From assembly GCF_023650515.1 (NCBI RefSeq), contig NZ_CP096016.1:3970001-4034000 (forward strand): DNA of 64,000 nucleotides, read 5' to 3'. Source of the stretch: Alkalimarinus coralli (GTDB lineage Bacteria > Pseudomonadota > Gammaproteobacteria > Pseudomonadales > Oleiphilaceae). Each line of letters starts with the position of its first letter. Positions within the stretch are counted from its first letter, which is position 1. Position numbers and translations under genes: made by a program. A model generated the notes under the pieces. That model was not told the origin of the DNA, searched no databases, and saw only the letters and a list, made by a program, of their open reading frames with translations. Shown piece after piece: positions 1 to 64,000 of the stretch.

Positions 1-203
1 GCACAGGTAATATGAATTGCCAGATGTGCCAATATCGTGTGCAGATTCTGGGGAGTGAACATAAAGTCGGCACTCCTCAAGAGGGTCACCATCATCACGT
101 TCGGGGCTCTGGTACCGATGCAGATCATGATCATCATAGTCATCACCACGGACACAGTCACGATCACCATCACGGCCATCACCATAGCCACGATCATAAA
201 TGA
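1..203 (+). CDS. cbiX: Sirohydrochlorin cobaltochelatase CbiX, C-terminal end (partial)
   Basis: The reading frame is open to the left edge of the window, so only the last 66 or so codons are present. The fragment carries a CxxC pair (NCQMCQYRVQ) followed by PQEGHHHHVRG and then a long His/Asp-rich tail. This ending is typical of the long form of CbiX, where the cysteine motif holds an Fe-S cluster and the histidine tail is thought to bind metal. The enzyme inserts Co2+ into sirohydrochlorin (early-cobalt route). An internal ATG at 12 could be mistaken for a start, but the conserved motif begins at once after it, so it is internal. The cobalamin genes that follow on the same strand support the assignment. 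The catalytic domain lies outside the window and cannot be checked. Confidence 0.8.
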   Translation, partial: TGNMNCQMCQYRVQILGSEHKVGTPQEGHHHHVRGSGTDADHDHHSHHHGHSHDHHHGHHHSHDHK

Positions 204-247
204 CCGCGAGTAGTTATCATTCGAAAACACTAAAATTTACACTCTTT

Positions 248-320
248 GTCACCCTCGCGAAGGCGGGGGTCCAGTGTTTAAAATAACAGCTCTATGGATT
301 CCCGCCTTCGCGGGAATGAC
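248..320. repeat. Dispersed palindromic repeat, family 1, simple copy
   Basis: The left arm reads GTCACCCTCGCGAAGGCGGG and the right arm CCCGCCTTCGCGGGAATGAC, separated by a short AT-rich loop, so the whole unit can fold into a long hairpin. It fills the gap between cbiX and cobH. Related copies lie at 6801-6915 and 53065-53127. It resembles the REP-like element with GGAATCCA-type inner ends found across many proteobacteria. It may also act as a transcription attenuator between the two genes; this is inference. Confidence 0.8.
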
Positions 321-383
321 GGCGGTTGCAGAGTGGTATAGCGTAAATATCAATAATCCGTAACGATTGTAAAACCAAAGGCT

Positions 384-1049
384 ATGTCAAAAACTGAACT
401 CTATCATTACGAAAAAGACCCGCACGCTATTGAAGTGGAGTCATTCCGGCAGATTCGGGCACTCACAGACCTCAGTGCCCTTTCTGCTGACGAAGCTCAG
501 GTCGCCATGCGCCTTATACATACCTGCGGCGACCCATCCCTCATTGAAGATATCTATCTTTCTGAGCACGCGGTCTCTGCTGGAATAGCAGCCGGATTAG
601 AGGCAGCATCGAGTCAAACCACGGTTCTTTGCGACGTTGAGATGGTCAAACACGGCTTAACCCGCCGTTTTCAAACGGGCCCGGTACACTGTTTTTTAAA
701 CGATGAACGTGTACCTGAGTTGGCCAAATCCAACGGCGAAACACGGTCCATGGCAGCCCTCTCACTATGGCAGCCGCATTTAAAAGACAGTGTGGTTATT
801 ATTGGCAACGCCCCAACCGCACTATTCCGGTTGTTAGAAATGATCGCAGCGGGGGCAGATAAACCGGCGCTGATTATAGGGATGCCGGTCGGCTTTGTCG
901 GAGCGGCGGAATCCAAAGAAGCGCTCATTGAAGCGTCGAGCAGCATGGGCCTGAATGTGATGTCACTGAGAGGCAAACGAGGTGGCAGTGCATTGTCTGC
1001 CAGCGCCTGGAATGCCTGCTTAAGACTGTCACGAGGCATTTGTTTCTAA
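384..1049 (+). CDS. cobH: Precorrin-8X methylmutase (CobH/CbiC)
   Basis: This enzyme moves the methyl group from C-11 to C-12 of precorrin-8X to give hydrogenobyrinate, late in corrin ring synthesis. The 221-residue length is close to the family norm. The N-terminal YEKDPHAIEVESF block and the RLIHTCGD motif, whose His46 matches the catalytic histidine of the family, are both present, as is the IIGNAPTALFRL block near residue 140. It is the first complete gene of a tight plus-strand cobalamin operon and its stop codon overlaps the next start by one base (TAATG at 1047-1051). Confidence 0.93.
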   Translation: MSKTELYHYEKDPHAIEVESFRQIRALTDLSALSADEAQVAMRLIHTCGDPSLIEDIYLSEHAVSAGIAAGLEAASSQTTVLCDVEMVKHGLTRRFQTGPVHCFLNDERVPELAKSNGETRSMAALSLWQPHLKDSVVIIGNAPTALFRLLEMIAAGADKPALIIGMPVGFVGAAESKEALIEASSSMGLNVMSLRGKRGGSALSASAWNACLRLSRGICF

Positions 1050-2377
1050 TGAAATCGACAATACCTTCTCAAGCGCCGTTAGCTTCCAACATGAGCTCAA
1101 CCTCTCAACCAAAATGGATCGGATGCCCAATAAATATTATTGGGCTGGGCGTTGGAGCAGGAACCGGCCCAGCACTTGGCGAGTCTGCACAGGCGGCATT
1201 GCACAATGCCGATTGGGTGGTCGGCGCAGAGCATCAACTGGAGAAGGTTTCCGGCTATCAAACTAAAGGGGAAAAAATCCCCTACCCTTCGCCCTTCTCC
1301 GGCTTAGCTGAGTGGCTGTTTAAGCATCAGCAGCAACGTATCGTCCTGTTGGCGTCTGGCGATCCTCTGTACTACGGGTTGGGTGATTGGTTAGGGAGAA
1401 CGGTGGGGCGGGAGCAGCTGGTCTTTCATGCCAATATTTCAAGTATTCAAGCAGCTTTTCATCAATTGGGACTGCCATGGCAAAGTTCTGAAACAATCAC
1501 CCTGCATGGTCGGCCTCTCGCCAGTCTTCGTGCGCGTGTTCAACCAGGCAAACTATACGCGGTACTCACCGATCAACACAGCCACCCTGCCGCCATCGCC
1601 CATGAGTTAATCGATTGTCAGTTTGAACAGTCACTGCTCTGGGTCTGCGAAGACTTGGGAGGCAAAGCGCAACAAATTAGATCATTTCATGTTGATGACC
1701 CCAAGCTGACCTCAGAAACCTTTCACCCGTTGCACGTAACCATTATTCAGTGCCAAGGCTCCGGGGGGCTTCTGCCTACCTTCCCCGGTATTGAAGACGC
1801 ACTATTTGAAACAGGCAAAGCCCCCGGAAAAGGGCTCATCACTAAAAAAGAAGTTCGTTTGGCAATACTCTCGCAACTGGCACCCAAGGCAGGGGATATT
1901 GGCTGGGATATTGGTGCTGGCTGCGGCAGTGTGGCCATTGAGTGGGCACGCTGGAACCCAAATGGAACCGTTTTCGCTGTCGAAAACAATGCGGAACGAC
2001 TCAGCTACTGCAGCGCCAACCAAACAACGTTCGGTGTGGTTAATAACCTCCATATTATCGATGGCACAGCACCTGATGCCTGTGACTCTTTGCCAGACCC
2101 GGATGCCGTATTTATTGGCGGCAGTGGTGGCCAGCTTGAACAGATTCTCAACACCGCGTTGAGTCGGCTTAAACCCGCAGGCAAAGTGGTCGCATCCGCA
2201 GTAACCGAAACCACTAAGGCAACGCTTATTCAGTTTGCGGAACAAACACCCGCGTCTGTCTCGGTCGAGTGGTCACAAATAGCATTATCTCGCGGCGACT
2301 CTATCGCAGGCCAGCTAGTGATGCGGCCTCAACTGCCCGTGACGCTTCTTACGCTGACCAAAGGGGTTGAGAGTTGA
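1049..2377 (+). CDS. cobL: Precorrin-6Y C5,15-methyltransferase, decarboxylating (CobL, CbiE-CbiT fusion)
   Basis: A two-domain enzyme that methylates C-5 and C-15 of precorrin-6Y and removes the C-12 acetate carboxyl. Residues about 28-235 form the tetrapyrrole methylase domain (INIIGLGVGAG at the start, ASGDPLYYGLG inside). Residues about 260-440 form a class I SAM methyltransferase domain with DIGWDIGAGCGSVAIEWA as the SAM-binding loop. In the anaerobic route the halves are separate proteins CbiE and CbiT; the fusion is the CobL form. The frame can be read from a TTG at 1040, but the ATG at 1049 overlapping the cobH stop is the more natural start and gives 442 residues. The 3' end overlaps cobI. 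Confidence 0.93.
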   Translation: MKSTIPSQAPLASNMSSTSQPKWIGCPINIIGLGVGAGTGPALGESAQAALHNADWVVGAEHQLEKVSGYQTKGEKIPYPSPFSGLAEWLFKHQQQRIVLLASGDPLYYGLGDWLGRTVGREQLVFHANISSIQAAFHQLGLPWQSSETITLHGRPLASLRARVQPGKLYAVLTDQHSHPAAIAHELIDCQFEQSLLWVCEDLGGKAQQIRSFHVDDPKLTSETFHPLHVTIIQCQGSGGLLPTFPGIEDALFETGKAPGKGLITKKEVRLAILSQLAPKAGDIGWDIGAGCGSVAIEWARWNPNGTVFAVENNAERLSYCSANQTTFGVVNNLHIIDGTAPDACDSLPDPDAVFIGGSGGQLEQILNTALSRLKPAGKVVASAVTETTKATLIQFAEQTPASVSVEWSQIALSRGDSIAGQLVMRPQLPVTLLTLTKGVES

Positions 2378-3132
2378 GCCCAACAAACAGAAAAGAGCCT
2401 CAAACATCGGGCATATTTTATGGCTTAGGTGTAGGGCCAGGCGACCCTGAACTTATAACCCTGAAAGCCGCAAGGTTAATCAGCCAGTGTGATGTCATTT
2501 GTTACCTCTGCAATGATGCAAATAGCGACAAACCAGGCCACTCCCAATCAAAAGACATTGCTCAGGCGCTGATTAACGAGAGAGCAACCAAAGCCGTTGA
2601 AATTGCTATCCCGATGCCTTACAAGCGAGACCGAACCGCAGCCAATAGTGCTTACGATCAAGCGGCAGAAAAGATTCGAATAGCCCTTCAACAGGGCCAG
2701 ACGGTGGTGTTTCTCTGCGAGGGCGACCCGCTGTTTTTTGGCTCTTACAGCTATCTGCAAGAGCGACTATGTGATGAGTTCACTTGTATATCGGTACCTG
2801 GCATCAGCTCACCCAATGCAGCCAGCGCTGTAGCCGGCATTCCGCTTACCATGCAGAAAGAGAACTATGCGGTACTTTCAGGACGTCTGAGTGATGAAAA
2901 AATACTCAGCCATCTAAATGAGTTTGATAGCCTGGTACTGATGAAAGTCGGGCAATCCAGGCCGCGACTAGTCAACCTGATCAAGACGAGCGGACGCCTC
3001 CATGAAACCGTCTATGTAGAGTACGCGACCCGCGAGCAGCAGAAAGTAATCTATGATATATCGACACTAAGCGCAGAAGCAGGGCCTTACTTTTCGTTGT
3101 TTATAGTTACCCGACAGCAAAGGGAACAATAG
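2374..3132 (+). CDS. cobI: Precorrin-2 C20-methyltransferase (CobI/CbiL)
   Basis: This SAM-dependent enzyme converts precorrin-2 to precorrin-3A. The N-terminal GLGVGPGDPELITLKAARLI signature and the internal EGDPLFFGSYSYL and VPGISS blocks are diagnostic for the tetrapyrrole methylase fold and specifically match the CobI/CbiL branch. The start is a TTG whose last two bases begin the TGA stop of cobL, so the genes overlap by four bases and are probably translationally coupled. No ATG is available before the conserved signature. The length of 252 residues is normal. Whether the substrate carries cobalt cannot be told from sequence. Confidence 0.93.
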   Translation: MSPTNRKEPQTSGIFYGLGVGPGDPELITLKAARLISQCDVICYLCNDANSDKPGHSQSKDIAQALINERATKAVEIAIPMPYKRDRTAANSAYDQAAEKIRIALQQGQTVVFLCEGDPLFFGSYSYLQERLCDEFTCISVPGISSPNAASAVAGIPLTMQKENYAVLSGRLSDEKILSHLNEFDSLVLMKVGQSRPRLVNLIKTSGRLHETVYVEYATREQQKVIYDISTLSAEAGPYFSLFIVTRQQREQ

Positions 3133-3143
3133 AATACTCTCTC

Positions 3144-3926
3144 ATGAATAACACATCCTCTAGCACCGTCATAAGCCTCACGGACAAAGGCCAGCAATTA
3201 GCGACTCGTTTAGTCGCGCTGGGGGTCGCCACCCATCACCAACATAAACCCAAACCATTTGCTGATCAGGTACAAACACTGTTTTCGAGCGGTGAACGAC
3301 TTATTTTGATCTGCGCCACAGGTATTGCCATACGAACCCTTGCCCCCGTGCTGGCAGATAAATACAAAGACCCTGCCGTATTAGTGCTCGACGAACATGG
3401 GCAGTTTGTCATTCCGCTTTTGTCTGGGCACGAAGGGGGAGCCAACGATTGGGGTCGGCAGGTTGCACAGGTAATTGATGCTCAACTGGTGATTACCAGT
3501 GCACAAACCTATCTAAAGCCAAGATATATTGCAGGAATGGGGTGTGAAAGGCACTGCCCAATGCCTGTGCTAAGACAGTTGCTTGAAGAGACGTTGCTGC
3601 TATCGAACCTCACCGTTGATGATCTAAGCGCTATAGCCAGTATTGACGTAAAACAGGATGAAGTCGGGCTTATCGAGCTAGCGGCAAAGCTCAACATCCC
3701 TTTTCACACCTATAGTGCTGAAAGGCTTAGGACAGTTGAAAACCAGCTTACGCAAAAGTCCGATATTGTTTATAGAGAAGTAGGCTGCTACGGCGTTGCA
3801 GAAGCTGCTGCGCTGATTGATGCCAGCAGCCTATTCAATAATCAACAGACAACGCCTGAACTACTAATACCGAAACATAAAAACAGACAGGCGACCTGTG
3901 CGGTTGCCCGAATATACGAAAGCTGA
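3144..3926 (+). CDS. cbiG: CbiG/CobE-like cobalamin biosynthesis protein (compact, no middle domain)
   Basis: CbiG opens the delta-lactone of cobalt-precorrin-5A and releases acetaldehyde. The N-terminal part (residues about 10-115) has the CbiG_N motifs GIAIRTLAPVL, DPAVLVLDEHGQFVIPLLSG and HEGGAN. The C-terminal part from about residue 128 has the CobE/CbiG_C start GMGCERHCP and later IASIDVKQDEVGL. At 260 residues it is well below the roughly 350 of enterobacterial CbiG, and the N and C domains follow each other directly, so the middle domain appears to be missing. Such N+C proteins may act as CobE-like binding proteins or as real hydrolases; the sequence does not decide. It sits 11 bases after cobI and 7 bases before cobJ. 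Confidence 0.85.
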   Translation: MNNTSSSTVISLTDKGQQLATRLVALGVATHHQHKPKPFADQVQTLFSSGERLILICATGIAIRTLAPVLADKYKDPAVLVLDEHGQFVIPLLSGHEGGANDWGRQVAQVIDAQLVITSAQTYLKPRYIAGMGCERHCPMPVLRQLLEETLLLSNLTVDDLSAIASIDVKQDEVGLIELAAKLNIPFHTYSAERLRTVENQLTQKSDIVYREVGCYGVAEAAALIDASSLFNNQQTTPELLIPKHKNRQATCAVARIYES

Positions 3927-3933
3927 GAACACC

Positions 3934-4743
3934 ATGAGTAAATTGTACGTGATCGGAACCGGCCCTGGCGGGTTGGAGTATTTACCACCTATCGCAAGAG
4001 ACGCCATCGAAGACAGTCAACAGCTAGTGGCTTATGGCCTTTATCTTGACCTGTTAGGAGACCTCATTGCCGGCAAAGTTCGCCACGACCGTCCACTGGG
4101 TGAAGAGATAGAACGGGCTCGCCTGGCACTACAACTGGCCGCTAAGGGCGAAAATACAGCACTCATCTCCAGTGGGGATATTGGCATATTTGCCATGGCA
4201 ACACTGGTATTCGAGCTATTGGATAAAGAACCTGAAGCCGGTTGGGAGCATATTGAGATTGAAGTAGTGCCTGGAATATCTGCCATGCAAGCAGCGGCCA
4301 GTAAAATTGGCGCACCACTCGGTCATGACTTTTGCGCGATATCGCTATCCGACCTGCTAACCCCGTGGGAAACCATAGAAACCCGCTTAAACGCGGCCGG
4401 GCAAGGTGATTTTGTTATCTCATTTTATAACCCTGTTTCAATTAAACGAGATTGGCAGTTAGCCAAAGCAAAAGAGATTTTGTTGCAGTATCGACCTGCA
4501 ACAACTCCAGTGATTATTGGTCGTAACCTCACCCGTCAAGATGAAAAAGTGACGGTTACCACGTTAGCCGAACTCGACCCAACGCAGGTCGATATGCTGA
4601 CACTGGTGATGGTTGGTAATAGCGACAGCCGACATGTTGCTGTCACAAATGGTGAAACCAAACGTGACTGGGTTTACACACCTAGAGGCTATTCAAAAAA
4701 ACTCGCCTTCCACAATAAGTCTACAGAGGCCGTTAGCTCATGA
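3934..4743 (+). CDS. cobJ: Precorrin-3B C17-methyltransferase (CobJ/CbiH)
   Basis: This enzyme methylates C-17 and contracts the macrocycle. The start YVIGTGPGGLEYLPPIARDAI, the SSGDIGIFAMATL block, VVPGISAMQAAAS and the long FVISFYNPVSIKRDWQL segment are typical of CobJ/CbiH. The frame is open from a GTG at 3898 inside the end of cbiG, but the ATG at 3934 lies just before the conserved N-terminus and is chosen here, giving 269 residues. The gene ends with an ATGA overlap with cobM. The ring-contraction chemistry differs between the oxygen-using and cobalt-first routes, and this protein alone does not identify the route. Confidence 0.93.
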   Translation: MSKLYVIGTGPGGLEYLPPIARDAIEDSQQLVAYGLYLDLLGDLIAGKVRHDRPLGEEIERARLALQLAAKGENTALISSGDIGIFAMATLVFELLDKEPEAGWEHIEIEVVPGISAMQAAASKIGAPLGHDFCAISLSDLLTPWETIETRLNAAGQGDFVISFYNPVSIKRDWQLAKAKEILLQYRPATTPVIIGRNLTRQDEKVTVTTLAELDPTQVDMLTLVMVGNSDSRHVAVTNGETKRDWVYTPRGYSKKLAFHNKSTEAVSS

Positions 4744-5537
4744 GTGTATTTTTTGTCGGTGCCGGGCCTGGCGACCCGGAGCTTATTACCGTTAAGGCGC
4801 TAAGAATCATTCAGCAAAGCCCTGTCATTCTCTACGCAGGCTCGCTGGTTCCAGAAGAGGTTTTGGCTGACGCCCGAGAGGGTGCATTAGTTATCGATAC
4901 TGCCCCCCTTAACCTGGAAGAAATTATCGAACTGATAAAACAGGCTCACGAGAAAGGGCAAAACGTTGCCAGGGTTCACTCCGGTGACCCATCAATATAC
5001 GGCGCCACCGGTGAGCAGATGCGTCGCCTGGACCAACTCGGCATTCCTTATGAAACGGTGCCCGGTGTCACTGCCACCAGTGCCTCAGCGGCTTGGTTAA
5101 ACAAGGAGCTGACGCTTTCCGGCATTACCCAGACCGTCATCATGACTCGCTATGCCGGTAAAACCCCCATGCCGGAACGTGAGAACCTAAAGTCACTGGC
5201 ACAGCATGGTGCAACTCTGGCGATTCATTTAGGGGTCACCCGCATCCATAAAATCGTCGAAGACTTGATTCCATTTTATGGCGAAGACTGCCCGGTCGCA
5301 GTATGCTATCGCACCAGCTGGCCTGATGCAGACAAGATTACCGCCACCCTCGGCACCATTGTCGATAAAGTACGGGAAAAGAAATTTACCCGCACCTCGC
5401 TAATTCTGGTGGGTCATGTGCTCGACCCTGAAAACTTTGATGATTCGTTCTTATATAGCGAAGATCAGGCTCATGTTTATCGACCAAAAGTTAAACCAGC
5501 AGAGCCCAGAAAGGTAAAGCGACCCGAAGTCGAATAA
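4740..5537 (+). CDS. cobM: Precorrin-4 C11-methyltransferase (CobM/CbiF)
   Basis: A SAM-dependent methylase acting on C-11 of precorrin-4. FFVGAGPGDPELITVKALRII opens the protein, and VHSGDPSIYGATGEQM, VPGVTATSASAAWLNKELTL and VAVCYRTSWPD follow as expected for CobM. The length of 265 residues is normal, with a short Lys/Pro-rich C-terminus. The start ATG overlaps the cobJ stop by four bases, so the two are likely co-translated. It is the last gene of the tight part of the operon; a family 2 repeat follows at 5545-5641. Confidence 0.94.
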   Translation: MSVFFVGAGPGDPELITVKALRIIQQSPVILYAGSLVPEEVLADAREGALVIDTAPLNLEEIIELIKQAHEKGQNVARVHSGDPSIYGATGEQMRRLDQLGIPYETVPGVTATSASAAWLNKELTLSGITQTVIMTRYAGKTPMPERENLKSLAQHGATLAIHLGVTRIHKIVEDLIPFYGEDCPVAVCYRTSWPDADKITATLGTIVDKVREKKFTRTSLILVGHVLDPENFDDSFLYSEDQAHVYRPKVKPAEPRKVKRPEVE

Positions 5538-5544
5538 GATATTT

Positions 5545-5641
5545 GTAGCCTTGAGGCAGCGAAGCGAAGTCAGGGTTTGTATTTTTTAATACTCAGTTAA
5601 CAACCCCTGATTCTGGTCGTGCCTCCCGTCATCAAGGCTAC
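5545..5641. repeat. Dispersed inverted-repeat element, family 2, copy 1
   Basis: The unit begins GTAGCCTTGA and ends TCAAGGCTAC, a perfect 10-base inverted pair, with an inner partial pairing (TCAGGGTT against AACCCCTGA). The AGCGAAGCGAAGTCAGG arm is a variant of a GTAGCC...GAAGCG(C/A)AG... repeat common in proteobacterial intergenic DNA. It lies between cobM and cobW. Relatives are at 10887-10993 and 63828-63912. Confidence 0.75.
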
Positions 5642-5679
5642 GGTGAAACTCATTTAGATCGTTTATGAAAGGAACAATC

Positions 5680-6762
5680 ATGCAACTAAACAAAATACCT
5701 GCCACTGTTGTTACCGGCTTCTTAGGGAGCGGCAAAACCACGTTACTTTCTAATATTTTGAAGCAAGCTAATGGCAAACGTATTGCCGTCATCGTTAACG
5801 AGTTTGGCGAGCTGGATATCGATGCGGATCTGCTTAGAAGCTGCCCATTAGAATGTGAAGAAGAAAACACACCAGAACAACCAACCAATGGCGAAAACGG
5901 TGTTTATGAACTCGCCAATGGCTGTATCTGCTGCACCGTTGAAGAAGAGTTTCTACCGGTTATGAAAGAACTGGTCGCACGCCGTGATGATATCGACCAC
6001 ATATTGATTGAAACCTCTGGACTGGCGCTACCAAAGCCATTAGTACAGGCGTTTAACTGGCCAGAAATCAAAGCACACTGCACCGTTGATTCTGTTATTA
6101 CCGTCATAGACGGCCCAGCCGTTGCCGATGGCCGCTTTGCTCACAACCCTCAACAGGTTGAGCAACAACGTAAAGCTGATGAAAGCCTTGATCATGACCC
6201 AAGCTTGCAAGAGCTGCTGGAAGACCAGCTTAGCTCAGCCGACCTGATTGTCGTCAGTAAAAATGACTTGCTAGATCAAGCAACTAGAGAGTCAGTCGAC
6301 AAAACGGTGCGCGGCCGTGTTCCTGAAGAAGTAAAAATCATTCACGTGAGCGATGGTGACATTGCATCCGAGTTGATTATGGGCTTAGAAGCCGCCACAG
6401 AAGAGCGTATCGGTGGTATTCATACTCATCATGACCACCACCATGACCACGGTCACCACCATAAGCATGCCCATGACGACTTTGACTCTGTCTCGTTACA
6501 ATTAGGCAGCGTTGATAGTGACAAGCTAATCGATATCATCAAAGAGCTCATCGCAGAGCACACCATCTTTAGGGCGAAAGGCTTTGCCTCGGTGACAGAT
6601 AAACCGATGCGCCAGGTCATACAAGGCGTAGGCCAACGGATTGAAAGCTACTTTGACCGCTTATGGCAGCAGGACGAAGAGCGCTCCAGCCGAATCGTAT
6701 TGATTGGTAAGGGGCTGGATGAGGCGTTATTGCTCGCCGCGCTAAAGAAGGCTGAGGTTTAA
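5680..6762 (+). CDS. cobW: CobW-type GTPase / cobalt chaperone
   Basis: A G3E-family GTPase proposed to deliver Co2+ to the CobNST chelatase. The P-loop GFLGSGKTT is at residues 13-21 and the metal-binding CxCC motif GCICC at 81-85, followed by ILIETSGLALP and the guanine-specificity SKND near residue 200. A very histidine-rich stretch lies at about residues 247-266, before the CobW C-terminal domain (from about 275). An ATG at 5665 is in frame, but AAAGGA sits eight bases before the ATG at 5680, which gives the canonical N-terminus and 360 residues. Its position between cobM and cobN supports a role in cobalamin synthesis rather than a zinc-related COG0523 function. Confidence 0.9.
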   Translation: MQLNKIPATVVTGFLGSGKTTLLSNILKQANGKRIAVIVNEFGELDIDADLLRSCPLECEEENTPEQPTNGENGVYELANGCICCTVEEEFLPVMKELVARRDDIDHILIETSGLALPKPLVQAFNWPEIKAHCTVDSVITVIDGPAVADGRFAHNPQQVEQQRKADESLDHDPSLQELLEDQLSSADLIVVSKNDLLDQATRESVDKTVRGRVPEEVKIIHVSDGDIASELIMGLEAATEERIGGIHTHHDHHHDHGHHHKHAHDDFDSVSLQLGSVDSDKLIDIIKELIAEHTIFRAKGFASVTDKPMRQVIQGVGQRIESYFDRLWQQDEERSSRIVLIGKGLDEALLLAALKKAEV

Positions 6763-6800
6763 GTAGTGATCATCACTGCATACTTGGGTACCTGTTCTTT

Positions 6801-6915
6801 GTCATCCTCGCGAAAGCGGGGATCCACTATTTTAACAATACTACGAGCTATGGATTCCCGCCCACCCCAGGGTGCTCTCTCTTGCTACGCAATTCACCTT
6901 GTAAGCGGGAATGAC
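6801..6915. repeat. Family 1 palindromic repeat with an internal insert
   Basis: The left arm GTCATCCTCGCGAAAGCGGG and the inner TATGGATTCCCGC match family 1, but the right arm is interrupted at about 6862-6903 by a segment beginning CCACCCCAGGGTGCTCTC and ending CAATTCACCTTGTAA before GCGGGAATGAC resumes. Almost the same segment interrupts the copy at 53065-53127. It occupies the cobW-cobN gap. Confidence 0.8.
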
Positions 6916-6945
6916 AGTCGTTTCTATATGGACTCTCAGTAGACA

Positions 6946-9900
6946 ATGCACCTGTTAGCTGCCAAACCCGGTGGGTTCTCTGACGATGAAGGAATCATCG
7001 ATCTACAGCAATCACCGGCAGATATCGTCATCCTGGCTGCACAAGATAGTACGCTATCAATGCTGGCACAGTGTGCAGAGCGCCTGCCGGATGACTACCC
7101 CGGTATACGGCTGGCTAACTTTGTTAACCTCACTAAACCAGCGGCTTTTGACCTCTATGCCCATAAGGTGCTGGAGCAAGCAAAGCTTATTATAGTGTCA
7201 CTATTAGGGGGGAAGGCCTACCTCCCTTATGGCGTTGAGCAACTTCAGAAAATTTGCAACAGTACCGGCGCGCAACTGGCGATTGTACCGGGCGATGACC
7301 AACCGGACGAAGAGCTGTTCTCAGCCAGTACACTTGAAAGAGAAGACCTGATACGAATCTGGCGCTATTTGCGAGAAGGCGGTATTCGCAATACTGAAAA
7401 TGCCTATCGTTTTATTCAGCAAACCTTTTTTAAAGCGTCTCTGCCTCACAGCGAATCTATCACCGCATTTGAAGAGCCTCGCCCACTGCCCCGAACACTG
7501 ATCTACTGCCCACACCAACAGGAGCAGTCATTTCAGGAGTGGCAACAAAAAGTGCATCGGCGTCGCGAGCAGTCTGGGCAGTCAATTCCTACCGCTATTT
7601 TGCTGTTCTATCGAAGCCACCTTCAAGCAGGAAATACCGAAGCCTTTTCGGCGTTTATCAACGTGCTTGAACAACAAGGCCTGGCAGTATTGCCCATTGC
7701 CACCGCTTCATTAAAAGAACAAGAGTGTAAAGTTCTGGTCGATCAACTGGCACAAAAAAGTGACTGTCGGATTTTCCTGAACACTACCGCCTTCTCCATT
7801 CGCTCAGCGACCCTATCTACCACCAGCGAAAATGGAGCGCAAACCCCTTTAGGCAATGCACACCTTAGCTCTCAACCAGATTTGTTAGAACCAGATGCCC
7901 TATTTTCGGTCAATGCACCGGTGCTGCAAGTTATTCTCGCGGCGAATAGCGAAGATGATTGGCTCGAACACAGCCAAGGGTTACGCGCACGGGATATCGC
8001 TATGAATATTGCGCTGCCCGAAATGGATGGCCGAGTTATTTCCCGGGCGATCAGTTTTAAAAATGAAACCCAACTAAGTGACCGCACAGAATACAGTCAA
8101 GTTGGTTACCAGCTGCAACCGGATCGCGCAGAATTTGTTGCCGAACTTGCTGCTCGTTGGGCGTCACTCTCCATCACGCCTAATAATGAAAAGCGGGTTG
8201 CACTTATTCTTGCCAACTACCCTACCCGGGATGGCCGCATCGGCAACGGAGTCGGGCTTGACACCCCAGCCTCAACCATCGAAATACTTAACGCAATGGC
8301 AGGCGCGGGCTACCCTGTTAAAGCAATACCCGACACCGGTAATGCCTTGGTTGAAGAACTGCTAGGCAACATCACCAATGACCTCGACAGTATAGACTTG
8401 AGGCCCTGCCAGCAAAGCCTGGCGATAGACGAGTATCAGCACTATTTCGATAACCTGCCTCAAGAGTGCCAACAGGCGGTGTTAGATCGGTGGGGGCAGC
8501 CCACACAAGACCCCAAATATCGTTCCGGCCGTATTATGATCGCAGGTATTCGATTAGGGGAAACATTTGTCGGTATTCAGCCCGCCCGCGGGTTTAACAT
8601 CGATGTGGCGGCTAACTATCATGACCCAGATCTCGTGCCCCCTCACAGCTACCTGGCCTTCTATTTCTGGCTAAGACACAGCTACGAAGTTGATGCCTTT
8701 ATTCATATAGGTAAACACGGTAACCTCGAATGGTTACCAGGAAAAGGCCTGGCACTGAGCAACCAATGCTGGCCCGAAATCGCGCTGGGGCCAATGCCAC
8801 ACCTGTACCCGTTTATCGTTAACGACCCCGGTGAAGGGGCACAGGCAAAACGTCGCAGTCAGGCCGTGGTGCTCGACCACCTAATGCCCCCCATGACGCG
8901 AGCAGAAAGCTACGGAGAGCTCCAGGAGCTTGAACAATGGGTTGATGAGCTGTATCAGGCAATGGGGCTGGATGCTCGCAGAGAAGCCCTGCTGAGAAGC
9001 AAGATTCTCGACCTGATCAACCGCACTAACTTACTGGCTGAACTGAATTTAAAAGGCGATGACGTTAACGATGAAAACGCTGTACTCAACGAATTAGATG
9101 CCTACCTGTGCGATCTTAAAGAAGCACAAATTCGAGACGGGTTACATATTTATGGCGTAAAACCTGATGGCGAGCAGCGAGTGGATACGCTGGTTGCCCT
9201 TACTCGCCTGCCACGCGGCGAGCAGCGCGTCGAGGATGCCAGTATTCTCAGTTGTCTCGTAAAAGATTTAGCACTAACCTTGGAACCACAGCCGGATAGC
9301 CCGCTATTCGACCCGCTTCAGTTTGACGCCAAAGCACCTTGGTTAGGCCCTCAACCCGCTATCCTCAGCGATATACATCCAAGCCCGTGGCGAACCCATG
9401 CCGACACCCGTGAGAAACTTGAGTTACTCGCTAAACAGTTAATATCAAGCCACTTTCCGGATCAGGCTATAGATGAAAAAAACGGTGCGCAAGCGCACGC
9501 TATGGTGAGCCAGTTTGCGTGCACTTATGAACTTTTTCAGCATATTTCAAACGTTATCGCCCCCGCCTTTGACGGCAGTGCCTGCGAAGAGTTACGACAA
9601 CTTCTAAATGGTCTCGAAGGTGGCTTTGTCCCTCCAGGGGCCAGCGGCGCACCGACACGAGGCCGATTAGATGTGCTGCCAACGGGCAGAAACTTCTACT
9701 CGGTCGATAGTCGCAGTATTCCAACTCCTGCCGCCTGGGAGCTGGGGCAGGCCTCCGCAGAGCAATTGGTCATGCGCCATCTGCAAGAGCATGGTGATTA
9801 CCCCAAAACGCTCGGGCTATCGGTGTGGGGCACTGCAACAATGCGTACCGGAGGCGATGACATTGCCCAGGCTTTCGCGCTAATGGGCATTAAACCGGTT

Positions 9901-10890
9901 TGGGCATCAGGCTCTAATCGGGTTGTCGACTTCGAGATTATTCCCAATTTCTTATTTAACCGGCCTCGTGTCGATGTGACATTACGGGTATCCGGCTTTT
10001 TCCGTGATGCCTTTCCCAATGTCATGAAGCTATATGATGCCGCCGTCACCGCGCTTGCCGAACACCAGGAGCCTGGTAACACCAATACAATAAAACAACG
10101 CATCGATAGTGATATTGAGCGCTTAACCCAAGACGGCCTTTCGCCAGAGCAAGCACAACAGCAAGCACGATGGCGAGTGTTCGGCTCCAAACCCGGCGCT
10201 TACGGCGCTGGCCTTCAAGGATTAATCGATGAACGTTGCTGGGATACACCCGATGACCTGGCTGAGGCATATATCAACTGGGGCGGTTATGCCTATGGCC
10301 AAAGCGATCAAGGCACCGAGGCATTTTCAACATTCGAGCACCGCTTAGGCCAACTGGAAGCCGTGGTACAGAACCAGGATAACCGCGAACACGACTTACT
10401 GGATTCCGATGACTACTATCAATTTCAAGGGGGCATGACCAATGCGGTCAGAGTGATTTCAGGTGATACCCCCTCGGTCTACCACGGTGACCACGCCAAC
10501 CCGGCTGCTCCCAAAATAAAAACACTGCAAGAAGAACTCAATCGCGTCATTAGATCCCGCGTTATTAATCCAAAGTGGATCAATGGAATGCAGCGACACG
10601 GCTATAAAGGCGCGTTCGAAATGGCCGCCACTGTCGATTATCTGTTTGCCTACGATGCCACCACAGACATGATTGCTGATTACCAGTATGAAATGGTGGC
10701 GGATAATTACCTGTTTGAAGAAAAAAACCGGCGGTTTTTAGAGGAAAACAACCCGAAAGCGATGCAAGAAATGGCTGAGCGAATGATGGAGGCCATTCAA
10801 CGGGGGTTATGGGAAGCCCCTCAAGAATACGCAAGCCAGCTAGAAGACCTGCTCCTAGAGATTGAAGATAAGCTTGAGCAAGAAATGTAG
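6946..10890 (+). CDS. cobN: Cobaltochelatase large subunit CobN
   Basis: The large subunit of the ATP-dependent aerobic cobaltochelatase, which inserts Co2+ into hydrogenobyrinic acid a,c-diamide. The 1314 residues start MHLLAAKPGGFSDDEGIIDL, a hallmark of CobN. The conserved core includes ALILANYPTRDGRIGNGVGL, FIHIGKHGNLEWLPGK, GEGAQAKRR and, further on, LPTGRNFYSVD, WGTATMRTGGDD and INWGGYAYG. It is slightly longer than the usual 1250-1280. The partner AAA subunits CobS and CobT (or ChlI/ChlD-like proteins) are not in this window. No strong ribosome-binding site is visible before the ATG. The stop codon TAG lies inside the first bases of a family 2 repeat. Confidence 0.94.
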   Translation: MHLLAAKPGGFSDDEGIIDLQQSPADIVILAAQDSTLSMLAQCAERLPDDYPGIRLANFVNLTKPAAFDLYAHKVLEQAKLIIVSLLGGKAYLPYGVEQLQKICNSTGAQLAIVPGDDQPDEELFSASTLEREDLIRIWRYLREGGIRNTENAYRFIQQTFFKASLPHSESITAFEEPRPLPRTLIYCPHQQEQSFQEWQQKVHRRREQSGQSIPTAILLFYRSHLQAGNTEAFSAFINVLEQQGLAVLPIATASLKEQECKVLVDQLAQKSDCRIFLNTTAFSIRSATLSTTSENGAQTPLGNAHLSSQPDLLEPDALFSVNAPVLQVILAANSEDDWLEHSQGLRARDIAMNIALPEMDGRVISRAISFKNETQLSDRTEYSQVGYQLQPDRAEFVAELAARWASLSITPNNEKRVALILANYPTRDGRIGNGVGLDTPASTIEILNAMAGAGYPVKAIPDTGNALVEELLGNITNDLDSIDLRPCQQSLAIDEYQHYFDNLPQECQQAVLDRWGQPTQDPKYRSGRIMIAGIRLGETFVGIQPARGFNIDVAANYHDPDLVPPHSYLAFYFWLRHSYEVDAFIHIGKHGNLEWLPGKGLALSNQCWPEIALGPMPHLYPFIVNDPGEGAQAKRRSQAVVLDHLMPPMTRAESYGELQELEQWVDELYQAMGLDARREALLRSKILDLINRTNLLAELNLKGDDVNDENAVLNELDAYLCDLKEAQIRDGLHIYGVKPDGEQRVDTLVALTRLPRGEQRVEDASILSCLVKDLALTLEPQPDSPLFDPLQFDAKAPWLGPQPAILSDIHPSPWRTHADTREKLELLAKQLISSHFPDQAIDEKNGAQAHAMVSQFACTYELFQHISNVIAPAFDGSACEELRQLLNGLEGGFVPPGASGAPTRGRLDVLPTGRNFYSVDSRSIPTPAAWELGQASAEQLVMRHLQEHGDYPKTLGLSVWGTATMRTGGDDIAQAFALMGIKPVWASGSNRVVDFEIIPNFLFNRPRVDVTLRVSGFFRDAFPNVMKLYDAAVTALAEHQEPGNTNTIKQRIDSDIERLTQDGLSPEQAQQQARWRVFGSKPGAYGAGLQGLIDERCWDTPDDLAEAYINWGGYAYGQSDQGTEAFSTFEHRLGQLEAVVQNQDNREHDLLDSDDYYQFQGGMTNAVRVISGDTPSVYHGDHANPAAPKIKTLQEELNRVIRSRVINPKWINGMQRHGYKGAFEMAATVDYLFAYDATTDMIADYQYEMVADNYLFEEKNRRFLEENNPKAMQEMAERMMEAIQRGLWEAPQEYASQLEDLLLEIEDKLEQEM

Positions 10891-10993
10891 CCTAAATACC
10901 ATGAGGGACGAGCGAAATCGGCAAGGGTGAGAAGTAAAGCCATGATGCGGGTTACTCCTTGATTCCAGTCGAACCTCCTTTCATCACGGCTAC
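10887..10993. repeat. Family 2 repeat, copy 2, overlapping the cobN stop codon
   Basis: It starts GTAGCC, of which TAG is the cobN stop codon, and ends CATCACGGCTAC. The inner part is degenerate compared with the copy at 5545-5641, but the right-hand TTGATTCCAGTCGAACCTCC segment matches the other copies. It may serve as a 3' hairpin for the cobN transcript; this is inference. Confidence 0.65.
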
Positions 10994-11004
10994 GAGCGCC
11001 TGAA

Positions 11005-11307
11005 CTATAACTGAGGGCAACCCTTTATGGTCAAAGCAATATTAGTCGCATCTTTGACATTTTGATAATAAGCATCTGAAGTCTGAACAACAGAACCCGC
11101 CAACTCACCGTATTCAACGTTAATCATCTTCCCCAGATTAGTTAACGCATCAACCGACTGCCGATCGGCGTCGTAAGCGGAAAACGCACCTTGAATCTGA
11201 TCACAGGTAAACGCACCCATACCATTGGATGCCATACTGGATAATTGACCTGATGTCTGGCAACCCGTCAACGTGATGAGCGCGACTAAAAGAAATTTCT
11301 TATTCAT
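11005..11307 (-). CDS. Small predicted lipoprotein of unknown function
   Basis: This 100-residue protein begins MNKKFLLVALITLTGC, a lipoprotein signal peptide with lipobox LTGC and Cys16 as the lipidated residue, so it should be anchored to a membrane and face the periplasm. The frame is open four codons upstream from a TTG, but the ATG at 11307 gives a standard signal peptide and has GAG upstream. The mature part has two cysteines (in AFTCDQIQGAF and near the C-terminus in KGCPQL). I do not recognise a domain. It stands alone on the minus strand, opposite to cobN and the desaturase. Confidence 0.75.
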   Translation of the reverse strand: MNKKFLLVALITLTGCQTSGQLSSMASNGMGAFTCDQIQGAFSAYDADRQSVDALTNLGKMINVEYGELAGSVVQTSDAYYQNVKDATNIALTIKGCPQL

Positions 11308-11719
11308 ATTGAATCTCAAGGGTTATAGAAGAAGAGTTAAGCCGAGCCATTTTAATGAGTTACAGCGTTAAATGTAACCCTAAACCAAAGCCTGTGCCGA
11401 ATGACCGAGTAAAAGATTGAAGCCTGACAAACAGTTGAAGTAGTGGGTACAATCAAGATTAATAACAAATAAACTAAATTATGATTCAGTCAAACTATTA
11501 AAGAAGCAAAAGGAAATAGATTCAAGTCGCCTGTACTAAAGCGCTTTTCGTATAAAAACTAATTCCAATGACAGTTCAGTATTCTCCGTTACGTTTACTA
11601 TTCAAAAATTCACAATTATTGCGTACGTTTGTAAGCTGAATCACTCAAAAAATAAATAAACTCTGTTATGATAAGCCAATACTCGCTAAAGCTATTAAAA
11701 CTGTTTGCCGGAATACGCT
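11308..11719. other. Intergenic region between lipoprotein and desaturase genes
   Basis: About 410 bases of AT-rich DNA that must hold the divergent promoters of the lipoprotein (leftward) and the desaturase (rightward). No clear operator palindrome, small gene or structured RNA was seen. Confidence 0.5.
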
Positions 11720-12838
11720 ATGAATAAACCCAATATCATTTGGACCAATGTACTGATTTTTTCAATTACCGGGTTGGTCGCATTAATCGGCGTTCCTTGG
11801 TACGGGGTTGTTTATGGCTATGATGGCTACCATTTGCTCGCCACGGTGCTCTGTATTGGTTATTGCGGTATGTCGATCACTGCGGGCTACCACCGCCTGT
11901 GGTCTCATCATGCTTATGAAACCAACATCGTCATTCGTATTATCTATGCCATAGGCGGTGCATTTGCCCTGCAAAATAGTGCCTTGCACTGGTCATCAGA
12001 CCATCGTGTACACCACCGTTATGTTGATAACAACGAGAAAGACCCCTACTCCGCCAAAAAAGGATTCTGGTATTCTCATATTGGCTGGATGTTGAGAGAG
12101 TACCAACGTGAACGTTACGATGACTATACGAATGTTCCTGATTTGAAGCGCGACCCTGTCGTTATGTGGCAGCACAAGAACTATATTTGGTTATCAGCAG
12201 CCACCAATTTTGGCATCCCGTTAGCAATTGGCTTTTGGCATGGCGATATTTGGGGCATGTTACTAACGGTGGGTGTACTACGCCTGGTTATTTCTCATCA
12301 TGTGACATTCTTTATTAACTCCCTGGCGCACCTGTGGGGCCACCAACCCTATAGTGATAAAAACAGTGCTAAAGATAACGCGCTCATCGCCTATTTTACC
12401 TTTGGCGAGGGTTACCACAATTACCACCATAGCTTTCAGTTTGACTATCGCAATGGCATTCGCTGGTGGCAGTTTGACCCAACTAAATGGCTTATCTGGA
12501 GTTTGGATAAGCTAGGCTTGGCCGGGAACTTGAGACGTTGCGGCAACGAGCGTATTGAAAAGGCCAAAGCCCAAATGCTGCTACAAAAAGCCAATGATGG
12601 ACTCAGTAAACTCCCCAATGCTGATGAAATAAGAGATAAACTACATACAGAATACGAACACCTGATTGAGCATATTAACCAAGCGTATGAAGCCAAAAAA
12701 GCATGGCTGGAAATGAAGAAGAACGACTTAATCGAGGCTTATGATAAGTCTGAAGCAATGAAGCAGTACAAAGAGCTTAAGTCTAACCTTCAGGAGCAGC
12801 GCGAGCGATGGAATAGTTTGGTGGCTCAATATGCCTAA
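11720..12838 (+). CDS. Acyl-CoA delta-9-type fatty acid desaturase
   Basis: A membrane di-iron desaturase that introduces a double bond into an acyl chain. The three histidine boxes are intact: HRLWSH (58-63), HRVHH (95-99) and HNYHH near residue 235. Hydrophobic segments flank them as in the stearoyl-CoA desaturase fold. The C-terminal 90 or so residues are highly charged and probably form a coiled coil, an extension beyond the catalytic core. A TTG at 11705 is in frame, but the ATG at 11720 gives a normal start and 372 residues. Whether the substrate is acyl-CoA or lipid-bound cannot be told, and no regulator gene is adjacent. Confidence 0.88.
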   Translation: MNKPNIIWTNVLIFSITGLVALIGVPWYGVVYGYDGYHLLATVLCIGYCGMSITAGYHRLWSHHAYETNIVIRIIYAIGGAFALQNSALHWSSDHRVHHRYVDNNEKDPYSAKKGFWYSHIGWMLREYQRERYDDYTNVPDLKRDPVVMWQHKNYIWLSAATNFGIPLAIGFWHGDIWGMLLTVGVLRLVISHHVTFFINSLAHLWGHQPYSDKNSAKDNALIAYFTFGEGYHNYHHSFQFDYRNGIRWWQFDPTKWLIWSLDKLGLAGNLRRCGNERIEKAKAQMLLQKANDGLSKLPNADEIRDKLHTEYEHLIEHINQAYEAKKAWLEMKKNDLIEAYDKSEAMKQYKELKSNLQEQRERWNSLVAQYA

Positions 12839-12914
12839 CAGACTACGCACGTAGTTTCAGCCTCGGGCGTGTTAGATGTTAGATCTGCACGCCTACCGTT
12901 TAAAGGTTTATATC

Positions 12915-13709
12915 TTACCTTTTCCGGAGTTCAAACCCCTTCTCTAGCGCTTTATCCATATAGCCATCATCAATCATCTCTCGGATAACCTTTGCGAGCG
13001 CAGCGCGTAAAGTACGAGTATTGCATTTTGATTTTTTTGAGATAGTTAAATAAAGTCCTTCACTGCTAACCGATGGGGATAAAGGTACTATATTGTCCGC
13101 AATCCTCATTTGAGTAGCATAATAAATCCCCGGGTTTTTTTCATAAAGTACGTAATCTACTCGCTTTAAGATCAGCATTTTAAAAGCTTGTTCCAAACTA
13201 GCAACGAACTCAATGGTTAGCTGTTCCGAGGCAAACTCATCAAACTCCTGACCAAAGCTATTGTTGATGACCGTCGCACCCAACTTTCCGACGAGGTTTT
13301 TCTTTTCACGATAATTAAAGTTCTTTTCTTTATGCTGCCAGACAACACTTTTTGTACTCAAAAAAGGGGGGTGAACATAGTCCATCCATTGACTCCGGGG
13401 TGTGGTATAAAATGCCCCTGCAATCATATCTATGCGACCGAACTTAACTTCTTCTTGAGCTCTGGACCAAGCACCTACATGTTTTAGGTTAATATCAAGA
13501 CTTAGGCGAACGCCTATTTCTGAAATAATAAAGTCTATAGCGCCCCGTAACCGGTTATCGTCGCCATTATTGTGCCAAAGATAAGGGGGGTATTCCGAAT
13601 TTCCGGTCGCGCTAAGCTCTTTACATTCATTTGCGCTGACAATAGACACCGAGTTAAGAAAAGTTAACGCAATGAAAACAATCCTAACCGCAACACAACG
13701 AATTAACAT
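12915..13709 (-). CDS. Periplasmic solute-binding protein, family 3 (amino-acid-binding-like)
   Basis: 264 residues with an N-terminal signal peptide (cleavage likely near SIVSANE, residue 26) and the bilobed family 3 pattern: SEYPPYLW near the start, FGRIDMIAGAFYTTPRSQWMDYVHP for lobe I, and KLGATVINNSFGQEF for the hinge and lobe II. No ABC permease or ATPase is nearby, so it may be an orphan binding protein or a sensor module rather than part of a transporter. Family members of this stand-alone type are common in marine gammaproteobacteria. The ligand is unknown. It lies between the desaturase and the Tn7-like remnant and might be inside or outside the former element. Confidence 0.8.
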   Translation of the reverse strand: MLIRCVAVRIVFIALTFLNSVSIVSANECKELSATGNSEYPPYLWHNNGDDNRLRGAIDFIISEIGVRLSLDINLKHVGAWSRAQEEVKFGRIDMIAGAFYTTPRSQWMDYVHPPFLSTKSVVWQHKEKNFNYREKKNLVGKLGATVINNSFGQEFDEFASEQLTIEFVASLEQAFKMLILKRVDYVLYEKNPGIYYATQMRIADNIVPLSPSVSSEGLYLTISKKSKCNTRTLRAALAKVIREMIDDGYMDKALEKGFELRKR

Positions 13710-13851
13710 TAAAACACTCCAGAGCCTTAGATAGAATCTTAGTTTTGACTTTTATCATCTTGCGTTATTTCTTGCCTTCACGTAATAAACTATATCCAAA
13801 TATAGTTCAAGATATCACTGCATTCATGGTTTTACTTCTCAGAGCAACTTA

Positions 13852-14331
13852 CTATAGCTTCCAGCGGGCTGTAACTTCTACCCGTTCTAATTCAAGTTTT
13901 TCTATTGTTCCAGGGTCACTATATGCTTCCTTTGATTTGAGCTGAATGGCAAACCCCGGCTTGTCTTTCTCTAGAGAGTCAACGACAAAGTCGCTGCTCA
14001 TGTATTAATCCACACCTTGATAATTGGGATGTTGCACTCCCAATTGCTTACTTATCTCACGCGTCAACTTACGATCTAGTGGAAACTGCTCTCGAATGTC
14101 TGTAGTCGTTGAGCGCCATTGAAGCAGTAGGAATGTTGCGAGTTCTAGATCGGAGAGTAGATGATAGATACGCTGAGTAATTTGGCCATAAACTCGGTGA
14201 GAGCGACCATCGGAGGCTACATCACGAACAGTTAACCATGGCTTGTAGTTGGAACTTGTGCCTTGGCCTCTGCCTTCCTTGATCCACCGTTTGTTTTTGG
14301 CTTCAGAGTTCCAATATTGCTTCTTCCCCAT
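13852..14331 (-). pseudogene. tnsA: Broken tnsA (Tn7-type transposase endonuclease subunit)
   Basis: TnsA cuts the 5' ends of Tn7-like elements. The frame from ATG 14331 reads RWIKEGRGQG, PWLTVRDV, GRSHRVY, HLLSDLELATFL and DIREQFPLDRK, which parallels Tn7 TnsA almost residue by residue. After QHPNYQGVD there is a TAA (14005-14007), and the same frame continues YMSSDFVVDS, FAIQLKSKEA and TIEKLELER before a second stop at 13852. The three catalytic residues known in Tn7 TnsA (Glu in DLEL, Asp in MSSDF, Lys in IQLK) are all present but lie on both sides of the stop. The last 110 or so residues are missing and no tnsB follows, so the gene is dead. An in-frame ATG at 14361 also exists. Confidence 0.9.
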
Positions 14332-14382
14332 AGTAAATTGCCAACCAAACTCGCTTTTCATTAAAGTAGCTCAGATGGCAAA

Positions 14383-14429
14383 AGTTAACAACTATATTGT
14401 TTTATTAACGACTTTATTGTTCACCGACA
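14383..14429 (-). mobile_element. Tn7-like transposon right end with two TnsB-type sites
   Basis: Read on the minus strand, the end starts TGTCGGTGAACAATAAAGTC, closely matching the Tn7 right terminus TGTGGGCGGACAATAAAGTC. A second TnsB-like site, AACAATATAGTTGTTAACT, follows at 14383-14401. The terminal base at 14429 is 25 bases from the glmS stop codon boundary, the known Tn7 insertion distance. The tnsA remnant lies immediately inside the end with the expected orientation. The five bases 14430-14434 (AAAGA) would be the target duplication. Confidence 0.85.
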
Positions 14430-14453
14430 AAAGAAAATAAAGTTGGAAACTAA

Positions 14454-16286
14454 CTACTCTACAGTAACCGATTTTGCTAGGTTTCGCGGTTGATCGACAT
14501 CTGTTCCTTTTATCAAAGCCACATGATAACTAAGCAACTGAAGCGGTACGGTATAGAGAATTGGTGCGACAATCTTATCGCACTGAGGGACATCCAACAC
14601 TTTCATTGTGTCATCACTTTTAAAGTGTGCACCACTGTCTGCAAACACGTACATCAGGCCACCACGCGCTCTGACTTCTTCAACGTTTGAGTGCAGCTTT
14701 TCAAGTAACTCGTTATTCGGCGCAACCACAATCACCGGCATATCCGCATCGATGAGTGCCAATGGGCCATGTTTTAGTTCACCTGCTGCATAGGCTTCAG
14801 CGTGGATATAAGAGATCTCTTTAAGCTTTAGCGCCCCTTCCATTGCAATGGGGTATTGGTCACCCCGGCCTAAAAACAAGCTGTGGTGTTTGTCGGCAAA
14901 ATCTTCTGCAAGCGCTTTGATTTCATCATCCATATCCAGAGCCTGTTCGATTTTGGCCGGCAATGACAGCAGGGCCGCAACAATATCAGACTCTGTTTCT
15001 GAGTCCATTTGATTGTGTTTTCCAATAGCAGCTACCAGCAGTAATAAACCTGTTAACTGAACGGTGAATGCCTTGGTTGAAGCAACACCGATCTCGGCTC
15101 CTGCGTTCATCATGTACGCCAGATCTGATTCACGCACCATTGAAGAACCCGGGACATTACATATCGTCAGGCTTGATTTAAAACCCAGTTCTTTGGCAAG
15201 CCTCAATGCTGCCAGCGTGTCAGCCGTTTCACCAGACTGGGAAATAGTAACCAGCAGAGAATGGGGGTGAACAACCGGTTTTCGGTAACGAAATTCTGAG
15301 GCTATTTCCACATTACAGGAGATTCCGGCCAGCTCCTCAAACCAATAGCGTGCTGTCATACCTGCGTTATAGCTTGTTCCGCAAGCTATAATCTGTACAT
15401 GTTTAATATCTTTTAAGATGTCTTCAGCATTCTCACCAAAAATATTGGCCGAAAGCTTACCTGCCACTACTCGGTCTTTAAGCGTATTTTTTAGTGCAAT
15501 TGGCTGCTCATAAATTTCTTTCAACATGTAATGCTTGAAAGGCCCTTTGTCACCGGCGTCATGAGTAATATCAGACTCTTTTATCTGACGCTCTACCTGC
15601 TGGCCATTAGCGTCATAAATGGTGACTTTCTGCCGGGTCAATTCAGCAATATCGCCTTCTTCAAGAAAGGCAAAATTTCGGGTGACAGGTAACAGCGCTA
15701 ACTGATCAGATGCGAGAAAGTTTTCGCCCAAGCCATAACCTATAACCAGAGGGCTGCCTGAGCGAGCAGCGATCAGACGCTCTGGGTCTGTCTTATCCAT
15801 CACCACTGCGCCATACGCGCCTTCCAGTTGCTTTATCGTTGCCTGAAAAGCTGCAAGCAGAGTGTCGTGTCGTGTTAATTCAAAATGCACCAGGTGAACG
15901 ATGACTTCGGTATCAGTATCTGAGGTAAACTCATATTCCTGTTTGATTAGCATTTCACGCAGAGCATGATGGTTTTCGATTATACCGTTATGTACTACCG
16001 CAATACGCTCACCTGAGGTATGAGGGTGGGCATTGAGTTCATTTGGCTCACCATGAGTCGCCCAGCGAGTATGAGCGATCCCGGTGCCTCCAGCGCAAGG
16101 TGATTCTTCAAGTGCATCCATGAGTGACTGAACTTTGCCAACTCTTCGTACTCGATTAAATTCACCTTCTTTTGTTAACAGCGCAACACCTGCCGAGTCG
16201 TAACCTCGATACTCAAGCCTTCTCAGTCCTTCAACAAGAATTTCAGCCACATCCCTTTGTGCTACAGCACCAACGATTCCACACAT
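14454..16286 (-). CDS. glmS: Glutamine-fructose-6-phosphate aminotransferase (isomerizing)
   Basis: Makes glucosamine-6-phosphate from fructose-6-phosphate and glutamine, the first step of UDP-GlcNAc synthesis. The protein begins MCGIVGA, with Cys2 as the glutaminase nucleophile. [18 protein letters not shown] and the class II amidotransferase domain extend to about residue 220, followed by two SIS domains ([26 protein letters not shown]). It ends [13 protein letters not shown], the conserved sequence whose DNA is the TnsD target. The length of 610 is normal. The Tn7-like scar lies just 3' of it and left the coding sequence intact. No glmS ribozyme is apparent upstream. Confidence 0.97.
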
Positions 16287-16300
16287 TTTACTATTCCTGA

Positions 16301-16393
16301 TATAGGGTGCGCTTGCGCACCGTTTGATTCTTTACACCAATTTTTGAACTTGAGTCGGTTAACTCAAGATTTGGTGCGCAAGCGCACCCTATA
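16301..16393. repeat. Long inverted repeat between glmS and glmU (family 3)
   Basis: Perfect 21-base arms at 16301-16321 and 16373-16393, with core GGTGCGCTTGCGCACC, which is itself nearly palindromic. A second hairpin, CTTGAGT...ACTCAAG, sits in the loop. It could form a cruciform or clover-like RNA in the glmU-glmS transcript. A short relative with core GGGTGCGCCATACGCACCC is at 34414-34436. Confidence 0.8.
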
Positions 16394-16405
16394 GAATAAA
16401 TTCTG

Positions 16406-17779
16406 TTATTGCTTAACTGGCCGCTTCCAACCATCTACATTTCGTTGCTTACCACGGGCGACAGCCAGTTGCTCAGCTTCAACCTCTTTGGTGACCGTTG
16501 AGCCAGCACCAATAGTCGCTTTTTTGCCTATTTTCACAGGGGCAACAAGTGAGCTGTTAGACCCGACAAAAACGTCATCAGCAATTTCTGTCTTGAACTT
16601 ATTCACACCATCATAGTTGCAAGTGATTGTCCCTGCACCGACATTAACATTGGTTCCAAGCTCTGCATCACCAACGTAACTCAGGTGGTTAATTTTACTA
16701 CCCTCACCCACAATCGCTTTTTTGGTTTCAACAAAGTTACCCACTTTTGATTTATTAGCGAGTTGCGTACCTGGACGAAGCCGTGCAAACGGGCCCACAT
16801 TAACGCTTTCACCAACTGAACTATCTTCAACAATCGAGTTAGCGTGGATGGTGGTATTGCGGCCTATTTTAGAGTTTTTGATAATACAGTTAGGGCCAAT
16901 CACAACGCCTTCTGCCAACTCCACGTCACCTTCCAACACAACATTGATATCAAGAAAAACATCTTTGCCAATTGTTACATTGCCGCGAACATCAAGCCTT
17001 GATGGGTCAATAACCGTTGCCCCCTCAGTCATCAACCGTTTTGCTTGCTGCGCTTGATACCAACGCTCCAATGCCGCTAGTTGAACGCGATTGTTAATTC
17101 CCTGGACTTCCTCTTCACAAGCCGGATGCGCAACTGCGACTTCCATCTGGTCATCAACCGCCATCGCAATGATGTCAGTTAGGTAGTATTCACCTTGAGC
17201 ATTGGAGTTGGAAAGTTTAGGTAGCCACTCTTTTAATTTTGATGCAGGAGCTGCGAGAATCCCGGTATTTATTTCGTTAATAGCCAATTGCTGGGGCGTT
17301 GCATCTTTTTGTTCTACTATTGACGTTACAAAGCCTGAGCTATCTCGCACAATACGGCCATAGCCAGATGGGTCTTCGAGCGCGACAGTCAACAGTGCAA
17401 TGCTCTTTTCACTGACATGTTTGAGCAACGCGTTTAACGTTTGTGTATTTGTTAATGGAACATCACCATATAGAATAAGTACCGTCACATCATCCGGGAC
17501 ATTCGGCAGTGCCTGAGCAACGGCATGGCCAGTGCCTAGTTGTTGCTCCTGTATTGACCAGTGAATATCATTTGACGTGGTAATATTTTTAAACGACTCC
17601 CTGACCAGCTCTGCTCCATGCCCAATGACAATATGAGTCCCTGCGGTACCTAAATTTTCAGCATTTTCGACAACATGATGCAGTAGAGACTTTCCAGCAA
17701 GTGGATGTAAAACTTTTGGAAGGTTTGATTTCATGCGCGAGCCTTGACCGGCTGCAAGAATAACTACATGAACACTCAT
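16406..17779 (-). CDS. glmU: Bifunctional GlcN-1-P acetyltransferase / GlcNAc-1-P uridyltransferase
   Basis: Catalyses the last two steps of UDP-GlcNAc synthesis. The N-terminal uridyltransferase domain has the [20 protein letters not shown] motif (residues 8-27), LYGDVPL and NEINTGI. The C-terminal left-handed beta-helix acetyltransferase domain has the hexapeptide repeats from about residue 250, ending in [13 protein letters not shown] and [11 protein letters not shown]. The length of 457 matches the family. It lies upstream of glmS on the same strand with only the family 3 repeat between them, so both enzymes of the pathway may share a transcript. Confidence 0.97.
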
Positions 17780-17970
17780 TAAGACGTTTCCTTACTGTAT
17801 TAAATGGTCACTGGAATATTGCGGCTCATTATACGATATAAAAAGGGAATTATTGTACCCATGCTAACCAATATGAAAGGGGTCAAGCCCTATTATCAGG
17901 CAAAATAATGTGAAAGGTTGTTAAATGGCGAGAGTTTTGATCTACAACATGATTGCCATGCCATTCAAAC

Positions 17971-17997
17971 AAAAAAGGGCGACTTAAAAGTCACCCT
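17971..17997 (-). terminator. Rho-independent terminator of the atp operon
   Basis: On the minus strand, AGGGTGACT-TTTA-AGTCGCCCT forms a stem of eight or nine pairs followed by TTTTTTG. It lies 50 bases after the atpC stop. Confidence 0.85.
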
Positions 17998-18047
17998 CTT
18001 CTGAGACAAATTACGCTTAACAATACTGCAATATTATTACAGAAAGA

Positions 18048-18470
18048 TTAACGCAATTTATTTCGCAACTGCTGAATGGTACGGAGTCTAGCTGCTGCTT
18101 CTGCAAGCTGAGTAGCTGCCTTCGAGTAATCGAAGTCACCACTTTGATTAGCCAGAGCCTTCTCGGCCTCTTGCTTCGCTTCCAAAGCTGCTGCTTCGTC
18201 CATATCAGCCGCACGTTGAGCACTGTCAGACAGTATAGTCACGATATTTGGCTGAACTTCCAGATATCCACCGGATACATAGAAGACTTCCTCTTCTCCA
18301 CCTTGCTTGATCACTCGGATCGGGCCAGGCTTTAAAGCAGAAAGAAGTGGGGTATGGCCAGGAGCCACACCCAAATCACCTTCAAGACCTGCAGCGATAA
18401 CCATCTCTACACGTCCGGAAAATATCTCTTCTTCAGCACTTACAATATCGCAATGCACGGAAATACCCAT
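18048..18470 (-). CDS. atpC: F1Fo ATP synthase epsilon subunit
   Basis: The 140-residue epsilon subunit of the F1 central stalk couples rotation to catalysis and inhibits hydrolysis. The N-terminal beta-sandwich starts [15 protein letters not shown] and contains [19 protein letters not shown]; the C-terminal helical hairpin includes the [16 protein letters not shown] stretch. It is the last gene of the operon, 46 bases after atpD and followed by a strong terminator. Confidence 0.96.
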
Positions 18471-18516
18471 ATGCTTTGCCTCTTATCCACTCTTATCCAC
18501 ATTTGATAAGGGATAA

Positions 18517-19914
<1,398 letters not shown>

Positions 19915-19933
19915 CTAAATTCTGTACTGCCAC

Positions 19934-20794
19934 TTATACTGCTGCTGCACCGCTAACAATCTCAGACAGTTCCTGAGTAATCGCTGCTTGGCGTGCCTTG
20001 TTATACACTAGCTGCAGTTCGTTTATCATGTCACCCGCGTTATCAGTTGCGCTCTTCATCGCGATCATACGAGCGGCTTGCTCACATGCTGCGTTTTCAA
20101 CTACACCCTGATAAACCTGAGACTCTATAAAGCGAGTTAGAAGACCATCCAATAACTGTTTGGCATCTGGCTCATATAGATAATCCCAGTGGTGCTTGAA
20201 CTCATTTTCCTCTGCAGCTTGCAAAGGCAGAAGCTGAGATACAGTTGGCTCTTGTGTCATGGTGTTCACGAAACGGTTATGAACGACGTATAAACGATCG
20301 ATCTTACCTTCATCGTATGCATCTAACATCACTTTAACTGAACCAATCAAGTCAACTGCTGATGGTTGATCACCTAAGTGAGATAGAGCCGCTACAACGT
20401 TTCCGCCGTAACTTTTAAACAATGAAACCGCTTTTTGACCAATAGCACAGATGTCTATTTCAACACCTTTGTCATTCCAATCTTTCATATCTGCAACAGT
20501 CTTTTTGAACAAGTTACTGTTCAAACCACCACAGAGTCCACGATCGGTTGAAACAACAATATAGCCAACACGCTTAACTTCGCGCTCTTGCAGATACAAG
20601 TGGTTGTATTCAGGGTTCGCATTTGCAAGGTGTCCAATTACGCCACGAATTCTATCAGCGTAAGGTCGCCCCAAACTCATACGTTCCTGAGCTTTACGCA
20701 TTTTACTAGCAGCAACCATTTGCATAGCGCTGGTAATTTTCTGCGTGCTCTGAATACTTGTAATCTGATTGCGTATTTCTTTTCCGACGGCCAT
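19934..20794 (-). CDS. atpG: F1Fo ATP synthase gamma subunit
   Basis: The rotor shaft of F1. The N-terminal helix [32 protein letters not shown] and the C-terminal [33 protein letters not shown] (quoted in part in the family as the paired coiled coil) define it; both are present here at residues 1-32 and about 245-280. [12 protein letters not shown] near residue 87 is also conserved. 286 residues is normal. It sits between atpA and atpD. Confidence 0.97.
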
Positions 20795-20865
20795 ATATTT
20801 ACCCTAATGGATTGACGACGCCTGTCATCAAGTTATTTATCAATTTAACGACAGGCTATTCGCAA

Positions 20866-22410
20866 TTACCAAGTCTGAGTAGCTTTAAATTTCTCAATGG
20901 CAGCTTTAAGACCATCAGCGATTTCATTGTTATAATCGCCTTTTTCGTTGATCTTAGCCAACAAGTCCGCTTGTTCAGCGTTCATGTAAGAGATCAAAGA
21001 AGCCTCAAAATCTACCACTTTCTTAACTTCTACATCATCAAGGAAGCCTTCGTTAGCAGCATATAGAGATACCGCCATTTCAGCGACACTCATTGGGCTA
21101 TACTGCTTCTGCTTCATAAGCTCTGTAACACGTTGACCGTGCTCCAACTGCTTACGAGTAGCTTCATCAAGGTCAGAAGCGAACTGAGCAAAAGCTGCCA
21201 ATTCACGGTACTGAGCCAATGCCAGACGAATACCACCACCTAACTTCTTGATGACTTTAGTCTGTGCGGCACCACCTACACGAGAAACCGAAATACCCGC
21301 ATTCATCGACGGGCGAATACCCGCGTTAAACAGGCTCGATTCAAGGAAGATCTGACCGTCGGTAATCGAGATTACGTTAGTCGGTACGAATGCAGATACG
21401 TCACCAGCTTGAGTCTCGATAATTGGAAGTGCAGTCAAAGAACCCGTTTGGCCTTTAACTTCACCGTTGGTGAACTTTTCTACATAGTCAGCGTTTACGC
21501 GTGATGCACGCTCTAGCAAACGTGAGTGCAAGTAGAAAACGTCACCTGGATATGCTTCACGACCTGGCGGACGACGTAACAATAGAGAGATCTGACGATA
21601 TGCCCAAGCCTGCTTGGTCAAATCATCAAATACAATCAGAGCGTCTTCACCACGATCACGGAAGTACTCACCCATTGTACAACCAGCGTATGGAGCCAGG
21701 AACTGCATTGCTGCAGGGTCTGATGCGCCAGCGGCTACAACGATAGTGTGATCCATTGCACCGTGCTCTTCGAGCTTACGTACAACAGCAGCGATAGAAG
21801 ATTGCTTCTGACCAATCGCTACGTATACACACTTAATGCCGGTGTCTTTCTGGTTAATAATCGCATCGATTGCAATAGCCGTCTTACCTATCTGACGGTC
21901 ACCGATAATCAACTCACGCTGACCACGGCCAATTGGAACCATTGAGTCGATCGCTTTAAGACCGATCTGAACAGGCTCATCAACAGATTGACGTTCGATT
22001 ACGCCTGGTGCAACTTTTTCGATTGCATCAGTAAGGTTAGTATCGATAGGGCCTTTGCCATCGATAGGGTTACCTAGCGTATCTACAACGCGACCCAGAA
22101 GTTGTTCACCAACAGGTACTTCAAGAATTCGGCCAGTACATTTGGCTTTTTGACCTTCGGCCAAGCCATTGTAATCACCCAATACTACGACACCTACAGA
22201 ATCACGCTCCAAGTTAAGCGCCATGCCGTAAACACCGTTTTCAAATTCAACCATCTCACCGTACATTACGTCGGCAAGACCATGGACTAGAACGATACCA
22301 TCAGAAACACTGACGATAGTGCCCTCATTACGGGCTTCAGAAGATACATCGAGCTTCTCAATGCGCTTCTTGATGATTTCGCTAATCTCAGCAGGATTTA
22401 ATTGCTGCAT
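20866..22410 (-). CDS. atpA: F1Fo ATP synthase alpha subunit
   Basis: The non-catalytic nucleotide-binding subunit of the F1 hexamer. It begins [20 protein letters not shown], with the P-loop GDRQIGKT at residues 170-177, and ends in the helical domain. [15 protein letters not shown] near residue 375 is the expected alpha signature. 514 residues is standard. It is 71 bases from both atpH (upstream) and atpG (downstream), within the usual operon order. Confidence 0.98.
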
Positions 22411-22481
22411 GCAAATGTCCTCAAAAAAGAGTCCTTAAACCTAAGTCATTAATCCAGGTATTTAGACCTGAATAGTGTCGC

Positions 22482-23018
22482 CTAGGAATTAATTGCCTCG
22501 GCCAATTTCGCAAGTTTTCCACGAACAGAACCGTCGATAACCAGATCCTCAGCTCTCATAATCACGCCACCCAGAAGTTCTGAGTTAGTCGTAGAGCTGA
22601 TATTTACTTTTCGATCCAGTTTTTTAGTTAGTGCTTGTGCCAGTTGGTCTTGCTGCTCCGCACTCAATTCGAATGCGCTTTCAACTTCAACCTCAACAGA
22701 TCGTTCCTGTTGGGCCTTGAATAGCTCAAATAAGGCAGCAATTTCTGGTAGCAATGTCAGCCGTTTGTTGTCAGCAAGAACCGAAATAAAGTTCTTGCCT
22801 TCTTCTGACAGCTTGCCGTCACAAACACTTACAAACGTTTCAGCCTTCTTTTCACTGGTTAGTGAAGGATGATCCAAAACGTTCTTCATGTTCTGATCAG
22901 CAGCTACCGCAGCACTAAAGCCCAGCATGGCAGACCATTCTGCCAATGCATTCTGGCTTTGCGCAGCAGCATAAGCCGCTTTTGCGTATGGCCGGGCTAC
23001 CGTTGTTAACTCTGCCAT
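22482..23018 (-). CDS. atpH: F1Fo ATP synthase delta subunit
   Basis: Connects the peripheral b stalk to the top of F1. The N-terminal helical bundle begins TVARPYAKAAYAAA, and the C-terminal part has the LLGGVIMRAEDLVIDGSVRGKL signature. 178 residues. The gene is 12 bases after atpF, implying tight co-translation. Confidence 0.96.
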   Translation of the reverse strand: MAELTTVARPYAKAAYAAAQSQNALAEWSAMLGFSAAVAADQNMKNVLDHPSLTSEKKAETFVSVCDGKLSEEGKNFISVLADNKRLTLLPEIAALFELFKAQQERSVEVEVESAFELSAEQQDQLAQALTKKLDRKVNISSTTNSELLGGVIMRAEDLVIDGSVRGKLAKLAEAINS

Positions 23019-23030
23019 ATCAAACCTCTC

Positions 23031-23501
23031 TTATAGTTCAGCGGCAAGCTTATTAAGCAAGTCGCCATGAACGTTAGAATCAATAGAGGTTTGCAGAATT
23101 TTCTCGGCACCCGCTACAGCAATGGCTGCGACTTCAGCACGCAGTGCCTCTTTCGCACGATTGCTTTCCTGTTCGATTTCAGCTTTCGCTGCTGCAACCA
23201 AACGCTCACCTTCTTCACGAGCTTGCTCTTTAGCTTCCTCGACGATTTGGGCAGAACGCTTGTTTGCTTGCTCGATCAGTTCAGCCGCCTGTAACTTAGC
23301 TTCGCGTAATTCTTGTTTAGCCTTTTCCTGGGCCAAATCAAGATCACGGGATGCACGATCAGCAGCATCTAAACCATCCGCAATTTTCTTCTGTCTTTCT
23401 TTCAGCGCTTCCATCACTGGAGGCCAAACGTATTTCATACAAAATACGACAAAGATAAAGAATGAGATGGCTTGACCAATCATTGTCAAGTTAATGTTCA
23501 C
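23031..23501 (-). CDS. atpF: F1Fo ATP synthase b subunit
   Basis: The peripheral stalk subunit. It has one N-terminal membrane helix ([20 protein letters not shown]) followed by a long charged coiled coil rich in Ala, Glu and Lys, and ends in [11 protein letters not shown]. 156 residues matches the E. coli-type b subunit; no second b' gene is present, so the stalk is a homodimer. Confidence 0.96.
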
Positions 23502-23572
23502 GTCAACACCTCTCGCAGTTATTAAGTAAACCTATTAAATGTAAAAACCAGGGTTTCACTTATAACAGCAAA

Positions 23573-23845
<273 letters not shown>

Positions 23846-23946
23846 TTAAGTGATTAAAGTTAAAGTTAAAGTTTTAAAGCTAAGGTTGAAACTACTACTA
23901 ACAGTCTATTACTAAAGAACTCACGGCCTATTACAAAATAGACTGC

Positions 23947-24786
<840 letters not shown>

Positions 24787-24793
24787 TCAAACT

Positions 24794-25195
24794 CTATTTC
24801 CGCTGTGGCTGATGACTCAGCAAAAGCGGAGTCAGCCAATTCGTCGTTAATACAATAATAAAGGTTGCAAACAGCGCTAAAACGTTTAACGGTTTTACTG
24901 ACACAAAAACCACAGTAAACAGAACTGCAGTTAACGCCAGTTTTACTGCTTCACCTTTATAAAAGGAGTTAACTATCTGACGTGCGGCTCTCGCACCCGT
25001 GTGAGCAAAGGCTTTATAAGCAAAATAAATATTAGGCAGTATAAACACGAGCCCACCCAGTAGTGCCGAGTACGCTGCTACCTGATCTTTCAGCAAAAAA
25101 CCGACACTTATTATCAGGGTAGCTCCCAACTGAACCCCAATTAATCGGTAAATTGCCGGTCGCTTAATTCCGGAAACTGTTTTCTTACCGCTCAT
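24794..25195 (-). CDS. atpI: ATP synthase protein I
   Basis: A 133-residue membrane protein with four hydrophobic segments (for example LGATLIISVGFLL and SALLGGLVFILPNIYFAY). It is the usual first gene of the atp operon and is thought to help assemble the c ring or handle Mg2+. The assignment depends on both sequence pattern and position 16 bases before atpB. Confidence 0.9.
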   Translation of the reverse strand: MSGKKTVSGIKRPAIYRLIGVQLGATLIISVGFLLKDQVAAYSALLGGLVFILPNIYFAYKAFAHTGARAARQIVNSFYKGEAVKLALTAVLFTVVFVSVKPLNVLALFATFIIVLTTNWLTPLLLSHQPQRK

Positions 25196-25597
25196 GCACT
25201 CTCACAATACAAAATGCATTCTCGCTAAATCAAATGCTGTAACGCTCCACCCAAATGTTTTGGGTTTCAGCCGTATACAGGCTTCCACAATTGTGCGATT
25301 CCGCTTTTAAAACCCCGCCAAACAAGGTGATATTAATAGCCGCCACCTCAGGCGAGGCAAATTATATTGATTAACTGGCCAGCATTCAACAAAAAAGGGC
25401 CGTTTATCGTGGTTTTAGTATAAAAATTTGGCTATTTTTTAATCTAAGATAAGTGTATATAAAACAACCAAAATACAAGTTGTATGAGCAAATTATAGAT
25501 TCACCTATATATGGTATAACAGTCGTTTTAAACACCTGTTTAAATCAAATTCATTCGACAGGATGATTTGTGTGAAGTTTGGTAATTTTGATATTTA
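25196..25597. promoter_or_regulatory. parB-atpI intergenic region, probable atp operon promoter
   Basis: About 400 bases of AT-rich DNA upstream of atpI. On the minus strand TTGCCT and TATTAA are spaced by 16 bases about 150 bases before atpI and could form the promoter, but this is a weak call. A short inverted repeat, ATCACTTTATGTGAT, overlaps the parB stop. No small gene seen. Confidence 0.4.
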
Positions 25598-26464
25598 TCA
25601 CTTTATGTGATTTAAGATTCCATCCAGTTCGTCAACACTGCTGTATTGAATAACCAGTTTTCCCTTTCCTTTTGAAGTATGATTAATAGCCACTTTCGCA
25701 CCTATTCTTTCAGAAAGATCCTGTTGCAGCCGGCGAATATCCGGATCTACTTTTTTGGCTTCCTTTGGATGGTCTTTCTGCTCTTGCAGCTTTCTGACTA
25801 ATGCTTCGGTCTGCCTCACCGACAACGACTTGGCAATGACCTGGTTTGCAGCCTGAAGCTGTAATTCTGGCGACAGTGACAACATAGCTCGACCATGGCC
25901 CATTTCGAGGTCGCCATGCTCAAGCATTACTTTCACTTCGTTAGAGAGACCTATCAAGCGCAACAGATTGGTCACTGTGGAGCGGGACTTACCAACCGCC
26001 TGAGCGACCTCTTGCTGGGTTAGCTCAAACTCATCTTGAAGTCGCTGAAGGGCTATTGCCTCTTCCATGGCATTGAGATTTTCTCGCTGGATGTTTTCAA
26101 TCAGTGCCATTGCCACGGCCGCTTCATCAGGGACATCCCTAATGATTGCAGGCACCCGATCAAGGCCTGCCAACTGAGTTGCCCGCCAACGACGCTCACC
26201 GGCAATAATTTCGTACCGGCTTTCAGCAATGGGCCTTACGATAATCGGTTGCATCACACCCTGCTGCTGAATTGACTCTGCAAGCTCTTCCAGCGCATCA
26301 GGATCCATATCCCGTCTAGGCTGATAAACGCCGCGCTGAACCAAGTCAACGGGTAGCTCTCTTAACTCACCATCCTGGGTAGCTTCGGTTTGGAGCTTAA
26401 CCTTTGAACCCGCTAATAACGCACCCAAACCGCGTTCGCCTAAACCTCGTTTCTTTGCAACCAT
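25598..26464 (-). CDS. parB: Chromosome partitioning protein ParB (CTPase, parS-binding)
   Basis: Binds parS, slides along DNA as a CTP-dependent clamp and works with ParA to segregate origins. The N-terminal KKRGLGERGLGALLAG start, the CTP-binding GERRWRATQLAGLDRVPAIIRD segment, ALIENIQRENLN, and the helix-turn-helix TQQEVAQAVGKSRSTVTNLLRL are all present. The C-terminal dimer domain ends the protein. The ATG at 26464 is preferred over an upstream TTG in frame. Two matching parS sites lie 18-19 kb away inside recF. Confidence 0.97.
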   Translation of the reverse strand: MVAKKRGLGERGLGALLAGSKVKLQTEATQDGELRELPVDLVQRGVYQPRRDMDPDALEELAESIQQQGVMQPIIVRPIAESRYEIIAGERRWRATQLAGLDRVPAIIRDVPDEAAVAMALIENIQRENLNAMEEAIALQRLQDEFELTQQEVAQAVGKSRSTVTNLLRLIGLSNEVKVMLEHGDLEMGHGRAMLSLSPELQLQAANQVIAKSLSVRQTEALVRKLQEQKDHPKEAKKVDPDIRRLQQDLSERIGAKVAINHTSKGKGKLVIQYSSVDELDGILNHIK

Positions 26465-26595
26465 GATCAACCTTAATCGTTTGTCTTTCTAACCAACAGG
26501 GAGTAACAGAATTAGCTAATGAGTTTGAATATTAATACCCACATCAAGTTATCTGAAATAAGCCTTCTGGGGAAGCTCTCAGCTATAAAGCCAGC

Positions 26596-27393
26596 CTAAG
26601 CCAACGCTGCTGCTTTTTCCTTAGCCTTGGCTTTAGTCTTACGAACAACTTCTCCTGCGAGAGCCAGATAAGATAAGGCCCCCTTTGAGCCCTTATCGTA
26701 TTTCAAAGCGGGAAGTCCGTAACTTGGCGCTTCTGCCAACCTGATATTCCTGGGTATAACTGACCCATAAACCTGATCCCCAAAATATTCTTGAAGCTGA
26801 GATGAAACATCTCGAGTTAGGCTATTACGGGGGTCATACATTGTCCTCAATATACCTTCTATCTCAAGCGAGGGGTTAATTGTTTCCCTTATCTGCTCAA
26901 TGGTATTCATCAATGCAGCCAGACCTTCAAGTGCATAATATTCACACTGCATTGGGATAATCACACTATCGGATGCCGACAGAGCATTAACGGTCAGCAT
27001 GTTAAGAGAAGGTGGGCAATCAATCAAAATAAAGTCATAGTTTTCTCTAACTTTATTAAGCGCCAGCCTGAGGCGGTGCTCGCGGCCGATTTCATTTAAT
27101 AGCTCAACCTCAGCCGCCGTCACATCGCCATTGGCAGGAATAACATCAAAGCCAGACTCTTCAGCCCGCACAATCACTTCATTGATATCGGCTTTCTTTG
27201 TTAACACATCATAAGCGGTTTTATTCACCTCATTTTTGTCAACACCACTTCCCATCGTAGCGTTTCCTTGAGGATCAAGGTCAACCATTAATATTTTTCG
27301 CTTGGTAGCCGCCAACGACGCAGACAGATTAACGCAGGTTGTTGTTTTGCCTACGCCACCCTTTTGATTGGTAACGGCAAATATTCGTGCCAT
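26596..27393 (-). CDS. parA: Chromosome partitioning ATPase ParA (Soj)
   Basis: A deviant Walker-type ATPase that binds nucleoid DNA and is stimulated by ParB. The Walker A KGGVGKTT is at residues 11-18, DLDPQGNATMGSGVD follows, and DFILIDCPPSLNMLTVNAL carries Walker B. 265 residues with no N-terminal DNA-binding domain, as in chromosomal (not plasmid type Ia) ParA. It lies between rsmG and parB in the conserved order. Confidence 0.97.
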   Translation of the reverse strand: MARIFAVTNQKGGVGKTTTCVNLSASLAATKRKILMVDLDPQGNATMGSGVDKNEVNKTAYDVLTKKADINEVIVRAEESGFDVIPANGDVTAAEVELLNEIGREHRLRLALNKVRENYDFILIDCPPSLNMLTVNALSASDSVIIPMQCEYYALEGLAALMNTIEQIRETINPSLEIEGILRTMYDPRNSLTRDVSSQLQEYFGDQVYGSVIPRNIRLAEAPSYGLPALKYDKGSKGALSYLALAGEVVRKTKAKAKEKAAALA

Positions 27394-27419
27394 ACCTGAC
27401 TCTCCTATAACGTGATAAT

Positions 27420-28121
27420 CTATCTGGTTTTGCGGATAATAATAAGATGTCTTTCGCCATCACTGCCGGGCACCTCCAGCGAATGGCTTTGTTCTACTTT
27501 ATATCCATCCGGCAAGCTAGTCAGCTCTTCTTCAGGAAATACCCCCTTCATCGCCAAAAACTGCCCTCTATCATCAACTAAATGAGAACACCAGCCAACC
27601 ATATTTTCGATTGCGCTGAAGGCCCTTGAGATGACTTGATCAAACGGCTGTTGCGGCTTAAATTCTTCTACTCGACCATGCACAACCGTAACGTTGCCAA
27701 GCCCCATCTCTAACTTACATTGCGTTAGAAAACGTGTCTTCTTGCCATTGCTGTCGAGCAAGGTAAAACGGGTTTCTGGAAACAAGATGGCTAGTGGAAT
27801 ACCGGGTAACCCTGGCCCAGTCCCCACATCAATAATATTCTCCCCCTTAACCCAAGGCACAATACTAAGAGAGTCTATTAAATGACGAGTCAGCATCTCT
27901 TCCGGGTTGCGCACAGCGGTAAGGTTGTATGCCTTATTCCACTTGTTCAGCAGCGTTAAGTAACTCAGCAGCTGGCTAGACTGCGGCTCAATTAGGCTCA
28001 CGCCTAACTGATTAGCCCCATCAACCAGGCGGGATCTGTACTCTTCACTTTGAATCCCGTCTAAGGTGTTTGAACGTTCTTTACTGGTACGTGCTTGCAC
28101 TGAACTGTTTTTATTACGCAA
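27420..28121 (-). CDS. rsmG: 16S rRNA (guanine527-N7)-methyltransferase
   Basis: SAM-dependent methylase of 16S rRNA G527. Core motifs: [24 protein letters not shown] up to residue about 80, [17 protein letters not shown] as the SAM loop, and [12 protein letters not shown]. The TTG start at 28121 overlaps the mnmG 3' end by eight bases and gives 233 residues, about 20 longer than typical; a GTG at 28100 is an alternative. No ATG exists before the conserved core, so the exact start is uncertain. Confidence 0.95.
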
Positions 28122-30000
28122 TTTCTTTTCTCACCATGGAACGCTTTTTCAGATAGATAATCAACAGTGAGACTGCAGCTGGAGTAACGCCAGGTATCCG
28201 TGAGGCCTGTGCAATAGTTTCAGGGCGAACATCTTTTAGCTTCGATGTTAGCTCGTTAGATAACCCTGGTATATTGTCGTAGTCAAAGTCACTCGGCAGC
28301 AGCGTGTTTTCATGACGGCGCAAACGTTCGATCTCATCTTGCTGACGGCTGATATAGCCTTCATATTTCACTTGTATTTCAATCTGTTCGGCAACACTAT
28401 CATCATCAATGGTTTGGCCACCGATTTCAGCTATTTTTGGATAATCCAACTCTGGGCGGCGGAGCAGGTCAGACAGACTATATTCCCTATTTAAAGGGTG
28501 CTCAAGATACTTGTTGGCAATACCTGCCTGCTCAGATTTTGGCTGAATCCAGGTTTTGTCCAAGCGAACCCTTTCACTCTCGATTGACTCACGCTTTTTA
28601 GAAAAAGCAGCCCAGCGCTCATCGTCAACCAGCCCAAGCTCTCGGCCTTTTTCCGTCAACCGCAAGTCAGCATTGTCTTCTCTCAGAATCAGTCTGTATT
28701 CTGCCCGGCTGGTAAACATTCGATAGGGTTCACTGGTACCTAGCGTAATCAGATCATCAACCAATACACCGATATAAGCCTCATCACGTCTTGGATACCA
28801 TGCATCTTTGCCCTGAGCCCTGAGTGATGCGTTAATCCCGGCCAATAACCCTTGTGCTCCTGCTTCTTCATAGCCGGTTGTACCGTTTATCTGGCCGGCA
28901 AAGAAAAGGTTGTTGATAAACTTTGTTTCCAGGGAGTGTTTAAGATCCTGCGGGTTGAAGTAGTCATACTCGATCGCATAACCCGGACGGGTTATATGTG
29001 CGTTTTCAAACCCTTTCATTGAGCGCACAAGCTCAAGCTGCACATCAAACGGTAAACTGGTAGAAATACCGTTTGGGTATAACTCATGAGTCGTTAACCC
29101 TTCAGGTTCAACAAATATCTGGTGCGAGCTTTTATCCGCAAAGCGATTAACCTTATCTTCAATCGACGGACAATAGCGGGGACCAACCCCCTCTATAACA
29201 CCACTAAACATGGGCGACCGGTCAAACCCACCTCGTATAATTTCATGGGTTCGCTCATTGGTATGAGTCACAAAACAGCTAATTTGCTCAGGGTGATCGC
29301 TCAACTTGCCCATGTACGACATAACAGGCGTTGGTGTATCGCCAGGTTGCTCAGCCATCACGGTGAAATCAACGGATCTTGCATCGATACGCGGTGGAGT
29401 GCCCGTTTTTAATCGCCCCACCCTAAATGGCAACTCTCTCAACCGATTAGCCAAAGCGATTGACGGTGGATCTCCCGCTCGACCACCCGAGTGGTTCTCT
29501 AAGCCGATATGAATCCGTCCACCCAGAAATGTTCCCGCTGTCAGCACGACACTGTCAGCGTGGAAACGGACTCCCATGTTAGTGATCACCCCTTTAACCT
29601 GATCACCTTCGACAATTAGGTCATCTGCTGATTGCTGGAATATTTCCAGATTTGCCTGGTTTTCAAGTATTGAACGCACAGCAGCTTTGTATAGTACTCG
29701 GTCAGCTTGTGCTCGGGTTGCTCTAACCGCAGGGCCTTTGCGCGAGTTAAGCACTCTAAACTGGATGCCGCCTTTATCTGTGGCCAGTGCCATTGCACCG
29801 CCCAGCGCATCGATTTCTTTAACCAAGTGGCTTTTGCCAATACCGCCAATAGCAGGGTTACAGGACATCTGGCCCAACGTTTCAATGTTATGGGTCAGCA
29901 ACAAAGTCTGGCTCCCCATTCGAGCAGCAGCCAAAGCAGCTTCTGTACCTGCATGCCCACCGCCAATAACAATTACATCAAAACGTTTTGGAAAATCCAC
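28114..30000 (-). CDS. mnmG: tRNA uridine 5-carboxymethylaminomethyl modification enzyme MnmG (GidA)
   Basis: With MnmE it modifies U34 of several tRNAs. The FAD-binding [19 protein letters not shown] is near residues 11-29, [22 protein letters not shown] follows, and [14 protein letters not shown] is the second FAD motif. The C-terminal tRNA-binding region ends near the stop. 628 residues is standard. It overlaps rsmG; upstream is an AT-rich gap with DnaA boxes. Its partner mnmE is 4.5 kb away. Confidence 0.97.
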
Positions 30001-30412
30001 AGCCTTACCTCATTAAACATTAAGCCAGTTAAAAACATGCCAGCTCTTACAAACAGCCGCGTAGTATAATATCAAAGCCATAGGGTTTCAGCATAAACTG
30101 TGTAATTTTTAATCAAAAAATAAACTTTTTAGTTTAACTTACAAAGATCTCTACAAAATTAGAGTAAACAACCTAATTTTAATTATTTTCAAAGACTTAT
30201 AGAAACAACTTAATAAAAGTTATTAATGAAGTTATCCACATGATTATTTTCTATACTTCTAAGTGAATAAAAGCATAAGACACTGTTATTTAATGAGTTA
30301 TTTTTATATAAAAATACGAACACAGTGTTCATCAAAAAACTTATCCACAACAAAAGTAGAAAAAGTAATCACTTTTTCTACTTATTCACAATAATTCAAT
30401 TAGCTGCTCATT
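30001..30412. other. AT-rich gap upstream of mnmG with a DnaA-box cluster (possible secondary or ancestral oriC)
   Basis: Two perfect DnaA boxes TTATCCACA (30232-30240 and 30341-30349), one TTATTCACA (30382-30390) and one 8/9 match in the opposite direction (AGTGAATAA, 30262-30270) lie in a strongly AT-rich region. In E. coli oriC is next to mnmG (gidA); in pseudomonads it is next to dnaA. The region must also hold the mnmG promoter. Whether it fires, titrates DnaA or regulates mnmG is not known. Confidence 0.6.
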
Positions 30413-32296
30413 TTAGGGGTTATCCCCTCTAAGCTGCCTCACTTCTGCCTCCAGCCCTGCAGCAGTAACCTCTTCCGGCCTCCAACGACGCCCCCCGACA
30501 ATATTAACCTTTGACCAAAACCGCTTGGGTAAGCGACTAAATGCAGGGCCATCTTTGTTGCTAAAGAAACTCCCCCATAAGCCTTGCAGTGCAAGTGTCA
30601 CCACTTCTACCGGATTACGCTCAAGTATTGTCTCGACGCCCCCGCGAAATTCATTCATTTCACCGGTTTTTGTCAGCTTTCCTTCGGGGAAAATGCACAC
30701 TAATTGGCCCTGCTCAAGCTCTCTTGAGATCGAATCAAATGCCTGTTGATAAACCTCTTCGTCTTTATGGCGAGGCGCTATAGGAATGGCTTTTGCCAAG
30801 CGAAAAATCGGCCCTAAGAATGGAGATCTGAATATTTGGTAATCCATAACAAAGCGAATAGGTCTTCTCACCGCCCCAGCCATAAGTAGCGCATCAACAA
30901 AACTGACATGGTTGCAAACCAGTACCGCAGGCCCCTCATCAGGTATAACGTCCAGGTTTTTGTGCGTCACTCTATACATTGAGTGAGACAACATCCAAAC
31001 CACAAACCGAAATGCAAACTCTGGAACTTGTGAATAAACATAAGCAGCAACAACCAGATTCATCAGGGCAATCACCAAAAAGAACTGTGGAATACTTAAG
31101 TCCAATACCCCCAGCAGCAAAATACCAGCCAGCGCGCTTCCGACCATAAATAGCGCATTCATTATATTATTGGCGGCTATGATTTGCGCTCGTCGCTCAG
31201 GCAGAGAGTTTTTCTGGATATACGCGTACAGAGGTACAATGAAAAAACCACCAAATATACCAATGCATGCCAAATCTATCAGAATTCGAAAATTACCCGG
31301 GTCTGATGCAAATGCTAACCAGTTAAAGGATTGGTCTGAATGGTAAGCAGGTATCGCACTGTATAAATCAATGCCAAAAAGAGTAAGCCCCAGGGAACCA
31401 ATAGGCACAATACCAATTTCGACCTTATGCCCAGACAACCGCTCACACAACATGGAGCCTATACCAATACCTATCGAGAACAGAGCCAACAACATAGTGA
31501 CCACAGAGGAGTCACCTTGTAGCACTTCCTTTGCGAAATTTGGAAACTGAGTTAAATATGAAGCACCTAAGAACCAAAACCATGATATAGCCATGATCGA
31601 TAAGTAAATCGCACGATCTTCCCTGGCAAATTTTAGCACTCGAAAAGTCATGCTAAAGATGTTGAAATTAAGTTTCATCGTTGGATTTGCGGACTCAGCA
31701 ACAGGGATTTTTCTACTGGCCAAATACCCGGCAACGGCGATAACAACCACAGCACAGGCTGTTAAAATTTGAGTCCCTTCAAACCCCATCAACAAACCTG
31801 CGCCTATGGTTCCAAGTAAAATCGCAACGAATGTTCCCATTTCAACCAGGGCATTCCCCCCTACCAGTTCATCATCCGCTAGATGCTGAGGCAATATTGC
31901 GTACTTAACAGGACCAAAGAATGTTGACTGTGTTCCCATCACAAACAACAACAGCAACAGTAAACTATACGACTCAGTGACAAAACACGCAGCAGCCAAC
32001 GACATAATAAAGACTTCTGCTAATTTCACCTTTCTGATAATTGATGACTTTTCATACTTGTCAGCAACCTGCCCCGCTATCGCAGAAAACAGAAAAAACG
32101 GCAAAATAAACAACCCTGCCGCCAGATTCATAACGACATTGGATTCCATTCCCATTGCTTTAGTGGCTGAAAAAGCAATCAACAACATTAAGGTATTTTT
32201 AAAAATGTTGTCGTTAAAAGCACCCAAAAACTGAGTACAGAAAAAGGGTAAAAACCGTTTGGATTTAAGAAGGCTTGACTGGTTATGTTCTTCCAT
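30413..32296 (-). CDS. MFS lysophospholipid transporter-acyltransferase fusion (LplT-PlsC)
   Basis: The N-terminal 400 or so residues form an MFS transporter of the LplT type (FFCTQFLGAFNDNIFKNTLML at the start, about 12 hydrophobic segments). The C-terminal 200 residues are a PlsC-type acyltransferase with NHVSFVDALL (the HX4D motif) and FPEGKLTKTG. In E. coli the transporter LplT and the acyltransferase Aas are separate and Aas also carries an acyl-ACP synthetase domain. Here transporter and acyltransferase are fused, but the ligase domain is absent and no such gene is adjacent. Expected role: uptake and re-acylation of lysophospholipids at the inner membrane. It interrupts the usual mnmG-mnmE neighbourhood. 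Confidence 0.85.
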   Translation of the reverse strand: MEEHNQSSLLKSKRFLPFFCTQFLGAFNDNIFKNTLMLLIAFSATKAMGMESNVVMNLAAGLFILPFFLFSAIAGQVADKYEKSSIIRKVKLAEVFIMSLAAACFVTESYSLLLLLLFVMGTQSTFFGPVKYAILPQHLADDELVGGNALVEMGTFVAILLGTIGAGLLMGFEGTQILTACAVVVIAVAGYLASRKIPVAESANPTMKLNFNIFSMTFRVLKFAREDRAIYLSIMAISWFWFLGASYLTQFPNFAKEVLQGDSSVVTMLLALFSIGIGIGSMLCERLSGHKVEIGIVPIGSLGLTLFGIDLYSAIPAYHSDQSFNWLAFASDPGNFRILIDLACIGIFGGFFIVPLYAYIQKNSLPERRAQIIAANNIMNALFMVGSALAGILLLGVLDLSIPQFFLVIALMNLVVAAYVYSQVPEFAFRFVVWMLSHSMYRVTHKNLDVIPDEGPAVLVCNHVSFVDALLMAGAVRRPIRFVMDYQIFRSPFLGPIFRLAKAIPIAPRHKDEEVYQQAFDSISRELEQGQLVCIFPEGKLTKTGEMNEFRGGVETILERNPVEVVTLALQGLWGSFFSNKDGPAFSRLPKRFWSKVNIVGGRRWRPEEVTAAGLEAEVRQLRGDNP

Positions 32297-32402
32297 ACAT
32301 ATTTTCCATGCGAGCTAACGTAAGCAACTGAATTTAATCAATGCTATTTATTTATTACTGATATATCTAGCGAATATTGCGACTGGTGAGAAATAAGCAG
32401 GG

Positions 32403-33194
32403 TTACTCAGGGATTTTAAAGTTATCTTCCGTTAATAAGTCTGTTCCACACTGTAAATTGGAGATCCAGTCAAGAAACTCATTAATCATCGTTTTACCCT
32501 GAAAATACCGCCCATGTTGAGGAACAATCATTTCCACATCCAATGATCTAATCATATCAGCCCATAACCTGCATACTCGATTACCGGTCATATAGCGACG
32601 ATGAAACCCGATCATATTAGGGATATGCTGCTCAAAGTCCTCCACTGGGTCACCTCCTTTACCTGCACCAAATGAGCCTCCGACATCGCCTGAAAAAAGT
32701 ACTTTTGATATAGGGTCATAGAAATGAAGATTACCAACCGAGTGCAAAAAGTGGGCAGGCAAGCACTGAATAACCGTATCACCTACCGGTACATTAATGC
32801 CTTCATCCGGCACCGCAATAATACGATCAAACACACTACCTTTAATTGAGCTGCGAACTGAGTCGCTCACTAAATGAGGTAAAAACCTAGCCCAAAGGCG
32901 CGATGAAATAACCTTGCAAGGCGTACTAAGTAACCATTGTTCAAGCGATGAGATAATATCTGGATCTTGGTGGGAAGCAAAAATAAAATCCAGCTTTGAA
33001 GTATCACAAAACGTTGCAATGCCGCTACTTAATGCGTTAAAGGTTAAATCACCTCCAGGGTCTAACAGCACAGCCTTTCCTTTGTGCAGTATTAGAAACT
33101 GGTTTGACTGAACCCCTTCACCTGTCACCAACTCGTCAAACAATAAACATTGATGATCGCGGTCTTTATATAAAACAACCGGCTCTTGAGTCAT
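32403..33194 (-). CDS. MBL-fold protein of the flavodiiron/ODP type
   Basis: 263 residues with a metallo-beta-lactamase fold. The metal motif SHQDPDI (H-x-D-x-D), PAHFLHSVGNLHFYDP, LFSGDVGGSFG and a late PQHGR give the di-iron ligand set expected for flavodiiron (FprA) or oxygen-binding di-iron proteins. No flavodoxin domain follows. The family can bind or reduce O2 or NO, so a role as a redox or oxygen sensor is possible but not shown. It lies head to head with the PilJ-domain gene, with a 318-base gap. Confidence 0.75.
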   Translation of the reverse strand: MTQEPVVLYKDRDHQCLLFDELVTGEGVQSNQFLILHKGKAVLLDPGGDLTFNALSSGIATFCDTSKLDFIFASHQDPDIISSLEQWLLSTPCKVISSRLWARFLPHLVSDSVRSSIKGSVFDRIIAVPDEGINVPVGDTVIQCLPAHFLHSVGNLHFYDPISKVLFSGDVGGSFGAGKGGDPVEDFEQHIPNMIGFHRRYMTGNRVCRLWADMIRSLDVEMIVPQHGRYFQGKTMINEFLDWISNLQCGTDLLTEDNFKIPE

Positions 33195-33512
33195 TCTTCA
33201 GGCTCCTGCTATTCACTAAATTCAGCCGCGAGATAAAGAACTAGGAATACAGTAACTATAGTCAGCATCTTATGGCTTGGCCAACTATTAACTTACTGAA
33301 AAATCACATAAATAAAGCACTGGATATATTTATGCACTATATCTGGTCAAAAGCCGTTATGTAACATCACGAAAGCGATTGTAATCTTTATTATCTTATT
33401 GATTTTACTCAATTAAAAACCATATCAAAGGAATAGCATCCAATCCGTTAGTTCTGGCATATGAACTGCTAAAGCAGCTCACTCCAGTGTATGATTATTT
33501 TAAGGATTTGTT
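33195..33512. other. Intergenic region between MBL-fold and PilJ-domain genes
   Basis: Divergent promoter region of about 318 bases, AT-rich. No repeat, small gene or operator recognised. Confidence 0.4.
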
Positions 33513-34376
33513 ATGTGGTTTTACTCAAAGCGTAAACTCAATAGTGTGTTAACAGTGTTTCAAACAAAAACAGTTATTATTCCAAATATCCTGTTAGCAC
33601 TCTCCCTTATGGCAGGTTTGGTATCAGTTCCTTCAGTTGCCTTTTCAGAGACACTGACTATTGATTCAGCCATCAATAAAGCGGGTAGACAACGTATGTT
33701 GACCCAAAGAATAGTTAAGTCTTATCTGTTAATTGGTCAGGATGTGGCAACAGATACTGCGCAGGAGCAACTCGATGGCAGTATTGGTTTGTTTGAACAG
33801 CAGTTGGAAGAACTTGAAGAGTTCTCGCCAAACCAAACAATCAGCAAGTCGTTAATGGATGTCCGAAAGCAGTGGAATAGTTTCCGCCTTGCAGCTATTT
33901 CAAAGCCAGAAAAATCAAAAGCAATTAGCTTAATTCAGAAAGGCGAGGCAACATTAGCCAAGTGTGAAGCAGTTGTTAAGTTATTTGAACAGCACTCAGG
34001 CGATCAAAAAGGCAAACTGATTAACGTATCTGGACGACAGAGAATGCTCTCTCAGCGAATTGGAATGTTCTATGCCGCCAAAAGCTGGAACCTGAAAAGC
34101 GACAAACTGGATAAACCTTTTAAGCAGGCTATGAGCGAATACGATGAAGCACTCAAGTTTTTGTCTTCATCAAAACTCAATAGTGAAGAAATCAAAAATG
34201 CATTGGCTAAAGTGAGCGCCCAGTGGGATTTTTCAAGATCGGGGTTCGAGCAGATGGAGAATGGTCGATATGTGCCCTTCATTATTCAGGTCACAACAGA
34301 GTCAATGCTGAAAAAGATGAACAAAATTACCGGCATGTATGAAGCAATATCTGACAGTGGTATTGCAAAGATATAG
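33513..34376 (+). CDS. Exported PilJ/NIT-like sensor domain protein without signalling domain
   Basis: 287 residues with a signal sequence or membrane helix at about 24-45 (IPNILLALSLMAGLVSVPSVAFS). Two repeats follow: INKAGRQRMLTQRI (about 52-65) and INVSGRQRMLSQRI (about 170-183), each opening a helical bundle. This is the N-terminal domain of the PilJ type IV pilus chemoreceptor, which normally precedes a methyl-accepting module. Here no HAMP or MCP part follows, so the protein is a stand-alone periplasmic ligand-binding helix bundle. AAGGAT precedes the ATG at proper spacing. Function unknown. Confidence 0.75.
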   Translation: MWFYSKRKLNSVLTVFQTKTVIIPNILLALSLMAGLVSVPSVAFSETLTIDSAINKAGRQRMLTQRIVKSYLLIGQDVATDTAQEQLDGSIGLFEQQLEELEEFSPNQTISKSLMDVRKQWNSFRLAAISKPEKSKAISLIQKGEATLAKCEAVVKLFEQHSGDQKGKLINVSGRQRMLSQRIGMFYAAKSWNLKSDKLDKPFKQAMSEYDEALKFLSSSKLNSEEIKNALAKVSAQWDFSRSGFEQMENGRYVPFIIQVTTESMLKKMNKITGMYEAISDSGIAKI

Positions 34377-34413
34377 AAACTGGACTTCGCACATTAATTG
34401 TTAACAGGCTTAA

Positions 34414-34436
34414 TGGGGTGCGCCATACGCACCCCA
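34414..34436. repeat. Short palindrome, relative of family 3
   Basis: TGGGGTGCG-CCATA-CGCACCCCA is a perfect nine-base-pair stem between the converging PilJ-domain gene and mnmE; it shares the GGGTGCGC/GCGCACCC core with the repeat at 16301-16393. It could serve both genes as a transcription stop, although it lacks a T run. Confidence 0.65.
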
Positions 34437-34454
34437 TATAACTATTCGTCACCA

Positions 34455-35837
34455 CTACTTGCCGATACAGAAACTAGAGAATATCCTGCCCAATAAGTCA
34501 TCCGGCGTTACCTGGCCTGTTATCTCTCCAAGAGATTCTTGTGCAGCTCTAAGGTCTTCTGCCAGTAACTCGCCTGCCCCCGCTGTTTGAAGTTGCTGCT
34601 GACCGGTATAAAGGGCTTTTTCTGCGACATTTAACGCATCAATGTGGCGCCTTCTTGCAGTAAACCCACCTTCCATCGTCGAGTTATAACCCATACACTC
34701 TTTGAGGTGCTCTTTTAGAATATCTATACCCTGCTGATTTTTCGCAGATATATTAATTACAGGGTATGCGCTATCGCCGACTAGTTCAGGCAATTCGTTT
34801 GTTTGGTCAATTTTATTCCTGATAACAGATATCTGACTCATATCTGGCAGCTTGTGTACAAAGTCAGGCCAGATTACTTCAGGGTCAGCAGATTCTGTGG
34901 TGGTACCATCAACCATCAAGAGAATACGGTCAGCTTGCTCAATCTCTTGCCAGGCTCGATCAATACCTATTCGTTCTACTTCGTCGCTGCTTTCGCGCAA
35001 CCCTGCGGTATCAATAATATGAAGAGGCATACCATCAATATGAATATGCTCTTTTAAAACATCCCGCGTCGTTCCTTCGATAGAGGTCACGATAGCCGCT
35101 TCTCGCCCAGCCAAGGCGTTTAGCAAACTCGACTTTCCAGCATTTGGCCGCCCTGCAATCACAACATTCATGCCTTCTCGAATCAGCGTACCCTGATTTG
35201 CGCGGCGTTGAACCGAGTGAAGCTGGTCGATAATTTTTTGAAGGTCATTGGCGACTTTTCCGTCACCTAAAAAGTCTATTTCTTCTTCCGGGAAATCGAT
35301 CGCAGCTTCCACATAAATCCTTAACGCGATAAGCTGCTCAACAAGGATCTCTATCTCTTTGGAAAACGCGCCTTGCAGCGACCTAAGTGCGCACTTTGCA
35401 GCCTGCTCAGAGGCACTGTCAATCAAATCTGCTATTGCCTCAGCCTGAACTAAATCAAGCTTGTCATTTAAAAAAGCACGCTCCGAGAACTCTCCCGGTC
35501 TGGCAATTCTTGCACCTAAAGAAATAACGACCTGTAACAACATATCCATAATTACAGGGCCACCATGGCCTTGAAGCTCAAGAACATCTTCGCCGGTAAA
35601 TGAGTTGGGATTGGGAAAAAACAGCGCTATCCCCTGATCTATCTGTTCACCATCAGCTGTTAGGAACGGCCCATAGTGGGCAAAGCGAGGTTTGGGTTGG
35701 AAACCCAGAACACTCTCTGCTATCAACTGGGATTTTGGGCCAGATACTCGAATGATACCTACCCCAGCCCGACCCGGGGCCGTTGCTAACGCAACAATAG
35801 TATCCTGTTCCAGTAGTGTAAGATCAGAGGTCACCAT
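34455..35837 (-). CDS. mnmE: tRNA modification GTPase MnmE (TrmE)
   Basis: Partner of MnmG in U34 modification. The formyl-tetrahydrofolate-binding N-terminal domain begins [22 protein letters not shown]; the inserted G domain has [14 protein letters not shown] (about residue 223) and DTAGLRE; the C-terminal CIGK ends with the functional cysteine. 460 residues, intact. The yidC terminator lies just upstream, so it has its own promoter. Confidence 0.97.
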
Positions 35838-35904
35838 TATTCAGCCTTTGTTAACGAATTCATTAAAGGGAATACAATCATTATTAAGGGGTTACGCAAA
35901 AAAT

Positions 35905-35929
35905 AAAGGCCCCTTAAAAGGAGCCTTTT
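35905..35929 (-). terminator. Rho-independent terminator after yidC
   Basis: On the minus strand AAAGGCTCC-TTTT-AAGGGGCCTTT folds into a stem followed by ATTTTTTG. It separates yidC from mnmE. Confidence 0.8.
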
Positions 35930-35946
35930 GTATTTCAAACACTTAC

Positions 35947-37650
35947 TTAGCTTTTTTCAGCTGCCGCGTTTTCAATATTTCGAGTAATCACCCATTGCTG
36001 TGCGATGGATAATATGTTGTTAACAACCCAGTACAATACCAAGCCAGCCGGGAACCATAAGAAAAATACGGTAAATATAATTGGCATAAGCTTCATTACT
36101 TTAGCTTGTACAGGATCAGGTGGCGCAGGGTTCAGAGACATCTGAATAAACATACTTGCGCCCATTATAATTGGCAAAATGAAGTATGGATCTTTAATTG
36201 AGAGATCTGTAATCCAGAAAAAGAATGGTGCGTGACGAAGTTCTACACTTTCCAATAGTACCCAGTACAAGGCGATAAATACCGGCATTTGAACTAATAC
36301 AGGTAAACAGCCACCCAAAGGGTTTATTTTCTCCTTTTTATATAGCTCCATCATGCCTTGAGACATTTTTTGTCGGTCATCGCCATACTGCTCTTTTAGC
36401 TGAGCAAGTTTTGGTGCAACACGACGCATGTTTGCCATTGAGCGGTAACTGGCGGCAGACAGCTTAAAGAATGCAGCCTTTACAATAACGGTTACCAAAA
36501 TGATCGCGATTCCCCAGTTCCCTACGATGCCATGTAAGAAATCAAGCAATATGTACAAGGGGTAGGCAATGAAAAACAAAAAGCCATAATCAACGGTCAA
36601 ATCCAGATTTGGAGCAGCCTGCTCAAGTTTTTCGATAATTTTAGGGCCAATATAAACATTAGCTGAAATCTCTTCCTGCTGGCCATTTTCAATCGACACT
36701 TGAGGGCTGATAAAGCCCATCAGATATAAGCCATTTTTAACTTTAGTCTGATAAGTATGTTCAAGGTTGTCCGATGGAATCCAGGCAGTCATGAAATAGT
36801 GTTGAAGAAAGGCTATCCAACCACCTTGAGCTTTTGTATTAACAGGCTGATCACGCATATCTTCAAAGTCGAATTTTTCGTATGGTTCTTTAGGACTTGA
36901 TAGCACCATACCCAAAAATGACTGCATGCCCATACTATTTTGTTGCGAAGGATCAGGAGCCTGATCACGAATGATTTTGCCAGAGAAATTAGCTTTCCAC
37001 GGTGAGCCAGAATTGTTTTTTACCAGATAAGAGACTTTAACCAGATAGGTCTCTCGTTTAAAGCTATAACGCTTTATGACTTCAACACCCGAATCATCGA
37101 TGTATTTTAGATCAACAACTAATTCATCTTGATCGTCAGCTAACTCAAAGTAATCACTGCTTGCCTGGTAAACTGGAGAAGGGCCATTTCTGGATGAATC
37201 GAAACCATTTTTCCCATATAGACCGCTTTCAATAGTGTATTTATGGTTTGGGCTATTTTGCAGCAGTGCAAGATTTTCATCCGATCCAAGCGTTTTTTTA
37301 TACTGAGTCAACAATGCTTCAGTTATGTTGCCGCCCGTCAGATTAATTGAGATATCTAAAACATCTGTTTTTACACGAATTTTTTGATTATCAGCCCCCG
37401 TAGTTTTAGAAACATTCAGGTCTGTCTCAGAAGAAGACTGTTCTTCTGGTGTAGAAAATTCGCTATCGCTGGTAGAAACAGATGTTGTGTCGTTTGCCGC
37501 AATCGACGGGCTATCTATCATTTCTACGTTTGCAGAAGGTGATGTAGCAGGTTGATTACCGTAGTCATCATTCCACGCTAATACCATCAGGTATGAAACA
37601 ATGGCTAAGCCTATAAAAATTATACCGCGTTGTGCATCCATGGGATTCAT
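35947..37650 (-). CDS. yidC: Membrane protein insertase YidC
   Basis: Inserts proteins into the inner membrane, alone or with SecYEG. The first membrane helix is at the N-terminus ([19 protein letters not shown]), followed by a large periplasmic domain (about 90-340) and five clustered helices with [19 protein letters not shown] and [19 protein letters not shown]. 567 residues is typical of gammaproteobacteria. The ATG overlaps the yidD stop. Confidence 0.97.
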
Positions 37651-37934
37651 GCTACCTGTTCTGGTTCAGGTTTGTGTTTTTCAGAGCACTTTTGATAACG
37701 CTCTTGAAGACAATGATGTTGGTGAGGAACGTGATCAATGCCGCCTTCAGACCAAGGGTGGCATCTTAACAAACGACGTAGTCCAAGATAACTGCCTTTT
37801 AACAGGCCAAAACGCTCGATTGCTGTAAGAGTATAATTGGAACAAGAAGGATAATAACGACAATTGTTGCCCAAAAACGGACTAATGCAGTACTGATAAA
37901 ACCTTACAAAAAGGATTGCCAGCTTAGCCATCAT
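37647..37934 (-). CDS. yidD: Membrane protein insertion efficiency factor YidD
   Basis: A small amphipathic protein that assists YidC. The conserved block [21 protein letters not shown] and [16 protein letters not shown] are present. Two adjacent ATGs (37934 and 37931) are possible starts. It overlaps rnpA by eleven bases and yidC by four, in the standard rnpA-yidD-yidC order. Confidence 0.94.
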
Positions 37935-38349
37935 TCTTGACCTTTTGTTGCTGTTCTACCTGATTAGGATCTGAACAACTCTTAAGCTTATTGTCTAATG
38001 CGCGTTTGTTAAGACGATACCAGAGCTTCTCAAGCTGTTTGAAAATGGTTTGATTATCAAGTTCAGCTATACCAGGCCTGGAAAGTACAACAATATCAAG
38101 AGGTTCTAAATTGTGTTGATGTAACCTGAAAGAGTCTCGTACTAAACGCTTAAACCGGTTGCGTTCAACCGCTTTACGCACGTTTTTTTTAGCAACTACC
38201 AGCCCAACTCTAGCGTGTTGAGTATTACTTTCTCTCGCCAGAAGCAGTATATGCCGGTTTGATACTTTACAGGTAACATCATTGAACACATTACGATAAT
38301 CCTCAGCAGACAATAAACGAACTTGCCGAGGAAATCCGTAATGGCTCAT
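37924..38349 (-). CDS. rnpA: Ribonuclease P protein component
   Basis: The protein subunit of RNase P, which matures tRNA 5' ends. The RNR signature [13 protein letters not shown] is clear, preceded by [19 protein letters not shown] at 38355 is in frame, but the ATG at 38349 ([14 protein letters not shown]) matches the usual start better. It is 15 bases downstream of rpmH. The C-terminal 25 residues are extended and hydrophilic. Confidence 0.95.
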
Positions 38350-38364
38350 ATGCACAAGATTTTA

Positions 38365-38499
38365 TTAAGCGCTTAGACGCTTACGACCTTTTGCACGACG
38401 GCGGTTAATAACGTGACGGCCATTTTTGGTAGCCATGCGAGCACGAAAACCGTGGCTGCGCTTACGCTTAAGAACGCTAGGTTGGAATGTTCTTTTCAT
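38365..38499 (-). CDS. rpmH: 50S ribosomal protein L34
   Basis: A 44-codon gene encoding [20 protein letters not shown] and ending [12 protein letters not shown], the invariant L34 sequence. It is the first gene of the rpmH-rnpA-yidD-yidC run, which is read away from dnaA. Confidence 0.98.
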
Positions 38500-39289
38500 T
38501 GCTAATTCTCACAAGCTTACGAATTGGTTTTTCTATTACTAAAAAATAGGGGCGGAATTCTATTTAATTTTGAAAACTTAATCAATGTATTAAGAAAATA
38601 AAGTATAAAAAATATACGAATGAATTTTTAAAGATCTTTTAATAAATAGAAATATATCTTTTTAAGATCTTTTATTGTTTTTATTAATATTAGTGAACAA
38701 CCATTCTGTGCAAAACATCAAATTATTTATATAAAACGGTAAGTTATCGAAATGATAAAGTTATTGATAGCCTATTTATAGCAAGCCATACAGCCTGTTT
38801 ATAACTTGAAGATAAAAAACGGTTTTATTCACAGGGCTTTTTGTCTTCAGGTTATCCACAGCTCTGTCCTAGTAGATATCCTCAGGTTGTATTTTTGTAA
38901 TTTAAGATATTTTTATTCGCTAAAAATATGTTCACAAGGTTGTTACTAAGTATGCAACTATATGATAAATATAATTTTAGATATCCACAGGGTGTTTATT
39001 TCTATTTTTTAGGGGGGTAGATGAACGACGACTTAAAAGGTAGAATTAGAGCCAATAATAACCACTAATTTAAAAGACCAATCGCGTATACCGTCACTTA
39101 ACATCGCTAGATTTGATGTCAGGTGAGTAGTTACGTTAGATCCAATTGTATTTACGACCAAAAATACGAGTTAGCTATATAGTGCCTGTATAAGTTAGTA
39201 CTTATAGAAGCGGTTTGGTGCGTTGTAGTGGTTAATTACCTATATATTCGTCGTGTTAAATCATCATTAAGATAAAGAGCTAAATAATA
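38500..39289. other. oriC: Probable chromosomal replication origin (oriC), rpmH-dnaA intergenic region
   Basis: DnaA boxes TTATTCACA (38825-38833) and TTATCCACA (38852-38860), an 8/9 match ATATCCACA (38981-38989) and an 8/9 inverted match TGTGCAAAA (38707-38715). Upstream, AT-rich 13-mer-like elements GATCTTTTAATAA (38633-38645) and GATCTTTTATTGT (38666-38678) resemble the unwinding repeats of E. coli oriC. Genes on the left are on the minus strand and those on the right on the plus strand, as expected for divergent forks. The dnaA promoter lies in the right part. Confidence 0.8.
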
Positions 39290-40732
39290 GTGTCGCAAAA
39301 TTTATGGGCTGAATGCCTTGAATATCTAAAAGACGAGTTTCCTTCTCAGCAATTTAATACCTGGCTTCGTCCGTTGCAGGCAGAAGCTACTGAGAATGAA
39401 ATATGTCTCTATGCGCCTAATAAATTTGTACTGGATTGGGTTTCCGAGAAGTACTTAAACAGGATAAAAGAGCTATTAAAGGATTTGGTCGATGGCCAAG
39501 CACCAGGCCTCACGTTAAAAATAGGCTCTGCCAGCACCAGCTCGTCAAATGAAACCGGTGAAACCAGTTTAAAACCGACTCGACAAAGCAGGACTGACGC
39601 AGATAGCCGTAAGAAATCTTCCCAGGCTGCTTCTCAAGCTGCGCGTTCTGCCGGTAAAAGCGACGCCGACAGTAAAGAGCGGTCGGTCGAGGTTGAAGGG
39701 GCTATCAAGCATCAGAGCTTTCTTAACTCAACATTTACGTTTGATACCTTTGTTGAAGGTAAGTCTAACCAACTTGCCCGCGCGGCTTCTGTTCAAGTGG
39801 CAGAAAACCCCGGCAGTGCCTATAACCCGCTGTTTCTCTATGGCGGCGTTGGTTTGGGTAAAACTCACCTTATGCATGCAGTGGGTAACGAAATAATTAA
39901 GAAAAACCCTAACGCAAAAGTCGTTTACCTTCATTCTGAGCGGTTTGTTGCAGATATGGTTAAAGCGCTACAGCTAAATGCTATTAATGAATTTAAGCGC
40001 TTCTACCGCTCTGTTGATGCATTGTTGATCGATGATATTCAGTTCTTTGCTCGTAAAGAACGTTCGCAAGAGGAGTTCTTTCATACATTTAATGCACTTT
40101 TGGAGGGGGGACAACAGATGATTTTGACCTGTGACCGCTACCCGAAAGAAATTGATAATATGGAAGAGCGATTGAAATCACGGTTTGGTTGGGGTCTGAC
40201 GGTTATGGTTGAGCCGCCAGAGCTTGAAACCCGCGTGGCAATATTAATGAAAAAAGCTGAGCAGACTAATGTTCGTCTAAACAGCGAGTCGGCCTTTTTT
40301 ATTGCTCAAAAAATCAGGTCTAACGTTAGAGAGTTGGAGGGTGCGCTAAAACTGGTTGCGGCAAATGCGCATTTCACTGGTCAGGAAATTACACCACCCT
40401 TTATAAGGGAGTGTTTGAAAGACCTTTTAGCGCTGCACGAAAAACAAGTTAGCATTGATAATATTCAACGAACTGTTGCGGAATATTACAAGATTAAAGT
40501 TGCTGATTTATTGTCAAAAAGAAGAACACGGTCTATTACCCGGCCAAGACAGGTTGCTATGGCGCTTTCGAAAGAGCTAACGAATCATAGCCTCCCGGAA
40601 ATAGGCGATGCGTTTGGTGGCAGAGACCACACGACTGTTCTGCATGCGTGTAAAAAAATAGTTGAGTTGCAGGAAACAGACCCTAGTATTAGGGAAGACT
40701 ATCAGAATTTTTTAAGAACACTAACGACCTAA
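39290..40732 (+). CDS. dnaA: Chromosomal replication initiator DnaA
   Basis: The AAA+ initiator. Domain I starts [21 protein letters not shown]; the variable domain II linker spans about 85-140; Walker [10 protein letters not shown] is near residue 187; [13 protein letters not shown] carries Walker B; domain IV has the DNA-binding motif [15 protein letters not shown]. The start is GTG, common for this gene. 480 residues. Confidence 0.98.
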
Positions 40733-40795
40733 ACGGTTAACCACATAACAATATAGTTATCTAACGATAAAGAGTCGAATAAGAGCTGATTCACT

Positions 40796-41902
40796 ATGAA
40801 GCTGATTATAAGCCGAGAAGCACTCCTTGCACCGCTGCAGTCTATATCTGGTGTAGTAGAGAAAAAACAGACCATGCCTGTTTTGTCTAATATCTTGATG
40901 GTCGCTAACCAAGGCGAGCTTAAACTGACGGGAACCAACATGGAGGTCGAGCTGGTCTGCACTATTGATCAGGTTGACGTTGAAGTCCCTGGGCAGATTA
41001 CAGTACCTGCCCGTAAGCTATCTGATATCTGCCGATCACTTTCCGATCAATCTACGCTTGAGCTGAGTGTTGAGGGAGAGCGACTGCATGTTCGTTCTGG
41101 AAAGAGCCATTTTACGCTCTCTACATTGCCAGCTGAGCACTTCCCAAATATAGAAGAGAGTCAGCAGGATATCAGCATGACCCTGCCTCAGGCTGATTTT
41201 AAAAAGATGCTTGAGGCGACTTCGTTTGCAATGGCCCAACAAGATGTTCGCTACTACTTAAACGGCATGTTACTGGAGATGGGGGCAACGTCTATCAGGG
41301 CGGTTGCGACTGATGGTCACCGCCTCGCGATGTCCAGTATCGATATTGTTGGCACAACGTTTGAGAATACCCGTCAGGTTATTGTGCCAAGAAAAGGGAT
41401 ACTGGAGCTTGCACGTTTGCTAACCGATGCAGAAGGCGTCATTAATATCTCATTCAGCGATAGCCATGTCCGTTCTGAAATTGGTTCTTATACGTTTACC
41501 TCGAAACTAATTGAAGGAAAATTCCCTGATTACAATCGAGTTATTCCTCGTGGAGGAGACAAAATTGTTATTGCGGATCGTGTAGAACTCAAAAACATGT
41601 TCATGCGTGCGGGCATTCTTTCTCATGAAAATATAAGGGGTGTAAGGCTTCAGCTGTCTGACAACCAGCTTCAGGTTTTTGCCAATAACCCTGAGCATGA
41701 GCAAGCGGAAGACAGTTTGGCTGTCGCGTATCATGGTGAGCCTTTACAGGTAGGTTTCAACGTCGGCTATCTTATTGATGTAATGGGCGTTATCAATGAC
41801 GAACAAGTTAAGCTAACGTTATCGAACCCCAATGCCAGTGCGCTTATTGAGTCAACAGAAGAGAGCAATAGCCTTTATGTTGTGATGCCTATGCGGCTTT
41901 AA
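40796..41902 (+). CDS. dnaN: DNA polymerase III beta sliding clamp
   Basis: Processivity clamp. MKLIISREALLAPLQSISGVVEKKQTMPVL is the conserved start region (residues 1-30), VATDGHRLAMS lies in domain II and the protein ends YVVMPMRL, the canonical clamp terminus. 368 residues, 63 bases after dnaA. Confidence 0.98.
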   Translation: MKLIISREALLAPLQSISGVVEKKQTMPVLSNILMVANQGELKLTGTNMEVELVCTIDQVDVEVPGQITVPARKLSDICRSLSDQSTLELSVEGERLHVRSGKSHFTLSTLPAEHFPNIEESQQDISMTLPQADFKKMLEATSFAMAQQDVRYYLNGMLLEMGATSIRAVATDGHRLAMSSIDIVGTTFENTRQVIVPRKGILELARLLTDAEGVINISFSDSHVRSEIGSYTFTSKLIEGKFPDYNRVIPRGGDKIVIADRVELKNMFMRAGILSHENIRGVRLQLSDNQLQVFANNPEHEQAEDSLAVAYHGEPLQVGFNVGYLIDVMGVINDEQVKLTLSNPNASALIESTEESNSLYVVMPMRL

Positions 41903-42000
41903 TTAATCTGTTGCTAAAACGTATTGACTGAAAAGCCAGCTGAATATGTAATTTTGAATGACTGAGTTAAAAGTAAATCAATGGAATTAGGATTAGGGCG

Positions 42001-43278
42001 ATGATGGATACTTTTTTGAATACGGTAAAAGGAGCACTGCGAGTTGGACAAACTGCAGCTGTGTTATCTAAAACCGGAGTGAATTGGTTGCGAGGAGATC
42101 GCCCCCCTACTCCACGCTTACTCAGACAAACATTCGAAGAGTTGGGCGCCACTTATATAAAGCTTGGCCAATTTATTGCCAGTTCGCCGACTTTTTTTCC
42201 TCAGGATTATGTCGAAGAGTTTCAGCTTTGTTTGGATCAAACTAAGTCCCTGCCTTTCAGTGTCATGAAAAAAATTCTGACAGAAGAGCTTGGTCGTCCT
42301 TTAAATCAGGTGTATCAGGAGATTGATCCAGAACCGCTTGCCTCGGCCTCGATTGCTCAGGTTCATGCGGCAAAACTAATCACCGGTGAAGATGTCGTTA
42401 TCAAGATTCAGAAGCCAGGCGTTTCGAATGTGCTACTGACTGACCTAAATTTCCTTTATGTCTCATCCAGAATCATTGAGTATTTGGCCCCCAAACTTTC
42501 ATGGACTTCGTTATCCGGCATCGTACAAGAAATTCAACGCACGATGATGGAAGAGTGCGACTTCCTTAAAGAGTCAAACAATCTCAAAGAGTTTAAAGAG
42601 TTTTTGCAAAAGTCCGGTAACACCGACGCGGTTGTTCCAAAAGTCTATGACCATGCAACGACTCGGAAAGTGCTTACAATGGAACGCTTTTACGGTGTAT
42701 CACTGACCGATTTGGATACCATTAGACGTTATTGTAAAGACCCGGAAAGAACACTTATTACCGCAATGAACACTTGGTTTGCCAGCCTCACACAATGTAA
42801 CTTTTTCCATGCAGATGTCCATGCCGGAAATTTAATGGTGCTGGAAGATGGCCGCATCGGCTTTATCGATTTTGGCATTGTCGGGCGAATAGCTGCGGGC
42901 ACCTGGGAAGCGGTTTCTGACTTTATATCATCCGTTATGGTGGGTGACTTTGAAGGTATGGCCAGTGCGATGGTTCGTATAGGTGTTACCGACAAAAATA
43001 TCGATATTCAAAAGCTGGCTGATGATATTCGCTCGCTGTATCAACGAATGGATACCATGGTGCCTGATTATGCGGTGCTTGAAGACCCAAATAAGAATGA
43101 AGATGAAATTAACAACATATTGATGGACATGGTTAAAGTGGGTGAGCAACACGGTATTCACTTTCCAAGAGAGTTTGCACTGTTAATGAAGCAGTTCTTA
43201 TATTTTGATCGATACGTCCACATTCTGGCACCTGAGCTGGATATGTTCGTAGATGATCGTTTGAATATGTTGCACTAA
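42001..43278 (+). CDS. AarF/UbiB (ABC1) family protein-kinase-like ATPase
   Basis: 425 residues. The family motif TYIKLGQFIASSPTFFP (KxGQ) is near residue 55, SASIAQVHAAKL is the Ala-rich nucleotide loop, FHADVHAGNLMV and GFIDFGIVGR carry the catalytic and metal-binding residues. UbiB-type proteins support ubiquinone synthesis or lipid/quinone transport. No C-terminal membrane helices as in E. coli UbiB are obvious, so it is probably a related paralog. Its place between dnaN and recF is unusual; it is followed by a strong terminator, so it forms a unit with dnaA-dnaN. Confidence 0.85.
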   Translation: MMDTFLNTVKGALRVGQTAAVLSKTGVNWLRGDRPPTPRLLRQTFEELGATYIKLGQFIASSPTFFPQDYVEEFQLCLDQTKSLPFSVMKKILTEELGRPLNQVYQEIDPEPLASASIAQVHAAKLITGEDVVIKIQKPGVSNVLLTDLNFLYVSSRIIEYLAPKLSWTSLSGIVQEIQRTMMEECDFLKESNNLKEFKEFLQKSGNTDAVVPKVYDHATTRKVLTMERFYGVSLTDLDTIRRYCKDPERTLITAMNTWFASLTQCNFFHADVHAGNLMVLEDGRIGFIDFGIVGRIAAGTWEAVSDFISSVMVGDFEGMASAMVRIGVTDKNIDIQKLADDIRSLYQRMDTMVPDYAVLEDPNKNEDEINNILMDMVKVGEQHGIHFPREFALLMKQFLYFDRYVHILAPELDMFVDDRLNMLH

Positions 43279-43308
43279 CCATCTCTATTAGCAACCAAAC
43301 ATCGCTAA

Positions 43309-43349
43309 ATAGCAAAAAGGCCAGTTATTAAGACTGGCCTTTTTGCTAT
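43309..43349 (+). terminator. Strong Rho-independent terminator after the AarF-like gene
   Basis: ATAGCAAAAAGGCCAGT pairs with ACTGGCCTTTTTGCTAT around the short loop TATTAAG, giving a long perfect stem. The symmetrical A/T tracts allow it to work in both directions. It splits the dnaA-dnaN unit from recF-gyrB. Confidence 0.9.
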
Positions 43350-43509
43350 AGGGTAAGTCATTTTTTCTCTTCGTTACTTGTGCCTAAAAAGCACTAGCCA
43401 ATGCAAACGGATACTCATAGGCACGCTAATAGTGTTTCTTTTACTGAATATCTAATACAATGATTTTTATATTAAATTGAGGCTCATCGAATAATTGAGG
43501 GTGCCATTT

Positions 43510-44259
43510 ATGTTGTCATTTGCCAGAGCTACTTTAGCATCATCGGCCTCTTTGTGGCGAGGTACCAGTACTTCACGCTTGGGAAAGCGGCCTCAGCAAC
43601 GATTACATCTGTACGATATTGAAGGTTGCCCATATTGTAAATTGGTAAGAGAAGCGATAACTGAACTGGACCTTGATATTGTTATTTACCCCTGCCCTAA
43701 AGGCGGAATTCGCTTTAGAAACAGTGCGATTAAAATTGGTGGTAAGGAACAGTTCCCCTATCTAATTGACCCTAATACATCCATATCCTTGTATGAGTCG
43801 TTTGATATTATCAGTTACCTTTTTCGTTATTATGGGAAAGGTCATTTGCCAAAACGGTGGAGACGGAGATACACCAACACAATAACCTCAATGGTTTCCA
43901 GTGCTGTGCGTTTCGGTTCAGGCATGTATCATAAGCCGTCGAAGTCTCCTGCAATGATGCTGGAGTTATATAGTTTTGAGTCGAGCCCATACTCACGACC
44001 CGTTAAAGAATTATTGTGCGAACTGGAAATTCCTTACGTTTTGCATAATGTAGGTAAAAACCAGCCGCTAGATTATGTCCCCCCTGTTATTCGAAACAGG
44101 CTATTTCCTTTTTATAATGTAAAGGGTAAAAACAGAAAAGGTTTGATGGCGCGAGCCGGAACGATGATGGTTCCTTATCTGGTAGACCCTAATACGGGTG
44201 TTGAAATGTTCGAGTCTGACGACATTTGCAAATACCTTTTAAAACAGTACGCTGTTTAA
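43510..44259 (+). CDS. Tandem glutathione-S-transferase N-terminal (thioredoxin-fold) protein
   Basis: 249 residues with two GST-N/glutaredoxin-like domains. The first (about 33-115) has the redox pair GCPYC and the cis-proline FPYLIDPNTS; the second (about 155-249) starts ELYSFESSPYSRPV, where both cysteines are replaced by serine, and ends VPYLVDPNTGVEMFESDDI. No GST-C domain is present. Such tandem proteins exist in plants and in bacteria but their function is poorly known. A TTG at 43495 is in frame; the ATG at 43510 is preferred. Its stop lies ten bases before recF. Confidence 0.8.
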   Translation: MLSFARATLASSASLWRGTSTSRLGKRPQQRLHLYDIEGCPYCKLVREAITELDLDIVIYPCPKGGIRFRNSAIKIGGKEQFPYLIDPNTSISLYESFDIISYLFRYYGKGHLPKRWRRRYTNTITSMVSSAVRFGSGMYHKPSKSPAMMLELYSFESSPYSRPVKELLCELEIPYVLHNVGKNQPLDYVPPVIRNRLFPFYNVKGKNRKGLMARAGTMMVPYLVDPNTGVEMFESDDICKYLLKQYAV

Positions 44260-44269
44260 AATATTTCCG

Positions 44270-45361
44270 ATGTCATACCGCAATATATCCGTTAGTCATT
44301 TTCGTAACCTCGCTGAGCAGAAGATCTCCTTCTCACCTTATATAAATATTGTTGATGGAAAAAACGGGAGTGGGAAGTCCAGTTTAATTGAGTCTCTATA
44401 CTATCTCTCTGTGGGCAAGTCATTTCGAAGCAGCAAACTTGATTCCATCATCACCCACAACGCTTTTGGTTTTACGTTGTTCTCAGCAACGGAAGATGAA
44501 CATGGCCATCAGAACAGAATCGGTATCTCTCGTGAAAAGAACAAAAGTGCGCTGATTAAAGTTAACGGCGAGTTTGTTCGGAGTGCAATCCAGTTGGCAA
44601 GCATCACGCCTACACTACTGATTGAGCCTGAAACGTTTGAGCTGCTGGATGGTGGCCCCAATAATAGAAGGCGTTATATGGATTGGGGAGTGTTCCACGT
44701 GGAACATCGCTTCTCTGATGCATGGAGGCGCTATACAAAGAGCTTAAAACAGCGGAATACCTTGTTACGACGTGGTAGAATAGATCGTGCTCTGATGGCT
44801 CCCTGGGATAGCCAGATGGTCGATACGGCAATTAGAATCGACAAGTTCCGAAGTGACTTTATAGTATCGTTAGTACCAGTGATAAATGATATTCTCAAGT
44901 TACTTAATCAGACCATTAGTATTGATATAAGTTACTATAGAGGCTGGGACAAAAAGACGGATTATCAGTCAGTGCTTGATAGCAATATCGAGCGAGACAA
45001 TAAATCCGGTTATACACACCAAGGTCCTCATCGGGCAGATATAAGAATAAAGGTTAACGGCAGATATGCTGACGAAGTACTCTCTCGTGGCCAAAAAAAG
45101 ATACTCATTTTTTCGATGATTCTAGCTCAAGGTGCCCTACTGAATAATCTATTGGGGCGTAAGTCGGTATACTTAATCGACGATATTAGCGCCGAATTAG
45201 ACTTGGAGCATCGGAAAAATGTGTGTTCATATTTAGAGAAACTGAAAAGCCAGGTCATCCTCACGGTTGTAGAAGTTGACTCGGTGCTCCCTCATTTTGA
45301 TGAGGGTACAGATGTAAGAATGTTCCACGTGGAACATGGCAAAGTTTCTCAAGTTAATTAA
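44270..45361 (+). CDS. recF: DNA replication and repair protein RecF
   Basis: An SMC-like ATPase that loads RecA at gaps. Walker A GKNGSGKSS is at about residues 30-38, the signature LSRGQKKILIFSMILAQG near 270, and Walker B VYLIDDISAELD near 302. 363 residues. The coding sequence contains two perfect parS palindromes, each read in the frame FHVEH. Confidence 0.96.
   Translation: MSYRNISVSHFRNLAEQKISFSPYINIVDGKNGSGKSSLIESLYYLSVGKSFRSSKLDSIITHNAFGFTLFSATEDEHGHQNRIGISREKNKSALIKVNGEFVRSAIQLASITPTLLIEPETFELLDGGPNNRRRYMDWGVFHVEHRFSDAWRRYTKSLKQRNTLLRRGRIDRALMAPWDSQMVDTAIRIDKFRSDFIVSLVPVINDILKLLNQTISIDISYYRGWDKKTDYQSVLDSNIERDNKSGYTHQGPHRADIRIKVNGRYADEVLSRGQKKILIFSMILAQGALLNNLLGRKSVYLIDDISAELDLEHRKNVCSYLEKLKSQVILTVVEVDSVLPHFDEGTDVRMFHVEHGKVSQVN
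44691..44706. promoter_or_regulatory. parS: parS centromere site 1 (inside recF)
   Basis: TGTTCCACGTGGAACA is a perfect 16-base palindrome identical to the core of Pseudomonas-type parS and very close to the B. subtilis consensus TGTTTCACGTGAAACA. ParB is encoded at 25598-26464. Confidence 0.93.
45321..45336. promoter_or_regulatory. parS: parS centromere site 2 (inside recF)
   Basis: A second exact copy of TGTTCCACGTGGAACA, 630 bases after the first and in the same reading frame of recF. Confidence 0.93.
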
Positions 45362-45433
45362 GTTATTACGCGGGCATAACAAAACGAACTAGTTCGATAT
45401 GTACGCAGGAAGCACGCCTTAGGAGCGTTATAG

Positions 45434-47854
<2,421 letters not shown>

Positions 47855-47909
47855 TTTGTTGTAGATTCTCACTATAAGTGTCAGTTTTCTCACACTTTTT
47901 CATCTAACT

Positions 47910-47935
47910 AAAGGCCCTTTCGAGGGCCTTTTCTA
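47910..47935 (+). terminator. Rho-independent terminator of gyrB
   Basis: AAAGGCCCT-TTCG-AGGGCCTTTTCT, a stable stem with a UUCG-type loop, 55 bases after the gyrB stop. Confidence 0.9.
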
Positions 47936-48152
47936 TAACTAGTGTGTTGAAAGGAATTTTCGGAAGTTATGGTGTATGGGTTGTAAGAAGCATAACTCTT
48001 ACTAATATTTGATAGTGAATATAGCGAATTCATATTTGGCAACGAATTTACACCATGTATTGTTGCTAAATAAAAGATAGCTACCTATCTGAGTTTCTTA
48101 TTTGCTAAGAAGTTATAACCTAACCTTTCTATGTAATTATTACCCCAATCAT
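47936..48152. other. AT-rich gap between the gyrB terminator and the accessory block
   Basis: About 220 bases, noticeably AT-rich. No gene, repeat or promoter could be recognised. It marks the left edge of the accessory region. Confidence 0.4.
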
Positions 48153-48264
48153 TTAAACCATTCTACCTATATCGAGTTCTTTCCATTTTTCGTTCCAGAG
48201 TTCCAAATAAGGAATATCGTTTGAAGATGCTTCTGAGGTTATTAATAAAAGGAAAATCGCTAAT
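48153..48264 (-). pseudogene. Probable frameshifted C-terminal tail of the RloB-like gene
   Basis: Just after the stop of the gene at 48265-48771, the adjacent frame on the same strand is open for about 38 codons and reads like protein (SNDIPYLELWNEKWKELDIG, then a stop at 48153). Restoring one base near 48262-48270 would join it to the preceding gene, giving about 205 residues. This points to a frameshift mutation, a sequencing error or, less likely, programmed frameshifting. Confidence 0.55.
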
Positions 48265-48771
48265 TCACTTATTCGCTATTATCTGTCTTAATGTCACTAT
48301 TTGCTCTTTGTTTGTTTTATCCAATACCAGTTTGGGGAAACATTCGGAATAGCTGTTGTGATTTGTTGGTGGTCCGCAAAGTTGCGGATGTAATTTCGCT
48401 TTACATGAATCGTTATTGTCTGGCGCTTTTTGTCCCAATACCTCTAATAGCATACCCTCAAGGCAGATCGGCTCAGATATAACTAACTGTATTTTAAGTT
48501 TTCGAGCACGATCTCTGTCTTGTTGTCTGATAGTGACATCTGAGTCCATTAAAATATAGCGTCGATCATAAGCTGCATGCTTGTATTTGCGGTCAGTTGT
48601 TTTGATGATATCTGCAGGAGAGCCCCCGTCAGCACTATCAACCTTAACGGTCTGGCCCGTGTCGCCATCGTATAACCGCTTCATATGGTTTAAGAAGGCT
48701 TTGTCATGAGGCCCTTCTCCAACGATGATCAGTGAAGCAAGTTTAACTTTTCGACCTTTTCTTTTCGCCAT
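48265..48771 (-). CDS. RloB-like / Toprim-type partner of an AAA15 ATPase
   Basis: 168 residues. IIVGEGPHDKAFLNHMKRLY near the N-terminus (Glu of a Toprim-like site) and YILMDSDVTIRQQD (a DxD pair) near residue 92 resemble the Toprim-like fold of RloB and OLD-type nucleases. The N-terminus is Lys/Arg-rich. It follows the ATPase gene by 11 bases, so they are one operon. RloA/RloB pairs and the related PARIS-type AAA15+Toprim pairs occur in anti-phage islands, which suggests a nuclease or effector role; this is inference. The reading frame probably ends prematurely (see the tail at 48153-48264). Confidence 0.6.
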   Translation of the reverse strand: MAKRKGRKVKLASLIIVGEGPHDKAFLNHMKRLYDGDTGQTVKVDSADGGSPADIIKTTDRKYKHAAYDRRYILMDSDVTIRQQDRDRARKLKIQLVISEPICLEGMLLEVLGQKAPDNNDSCKAKLHPQLCGPPTNHNSYSECFPKLVLDKTNKEQIVTLRQIIANK

Positions 48772-48782
48772 ACCGCCGTTCC

Positions 48783-49967
48783 TTAGAGGTTTGGTACAGC
48801 GCTCAATGCACCGGCCATATATTTAGCATAAAGATTATCGTCTGCACGAAGTCCTGTTACTTCATCAAGTCGCCAAGCTTCGCTTTGCTGATCTATTTTT
48901 TCAACTAAATATGCCTGGTGTTTCTTAAGCAAATTTAATACTTCCGGAGTATGGCAGGTGAAAATAATTTGAGCTTGACGAGGATTCGTATGCTCAAACT
49001 TAAAGAGTTCTAGAATATGTGGGAGCATATGTGGATGTAGATCATTATCGATTTCATCAATAATGGCTACACCACCGTTTTCCAGTACGGGTAATATACG
49101 TCTTAAAAGGACAAACGCCGACTGAGTACCACTAGACTCTTCAAAAAAAGGTAATTCAAAACTCATATTCTCGCATTCATGAACTGCTACAGGGACGAAA
49201 ACTTTAGTTGAACGGCCTTGATCATCTTTTCCTTCTGCTTCATGTATTTTTACAGAGCAAATACCCAAATCAAAGTCACACATCATGCGTTCCATATCGC
49301 TAAGAAAGTGCGCGTGTTTGAAAAAGTATTCTGCGCTTTCGAGGACATTGCCACCGTGAAAATGCTGCCGGCCAGACACGTTAAGGTTGAACGAGTATTT
49401 ATTAAAATATTCAACAAATGTGGATGCCATTGGTACATCGTAATTGTGAGCTGCAGAAAGCAGTGAAGCATTACTCCGGATATTGCGAGCTTGAGAGGAA
49501 GGGAAGCCAAATCCTTGCTGTTTGTAGTCGTAACCTGATTCCGTTTTTTCTCTCACAAATACGTAGCTAAACAAGTGGCTTGTCTTTTTATACAGAGCCT
49601 CATGGACTACATGTTTTCGATTGGCAATCAATTTATAGCGGTATTCTTCGTTATCAAGCAGAAAAGTGATTTCGAAAAGGCTATCTTCTTCACGCTTAAA
49701 TGTATGAGGATGGAATGGAACGGGGTCTTCCGGTTTGCTGCCCAGAAACGAACTACTAATAAACCAACTTAAGAAGGCCAAAGGCTTTATAAATTGGGTT
49801 TTACCAGAACCATTAGCCCCAATAACCGCTAATGCTTTGTTTAAACGACGGGTTCCTCCAATTTCAATATCGTATGCAGACGGGGTTGGCTTTTTACCTA
49901 ACTCAAAAGAAAGCTCTGTTCCTTCTGCGAAAGAATAAAAATTTGAAAACCTAAGCTGAATGATCAT
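48783..49967 (-). CDS. AAA15 family ATPase (RloA-like)
   Basis: 394 residues of an ABC/SMC-like ATPase of the RloA/AAA15 type. It starts MIIQLRFSNFYSFAEGTELSF, the typical N-terminal strand of the family; Walker A GANGSGKT is at residues 50-57; GGVAIIDEIDNDLHPHML near residue 310 is Walker B with the D-loop, and IIFTCHTPEVLNLL carries the switch histidine. Members pair with a nuclease-like protein in phage defence systems. It is upstream of the RloB-like gene in an accessory region between gyrB and lpxL. No restriction-modification genes are nearby. Confidence 0.8.
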   Translation of the reverse strand: MIIQLRFSNFYSFAEGTELSFELGKKPTPSAYDIEIGGTRRLNKALAVIGANGSGKTQFIKPLAFLSWFISSSFLGSKPEDPVPFHPHTFKREEDSLFEITFLLDNEEYRYKLIANRKHVVHEALYKKTSHLFSYVFVREKTESGYDYKQQGFGFPSSQARNIRSNASLLSAAHNYDVPMASTFVEYFNKYSFNLNVSGRQHFHGGNVLESAEYFFKHAHFLSDMERMMCDFDLGICSVKIHEAEGKDDQGRSTKVFVPVAVHECENMSFELPFFEESSGTQSAFVLLRRILPVLENGGVAIIDEIDNDLHPHMLPHILELFKFEHTNPRQAQIIFTCHTPEVLNLLKKHQAYLVEKIDQQSEAWRLDEVTGLRADDNLYAKYMAGALSAVPNL

Positions 49968-50106
49968 AGTAGTCCAGTTTCAACAATATTTTGTATATAT
50001 TGCTTTACTATAGTTATTTTTGTGCGCTATGCAATGGGGAATATACCTATTTGAGAAATCTGTTACTTCAATCGCGTATTTCGAATTTTTTAAGTAGCAA
50101 TTTTTC

Positions 50107-51081
50107 CTAATTGCACCACGGGTTCTTATGAAGCCTTCTATACATCGATGGTGACAGGCCAAAGCGGCTTTCGAAGCGGGTGCGAAAGGCTGACTCTGAC
50201 TTGAACCCAACGGCTTCTGATACCTTTTTTACCGAGATGGTTTGCTCTAGCAGAAGCTTGGCTCGGTTTAGCCTGGCCTCTTCAAGGTATTTGGAGGGGG
50301 TGAGGTTAAATGCCGCGGTAAATTTACGATAGAACGTTCGCTCTGTCATGCACATGTAATCTGCCATTTCACTCACGTTAATCGCTTGGTCTATATTGTC
50401 ATCTATCCAGGCTAACAGGTTTGAGTAGCGACGGTCTGACTTGCTTTGGAGTTCGAGAAGGTTGCTGAATTGAGATTGGTTGCCGGGGCGGTGAGCATAA
50501 ACAACCAACCGTTGGGCGACGCGGGCCATCAAGGTGTTGCCAAGGTCTTGTCGGAGCATTTCCAGTGCCATATCCAGCCCGGTCGTGACGCCAGCCGAAG
50601 TCCAAAGTTTATCGTCAATAACATAGAGCGATTCTGCTAGTACATTCACCTTGGGTTGCATTGCTTTCAGAAACTGCGTGGCTGCCCAATGGGTTGTGCA
50701 AGACTTGCCTTCCAGCAGGTTTGCTGCTGCGAGTATAAACGCGCCAGTACAGATTGAGCCAAATCGGCCAGCCTGGCCAGACGCTTTTTTTAACCAAGCC
50801 AATGTACTTGAATCCTTAGCTGCGGCCATTAAGGCTGGTTGGTCTCCCCCTACAACTAGAATGGTGGTTGATGTGCCAACAGCTACTTGATCGACAGCTA
50901 TAGTCTGAATCGCAATTGATGAACCGCTTTCAATCAAACCTCCCCTTACTGAGGCCACCGTCACCTCATATGGCTCACCCTTATGCAGCTCATTGGCATT
51001 CGAGAAAACAGATGCAGGCCCTGATAGGTCTAAAAGCTCAAAACCCGGGAAAACGAGGAAGACAATACTAGAACACTTCAT
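50107..51081 (-). CDS. GlxA-type transcriptional regulator (DJ-1/PfpI domain + AraC helix-turn-helix)
   Basis: 324 residues. Residues 1-180 form a DJ-1/PfpI-like amidotransferase fold with GSICTGAFILAAANLL (Cys111); residues about 220-320 form the AraC DNA-binding domain (SEMADYMCMTERTFYRKFTAAF and VSEAVGFKSESAFRTRF). GlxA-family proteins activate catabolic genes for quaternary amines or arginine. The gene is divergent from a DJ-1/PfpI enzyme gene, the likely target. Confidence 0.9.
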   Translation of the reverse strand: MKCSSIVFLVFPGFELLDLSGPASVFSNANELHKGEPYEVTVASVRGGLIESGSSIAIQTIAVDQVAVGTSTTILVVGGDQPALMAAAKDSSTLAWLKKASGQAGRFGSICTGAFILAAANLLEGKSCTTHWAATQFLKAMQPKVNVLAESLYVIDDKLWTSAGVTTGLDMALEMLRQDLGNTLMARVAQRLVVYAHRPGNQSQFSNLLELQSKSDRRYSNLLAWIDDNIDQAINVSEMADYMCMTERTFYRKFTAAFNLTPSKYLEEARLNRAKLLLEQTISVKKVSEAVGFKSESAFRTRFESRFGLSPSMYRRLHKNPWCN

Positions 51082-51178
51082 TTGGCAGATAATAGTCGTT
51101 TTATGTCATTTATGCCAACGACAGGAGTGAATACAATTTAGTCAACTCACAACACTGATATATACCAAGGAGAACCTG

Positions 51179-51916
51179 ATGCAAGTTGCTATTGTTCTGT
51201 ATCCGGGAGTTACTGCACTGGATGCGCTGGGCCCTTACGAGGTTTTAAAGCTTGTACCTGATGTTGAGATTTGTTTTGTAGGTAACCTGCCACAACCGGT
51301 TGTGGCTGATGGCGGGGCACTGGTAATTGGTTGCACCCACGCCTTTGAAGAGGTTCCAAGCCCGGATATTGTGCTGGTGCCGGGCTCAACAGCAAATACC
51401 GCCACAGCAATGGCAGATCAGGCGCTGATCACGTGGCTTAAACAAGTTCATCAAACCAGCCAGTTAACCTTATCGGTTTGTTCTGGCGCTTTGATTTTAG
51501 CCGCCGCTGGAATTTTAGATGGGCATAAAGCAACCACTCACTGGATCGCGCAAGATGGCTTGAAAGCCTTTGGCGCTATTCCACAAAAAGATGAACGAAT
51601 TGTCAGGTCAGGAAAAATTATTACGGCTGCCGGTGTCTCTTCGGGTATTGATTTGGCGTTGAGTGTAGTTAAGGATTTGTGTGGTCAGAAACATGCTGAA
51701 ACGGTGCAGTTGCTTATTGAGTATGACCCTGCCCCGCCTGTTGATTCCGGCCACCCTTCCAAGGCAACGGCGGCGGTACTGAAGGCCGCGAAGATTCAGC
51801 TGGTGCGTGATGGAAAGAATATTCGTGATGTTGTTTCAGTTCCGAGCATTATCTGGCAAACGATATTGGAGAGAGTCAGGAATAGAAATAGCAGTAAATG
51901 GAGGTTATTTGGATAA
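51179..51916 (+). CDS. DJ-1/PfpI family protein (isonitrile hydratase-like)
   Basis: 245 residues with a full DJ-1/PfpI fold. The nucleophile elbow LSVCSGALILAAAG has Cys101; TTHWIAQDGLKAFGA and TAAGVSSGIDLALS follow, as in isonitrile hydratase and GlxA N-domains. The substrate is not known. The gene has its own downstream terminator and a close ribosome-binding sequence (AAGGAGAA). Confidence 0.85.
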   Translation: MQVAIVLYPGVTALDALGPYEVLKLVPDVEICFVGNLPQPVVADGGALVIGCTHAFEEVPSPDIVLVPGSTANTATAMADQALITWLKQVHQTSQLTLSVCSGALILAAAGILDGHKATTHWIAQDGLKAFGAIPQKDERIVRSGKIITAAGVSSGIDLALSVVKDLCGQKHAETVQLLIEYDPAPPVDSGHPSKATAAVLKAAKIQLVRDGKNIRDVVSVPSIIWQTILERVRNRNSSKWRLFG

Positions 51917-52022
51917 ATGGAGTCAGTGTTTTTACTCTTTTGGGGGAATCTGTCGATAGCCGTCGAAAGGCATAGAGCGATATTTGGATATTGCGCTATA
52001 TGCGATAGATAGACTGCATATT

Positions 52023-52056
52023 AAAAAGCACCTCGCGATTCGCTTGGTGCTTTTTT
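52023..52056. terminator. Bidirectional Rho-independent terminator
   Basis: AAAAAGCACC pairs with GGTGCTTTTTT around a short GC-rich loop. It lies between converging genes, the DJ-1 protein and the LpxL-like acyltransferase, and can serve both. Confidence 0.85.
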
Positions 52057-52110
52057 CGTTTTAGGGTTAGCCCTTTTTATCCCTCTTAGACGGGCTATAA
52101 CAGGCGCAAA

Positions 52111-53025
52111 CTAATAAATAGGGTCGTCACCCGGCTTTCTGGTTTTAAAGCGCTTATGGAGCCACAGGTACTGGTCTGGGTGGCGTCTTATTTCTGCTTC
52201 CAGATAGGCGTTCCATTCCTGAGCATCTTTTGCGTCATCTTTGCCAAAGTTTTCCAGTATGGGTGAAAAGGCAATTTCGTACTTCCCGTTTGGCAGACGG
52301 AACTGACTGACCACTAGAACCGAAGCATCTGTTTCTCTCGCTATCCAGCTGGGGGCACTGATGCACGCGGTGTTGACGCCAAAGAAATCAACAAATTCGG
52401 TGCTGTGTCTACCAAAGTCCTGGTCAGCTGCATACCATACGCTGCCACCTTCTTTTATGTATTTGATCATGCCTCTAAGATTGCGTTTGCTAAAGCCTTG
52501 AATGTCGCAGTGGCGTCTTCTTCCCTTCTCGATCATTCGATCAATGACCGGGTTGTCATTGGGGCGATACATATAGCCGGGCTTGTGTAGCTGAGAGCCG
52601 ATCAGCGGAAGTGCCAAGTCAAATATAGTGAAGTGGCCACTCAATAGCAGTATGCCTTTGCCCCGCTTCTGAGCTTCCAATAGGTGCTCATGGCCGATGA
52701 TGGTTAAGTTATCAACCATGGGTTGCACGTCTCTCCACCAGACATGAGTGGTTTCCATGAATCCTTTGCTGCATGAGATGAAGGTATCTTCAATCAGGCG
52801 TGCCTGCTCTTCATCACTAAGTTCTGGAAAGCAGGCTGCAATATTTTTCCTGGTAACTTTTGCTCGGCTTTTTAATTTTTTATGCAGTAATTTTCCCAGT
52901 TTTTCGCCCAGTGACAGCTTAGTACTTAAGGGCAATAGAGAAATGCAGAATAGGATAAAAACAACAATCCATGTTGGCCATAGAGCAGGGTGCCAGACGG
53001 GACGGAATTTGTTCTTTTTGGCCAT
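52111..53025 (-). CDS. Lipid A late acyltransferase, LpxL/HtrB-like
   Basis: 304 residues. The N-terminus has a membrane helix (ALWPTWIVVFILFCISLLPL), then KVTRKNIAACFPELSDEEQ and SGHFTIFDLALP with the HX4D catalytic motif, and the ending WLHKRFKTRKPGD. The order resembles E. coli LpxL/LpxP, which add laurate or palmitoleate to lipid A. The frame is open upstream to 53109, but those codons lie in a family 1 repeat, so the ATG at 53025 (MAKKNKF) is the true start. A second, more distant paralog is at 62120. Confidence 0.85.
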   Translation of the reverse strand: MAKKNKFRPVWHPALWPTWIVVFILFCISLLPLSTKLSLGEKLGKLLHKKLKSRAKVTRKNIAACFPELSDEEQARLIEDTFISCSKGFMETTHVWWRDVQPMVDNLTIIGHEHLLEAQKRGKGILLLSGHFTIFDLALPLIGSQLHKPGYMYRPNDNPVIDRMIEKGRRRHCDIQGFSKRNLRGMIKYIKEGGSVWYAADQDFGRHSTEFVDFFGVNTACISAPSWIARETDASVLVVSQFRLPNGKYEIAFSPILENFGKDDAKDAQEWNAYLEAEIRRHPDQYLWLHKRFKTRKPGDDPIY

Positions 53026-53064
53026 ATGACGCTTACCTGAGGGGGACTCTTTAAAAATAGTTTT

Positions 53065-53127
53065 GTCATCCTCGCCCACCCCAGGGTGCTCTCTTGCTGC
53101 GCAATTCACCTTGTGCGCGAGGATGAC
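53065..53127. repeat. Family 1 repeat reduced to outer arms plus the internal insert
   Basis: GTCATCCTCGC at the left and GCGAGGATGAC at the right are perfect inverted arms; everything between is the insert CCACCCCAGGGTGCTCTCTT...CAATTCACCTTGT also seen in the copy at 6801-6915. It lies in the gap between glyS and the LpxL-like gene. Confidence 0.8.
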
Positions 53128-53142
53128 AACCTAAACAAACGC

Positions 53143-55227
53143 TTATGAAGATAAAAGCGAGATATCCGCAGCGCTTAAGAACAGCGATCTAAGCTGATTC
53201 AACAATGCCAGGCGATTGTTTTTCACTGCTTCGTCATCAGCCATTACCATGACATCGTCAAAGAAACGGTCAATGCTGGGTCTTAATGACGCGAGTGATT
53301 GCAATGCTTCGCCGTAGTTCCCTGCGGTGAATAGTGGGCTCACCTTCTCCGCTTGTTCAGCAATCGCCGCTGCCAACTCTTTCTCAGCATCAAGCTCTAA
53401 CAAGTCGTTGTTTAGCGTTGCTGCCAAGTCATTGGCGTGCACTTTACTGAGAATGTTGGATACGCGCTTGTTAGCGGCTGCGAGTGCGGCGGCTTCCGGT
53501 AGCTGGCGGAATTGGTTCACGGCTTTGATGCGCTGATCAAAATCCAGTGGACGGGTCGGCCTGCGGGCATGAACCGCCAGGAATACCTCGGCAGGAATAC
53601 CTTCTTCTTCATACCATGCACGGAAACGGTCAAGCATGTAATCGATAACGGTATCTTTAAGCTTCTCAACAGGCGCGGCTGCTGGCAGTTCGCTGTGCTG
53701 AGCAATAGACCAGTCGATACAGTCGGCAAGATCCAGTTTGAGCTCTTTTTCGACCATAATGCGCAATATACCCAACGATGCCCTTCTTAATGCGAATGGG
53801 TCTTTGGTTCCGGTTGGGGGTTGATTGATGCCAAAGATACCGACCAAAGAGTCGAGTTTATCGGCAATCGCAACTGCGCAGCCTGTTTTGGTCGAAGGGA
53901 GCTGGTCGCCCGCAAAACGAGGCATATACTGCTCGTTTAATGCGGTCGCAACTTCTTCTGGCTCACCATCGTGTTGGGCGTAATACATGCCCATAATGCC
54001 CTGAAGATCGGTAAATTCAAGCACCATTTCGGATACAAGGTCAGACTTCAATAGCAACCCTGCGCGCTTGGCAAGTTGCTCATCGCCGTCAATCGCGGTA
54101 GCAATTTTGCCTGCCAGCCCTGATGTGCGTTGAACTTTATCGTAGATTGAGCCAAGTTGTTTCTGAAATACAATCGGCTTAAGCAGCTCAACACGAGACT
54201 CAAGGCTTTGTTTTTTATCGGTTTCATAAAAGAACGCCGCATCGGCCAAACGAGGCCTGATAACGCGTTCGTTTCCAGAGACAACCTGTGCCGGGTCTTT
54301 ACTCTCAATATTACTGAGGGTAATAAAGTTTGGCAGCATGTTGCCTTTGTTATCCACGATGTGGAAGTACTTTTGATGCTCTTTCATTGAAGAAATCAGT
54401 GCTTCGGCGGGTACGTCCAGAAAGCGTTCTTCAAAACGGCCGATGAGTGGAACAGGCCACTCGTTAAGTGCGGTGACTTCATCGAGTAGCTCTTCATCAA
54501 TCACCGCTTGCCCGTTGACTGTTTCAGCAATCGCGGTAACGCTGGAGCGCACTTTTTCGCGGCGGGCCTCAAAGTCGGCAATCACGTAGCCTTTTTCAGA
54601 TAGTGTGGTTTCATACTCTGACGGTACATTGATGGTCAACATTTCGTTGCAGTGGAAACGGTGGCCACGGGTTTGGTTGCCCGCTTTGTGTCCTAAAATC
54701 TCACAGTCGATAACCGAAGAGCCAGACAGCATGATGACCCATTGCACAGGGCGTACGAACTCAACCCGACGGGCGCCCCAGCGCATGCGCTTTGGAATAG
54801 GCAGCTGTGCCAGAGATTTTGTCACTATTTCAGGTAGCAGTTCGGTTGTTTTTTGCCCTGCCTGAACTGAGCGATAGACCAACCATGCGCCTTTGTCGGT
54901 TTCCATGGTTTCGAGTTGCTCAACGGTGGCACCGCATGAACGAGCGAAACCCTCAAGTGCGCGAGTTGGGTTGCCATCTGCGTCGTACGCGGCTTTTGCA
55001 GCAGGGCCTCGCTTTTCGATATTGGTATCGGGTTGTGTATCACTCAGCTGATTAACACGAACGGCCAGGCGACGGGGAGCGGCAAATAACTCAACCGATG
55101 CAAACTCCAGGTTTGCCGCTTTTAGCCCCTGCTGGATGCCATCTGAAAAAGCGGTAGAGAGTTTTTTGAGGGCCTTGGGTGGTAACTCTTCGGTACCAAT
55201 TTCGACCAGAAAATCTTGTGCAGACAT
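53143..55227 (-). CDS. glyS: Glycyl-tRNA synthetase beta subunit
   Basis: The tRNA-binding subunit of the alpha2-beta2 glycyl-tRNA synthetase. [20 protein letters not shown] begins the protein and EHQKYFHIVDNKGNMLPNFI and PFALRRASLGILRI are diagnostic. 694 residues. TAATG overlap with glyQ. Confidence 0.97.
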   Translation of the reverse strand: MSAQDFLVEIGTEELPPKALKKLSTAFSDGIQQGLKAANLEFASVELFAAPRRLAVRVNQLSDTQPDTNIEKRGPAAKAAYDADGNPTRALEGFARSCGATVEQLETMETDKGAWLVYRSVQAGQKTTELLPEIVTKSLAQLPIPKRMRWGARRVEFVRPVQWVIMLSGSSVIDCEILGHKAGNQTRGHRFHCNEMLTINVPSEYETTLSEKGYVIADFEARREKVRSSVTAIAETVNGQAVIDEELLDEVTALNEWPVPLIGRFEERFLDVPAEALISSMKEHQKYFHIVDNKGNMLPNFITLSNIESKDPAQVVSGNERVIRPRLADAAFFYETDKKQSLESRVELLKPIVFQKQLGSIYDKVQRTSGLAGKIATAIDGDEQLAKRAGLLLKSDLVSEMVLEFTDLQGIMGMYYAQHDGEPEEVATALNEQYMPRFAGDQLPSTKTGCAVAIADKLDSLVGIFGINQPPTGTKDPFALRRASLGILRIMVEKELKLDLADCIDWSIAQHSELPAAAPVEKLKDTVIDYMLDRFRAWYEEEGIPAEVFLAVHARRPTRPLDFDQRIKAVNQFRQLPEAAALAAANKRVSNILSKVHANDLAATLNNDLLELDAEKELAAAIAEQAEKVSPLFTAGNYGEALQSLASLRPSIDRFFDDVMVMADDEAVKNNRLALLNQLRSLFLSAADISLLSS

Positions 55228-56183
55228 TAGTTGCTCTCCCCTTCTTTCAGGCTGGCTAATACTTCATTTCTTAATGCGTCCGGTGCTAAAGGGAACCCTA
55301 ACTCTTTACGACGATCAAAGTAGGACTGTGCAACGGCCCTTGAAAGACTGCGAACACGAAGAATAAAACGCTGCCGTTCGGTTACTGAAATTGCATGGCG
55401 TGCATCCAGCATGTTGAAGGTATGAGACGCTTTAAGTACCAGCTCGTAAGCAGGCAAAGGCAGGCCTTCACCAATTAAGCGCTGGCTTTCTCTCTCATAG
55501 GTATCGAAGTTGGTGAATAGTGACTCAACATCGGCCTGCTCGAAGTTATAGGTCGACATTTCAACTTCGTTCTGGTGGAACACATCCCCATAGGTGACAA
55601 CCCCTTCCGGGCCTTTTGCCCAGACCAGATCATAAACACTATCAACCCCTTGCAAGTACATGGCAATTCGTTCCAGCCCGTAGGTAATTTCACCGGTAAC
55701 GGGAAAACACTCAAGGCCGCCAACCTGTTGGAAGTAGGTAAACTGGGTCACTTCCATTCCGTTCAACCAGACTTCCCAGCCAAGGCCCCAGGCACCCAGC
55801 GTAGGGGACTCCCAGTTATCTTCTACAAAGCGGATATCGTGAACCAGCGGATCAATGCCCAGCATTTTAAGGGAGTTCAGGTAAAGCTCCTGAATATTGT
55901 CAGGAGAAGGCTTTAGAACAACCTGAAACTGGTAGTAGTGCTGCAGTCTGTTAGGGTTTTCACCGTAACGACCATCCGTAGGGCGGCGGCTTGGCTGAAC
56001 ATAGGCTGCATTCCAGGTCTCTGGGCCAATTGCACGTAAGAAAGTGGCCGGGTGGAAGGTGCCTGCACCCACCTCCATATCCAGTGGCTGAAGAACAACA
56101 CAGCCCTGCTCTGCCCAATATTGTTGGAGAGCGATAATCAGGCCCTGAAAGGTACTTGCATCGGGTTTGGTTTGACTAGTCAC
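55227..56183 (-). CDS. glyQ: Glycyl-tRNA synthetase alpha subunit
   Basis: The catalytic subunit. [39 protein letters not shown] and [20 protein letters not shown]-type motifs are all present. 318 residues. Its stop overlaps the glyS start by one base, so both subunits are produced together. The gene order glyQ-glyS near gyrB is as in Pseudomonas. Confidence 0.97.
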
Positions 56184-56412
56184 GAAAAGTTCACCAGTTC
56201 GGTTATTGTATGAATTCTGTTGCCGTTAACGGTGTTCTGCCAGCGCTAACGGTGCTTACACTAATAAAACCTGCCATTATAGCGCGCTGTAAGGTTTTTA
56301 TGCACGTCTTCAGGGCCATAAATGAGCCAACAATTTACCCAATTGTTGGGCCTGTTGGCACTTTGGGGGAGGTTGTCAGCTCATTTAAAATAGCGATGGC
56401 TTGGGGCGGTGT

Positions 56413-56853
56413 TTATTGGCTGATATATTTCAAGATTTCAACCACTTGCTGAGGGGTTTCAGTTACCGCCATTGCGGCACCGTCAATCTCTTTTAGTGGA
56501 TGGGTTAAAGCGGGGTCATGCATAACAATCAGTGGTATACCAAGACCGATGGCTATGCCCGCATCAAAAGCGGCATTCCACTGTTTGTATTTTTCGCCAA
56601 ACCGGACGACAACAACATCTGAGCGTTGAATCAGGGTGTTGGTGCGAATCGCATTGATTTTAGCGGCCTTGTGATCTTTCCAGAATGGCTTTTCTTCTTC
56701 ACCGAGAATCTTAACACCCACTTCATCGCTGGACTCATGGTGAGTGACAGGGCTGTAGATATTAATATCCAGGCCTGCCGCTTCAATGCCAGATTCAATT
56801 TGCTCGCGCCAATCACTGTGTATTTCGCCAGAGAGGTAGATGCTGTATTCCAT
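56413..56853 (-). CDS. YtoQ family protein (nucleoside deoxyribosyltransferase-like fold)
   Basis: 146 residues: MEYSIYLSGEIHSDWREQI, VTHHESSDEVG, RSDVVVVRFGEKYKQWNAAFDAG. The pattern is that of YtoQ and related nucleoside 2-deoxyribosyltransferase-like proteins. An ATG at 56883 is open, but GGAG precedes the ATG at 56853. Cellular role unknown. Confidence 0.8.
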   Translation of the reverse strand: MEYSIYLSGEIHSDWREQIESGIEAAGLDINIYSPVTHHESSDEVGVKILGEEEKPFWKDHKAAKINAIRTNTLIQRSDVVVVRFGEKYKQWNAAFDAGIAIGLGIPLIVMHDPALTHPLKEIDGAAMAVTETPQQVVEILKYISQ

Positions 56854-56944
56854 GATTACTCCTTCTAAAAGTGTCTTAGTCAATATGGTGCAACATTCTA
56901 CCTGATATTGCGGCCAAATCAGACAGGGCTAACAATTTGTGCAC

Positions 56945-57325
56945 TTAACTCTCTTTTTGCATCAACGAATATAAACTCTCGACGATCACGCCTAACTCCC
57001 GATCCAGGTCTTCGGTGCTTCGACTGGCTTCTTGAAGCTGTAAAGAGGTGTGGTTTGCCAGTTCCATGAGTTTCTTCTCCTGGTCATCCTCCAGACCCAG
57101 CCCAAAGAGCATGCTTTCCAGGCTATTGATCATCCCCTCCATGATTGATTGTGATGTGCTTTGGTGGTGGTTAAGCTTTTCACTGGTTTTCTTGGTCTGC
57201 TCTTCTGCAATACGAATGATTTTGCCAAGCAGGTGTCTACGCTGTTGAGATGCAGAAAACTGTGCTGCAAGTGTGACTAAGTGGCCATCTGCAATATCCA
57301 TTAGTACAGCCAAATGATCTTTCAA
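56945..57325 (-). CDS. Small coiled-coil protein linked to a two-component module
   Basis: 126 residues, mainly helical and polar, with a probable coiled coil at about 28-110. No known domain recognised. It starts 19 bases after the response regulator stop and probably shares its operon, so it may be an adaptor or Hpt-like helper; it lacks an obvious phosphorylatable histidine motif of the HxxKG type. Confidence 0.65.
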   Translation of the reverse strand: MKDHLAVLMDIADGHLVTLAAQFSASQQRRHLLGKIIRIAEEQTKKTSEKLNHHQSTSQSIMEGMINSLESMLFGLGLEDDQEKKLMELANHTSLQLQEASRSTEDLDRELGVIVESLYSLMQKES

Positions 57326-57344
57326 TCGTCCACAGCGGTTTTCA

Positions 57345-58076
57345 TCATGCCAGTGGCATATTTTTTATCAGCAGGGTGACATGCTCATTGCGAATGATCG
57401 TGCGTATGCCAATGCTGACCATGCGTTCGCTGCTTTTTGATACTTGCTCTAGCATTTTTGCTTCAATTGAGTCTGGGGTACAACCGATAAAATGGGTCGC
57501 TTCGGAGATCACCATAACAGACGTGCTCAGGGAAAACTCTTTCGCTATTGACTGTATTGCCTCACCCACCGCTTGTGGCGTGGTAATAAGCTGCACATTT
57601 TTTACAAACTGCACTATCTGACCCAATTCGCTGCTGGTCGTCATGGCCTCCATTGCGATTCGCATGGCTTCTGAGGCATCCGTCTGCGCGGTTTTAACGC
57701 TTTGCTGGCGTTGCAGGCAGGAGGTTATTTTCTTATACAGGGTCTCAGCTTCGACCGGTTTGGTTAAATAGTCATCTGCCCCTGCCTCAAACCCTTCAAG
57801 CCTTTGTTCAACACCGACCAAGGCAGAAATAAAGATGATCGGCAGGTGTTCGGTTTCTTTTTGGGTTCGCAGTTGCACACAGACTTCGTAGCCACTCAAT
57901 CCTGGCATAGTGATATCGAGCAAAATCAGATCAGGGACTTGTTCGTTGACTTGGGCAAGACAAGCTTCTCCCGAGTCAGCCTCGACAACTTCATAGTCAT
58001 CCTCTAGCAGCATTTTGAGCAACAGCCGGTTGTCGGCGGCATCATCCACTACCAAAATACGTGCTTGTTGATTCAT
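57345..58076 (-). CDS. Response regulator with REC domain and unclassified output
   Basis: 243 residues. The REC domain (about 6-122) has LVVDDAADNRLLL, the phospho-acceptor Asp in LILLDITMPGLSGYEV and the Lys in DYLTKPVEAE. The C-terminal 120 residues are not a recognised DNA-binding or enzymatic output. The frame is open to 58250 but AGGAG precedes the ATG at 58076. It is 13 bases after the hybrid kinase gene. Confidence 0.85.
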   Translation of the reverse strand: MNQQARILVVDDAADNRLLLKMLLEDDYEVVEADSGEACLAQVNEQVPDLILLDITMPGLSGYEVCVQLRTQKETEHLPIIFISALVGVEQRLEGFEAGADDYLTKPVEAETLYKKITSCLQRQQSVKTAQTDASEAMRIAMEAMTTSSELGQIVQFVKNVQLITTPQAVGEAIQSIAKEFSLSTSVMVISEATHFIGCTPDSIEAKMLEQVSKSSERMVSIGIRTIIRNEHVTLLIKNMPLA

Positions 58077-58089
58077 TATGGCCTTTCTC

Positions 58090-61000
58090 CTAGTTTGTTT
58101 CGTGCTGCGACAGGCACTCTTTAAGTGATTCAAATGCCTGACTGAGTTGCATGCTGAGTGCATCAAAGCGAGATAAGTTTGCGTCCTGCGCTGCTGCTTC
58201 CAGCTCACCTGCGATTTGTTGTAATTGCAGTGCGCTAATGTTGGCTGCACTTCCCTTTATGGTATGGGCTAGAACCCGGACTTTTTCACTGTCTTTTTCT
58301 TTAACGTTCTGATGTAACTCTAGCACTCTATTTGAGGTATCACTGAGAAAAAGGCTGAGTAATTTATCGAGTCGTTTCTCTTTCCCGCCAACTCGCTTTA
58401 GCGCAGAGGTTCTATCCCATACCTCCCTCTCTGAAGTCTCTTGATGAGCCTGTTCATCCGGCTGATGCCCGGTATCTGACAGTGATGTTGTTGCATCTCC
58501 GGCGTGTGTTGCGGGCAATTCTTCTTCAGCTGGCCTGACTAACCACTTCTCCATCATCGAATAGAGGTCATCGGGCTCAACCGGCTTACTGAGGTAATCG
58601 CTCATGCCCGCGCTGAGGCACTTCTCTTTGTCGCCTTTCATTGCATTGGCTGTCATGGCGATAATGGGGATAGATTGATTTCGCTCTCCCGCTTTTCCAG
58701 CCCTGATATTTTGACTTGCTTCGTAACCGTCCATTTCTGGCATCTGGCAATCCATCAATACCAGTGTGTATGGGTTCTCTTCGGGGGCATCGTTCAGTGA
58801 ATACAGTGCTTCTATGCCGTCACCCGCAACATCCGCAGTAAGGCCGATATTATCCAGCACACCTAACGCGACCTGTTGATTCACATGATTGTCTTCGACC
58901 AGTAACAGACGGGTGTTGCTTGGCCACTTAATCTGGTCGGACTCCTTGCCTGATGTTGTTGATGCCTGACAGTCACCGGTAGCATCCAAGTATTGCTGGA
59001 CGATTTGGGATTTTGGGGGCTGATTTGAATATATGTCGCCTGTCGCAACAGTGAGGGCATTAAACAGGTCTGAGGTCGTGGTTGGTTTTGGGAAGCTGGC
59101 GCAGAACCCCAGATTAGCAAAGTACTGAGTGTCGCCTCTGTGGCCCATTGATGTCATCATCACGAGCTTTATCGCATCAAAGCAAGTGTTGCTGCGTATC
59201 GCTTTTCCCAGTGCCTTGCCGCTCATTTCCGGCATCTGCATATCTATCAATGCAATATCAATTTTGTGTTGGCCTGGTTGCTGGTATTGCTTATTCAGGT
59301 AGTCTAAAGCGGCCTTCCCACTCTCTGCTGAAACCACATTGGCTCCCCAGTGCTTCAGTTGCTCAACCAGCACATTCCGGTTGCTATTATTGTCATCAAC
59401 CACCAGGATATTCAGGTTTGTTATATCGGTGGGTGGCTTGACCACTACAGAGTGTTCGCTGGTCTCGAAGGTGAGCGTGAATTCAAAATGGGAGCCTTTG
59501 CCCGGTTGACTGGAAACAGAGATACTTCCACCCATTAGCTCGCAGAGCTTTTTAACGATCGATAGACCCAGACCTGTACCGCCATACTTTCGGGTTGTCG
59601 AGGCATCGACCTGGGTGAATGGGTCGAACAGTGTTGCCCGTTTGTTGGCAGGGATACCTATCCCTGTATCTTGAATCGAACAATAAAAAGTAGCTTTGTT
59701 GCTGGCAGTTTCTTTGATGCCTGCTGCGATAATAACCTCGCCTGACTCTGTAAATTTAATCGCATTGCCTACGATATTGGTGAGAATTTGCCGCAAGCGC
59801 CCCGGGTCGCCCTTGATAGATGATTGGTCGATATTGGTGATATCCAGAACCAGTTCGATATTTTTTTCCTGAGCCTTTAAAGCCATGGCTTCTGCGAAGT
59901 CTCCAAGTAATGCTCGCAAGTTGAAGTCCATAAGCTCCAGTTCAATTTTGCCCGCATCAACCTTTGAGAAATCCAATATATCATTAATAAGGGCAAGCAA
60001 GGATTGGGCGCTGGATTGCGCAAGTAAAACCTTGTGGCGTTGTTTATCTGACAGGTCGCTATTGATCAGTAGCCCAAGCATACCCAGAACCCCATTCATC
60101 GGGGTTCGAATTTCATGACTCATACTGGCCAGGAATTCGCCCTTTGCCTCAACGGCAGCTTCCGCCGCGTTTTTTGCTTCTAACAGTGTTGCCTGGGTCT
60201 CTTTCCGCTTGGTGATATCGGTACGAATGGCGATATAACTCTGCGGTTTATCATGTTGTCCCATAAAAGGGACGATTGTTGAGTCGACCCAATACAAATC
60301 GCCCTGTTTAGACTTGTTGCATATCTCTCCATGCCATACTTGGCCGCGGGTAATGGTGTCGTAAATATCTTTGAAAAAGTCGTTGTCGTGAAAACCTGAA
60401 TTCACAACCTGATGGGTTTGGCCAATTAACTCATCAACTGAGTAGCCACTTATTTTGGCAAAGTTCTCATTGGCATAGGTAATGATGCCATCTACATCTG
60501 TGATCGTAACGATTGCATGTTGATCAAGCGCAAATCGTTGATCGGCAAGATTAGCCAGCGCCTGCTGAGACTCTTGGTGGCTCTTTTCCAGTTCCTGCTC
60601 ATGCAGCTTGCGCATGGTTAGCATATGATTGAAGGCTTCAGCCAAGCGACCTATTTCGTTATTGACACCCACCTCTACCTGTTGCTCTTTTTCGCCTTCT
60701 GCAACGGCCATACTGGCCTTGGCAAGCTTTGTGATGGGGCGGGTAATCCGGCGTGACTGGTATATGGCGATGATAATGACCACCAAACCTGTCAAAAACA
60801 CCAGTAGTGTGACCACTTGTCCGAGCCAGCGCGCATCAGAGAGTGCAATATCCTGGTTTACCTCGCTGATCAATAGCCATTGGGTGTTGGCAATATTGAC
60901 GGTATTGCGCAGCCCAATGACGTGTTTACCACCGGCTCCTAAATAGCTGAATGCACTGCCTTCGGGCGCGCTGACCGATATGCTCTCTTGAGACTGGTTT

Positions 61001-61839
61001 TGACTGGAATCCTTGTTGCGCCATGCTTGGTATTGAATACTGGCGATGGACTTGGTTAAGACCTCGGCCTGGTTATTGGAGATAGGGGTTCTGAGCAGCC
61101 CATCTTGGCCAACAAGGTAGTGCTTAACGTTGCTGGATGTCTCGTTATGAAGTAACTCAAAAATCTGGTTAAGCTTTATTTGAATAGCAAACACCCCAAT
61201 AGTCTGACCAGATTCATTCTTCATTGGGGCCGTCAGGAAGCCACTAATTGCGTTATTTGATGGCAAGTAGTGCTCCAGATCCGAAAACTGCGCCTGCCCT
61301 GATATTAGCGATTTTTTGACGCTTTTCGCGAATAGTGTATTGCCGAGTGGGCCACTAAACAGGTTACCGCCCAAGTCCGACTCTTTGGCGACGGTGTAGA
61401 GTATGTTGCCCTCTGAATCGATTAAAAACAGATCATAAATATAGTTATAGTGTTCGCTCAGGTTGATTAACTCGTTACGGCTGCTTTCAACTAAACTCAG
61501 CCAGTCATTACTTTTTACATAACGGTGCGGAAGCTGGCCACTCTGCCTTAGCCCCTCTGTAAGTCGCTCCAATAGTTCCGTATTGTCGTTATTCTCTGCA
61601 TGAGTGTGCAGGTCTGCAAAACGGTAAGAGAACCAGGTCTGAATGAAACTGACGTTAAGCTTTGCCGATAACTCCAGTTCTTCTGATGCGGCTTGGGTCA
61701 GGCTGGAGTTTGCCTGTTGATAACTAATCCACGCGACCAGTGCTAACGGCAGCAGTGACAGTAACAGGAACCAGAATGTTAACTGATTGCCAAGGGATGT
61801 TGATTTGGACTTTGCGGTACTCATTGCGACATGCTTCAT
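58090..61839 (-). CDS. Hybrid sensor histidine kinase (dCACHE-HAMP-PAS-HisKA-HATPase-REC-REC-Hpt)
   Basis: 1249 residues. Two membrane helices (about 20-40 and 338-358) enclose a periplasmic Cache-type domain; HAMP follows, then PAS (DGIITYANENFAKISGYSVDELIGQ), HisKA (FLASMSHEIRTPMNGVLGML), HATPase (GNAIKFTESG, DTGIGIP, GGTGLGLSIVKKL), a first REC (LVVDDNNSNRNVL, LIDMQMPEMSG), a second REC (LLLVEDNHVNQQVA, LMDCQMPEMDG), and a C-terminal Hpt (AHTIKGSAANI). Signals from outside the cell should pass through the phosphorelay to the adjacent response regulator. The ligand is unknown. An alternative ATG lies five codons later. Confidence 0.92.
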   Translation of the reverse strand: MKHVAMSTAKSKSTSLGNQLTFWFLLLSLLPLALVAWISYQQANSSLTQAASEELELSAKLNVSFIQTWFSYRFADLHTHAENNDNTELLERLTEGLRQSGQLPHRYVKSNDWLSLVESSRNELINLSEHYNYIYDLFLIDSEGNILYTVAKESDLGGNLFSGPLGNTLFAKSVKKSLISGQAQFSDLEHYLPSNNAISGFLTAPMKNESGQTIGVFAIQIKLNQIFELLHNETSSNVKHYLVGQDGLLRTPISNNQAEVLTKSIASIQYQAWRNKDSSQNQSQESISVSAPEGSAFSYLGAGGKHVIGLRNTVNIANTQWLLISEVNQDIALSDARWLGQVVTLLVFLTGLVVIIIAIYQSRRITRPITKLAKASMAVAEGEKEQQVEVGVNNEIGRLAEAFNHMLTMRKLHEQELEKSHQESQQALANLADQRFALDQHAIVTITDVDGIITYANENFAKISGYSVDELIGQTHQVVNSGFHDNDFFKDIYDTITRGQVWHGEICNKSKQGDLYWVDSTIVPFMGQHDKPQSYIAIRTDITKRKETQATLLEAKNAAEAAVEAKGEFLASMSHEIRTPMNGVLGMLGLLINSDLSDKQRHKVLLAQSSAQSLLALINDILDFSKVDAGKIELELMDFNLRALLGDFAEAMALKAQEKNIELVLDITNIDQSSIKGDPGRLRQILTNIVGNAIKFTESGEVIIAAGIKETASNKATFYCSIQDTGIGIPANKRATLFDPFTQVDASTTRKYGGTGLGLSIVKKLCELMGGSISVSSQPGKGSHFEFTLTFETSEHSVVVKPPTDITNLNILVVDDNNSNRNVLVEQLKHWGANVVSAESGKAALDYLNKQYQQPGQHKIDIALIDMQMPEMSGKALGKAIRSNTCFDAIKLVMMTSMGHRGDTQYFANLGFCASFPKPTTTSDLFNALTVATGDIYSNQPPKSQIVQQYLDATGDCQASTTSGKESDQIKWPSNTRLLLVEDNHVNQQVALGVLDNIGLTADVAGDGIEALYSLNDAPEENPYTLVLMDCQMPEMDGYEASQNIRAGKAGERNQSIPIIAMTANAMKGDKEKCLSAGMSDYLSKPVEPDDLYSMMEKWLVRPAEEELPATHAGDATTSLSDTGHQPDEQAHQETSEREVWDRTSALKRVGGKEKRLDKLLSLFLSDTSNRVLELHQNVKEKDSEKVRVLAHTIKGSAANISALQLQQIAGELEAAAQDANLSRFDALSMQLSQAFESLKECLSQHETN

Positions 61840-62119
61840 TGCTAAAATGTGAGATGACTCTGCTATGTTTAGCTCTATTATATGGGTTGAGTTCTGGTGC
61901 CTAACCCTGGTGAATTGGCTTCTTGATAAGCGAGAACAGTGCTTATTAAGACTAGCTTATACTGAGTTTGTTTCAATAATTGGTTCGAAAAATATCTCTT
62001 TAAATGCCTGAGTGTCAGGCTATTTTTAATTGGTTGGTTACGCTAAGCTTTGCGCAACGGTGTGGTTTAGGCAAATTATCTGGGTAGTTAAGATAAACTA
62101 TTGATTGTAGAGGCTCGTT
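61840..62119. other. Divergent promoter region between the hybrid kinase and acyltransferase genes
   Basis: 280 bases, AT-rich near the kinase start. GAGG (62110-62113) serves the TTG-started acyltransferase. No further element recognised. Confidence 0.4.
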
Positions 62120-63019
62120 TTGAATAAGGCGCGGTGGGTTATTTTCGCCATTAAATTAATGGCACGTATGAGGTTGAGAACGGCCCAAAAAGTGGGCGGT
62201 TTTTTAGGGCGACTGCTCTGGTTGTTAAAGTTGGACCCTGTACGAGTAAGCGATATTAATCTTAAGCTTTGTTATCCAGAGCTCTCTGAGAGAGAGCGAG
62301 AAACGCTACTCAAAAGAAGTCTTCAGGAGACCTGCAAAACGGCGATTGAGGTAGGCATGGCATGGGAGTGGCCGGTCGAAAAATGTCTTGAAATGATCAG
62401 GGAAGTTGAAGGGACGTCGCTAATTGATGAAGCGATTGAACAAGAAAAAGGTATTCTGTTGCTGGCCCCACACCTGGGGAACTGGGAGCTGGCAGGGTTA
62501 TATTTTTCTTCAATGTTTAATATGGCTGCGCTCTATCGCCCTCCCAAGGTAAAAGAGCTTGAAGAGTATATGTCAAAGGTGCGAGGGCGAGTCGGTTCCG
62601 AGCTGGTTCCAACAGACAAGCGTGGTGTGTTACGGTTATTTAAAATATTACGTTCCGGTGGGGTAGTCGGTATTCTGCCAGATCAGGAGCCCCCTTTTAG
62701 CGGCGGTGAGTTTGCGCCATTTTTTGGCGTTGAAGCCAACACCATGAAACTGGTCTCCAAGCTGGTTGAAAAAACCGGGGCGACAGTGCTGTGCACTTAT
62801 GCTCAGCGGTTGCCAAATGGTGATGGTTTTAAAATAGTGATTAAAGAGGCGGATAATGAGATCGCCTCCGATGACCTGATTACCTCAATATCAGCACTTA
62901 ATCGTAGTGTTGAATCTTGTGTGCGAGACATCCCGGAACAGTATCAGTGGGAATATAAACGCTTTAAGCGTCGCCGTCCTGGCGAAAATCATCATTATGA
63001 TAAAGGTCGAGTTTGGTAG
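62120..63019 (+). CDS. Lipid A / lysophospholipid acyltransferase, LpxL superfamily (PA0011-like)
   Basis: 299 residues with the catalytic HX4E motif in APHLGNWELAG (His118, Glu123), LPDQEPPFSGGEFAPFFG and the ending YKRFKRRRPGENHHY. It starts with TTG preceded by GAGG; no ATG is available before the conserved region. In Pseudomonas an acyltransferase of this family (PA0011) also follows glyQS, so it is probably the positional ortholog. It is a distant paralog of the gene at 52111-53025. Confidence 0.85.
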   Translation: MNKARWVIFAIKLMARMRLRTAQKVGGFLGRLLWLLKLDPVRVSDINLKLCYPELSERERETLLKRSLQETCKTAIEVGMAWEWPVEKCLEMIREVEGTSLIDEAIEQEKGILLLAPHLGNWELAGLYFSSMFNMAALYRPPKVKELEEYMSKVRGRVGSELVPTDKRGVLRLFKILRSGGVVGILPDQEPPFSGGEFAPFFGVEANTMKLVSKLVEKTGATVLCTYAQRLPNGDGFKIVIKEADNEIASDDLITSISALNRSVESCVRDIPEQYQWEYKRFKRRRPGENHHYDKGRVW

Positions 63020-63156
63020 TTTTGAAAAATACACTAAACTGTTATTAACTCTCGGTTAGAAATTGGCAGGAAGTCTCTCTATTTGGGTCAGGCTGAAAAG
63101 CATCCTGCACTTTTCTACCCTCTTTTTGACTAATCAAGCGTGTGATGTGACTCGTT

Positions 63157-63780
63157 ATGGCGATTTATGATCATAAATATGGCGACCTACCCTATTACCG
63201 AGTTTTTAGGGCATGGGGAGGGACTGAGTACCAGGAATATGTGCGCATTAAGCGAAGTCGCAAGGCTGCATATAGCAAGGCAAAAGCGATTGATGAAAAG
63301 TTAGCACAGCGGCAGAAAGCCTACTACACCGCACAAGCCTACACGAAAGAGTTTCATATGCGGCCTGATGGCCGTATTAGAGGGGTTCGCAGAATTATCG
63401 TCAGGCGAAAAGGGCGCAACCCGACCGAGGTATTTGAGTTACGGATTAATATCCCCTGGGAAGACGAGATAAGGCGTACAACCTTATCTATTGATGTGCA
63501 CGGGTTCGAAAAAGCCTTCGAGATGGCGGTCGAGAAAGTTGCCGAGTGGTATGGCCTGGCGTCAGACTCCGAAGCTAAGAAAGCCATGAAAGCGTCGTTG
63601 CCTGTTTACCAGCAGCAGTCAGATACATCAACAAAGACGAAAAAGGCTGAACGAGCTGAAAGTACTGAAGAGCCAAGTGAGAAGGAAACATCGGCGGTAC
63701 AGAAAGCTAAAGATGAAATCGGCAGCTTTGCAGAACGATTGTTAGGCGATATTAAGAAATTTACTGGCAGTAAAAAATAG
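63157..63780 (+). CDS. Unrecognised basic protein, possibly AP2-like DNA-binding
   Basis: 207 residues. The N-terminal part is Lys/Arg/Tyr-rich; the middle (about 75-130) reads GRIRGVRRIIVRR...FELRINI...RTTLSIDVHGFEKAFEMAVEK, three strands and a helix in the order of an AP2-like domain. The C-terminal 60 residues are Glu/Lys/Ser-rich and probably unstructured before a final helix. No family is assigned with confidence. A helper role in nucleic acid binding is a guess only. Confidence 0.7.
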   Translation: MAIYDHKYGDLPYYRVFRAWGGTEYQEYVRIKRSRKAAYSKAKAIDEKLAQRQKAYYTAQAYTKEFHMRPDGRIRGVRRIIVRRKGRNPTEVFELRINIPWEDEIRRTTLSIDVHGFEKAFEMAVEKVAEWYGLASDSEAKKAMKASLPVYQQQSDTSTKTKKAERAESTEEPSEKETSAVQKAKDEIGSFAERLLGDIKKFTGSKK

Positions 63781-63827
63781 AGCGAGCTGTTAATAGAGTG
63801 AGTTGTTAATAGAGTGTACTGTTGATT

Positions 63828-63912
63828 GTAGCCTTGATAAAGCGCAGCGGAATCAAGAGACGTCACTGAAAATAAACCCTGAATCCAGTTGTGCCTCCTT
63901 TCATCAAGACTA
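63828..63912. repeat. Family 2 repeat, copy 3, with short upstream tandem repeat
   Basis: Starts GTAGCCTTGATAAAGCGCAG and ends TCATCAAGACTAT, with CTGAATCCAGTTGTGCCTCC before the right arm. Just upstream TGTTAATAGAGTG occurs twice (63788-63800, 63804-63816). It lies after the last gene of the window. Confidence 0.75.
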
Positions 63913-64000
63913 TGAGGCTCTTTCCGGTATTAACCACCCTTTTTAACGTTAGACAGTCCTTAATGCCGCCAAAATGCGGGTGTAAATAGTAGCAGTAAAG

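Follow-up and report, generated by a model that had tools for sequence, protein, structure and literature searches.

The scar of a Tn7-like transposon beside glmS in Alkalimarinus coralli and a candidate read-through lock in its leader

The 64,000-nucleotide stretch of Alkalimarinus coralli DNA analysed here (hereafter, the window) very probably holds what is left of a dead Tn7-like transposon, whose insertion point lies 24 bp beyond glmS, at attTn7. The remnant is a decayed member of the well-known Tn7 and Tn7-like family, and the scar itself is ordinary, being another decayed Tn7-like element at a known Tn7 site that is mainly useful for tracing insertions and losses in this genus. From a comparison of its leader with those of related elements, we lean towards a model in which the right ends of this Tn7 branch, including that of the relic, would carry a self-exempting read-through lock made of one covarying hairpin. 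The features of the scar and its surroundings are as follows, with positions counted from the first base of the window:

14454 to 16286, minus strand: intact glmS (610-aa open reading frame; stop codon at 14454-14456), the 3' end of which is the attTn7 target
14430 to 14453, no strand: 24-bp spacer between the glmS stop and the element, in which 14430-14434 is the expected place of one copy of the 5-bp target duplication
14434 to 14453, plus strand: outward-facing TnsB-type site in the spacer, with 17/20 consensus matches
14381 to 14429, minus strand: Tn7-type right end, with a terminal TGT (14429-14427) and TnsB-type repeats at 14401-14420 and 14381-14400
13882 to 14331, minus strand: tnsA pseudogene covering residues 1-150 of 274, with an in-frame TAA at 14005-14007 and its 3' part lost
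13845 to 13881, no strand: deletion junction, where tnsA homology ends and native DNA begins, with the rest of the element and the left end missing
12915 to 13709, minus strand: native family-3 solute-binding protein gene beside the scar (Pfam PF00497, E 1.1e-10)

The GlmS protein of the window is 89.7-93.9% identical to the GlmS proteins of four sister genomes (G001-G004), and atp genes adjoin the glmS region among the open reading frames of the window. Read on the minus strand, positions 14429-14383 are TGTCGGTGAACAATAAAGTCGTTAATAAAACAATATAGTTGTTAACT. The terminal TGT begins at the 25th base past the glmS stop codon, with 24 bp in between, such that the 25-base distance given by an earlier, sequence-only reading of this DNA is right if the start of the TGT is counted as the 25th base; the segment marked in that reading ran to 14434 and thus takes in 5 bp of flank, where the target duplication would lie. 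That reading had also likened the terminal TGT and the two TnsB-type sites to the Tn7 right end and attTn7 geometry, and this holds, with the same kind of layout (a glmS stop, 20-27 bp, then TGT and TnsB-type repeats) found at 46 loci including that of the window. The spacer is 24 or 25 bp long in 41 of these 46 loci, and 44 of them contain a match to tnsA (40% identity or more), in a few cases several kb away. We note that 46 is a lower bound, as the regular expression used missed ends that are readable by eye (such as those of L041 and L055), and that most loci were chosen for encoding a TnsA relative, so that these counts are not natural frequencies. The count leaves out L002, L003, L006, L011 and L014 (second copies), L034 (near-identical to L035) and L019 (a chance pattern match).

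Within the window, the inner repeat of the right end has one match at up to 3 mismatches compared to 0.05 expected in shuffles, and the outer repeat has seven compared to 3.1 expected, a number reached by 3 of 100 shuffles; the patterns were written from the window itself, and exact matches in it therefore arise by construction. A covariance model of the end and leader, built with the window copy left out, matches positions 14323-14393 with 57.5 bits (E 1.8e-7), and its next-best place in the genome has an E value of 1.7. The outward-facing site in the spacer scores 17/20 against a TnsB-site consensus that was typed after this site had been seen; each of the two right-end sites also scores 17/20, and nowhere else in the window reaches 16. 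Compared to the spacers of the 46 loci, that of the window lies 4.3 standard deviations above the mean of 9.4, with 13 as the next-best score. It may, we guess, have arisen by template switching as a copy of the right-end repeat close by.

Just inside the right end, the remnant aligns with residues 1-150 of the intact 274-residue TnsA of Shewanella surugensis (L024) at 76% identity with one stop codon, and this query carries the Pfam TnsA N and C domains. The open frame spans 118 codons (14005-14361), and beyond the single TAA, TnsA homology resumes in-frame to about 13880. By best segment, TnsA identity to the nearest relatives (L021-L027) is 78-84%, led by a Thalassolituus bin (84%) and Psychromonas arctica (82%), followed by Hahellaceae BB19 and Providencia heimbachae (79% each) and by Shewanella surugensis, a Cycloclasticus bin and a Paraglaciecola bin (78% each). 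The identification of tnsA rests on tblastn and a protein search: Pfam made no call on the 118-aa piece, and a TnsA-N model search of the genome gave no match, with none obtained for the control of this model either. The earlier reading was correct about the end itself and overlooked the tnsA remnant lying just inside it.

On the far side of the remnant, homology to the host DNA of G001 covers 12913-13844 (714 of 944 aligned positions), spanning the solute-binding-protein gene and its upstream region. This gene has a 74% identical copy at a like position in G001, and a trace of its 3' end, read by eye, is present in G003; these observations, together with the host homology, led us to reject it as transposon cargo and to regard it as native. 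Because tnsA homology stops at about 13880 and native DNA runs from 13844 downward, nothing remains of the other parts of the element or of its left end, and the scar measures approximately 0.55-0.6 kb. The right end and the tns genes point away from glmS, which is the standard orientation. The bases AAAGA at 14430-14434 would be the right copy of the target duplication; AAAGA directly before a TGT is absent from 8001-14500, the left end being gone. With both the left end and the second copy missing, the insertion cannot be closed by its duplication.

Searches of the own genome of Alkalimarinus coralli gave no tnsB match (the same query matched in G003 and G008) and no second tnsA, and there was no match to the TnsC or TnsD/TniQ proteins of L024, the latter two queries having no positive control. 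Judged by homology with G001, no left end with TnsB sites lies between the tnsA remnant and native DNA, and farther out, where right-end-type site patterns were used, inexact matches fall inside the native gene. Two such plus-strand TnsB-like matches, near 13047 and 13525, were considered as a left end and rejected, as they lie inside the solute-binding gene shared with G001. Going by this lack of a tnsB match, the sequence is not that of a functional element. In the course of events that we infer, TnsABC with TnsD would have recognised the end of glmS and inserted the element, one or a few deletions would then have removed its interior, and what was left would be unable to move by itself.

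The sister genomes differ at this site. G003 has glmS without an element, with a gap of 0.2 kb between glmS and a desaturase gene and the trace of the solute-binding gene between them, and G002 has other genes at the glmS site and no right end. Other remnants are present in the remaining two: G001 has a solo right end with no tnsA, and G004 has a three-site right end with tnsA homology over only 158 residues, ending 95 bp before the contig end. The spacers of the window, G001 and G004 are equally long, and that of the window shares 11 and 10 of its 24 bases with G001 and G004, respectively, compared to 15 shared between G001 and G004. As so few spacer bases are common to the window and these two genomes, the sequence comparison indicates that the region is changed outside the element too. 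Taken together, the alignment of the window end with many Tn7-type right ends at an equal distance from glmS, the tnsA pseudogene in the right orientation and the comparison with sister genomes support the claim that a Tn7-family element once inserted beside this glmS; neither a lack of similarity to Tn7-like ends nor the same sequence in relatives with no sign of insertion was found.

A number of neighbouring or similar loci were noted along the way. Between glmS and glmU, the window contains a perfect 21-bp inverted repeat, TATAGGGTGCGCTTGCGCACC, at 16301-16393, and this repeat is also present beside another Tn7-type end in G001 (L103). The solo right end of G001 (L100) is separated from native sequence by ~0.58 kb of DNA (15898-16480), parts of which are found again at other places in G001 and at one place in G002. 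At L109 (G007:C19, from 15728-16245 downward), the 3' part of glmS is present in a partial second copy, separate from the main gene, and a decayed Tn7-type right end comes after it. In G003, a Tn7-like element (C4, 140234-143114; L105 and L151), with an open tnsA and a tnsB containing two TAG codons, lies on another contig than the glmS match, and the glmS site of that genome is without an element. Finally, at L107 (G031:C13, 13460-13660), two Tn7-type ends face each other right after glmS, 195 bp tip to tip and with near-identical 5-bp flanks (CCTGC/TCTGC), and a second right end, unlike the first, comes directly after them; this looks like a natural mini-Tn7 and then another element. A dispersed non-autonomous family within the own genome of Alkalimarinus coralli was considered and rejected, as a query made from the G001 relic and run against 38 genomes matched only the end in the window there; elsewhere, it matched six places in four other genomes, G001 included.

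Two other accounts of the locus have to be weighed against a dead Tn7-like insertion. AT-rich repeats in the 3' region of glmS could look like TnsB sites by chance, without any transposon, and such an account might be entertained since single TnsB-like sites are common: at up to 2 mismatches, there are 33 genome-wide compared to 27 in a reversed control, and 31 of the 33 are inexact (1 or 2 mismatches). The only two exact matches are, however, the neighbouring right-end repeats. Two good sites stand in tandem, their TGT is at the canonical distance, a tnsA pseudogene with 76% identity over 150 residues comes next, and the leave-out model matches at this one place in the genome, which together bring the probability of this account close to nil; the adjacent tnsA already refutes a chance origin of the repeats. 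The other account, in which the locus is a still mobilisable non-autonomous derivative (a natural mini-Tn7) served by tns proteins in trans, draws on the paired ends at attTn7 in G031, 195 bp tip to tip and directly followed by a second right end, and on the right end without tnsA in G001. As no left end was found from 13844 down to 12913 in the comparison with G001, nor farther out by right-end-type patterns, and as the own genome has no tnsB match, we consider this highly improbable. The scar of a dead Tn7-like insertion is thus the reading that we retain.

The segment between the innermost TnsB site and the start of tnsA contains two further features:

14363 to 14391, minus strand: predicted tns promoter, with the -35 hexamer TTGTTA (14386-14391), a 17-bp spacer and the hexamer TACTTT (14363-14368) at the -10 position
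14337 to 14380, minus strand: leader hairpin before tnsA (fold of -16.4 kcal/mol, z -2.4, p 0.03)

In relatives, the hairpin likewise lies between the last TnsB site and tnsA, directly before the start codon. We compared 46 leaders, obtained by collapsing those that are >90% alike (58 to 46), from elements with a TnsA at least 50% identical to that of the window. The leaders fold better than dinucleotide shuffles at p<0.05 in 38 of 46 cases (mean z of -4.4) and do not in the remaining eight. In a sequence-only alignment, the 12 consensus pairs show 81% pairing and 107 double-change cells, compared to 39.8 in shuffles (standard deviation of 6.6) and 12-40 in slid versions, and a second alignment of 42 leaders gave 106 compared to 40.4, with the caveat that double-change cells count related sequences rather than independent events. 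Four leaders were left out of the second alignment: that of the window (L001), those of L065 and L067, in which the start codon was misplaced, and the rearranged one of L098. In the aligned sequences, A-C cells are depleted (22 compared to 53 in shuffles) but G-U cells are retained (75 compared to 93). This difference points to a hairpin that acts as RNA, transcribed in the direction of glmS and tns, rather than as DNA. RNAalifold on the divergent alignment returned only 6 pairs (-2.2 kcal/mol), and neither Rfam nor Pfam gave a match for the remnant or the leader. The window copy keeps 11 of the 12 consensus pairs, although these need not reflect present selection, as this copy sits before a dead gene.

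The best conserved alignment columns include TTG and TA...T (with 17 columns between the hexamers), a GG close to where the 3' arm ends, along with two Ts and the ATG, suggesting that a promoter and a ribosome site overlap the hairpin, with the -10 box in the 5' arm and the ribosome-site-like GG in the 3' arm. Correspondingly, in the window, the -35 hexamer lies inside the inner TnsB site and the hexamer at the -10 position inside the 5' arm, this promoter having been assigned by its register with the aligned leaders. A promoter scoring of the window leader favoured the nearby hexamers TTAACT/TTTAAT instead, a general promoter scan called neither the window promoter nor that of the Tn7 leader, and a terminator scan called none in either. 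The best-scoring promoter has a -10 box that begins in the 5' arm in 33 of the 46 leaders and not in the other 13. This search was limited to -10 starts from -75 to -13 relative to the ATG, and some of the 33 positives, including that of the window, are out of register. The last 10 leader bases contain on average 5.5 T, and this T-run is weak in the clade of the window, where the hairpin is nevertheless kept.

Folding in silico, with the start of the element's own RNA set at -25, gave a mean unpaired probability of the ribosome-site region of 0.11 in read-through RNA and 0.46 in own RNA, compared to 0.35 for read-through RNA with shuffled upstream sequence. Accessibility of this region is lower in read-through than in own RNA in 43 of 46 leaders, and lower than in the shuffled control in 42 of 46. 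Its predicted binding to the anti-ribosome-site sequence is only moderately stronger than that of shuffles (-4.5 compared to -3.9 kcal/mol, p 0.005).

In the lock that we propose, transcripts arriving from glmS or any other neighbour would fold, so that the ribosome site of tnsA is masked, and they are predicted to end at the hairpin if it has a T-run after it. The element's own transcript would start in the loop, lack the 5' arm and hence be translated. As the -35 box lies within the innermost TnsB site, the tns promoter might in addition be closed by TnsB.

The leader model extends to a limited set of elements. It matched 5 of 12 further tnsA loci (L163, L164, L172, L173 and L174), of which L163 is the training contig of L037 and the other four are outside the training set; by eye, L174 resembles the trained L045 and L172 the trained L044, and the L172 leader folds no better than its shuffles. 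The model was silent at the other 7 of these 12 loci, which belong to distant Tn7-like elements (TnsA identity of 29-43%), and gave no match at L072 (57% TnsA identity). A scan of 369 genomes yielded no independent new case, the one match besides the window being the training locus L037. Against 68 sources, it gave 42 matches at E up to 1. Most of them lie at tnsA starts, which follows by construction from the use of many of these loci in training; three are partial matches on the reverse strand. The hairpin is also present in plasmid-borne Tn7-type elements, namely Tn7 on R721, L173 and L174. Second leader-model matches were seen at two loci: in L043 (14133-14204), the match coincides with the beginning of another partial tnsA match, which suggests tandem elements there, and in L065 (15390-15459), there is no second tnsA match.

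A hairpin at this position could serve other purposes than a read-through lock. It could act solely as a transcription terminator standing in for that of glmS, leaving the ribosome site uninvolved. Tn7 reportedly inserts into the transcriptional terminator of glmS (so the title of Gay et al. 1986), and many leaders end in a T-run, with that of L014 scoring as a terminator. However, the clade of the window keeps the hairpin in spite of its weak T-run, and the hairpin is also present in plasmid-borne Tn7-type elements (R721 Tn7, L173, L174); we regard a terminator-only role as possible but unlikely. We think it more unlikely still that the hairpin is a DNA operator or cruciform, that is, a palindrome bound by a repressor or the transposase. 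This would be in line with the palindrome of VchCAST, which, according to PMC10201428, affects insertion orientation through the sequence of one arm and not through its palindromic nature. Against an operator, the arms differ between elements and co-vary, the G-U and A-C cells behave as expected of RNA, and the promoter hexamers, the GG and the ATG are among the best conserved letters. We therefore continue with the read-through lock as our favoured reading.

Part of such a lock may already be known, since glmS transcripts reportedly stop some 127 bp inside Tn7, close to right-end position 131, where the T-run of the hairpin ends in the R721 copy of Tn7. If the lock is real, Tn7 could sit in the terminator of glmS, an essential and expressed gene, without switching on its own transposase. 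It would also bear on mini-Tn7 tools: the hairpin and T-run occupy right-end positions 95-131 of Tn7, so that a 90-bp right end, which is used as sufficient for transposition in PMC2918618, leaves the hairpin out. The addition of terminators inside Tn7 ends against read-through has been proposed (PMC4328036). In the literature surveyed (including passages of PMC10201428, PMC12150760, PMC11406308, PMC2918618, PMC12823268 and PMC4328036), with older papers such as Gay et al. 1986 outside its scope, we found no account of a hairpin against read-through in the right ends of Tn7.

Compared with known systems, the relic shares with Tn7 of E. coli (R721 copy, L159) the TGT terminus, the tandem TnsB sites and an inward-reading tnsA just inside the right end, as well as the hairpin and promoter before tnsA, which reads TTGTAA-17-TATGCT in that copy. 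Tn7 has an intact tnsA, whereas that of the window is broken, and the TnsA pieces are 55% identical. The window end also has two TnsB sites, in contrast to the four overlapping sites of the Tn7 right end described in PMC11406308. Elements at glmS in Hahellaceae BB19 (L022), Psychromonas arctica (L023) and Shewanella surugensis (L024) have the same right-end repeat and a similar leader, but three right-end TnsB sites rather than two, and L024 has, unlike the window, intact tnsA, tnsB, tnsC and tnsD (by open reading frames and Pfam). The Thalassolituus element (L021) has the same right-end repeat, with the matching tnsA 9.4 kb from the end beside glmS. Two sites need not mean decay, as the element of Hahella ganghwensis (L032/L014) also has a two-site right end, 24 bp past glmS, and its tnsA and tnsB are open.

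The proposed mode of action has a precedent in other transposase families. In IS10 and IS50, an inverted repeat overlaps the promoter and the ribosome site, and only transcripts from outside fold, giving protection against read-through in the same mode as the proposed lock; the leader here differs in belonging to a multigene operon beside an essential gene. Within Tn7-like elements, the type I-F CAST VchCAST has a palindrome 97-107 bp from its right end, which, as in the present leaders, lies between the right-end TnsB sites and tnsABC and has a suspected tie to tnsABC transcription (PMC10201428). In the section of that source considered here, the VchCAST palindrome was tested for insertion orientation, unlike the role in read-through and translation that we propose here for the leader hairpin of the Tn7 branch.
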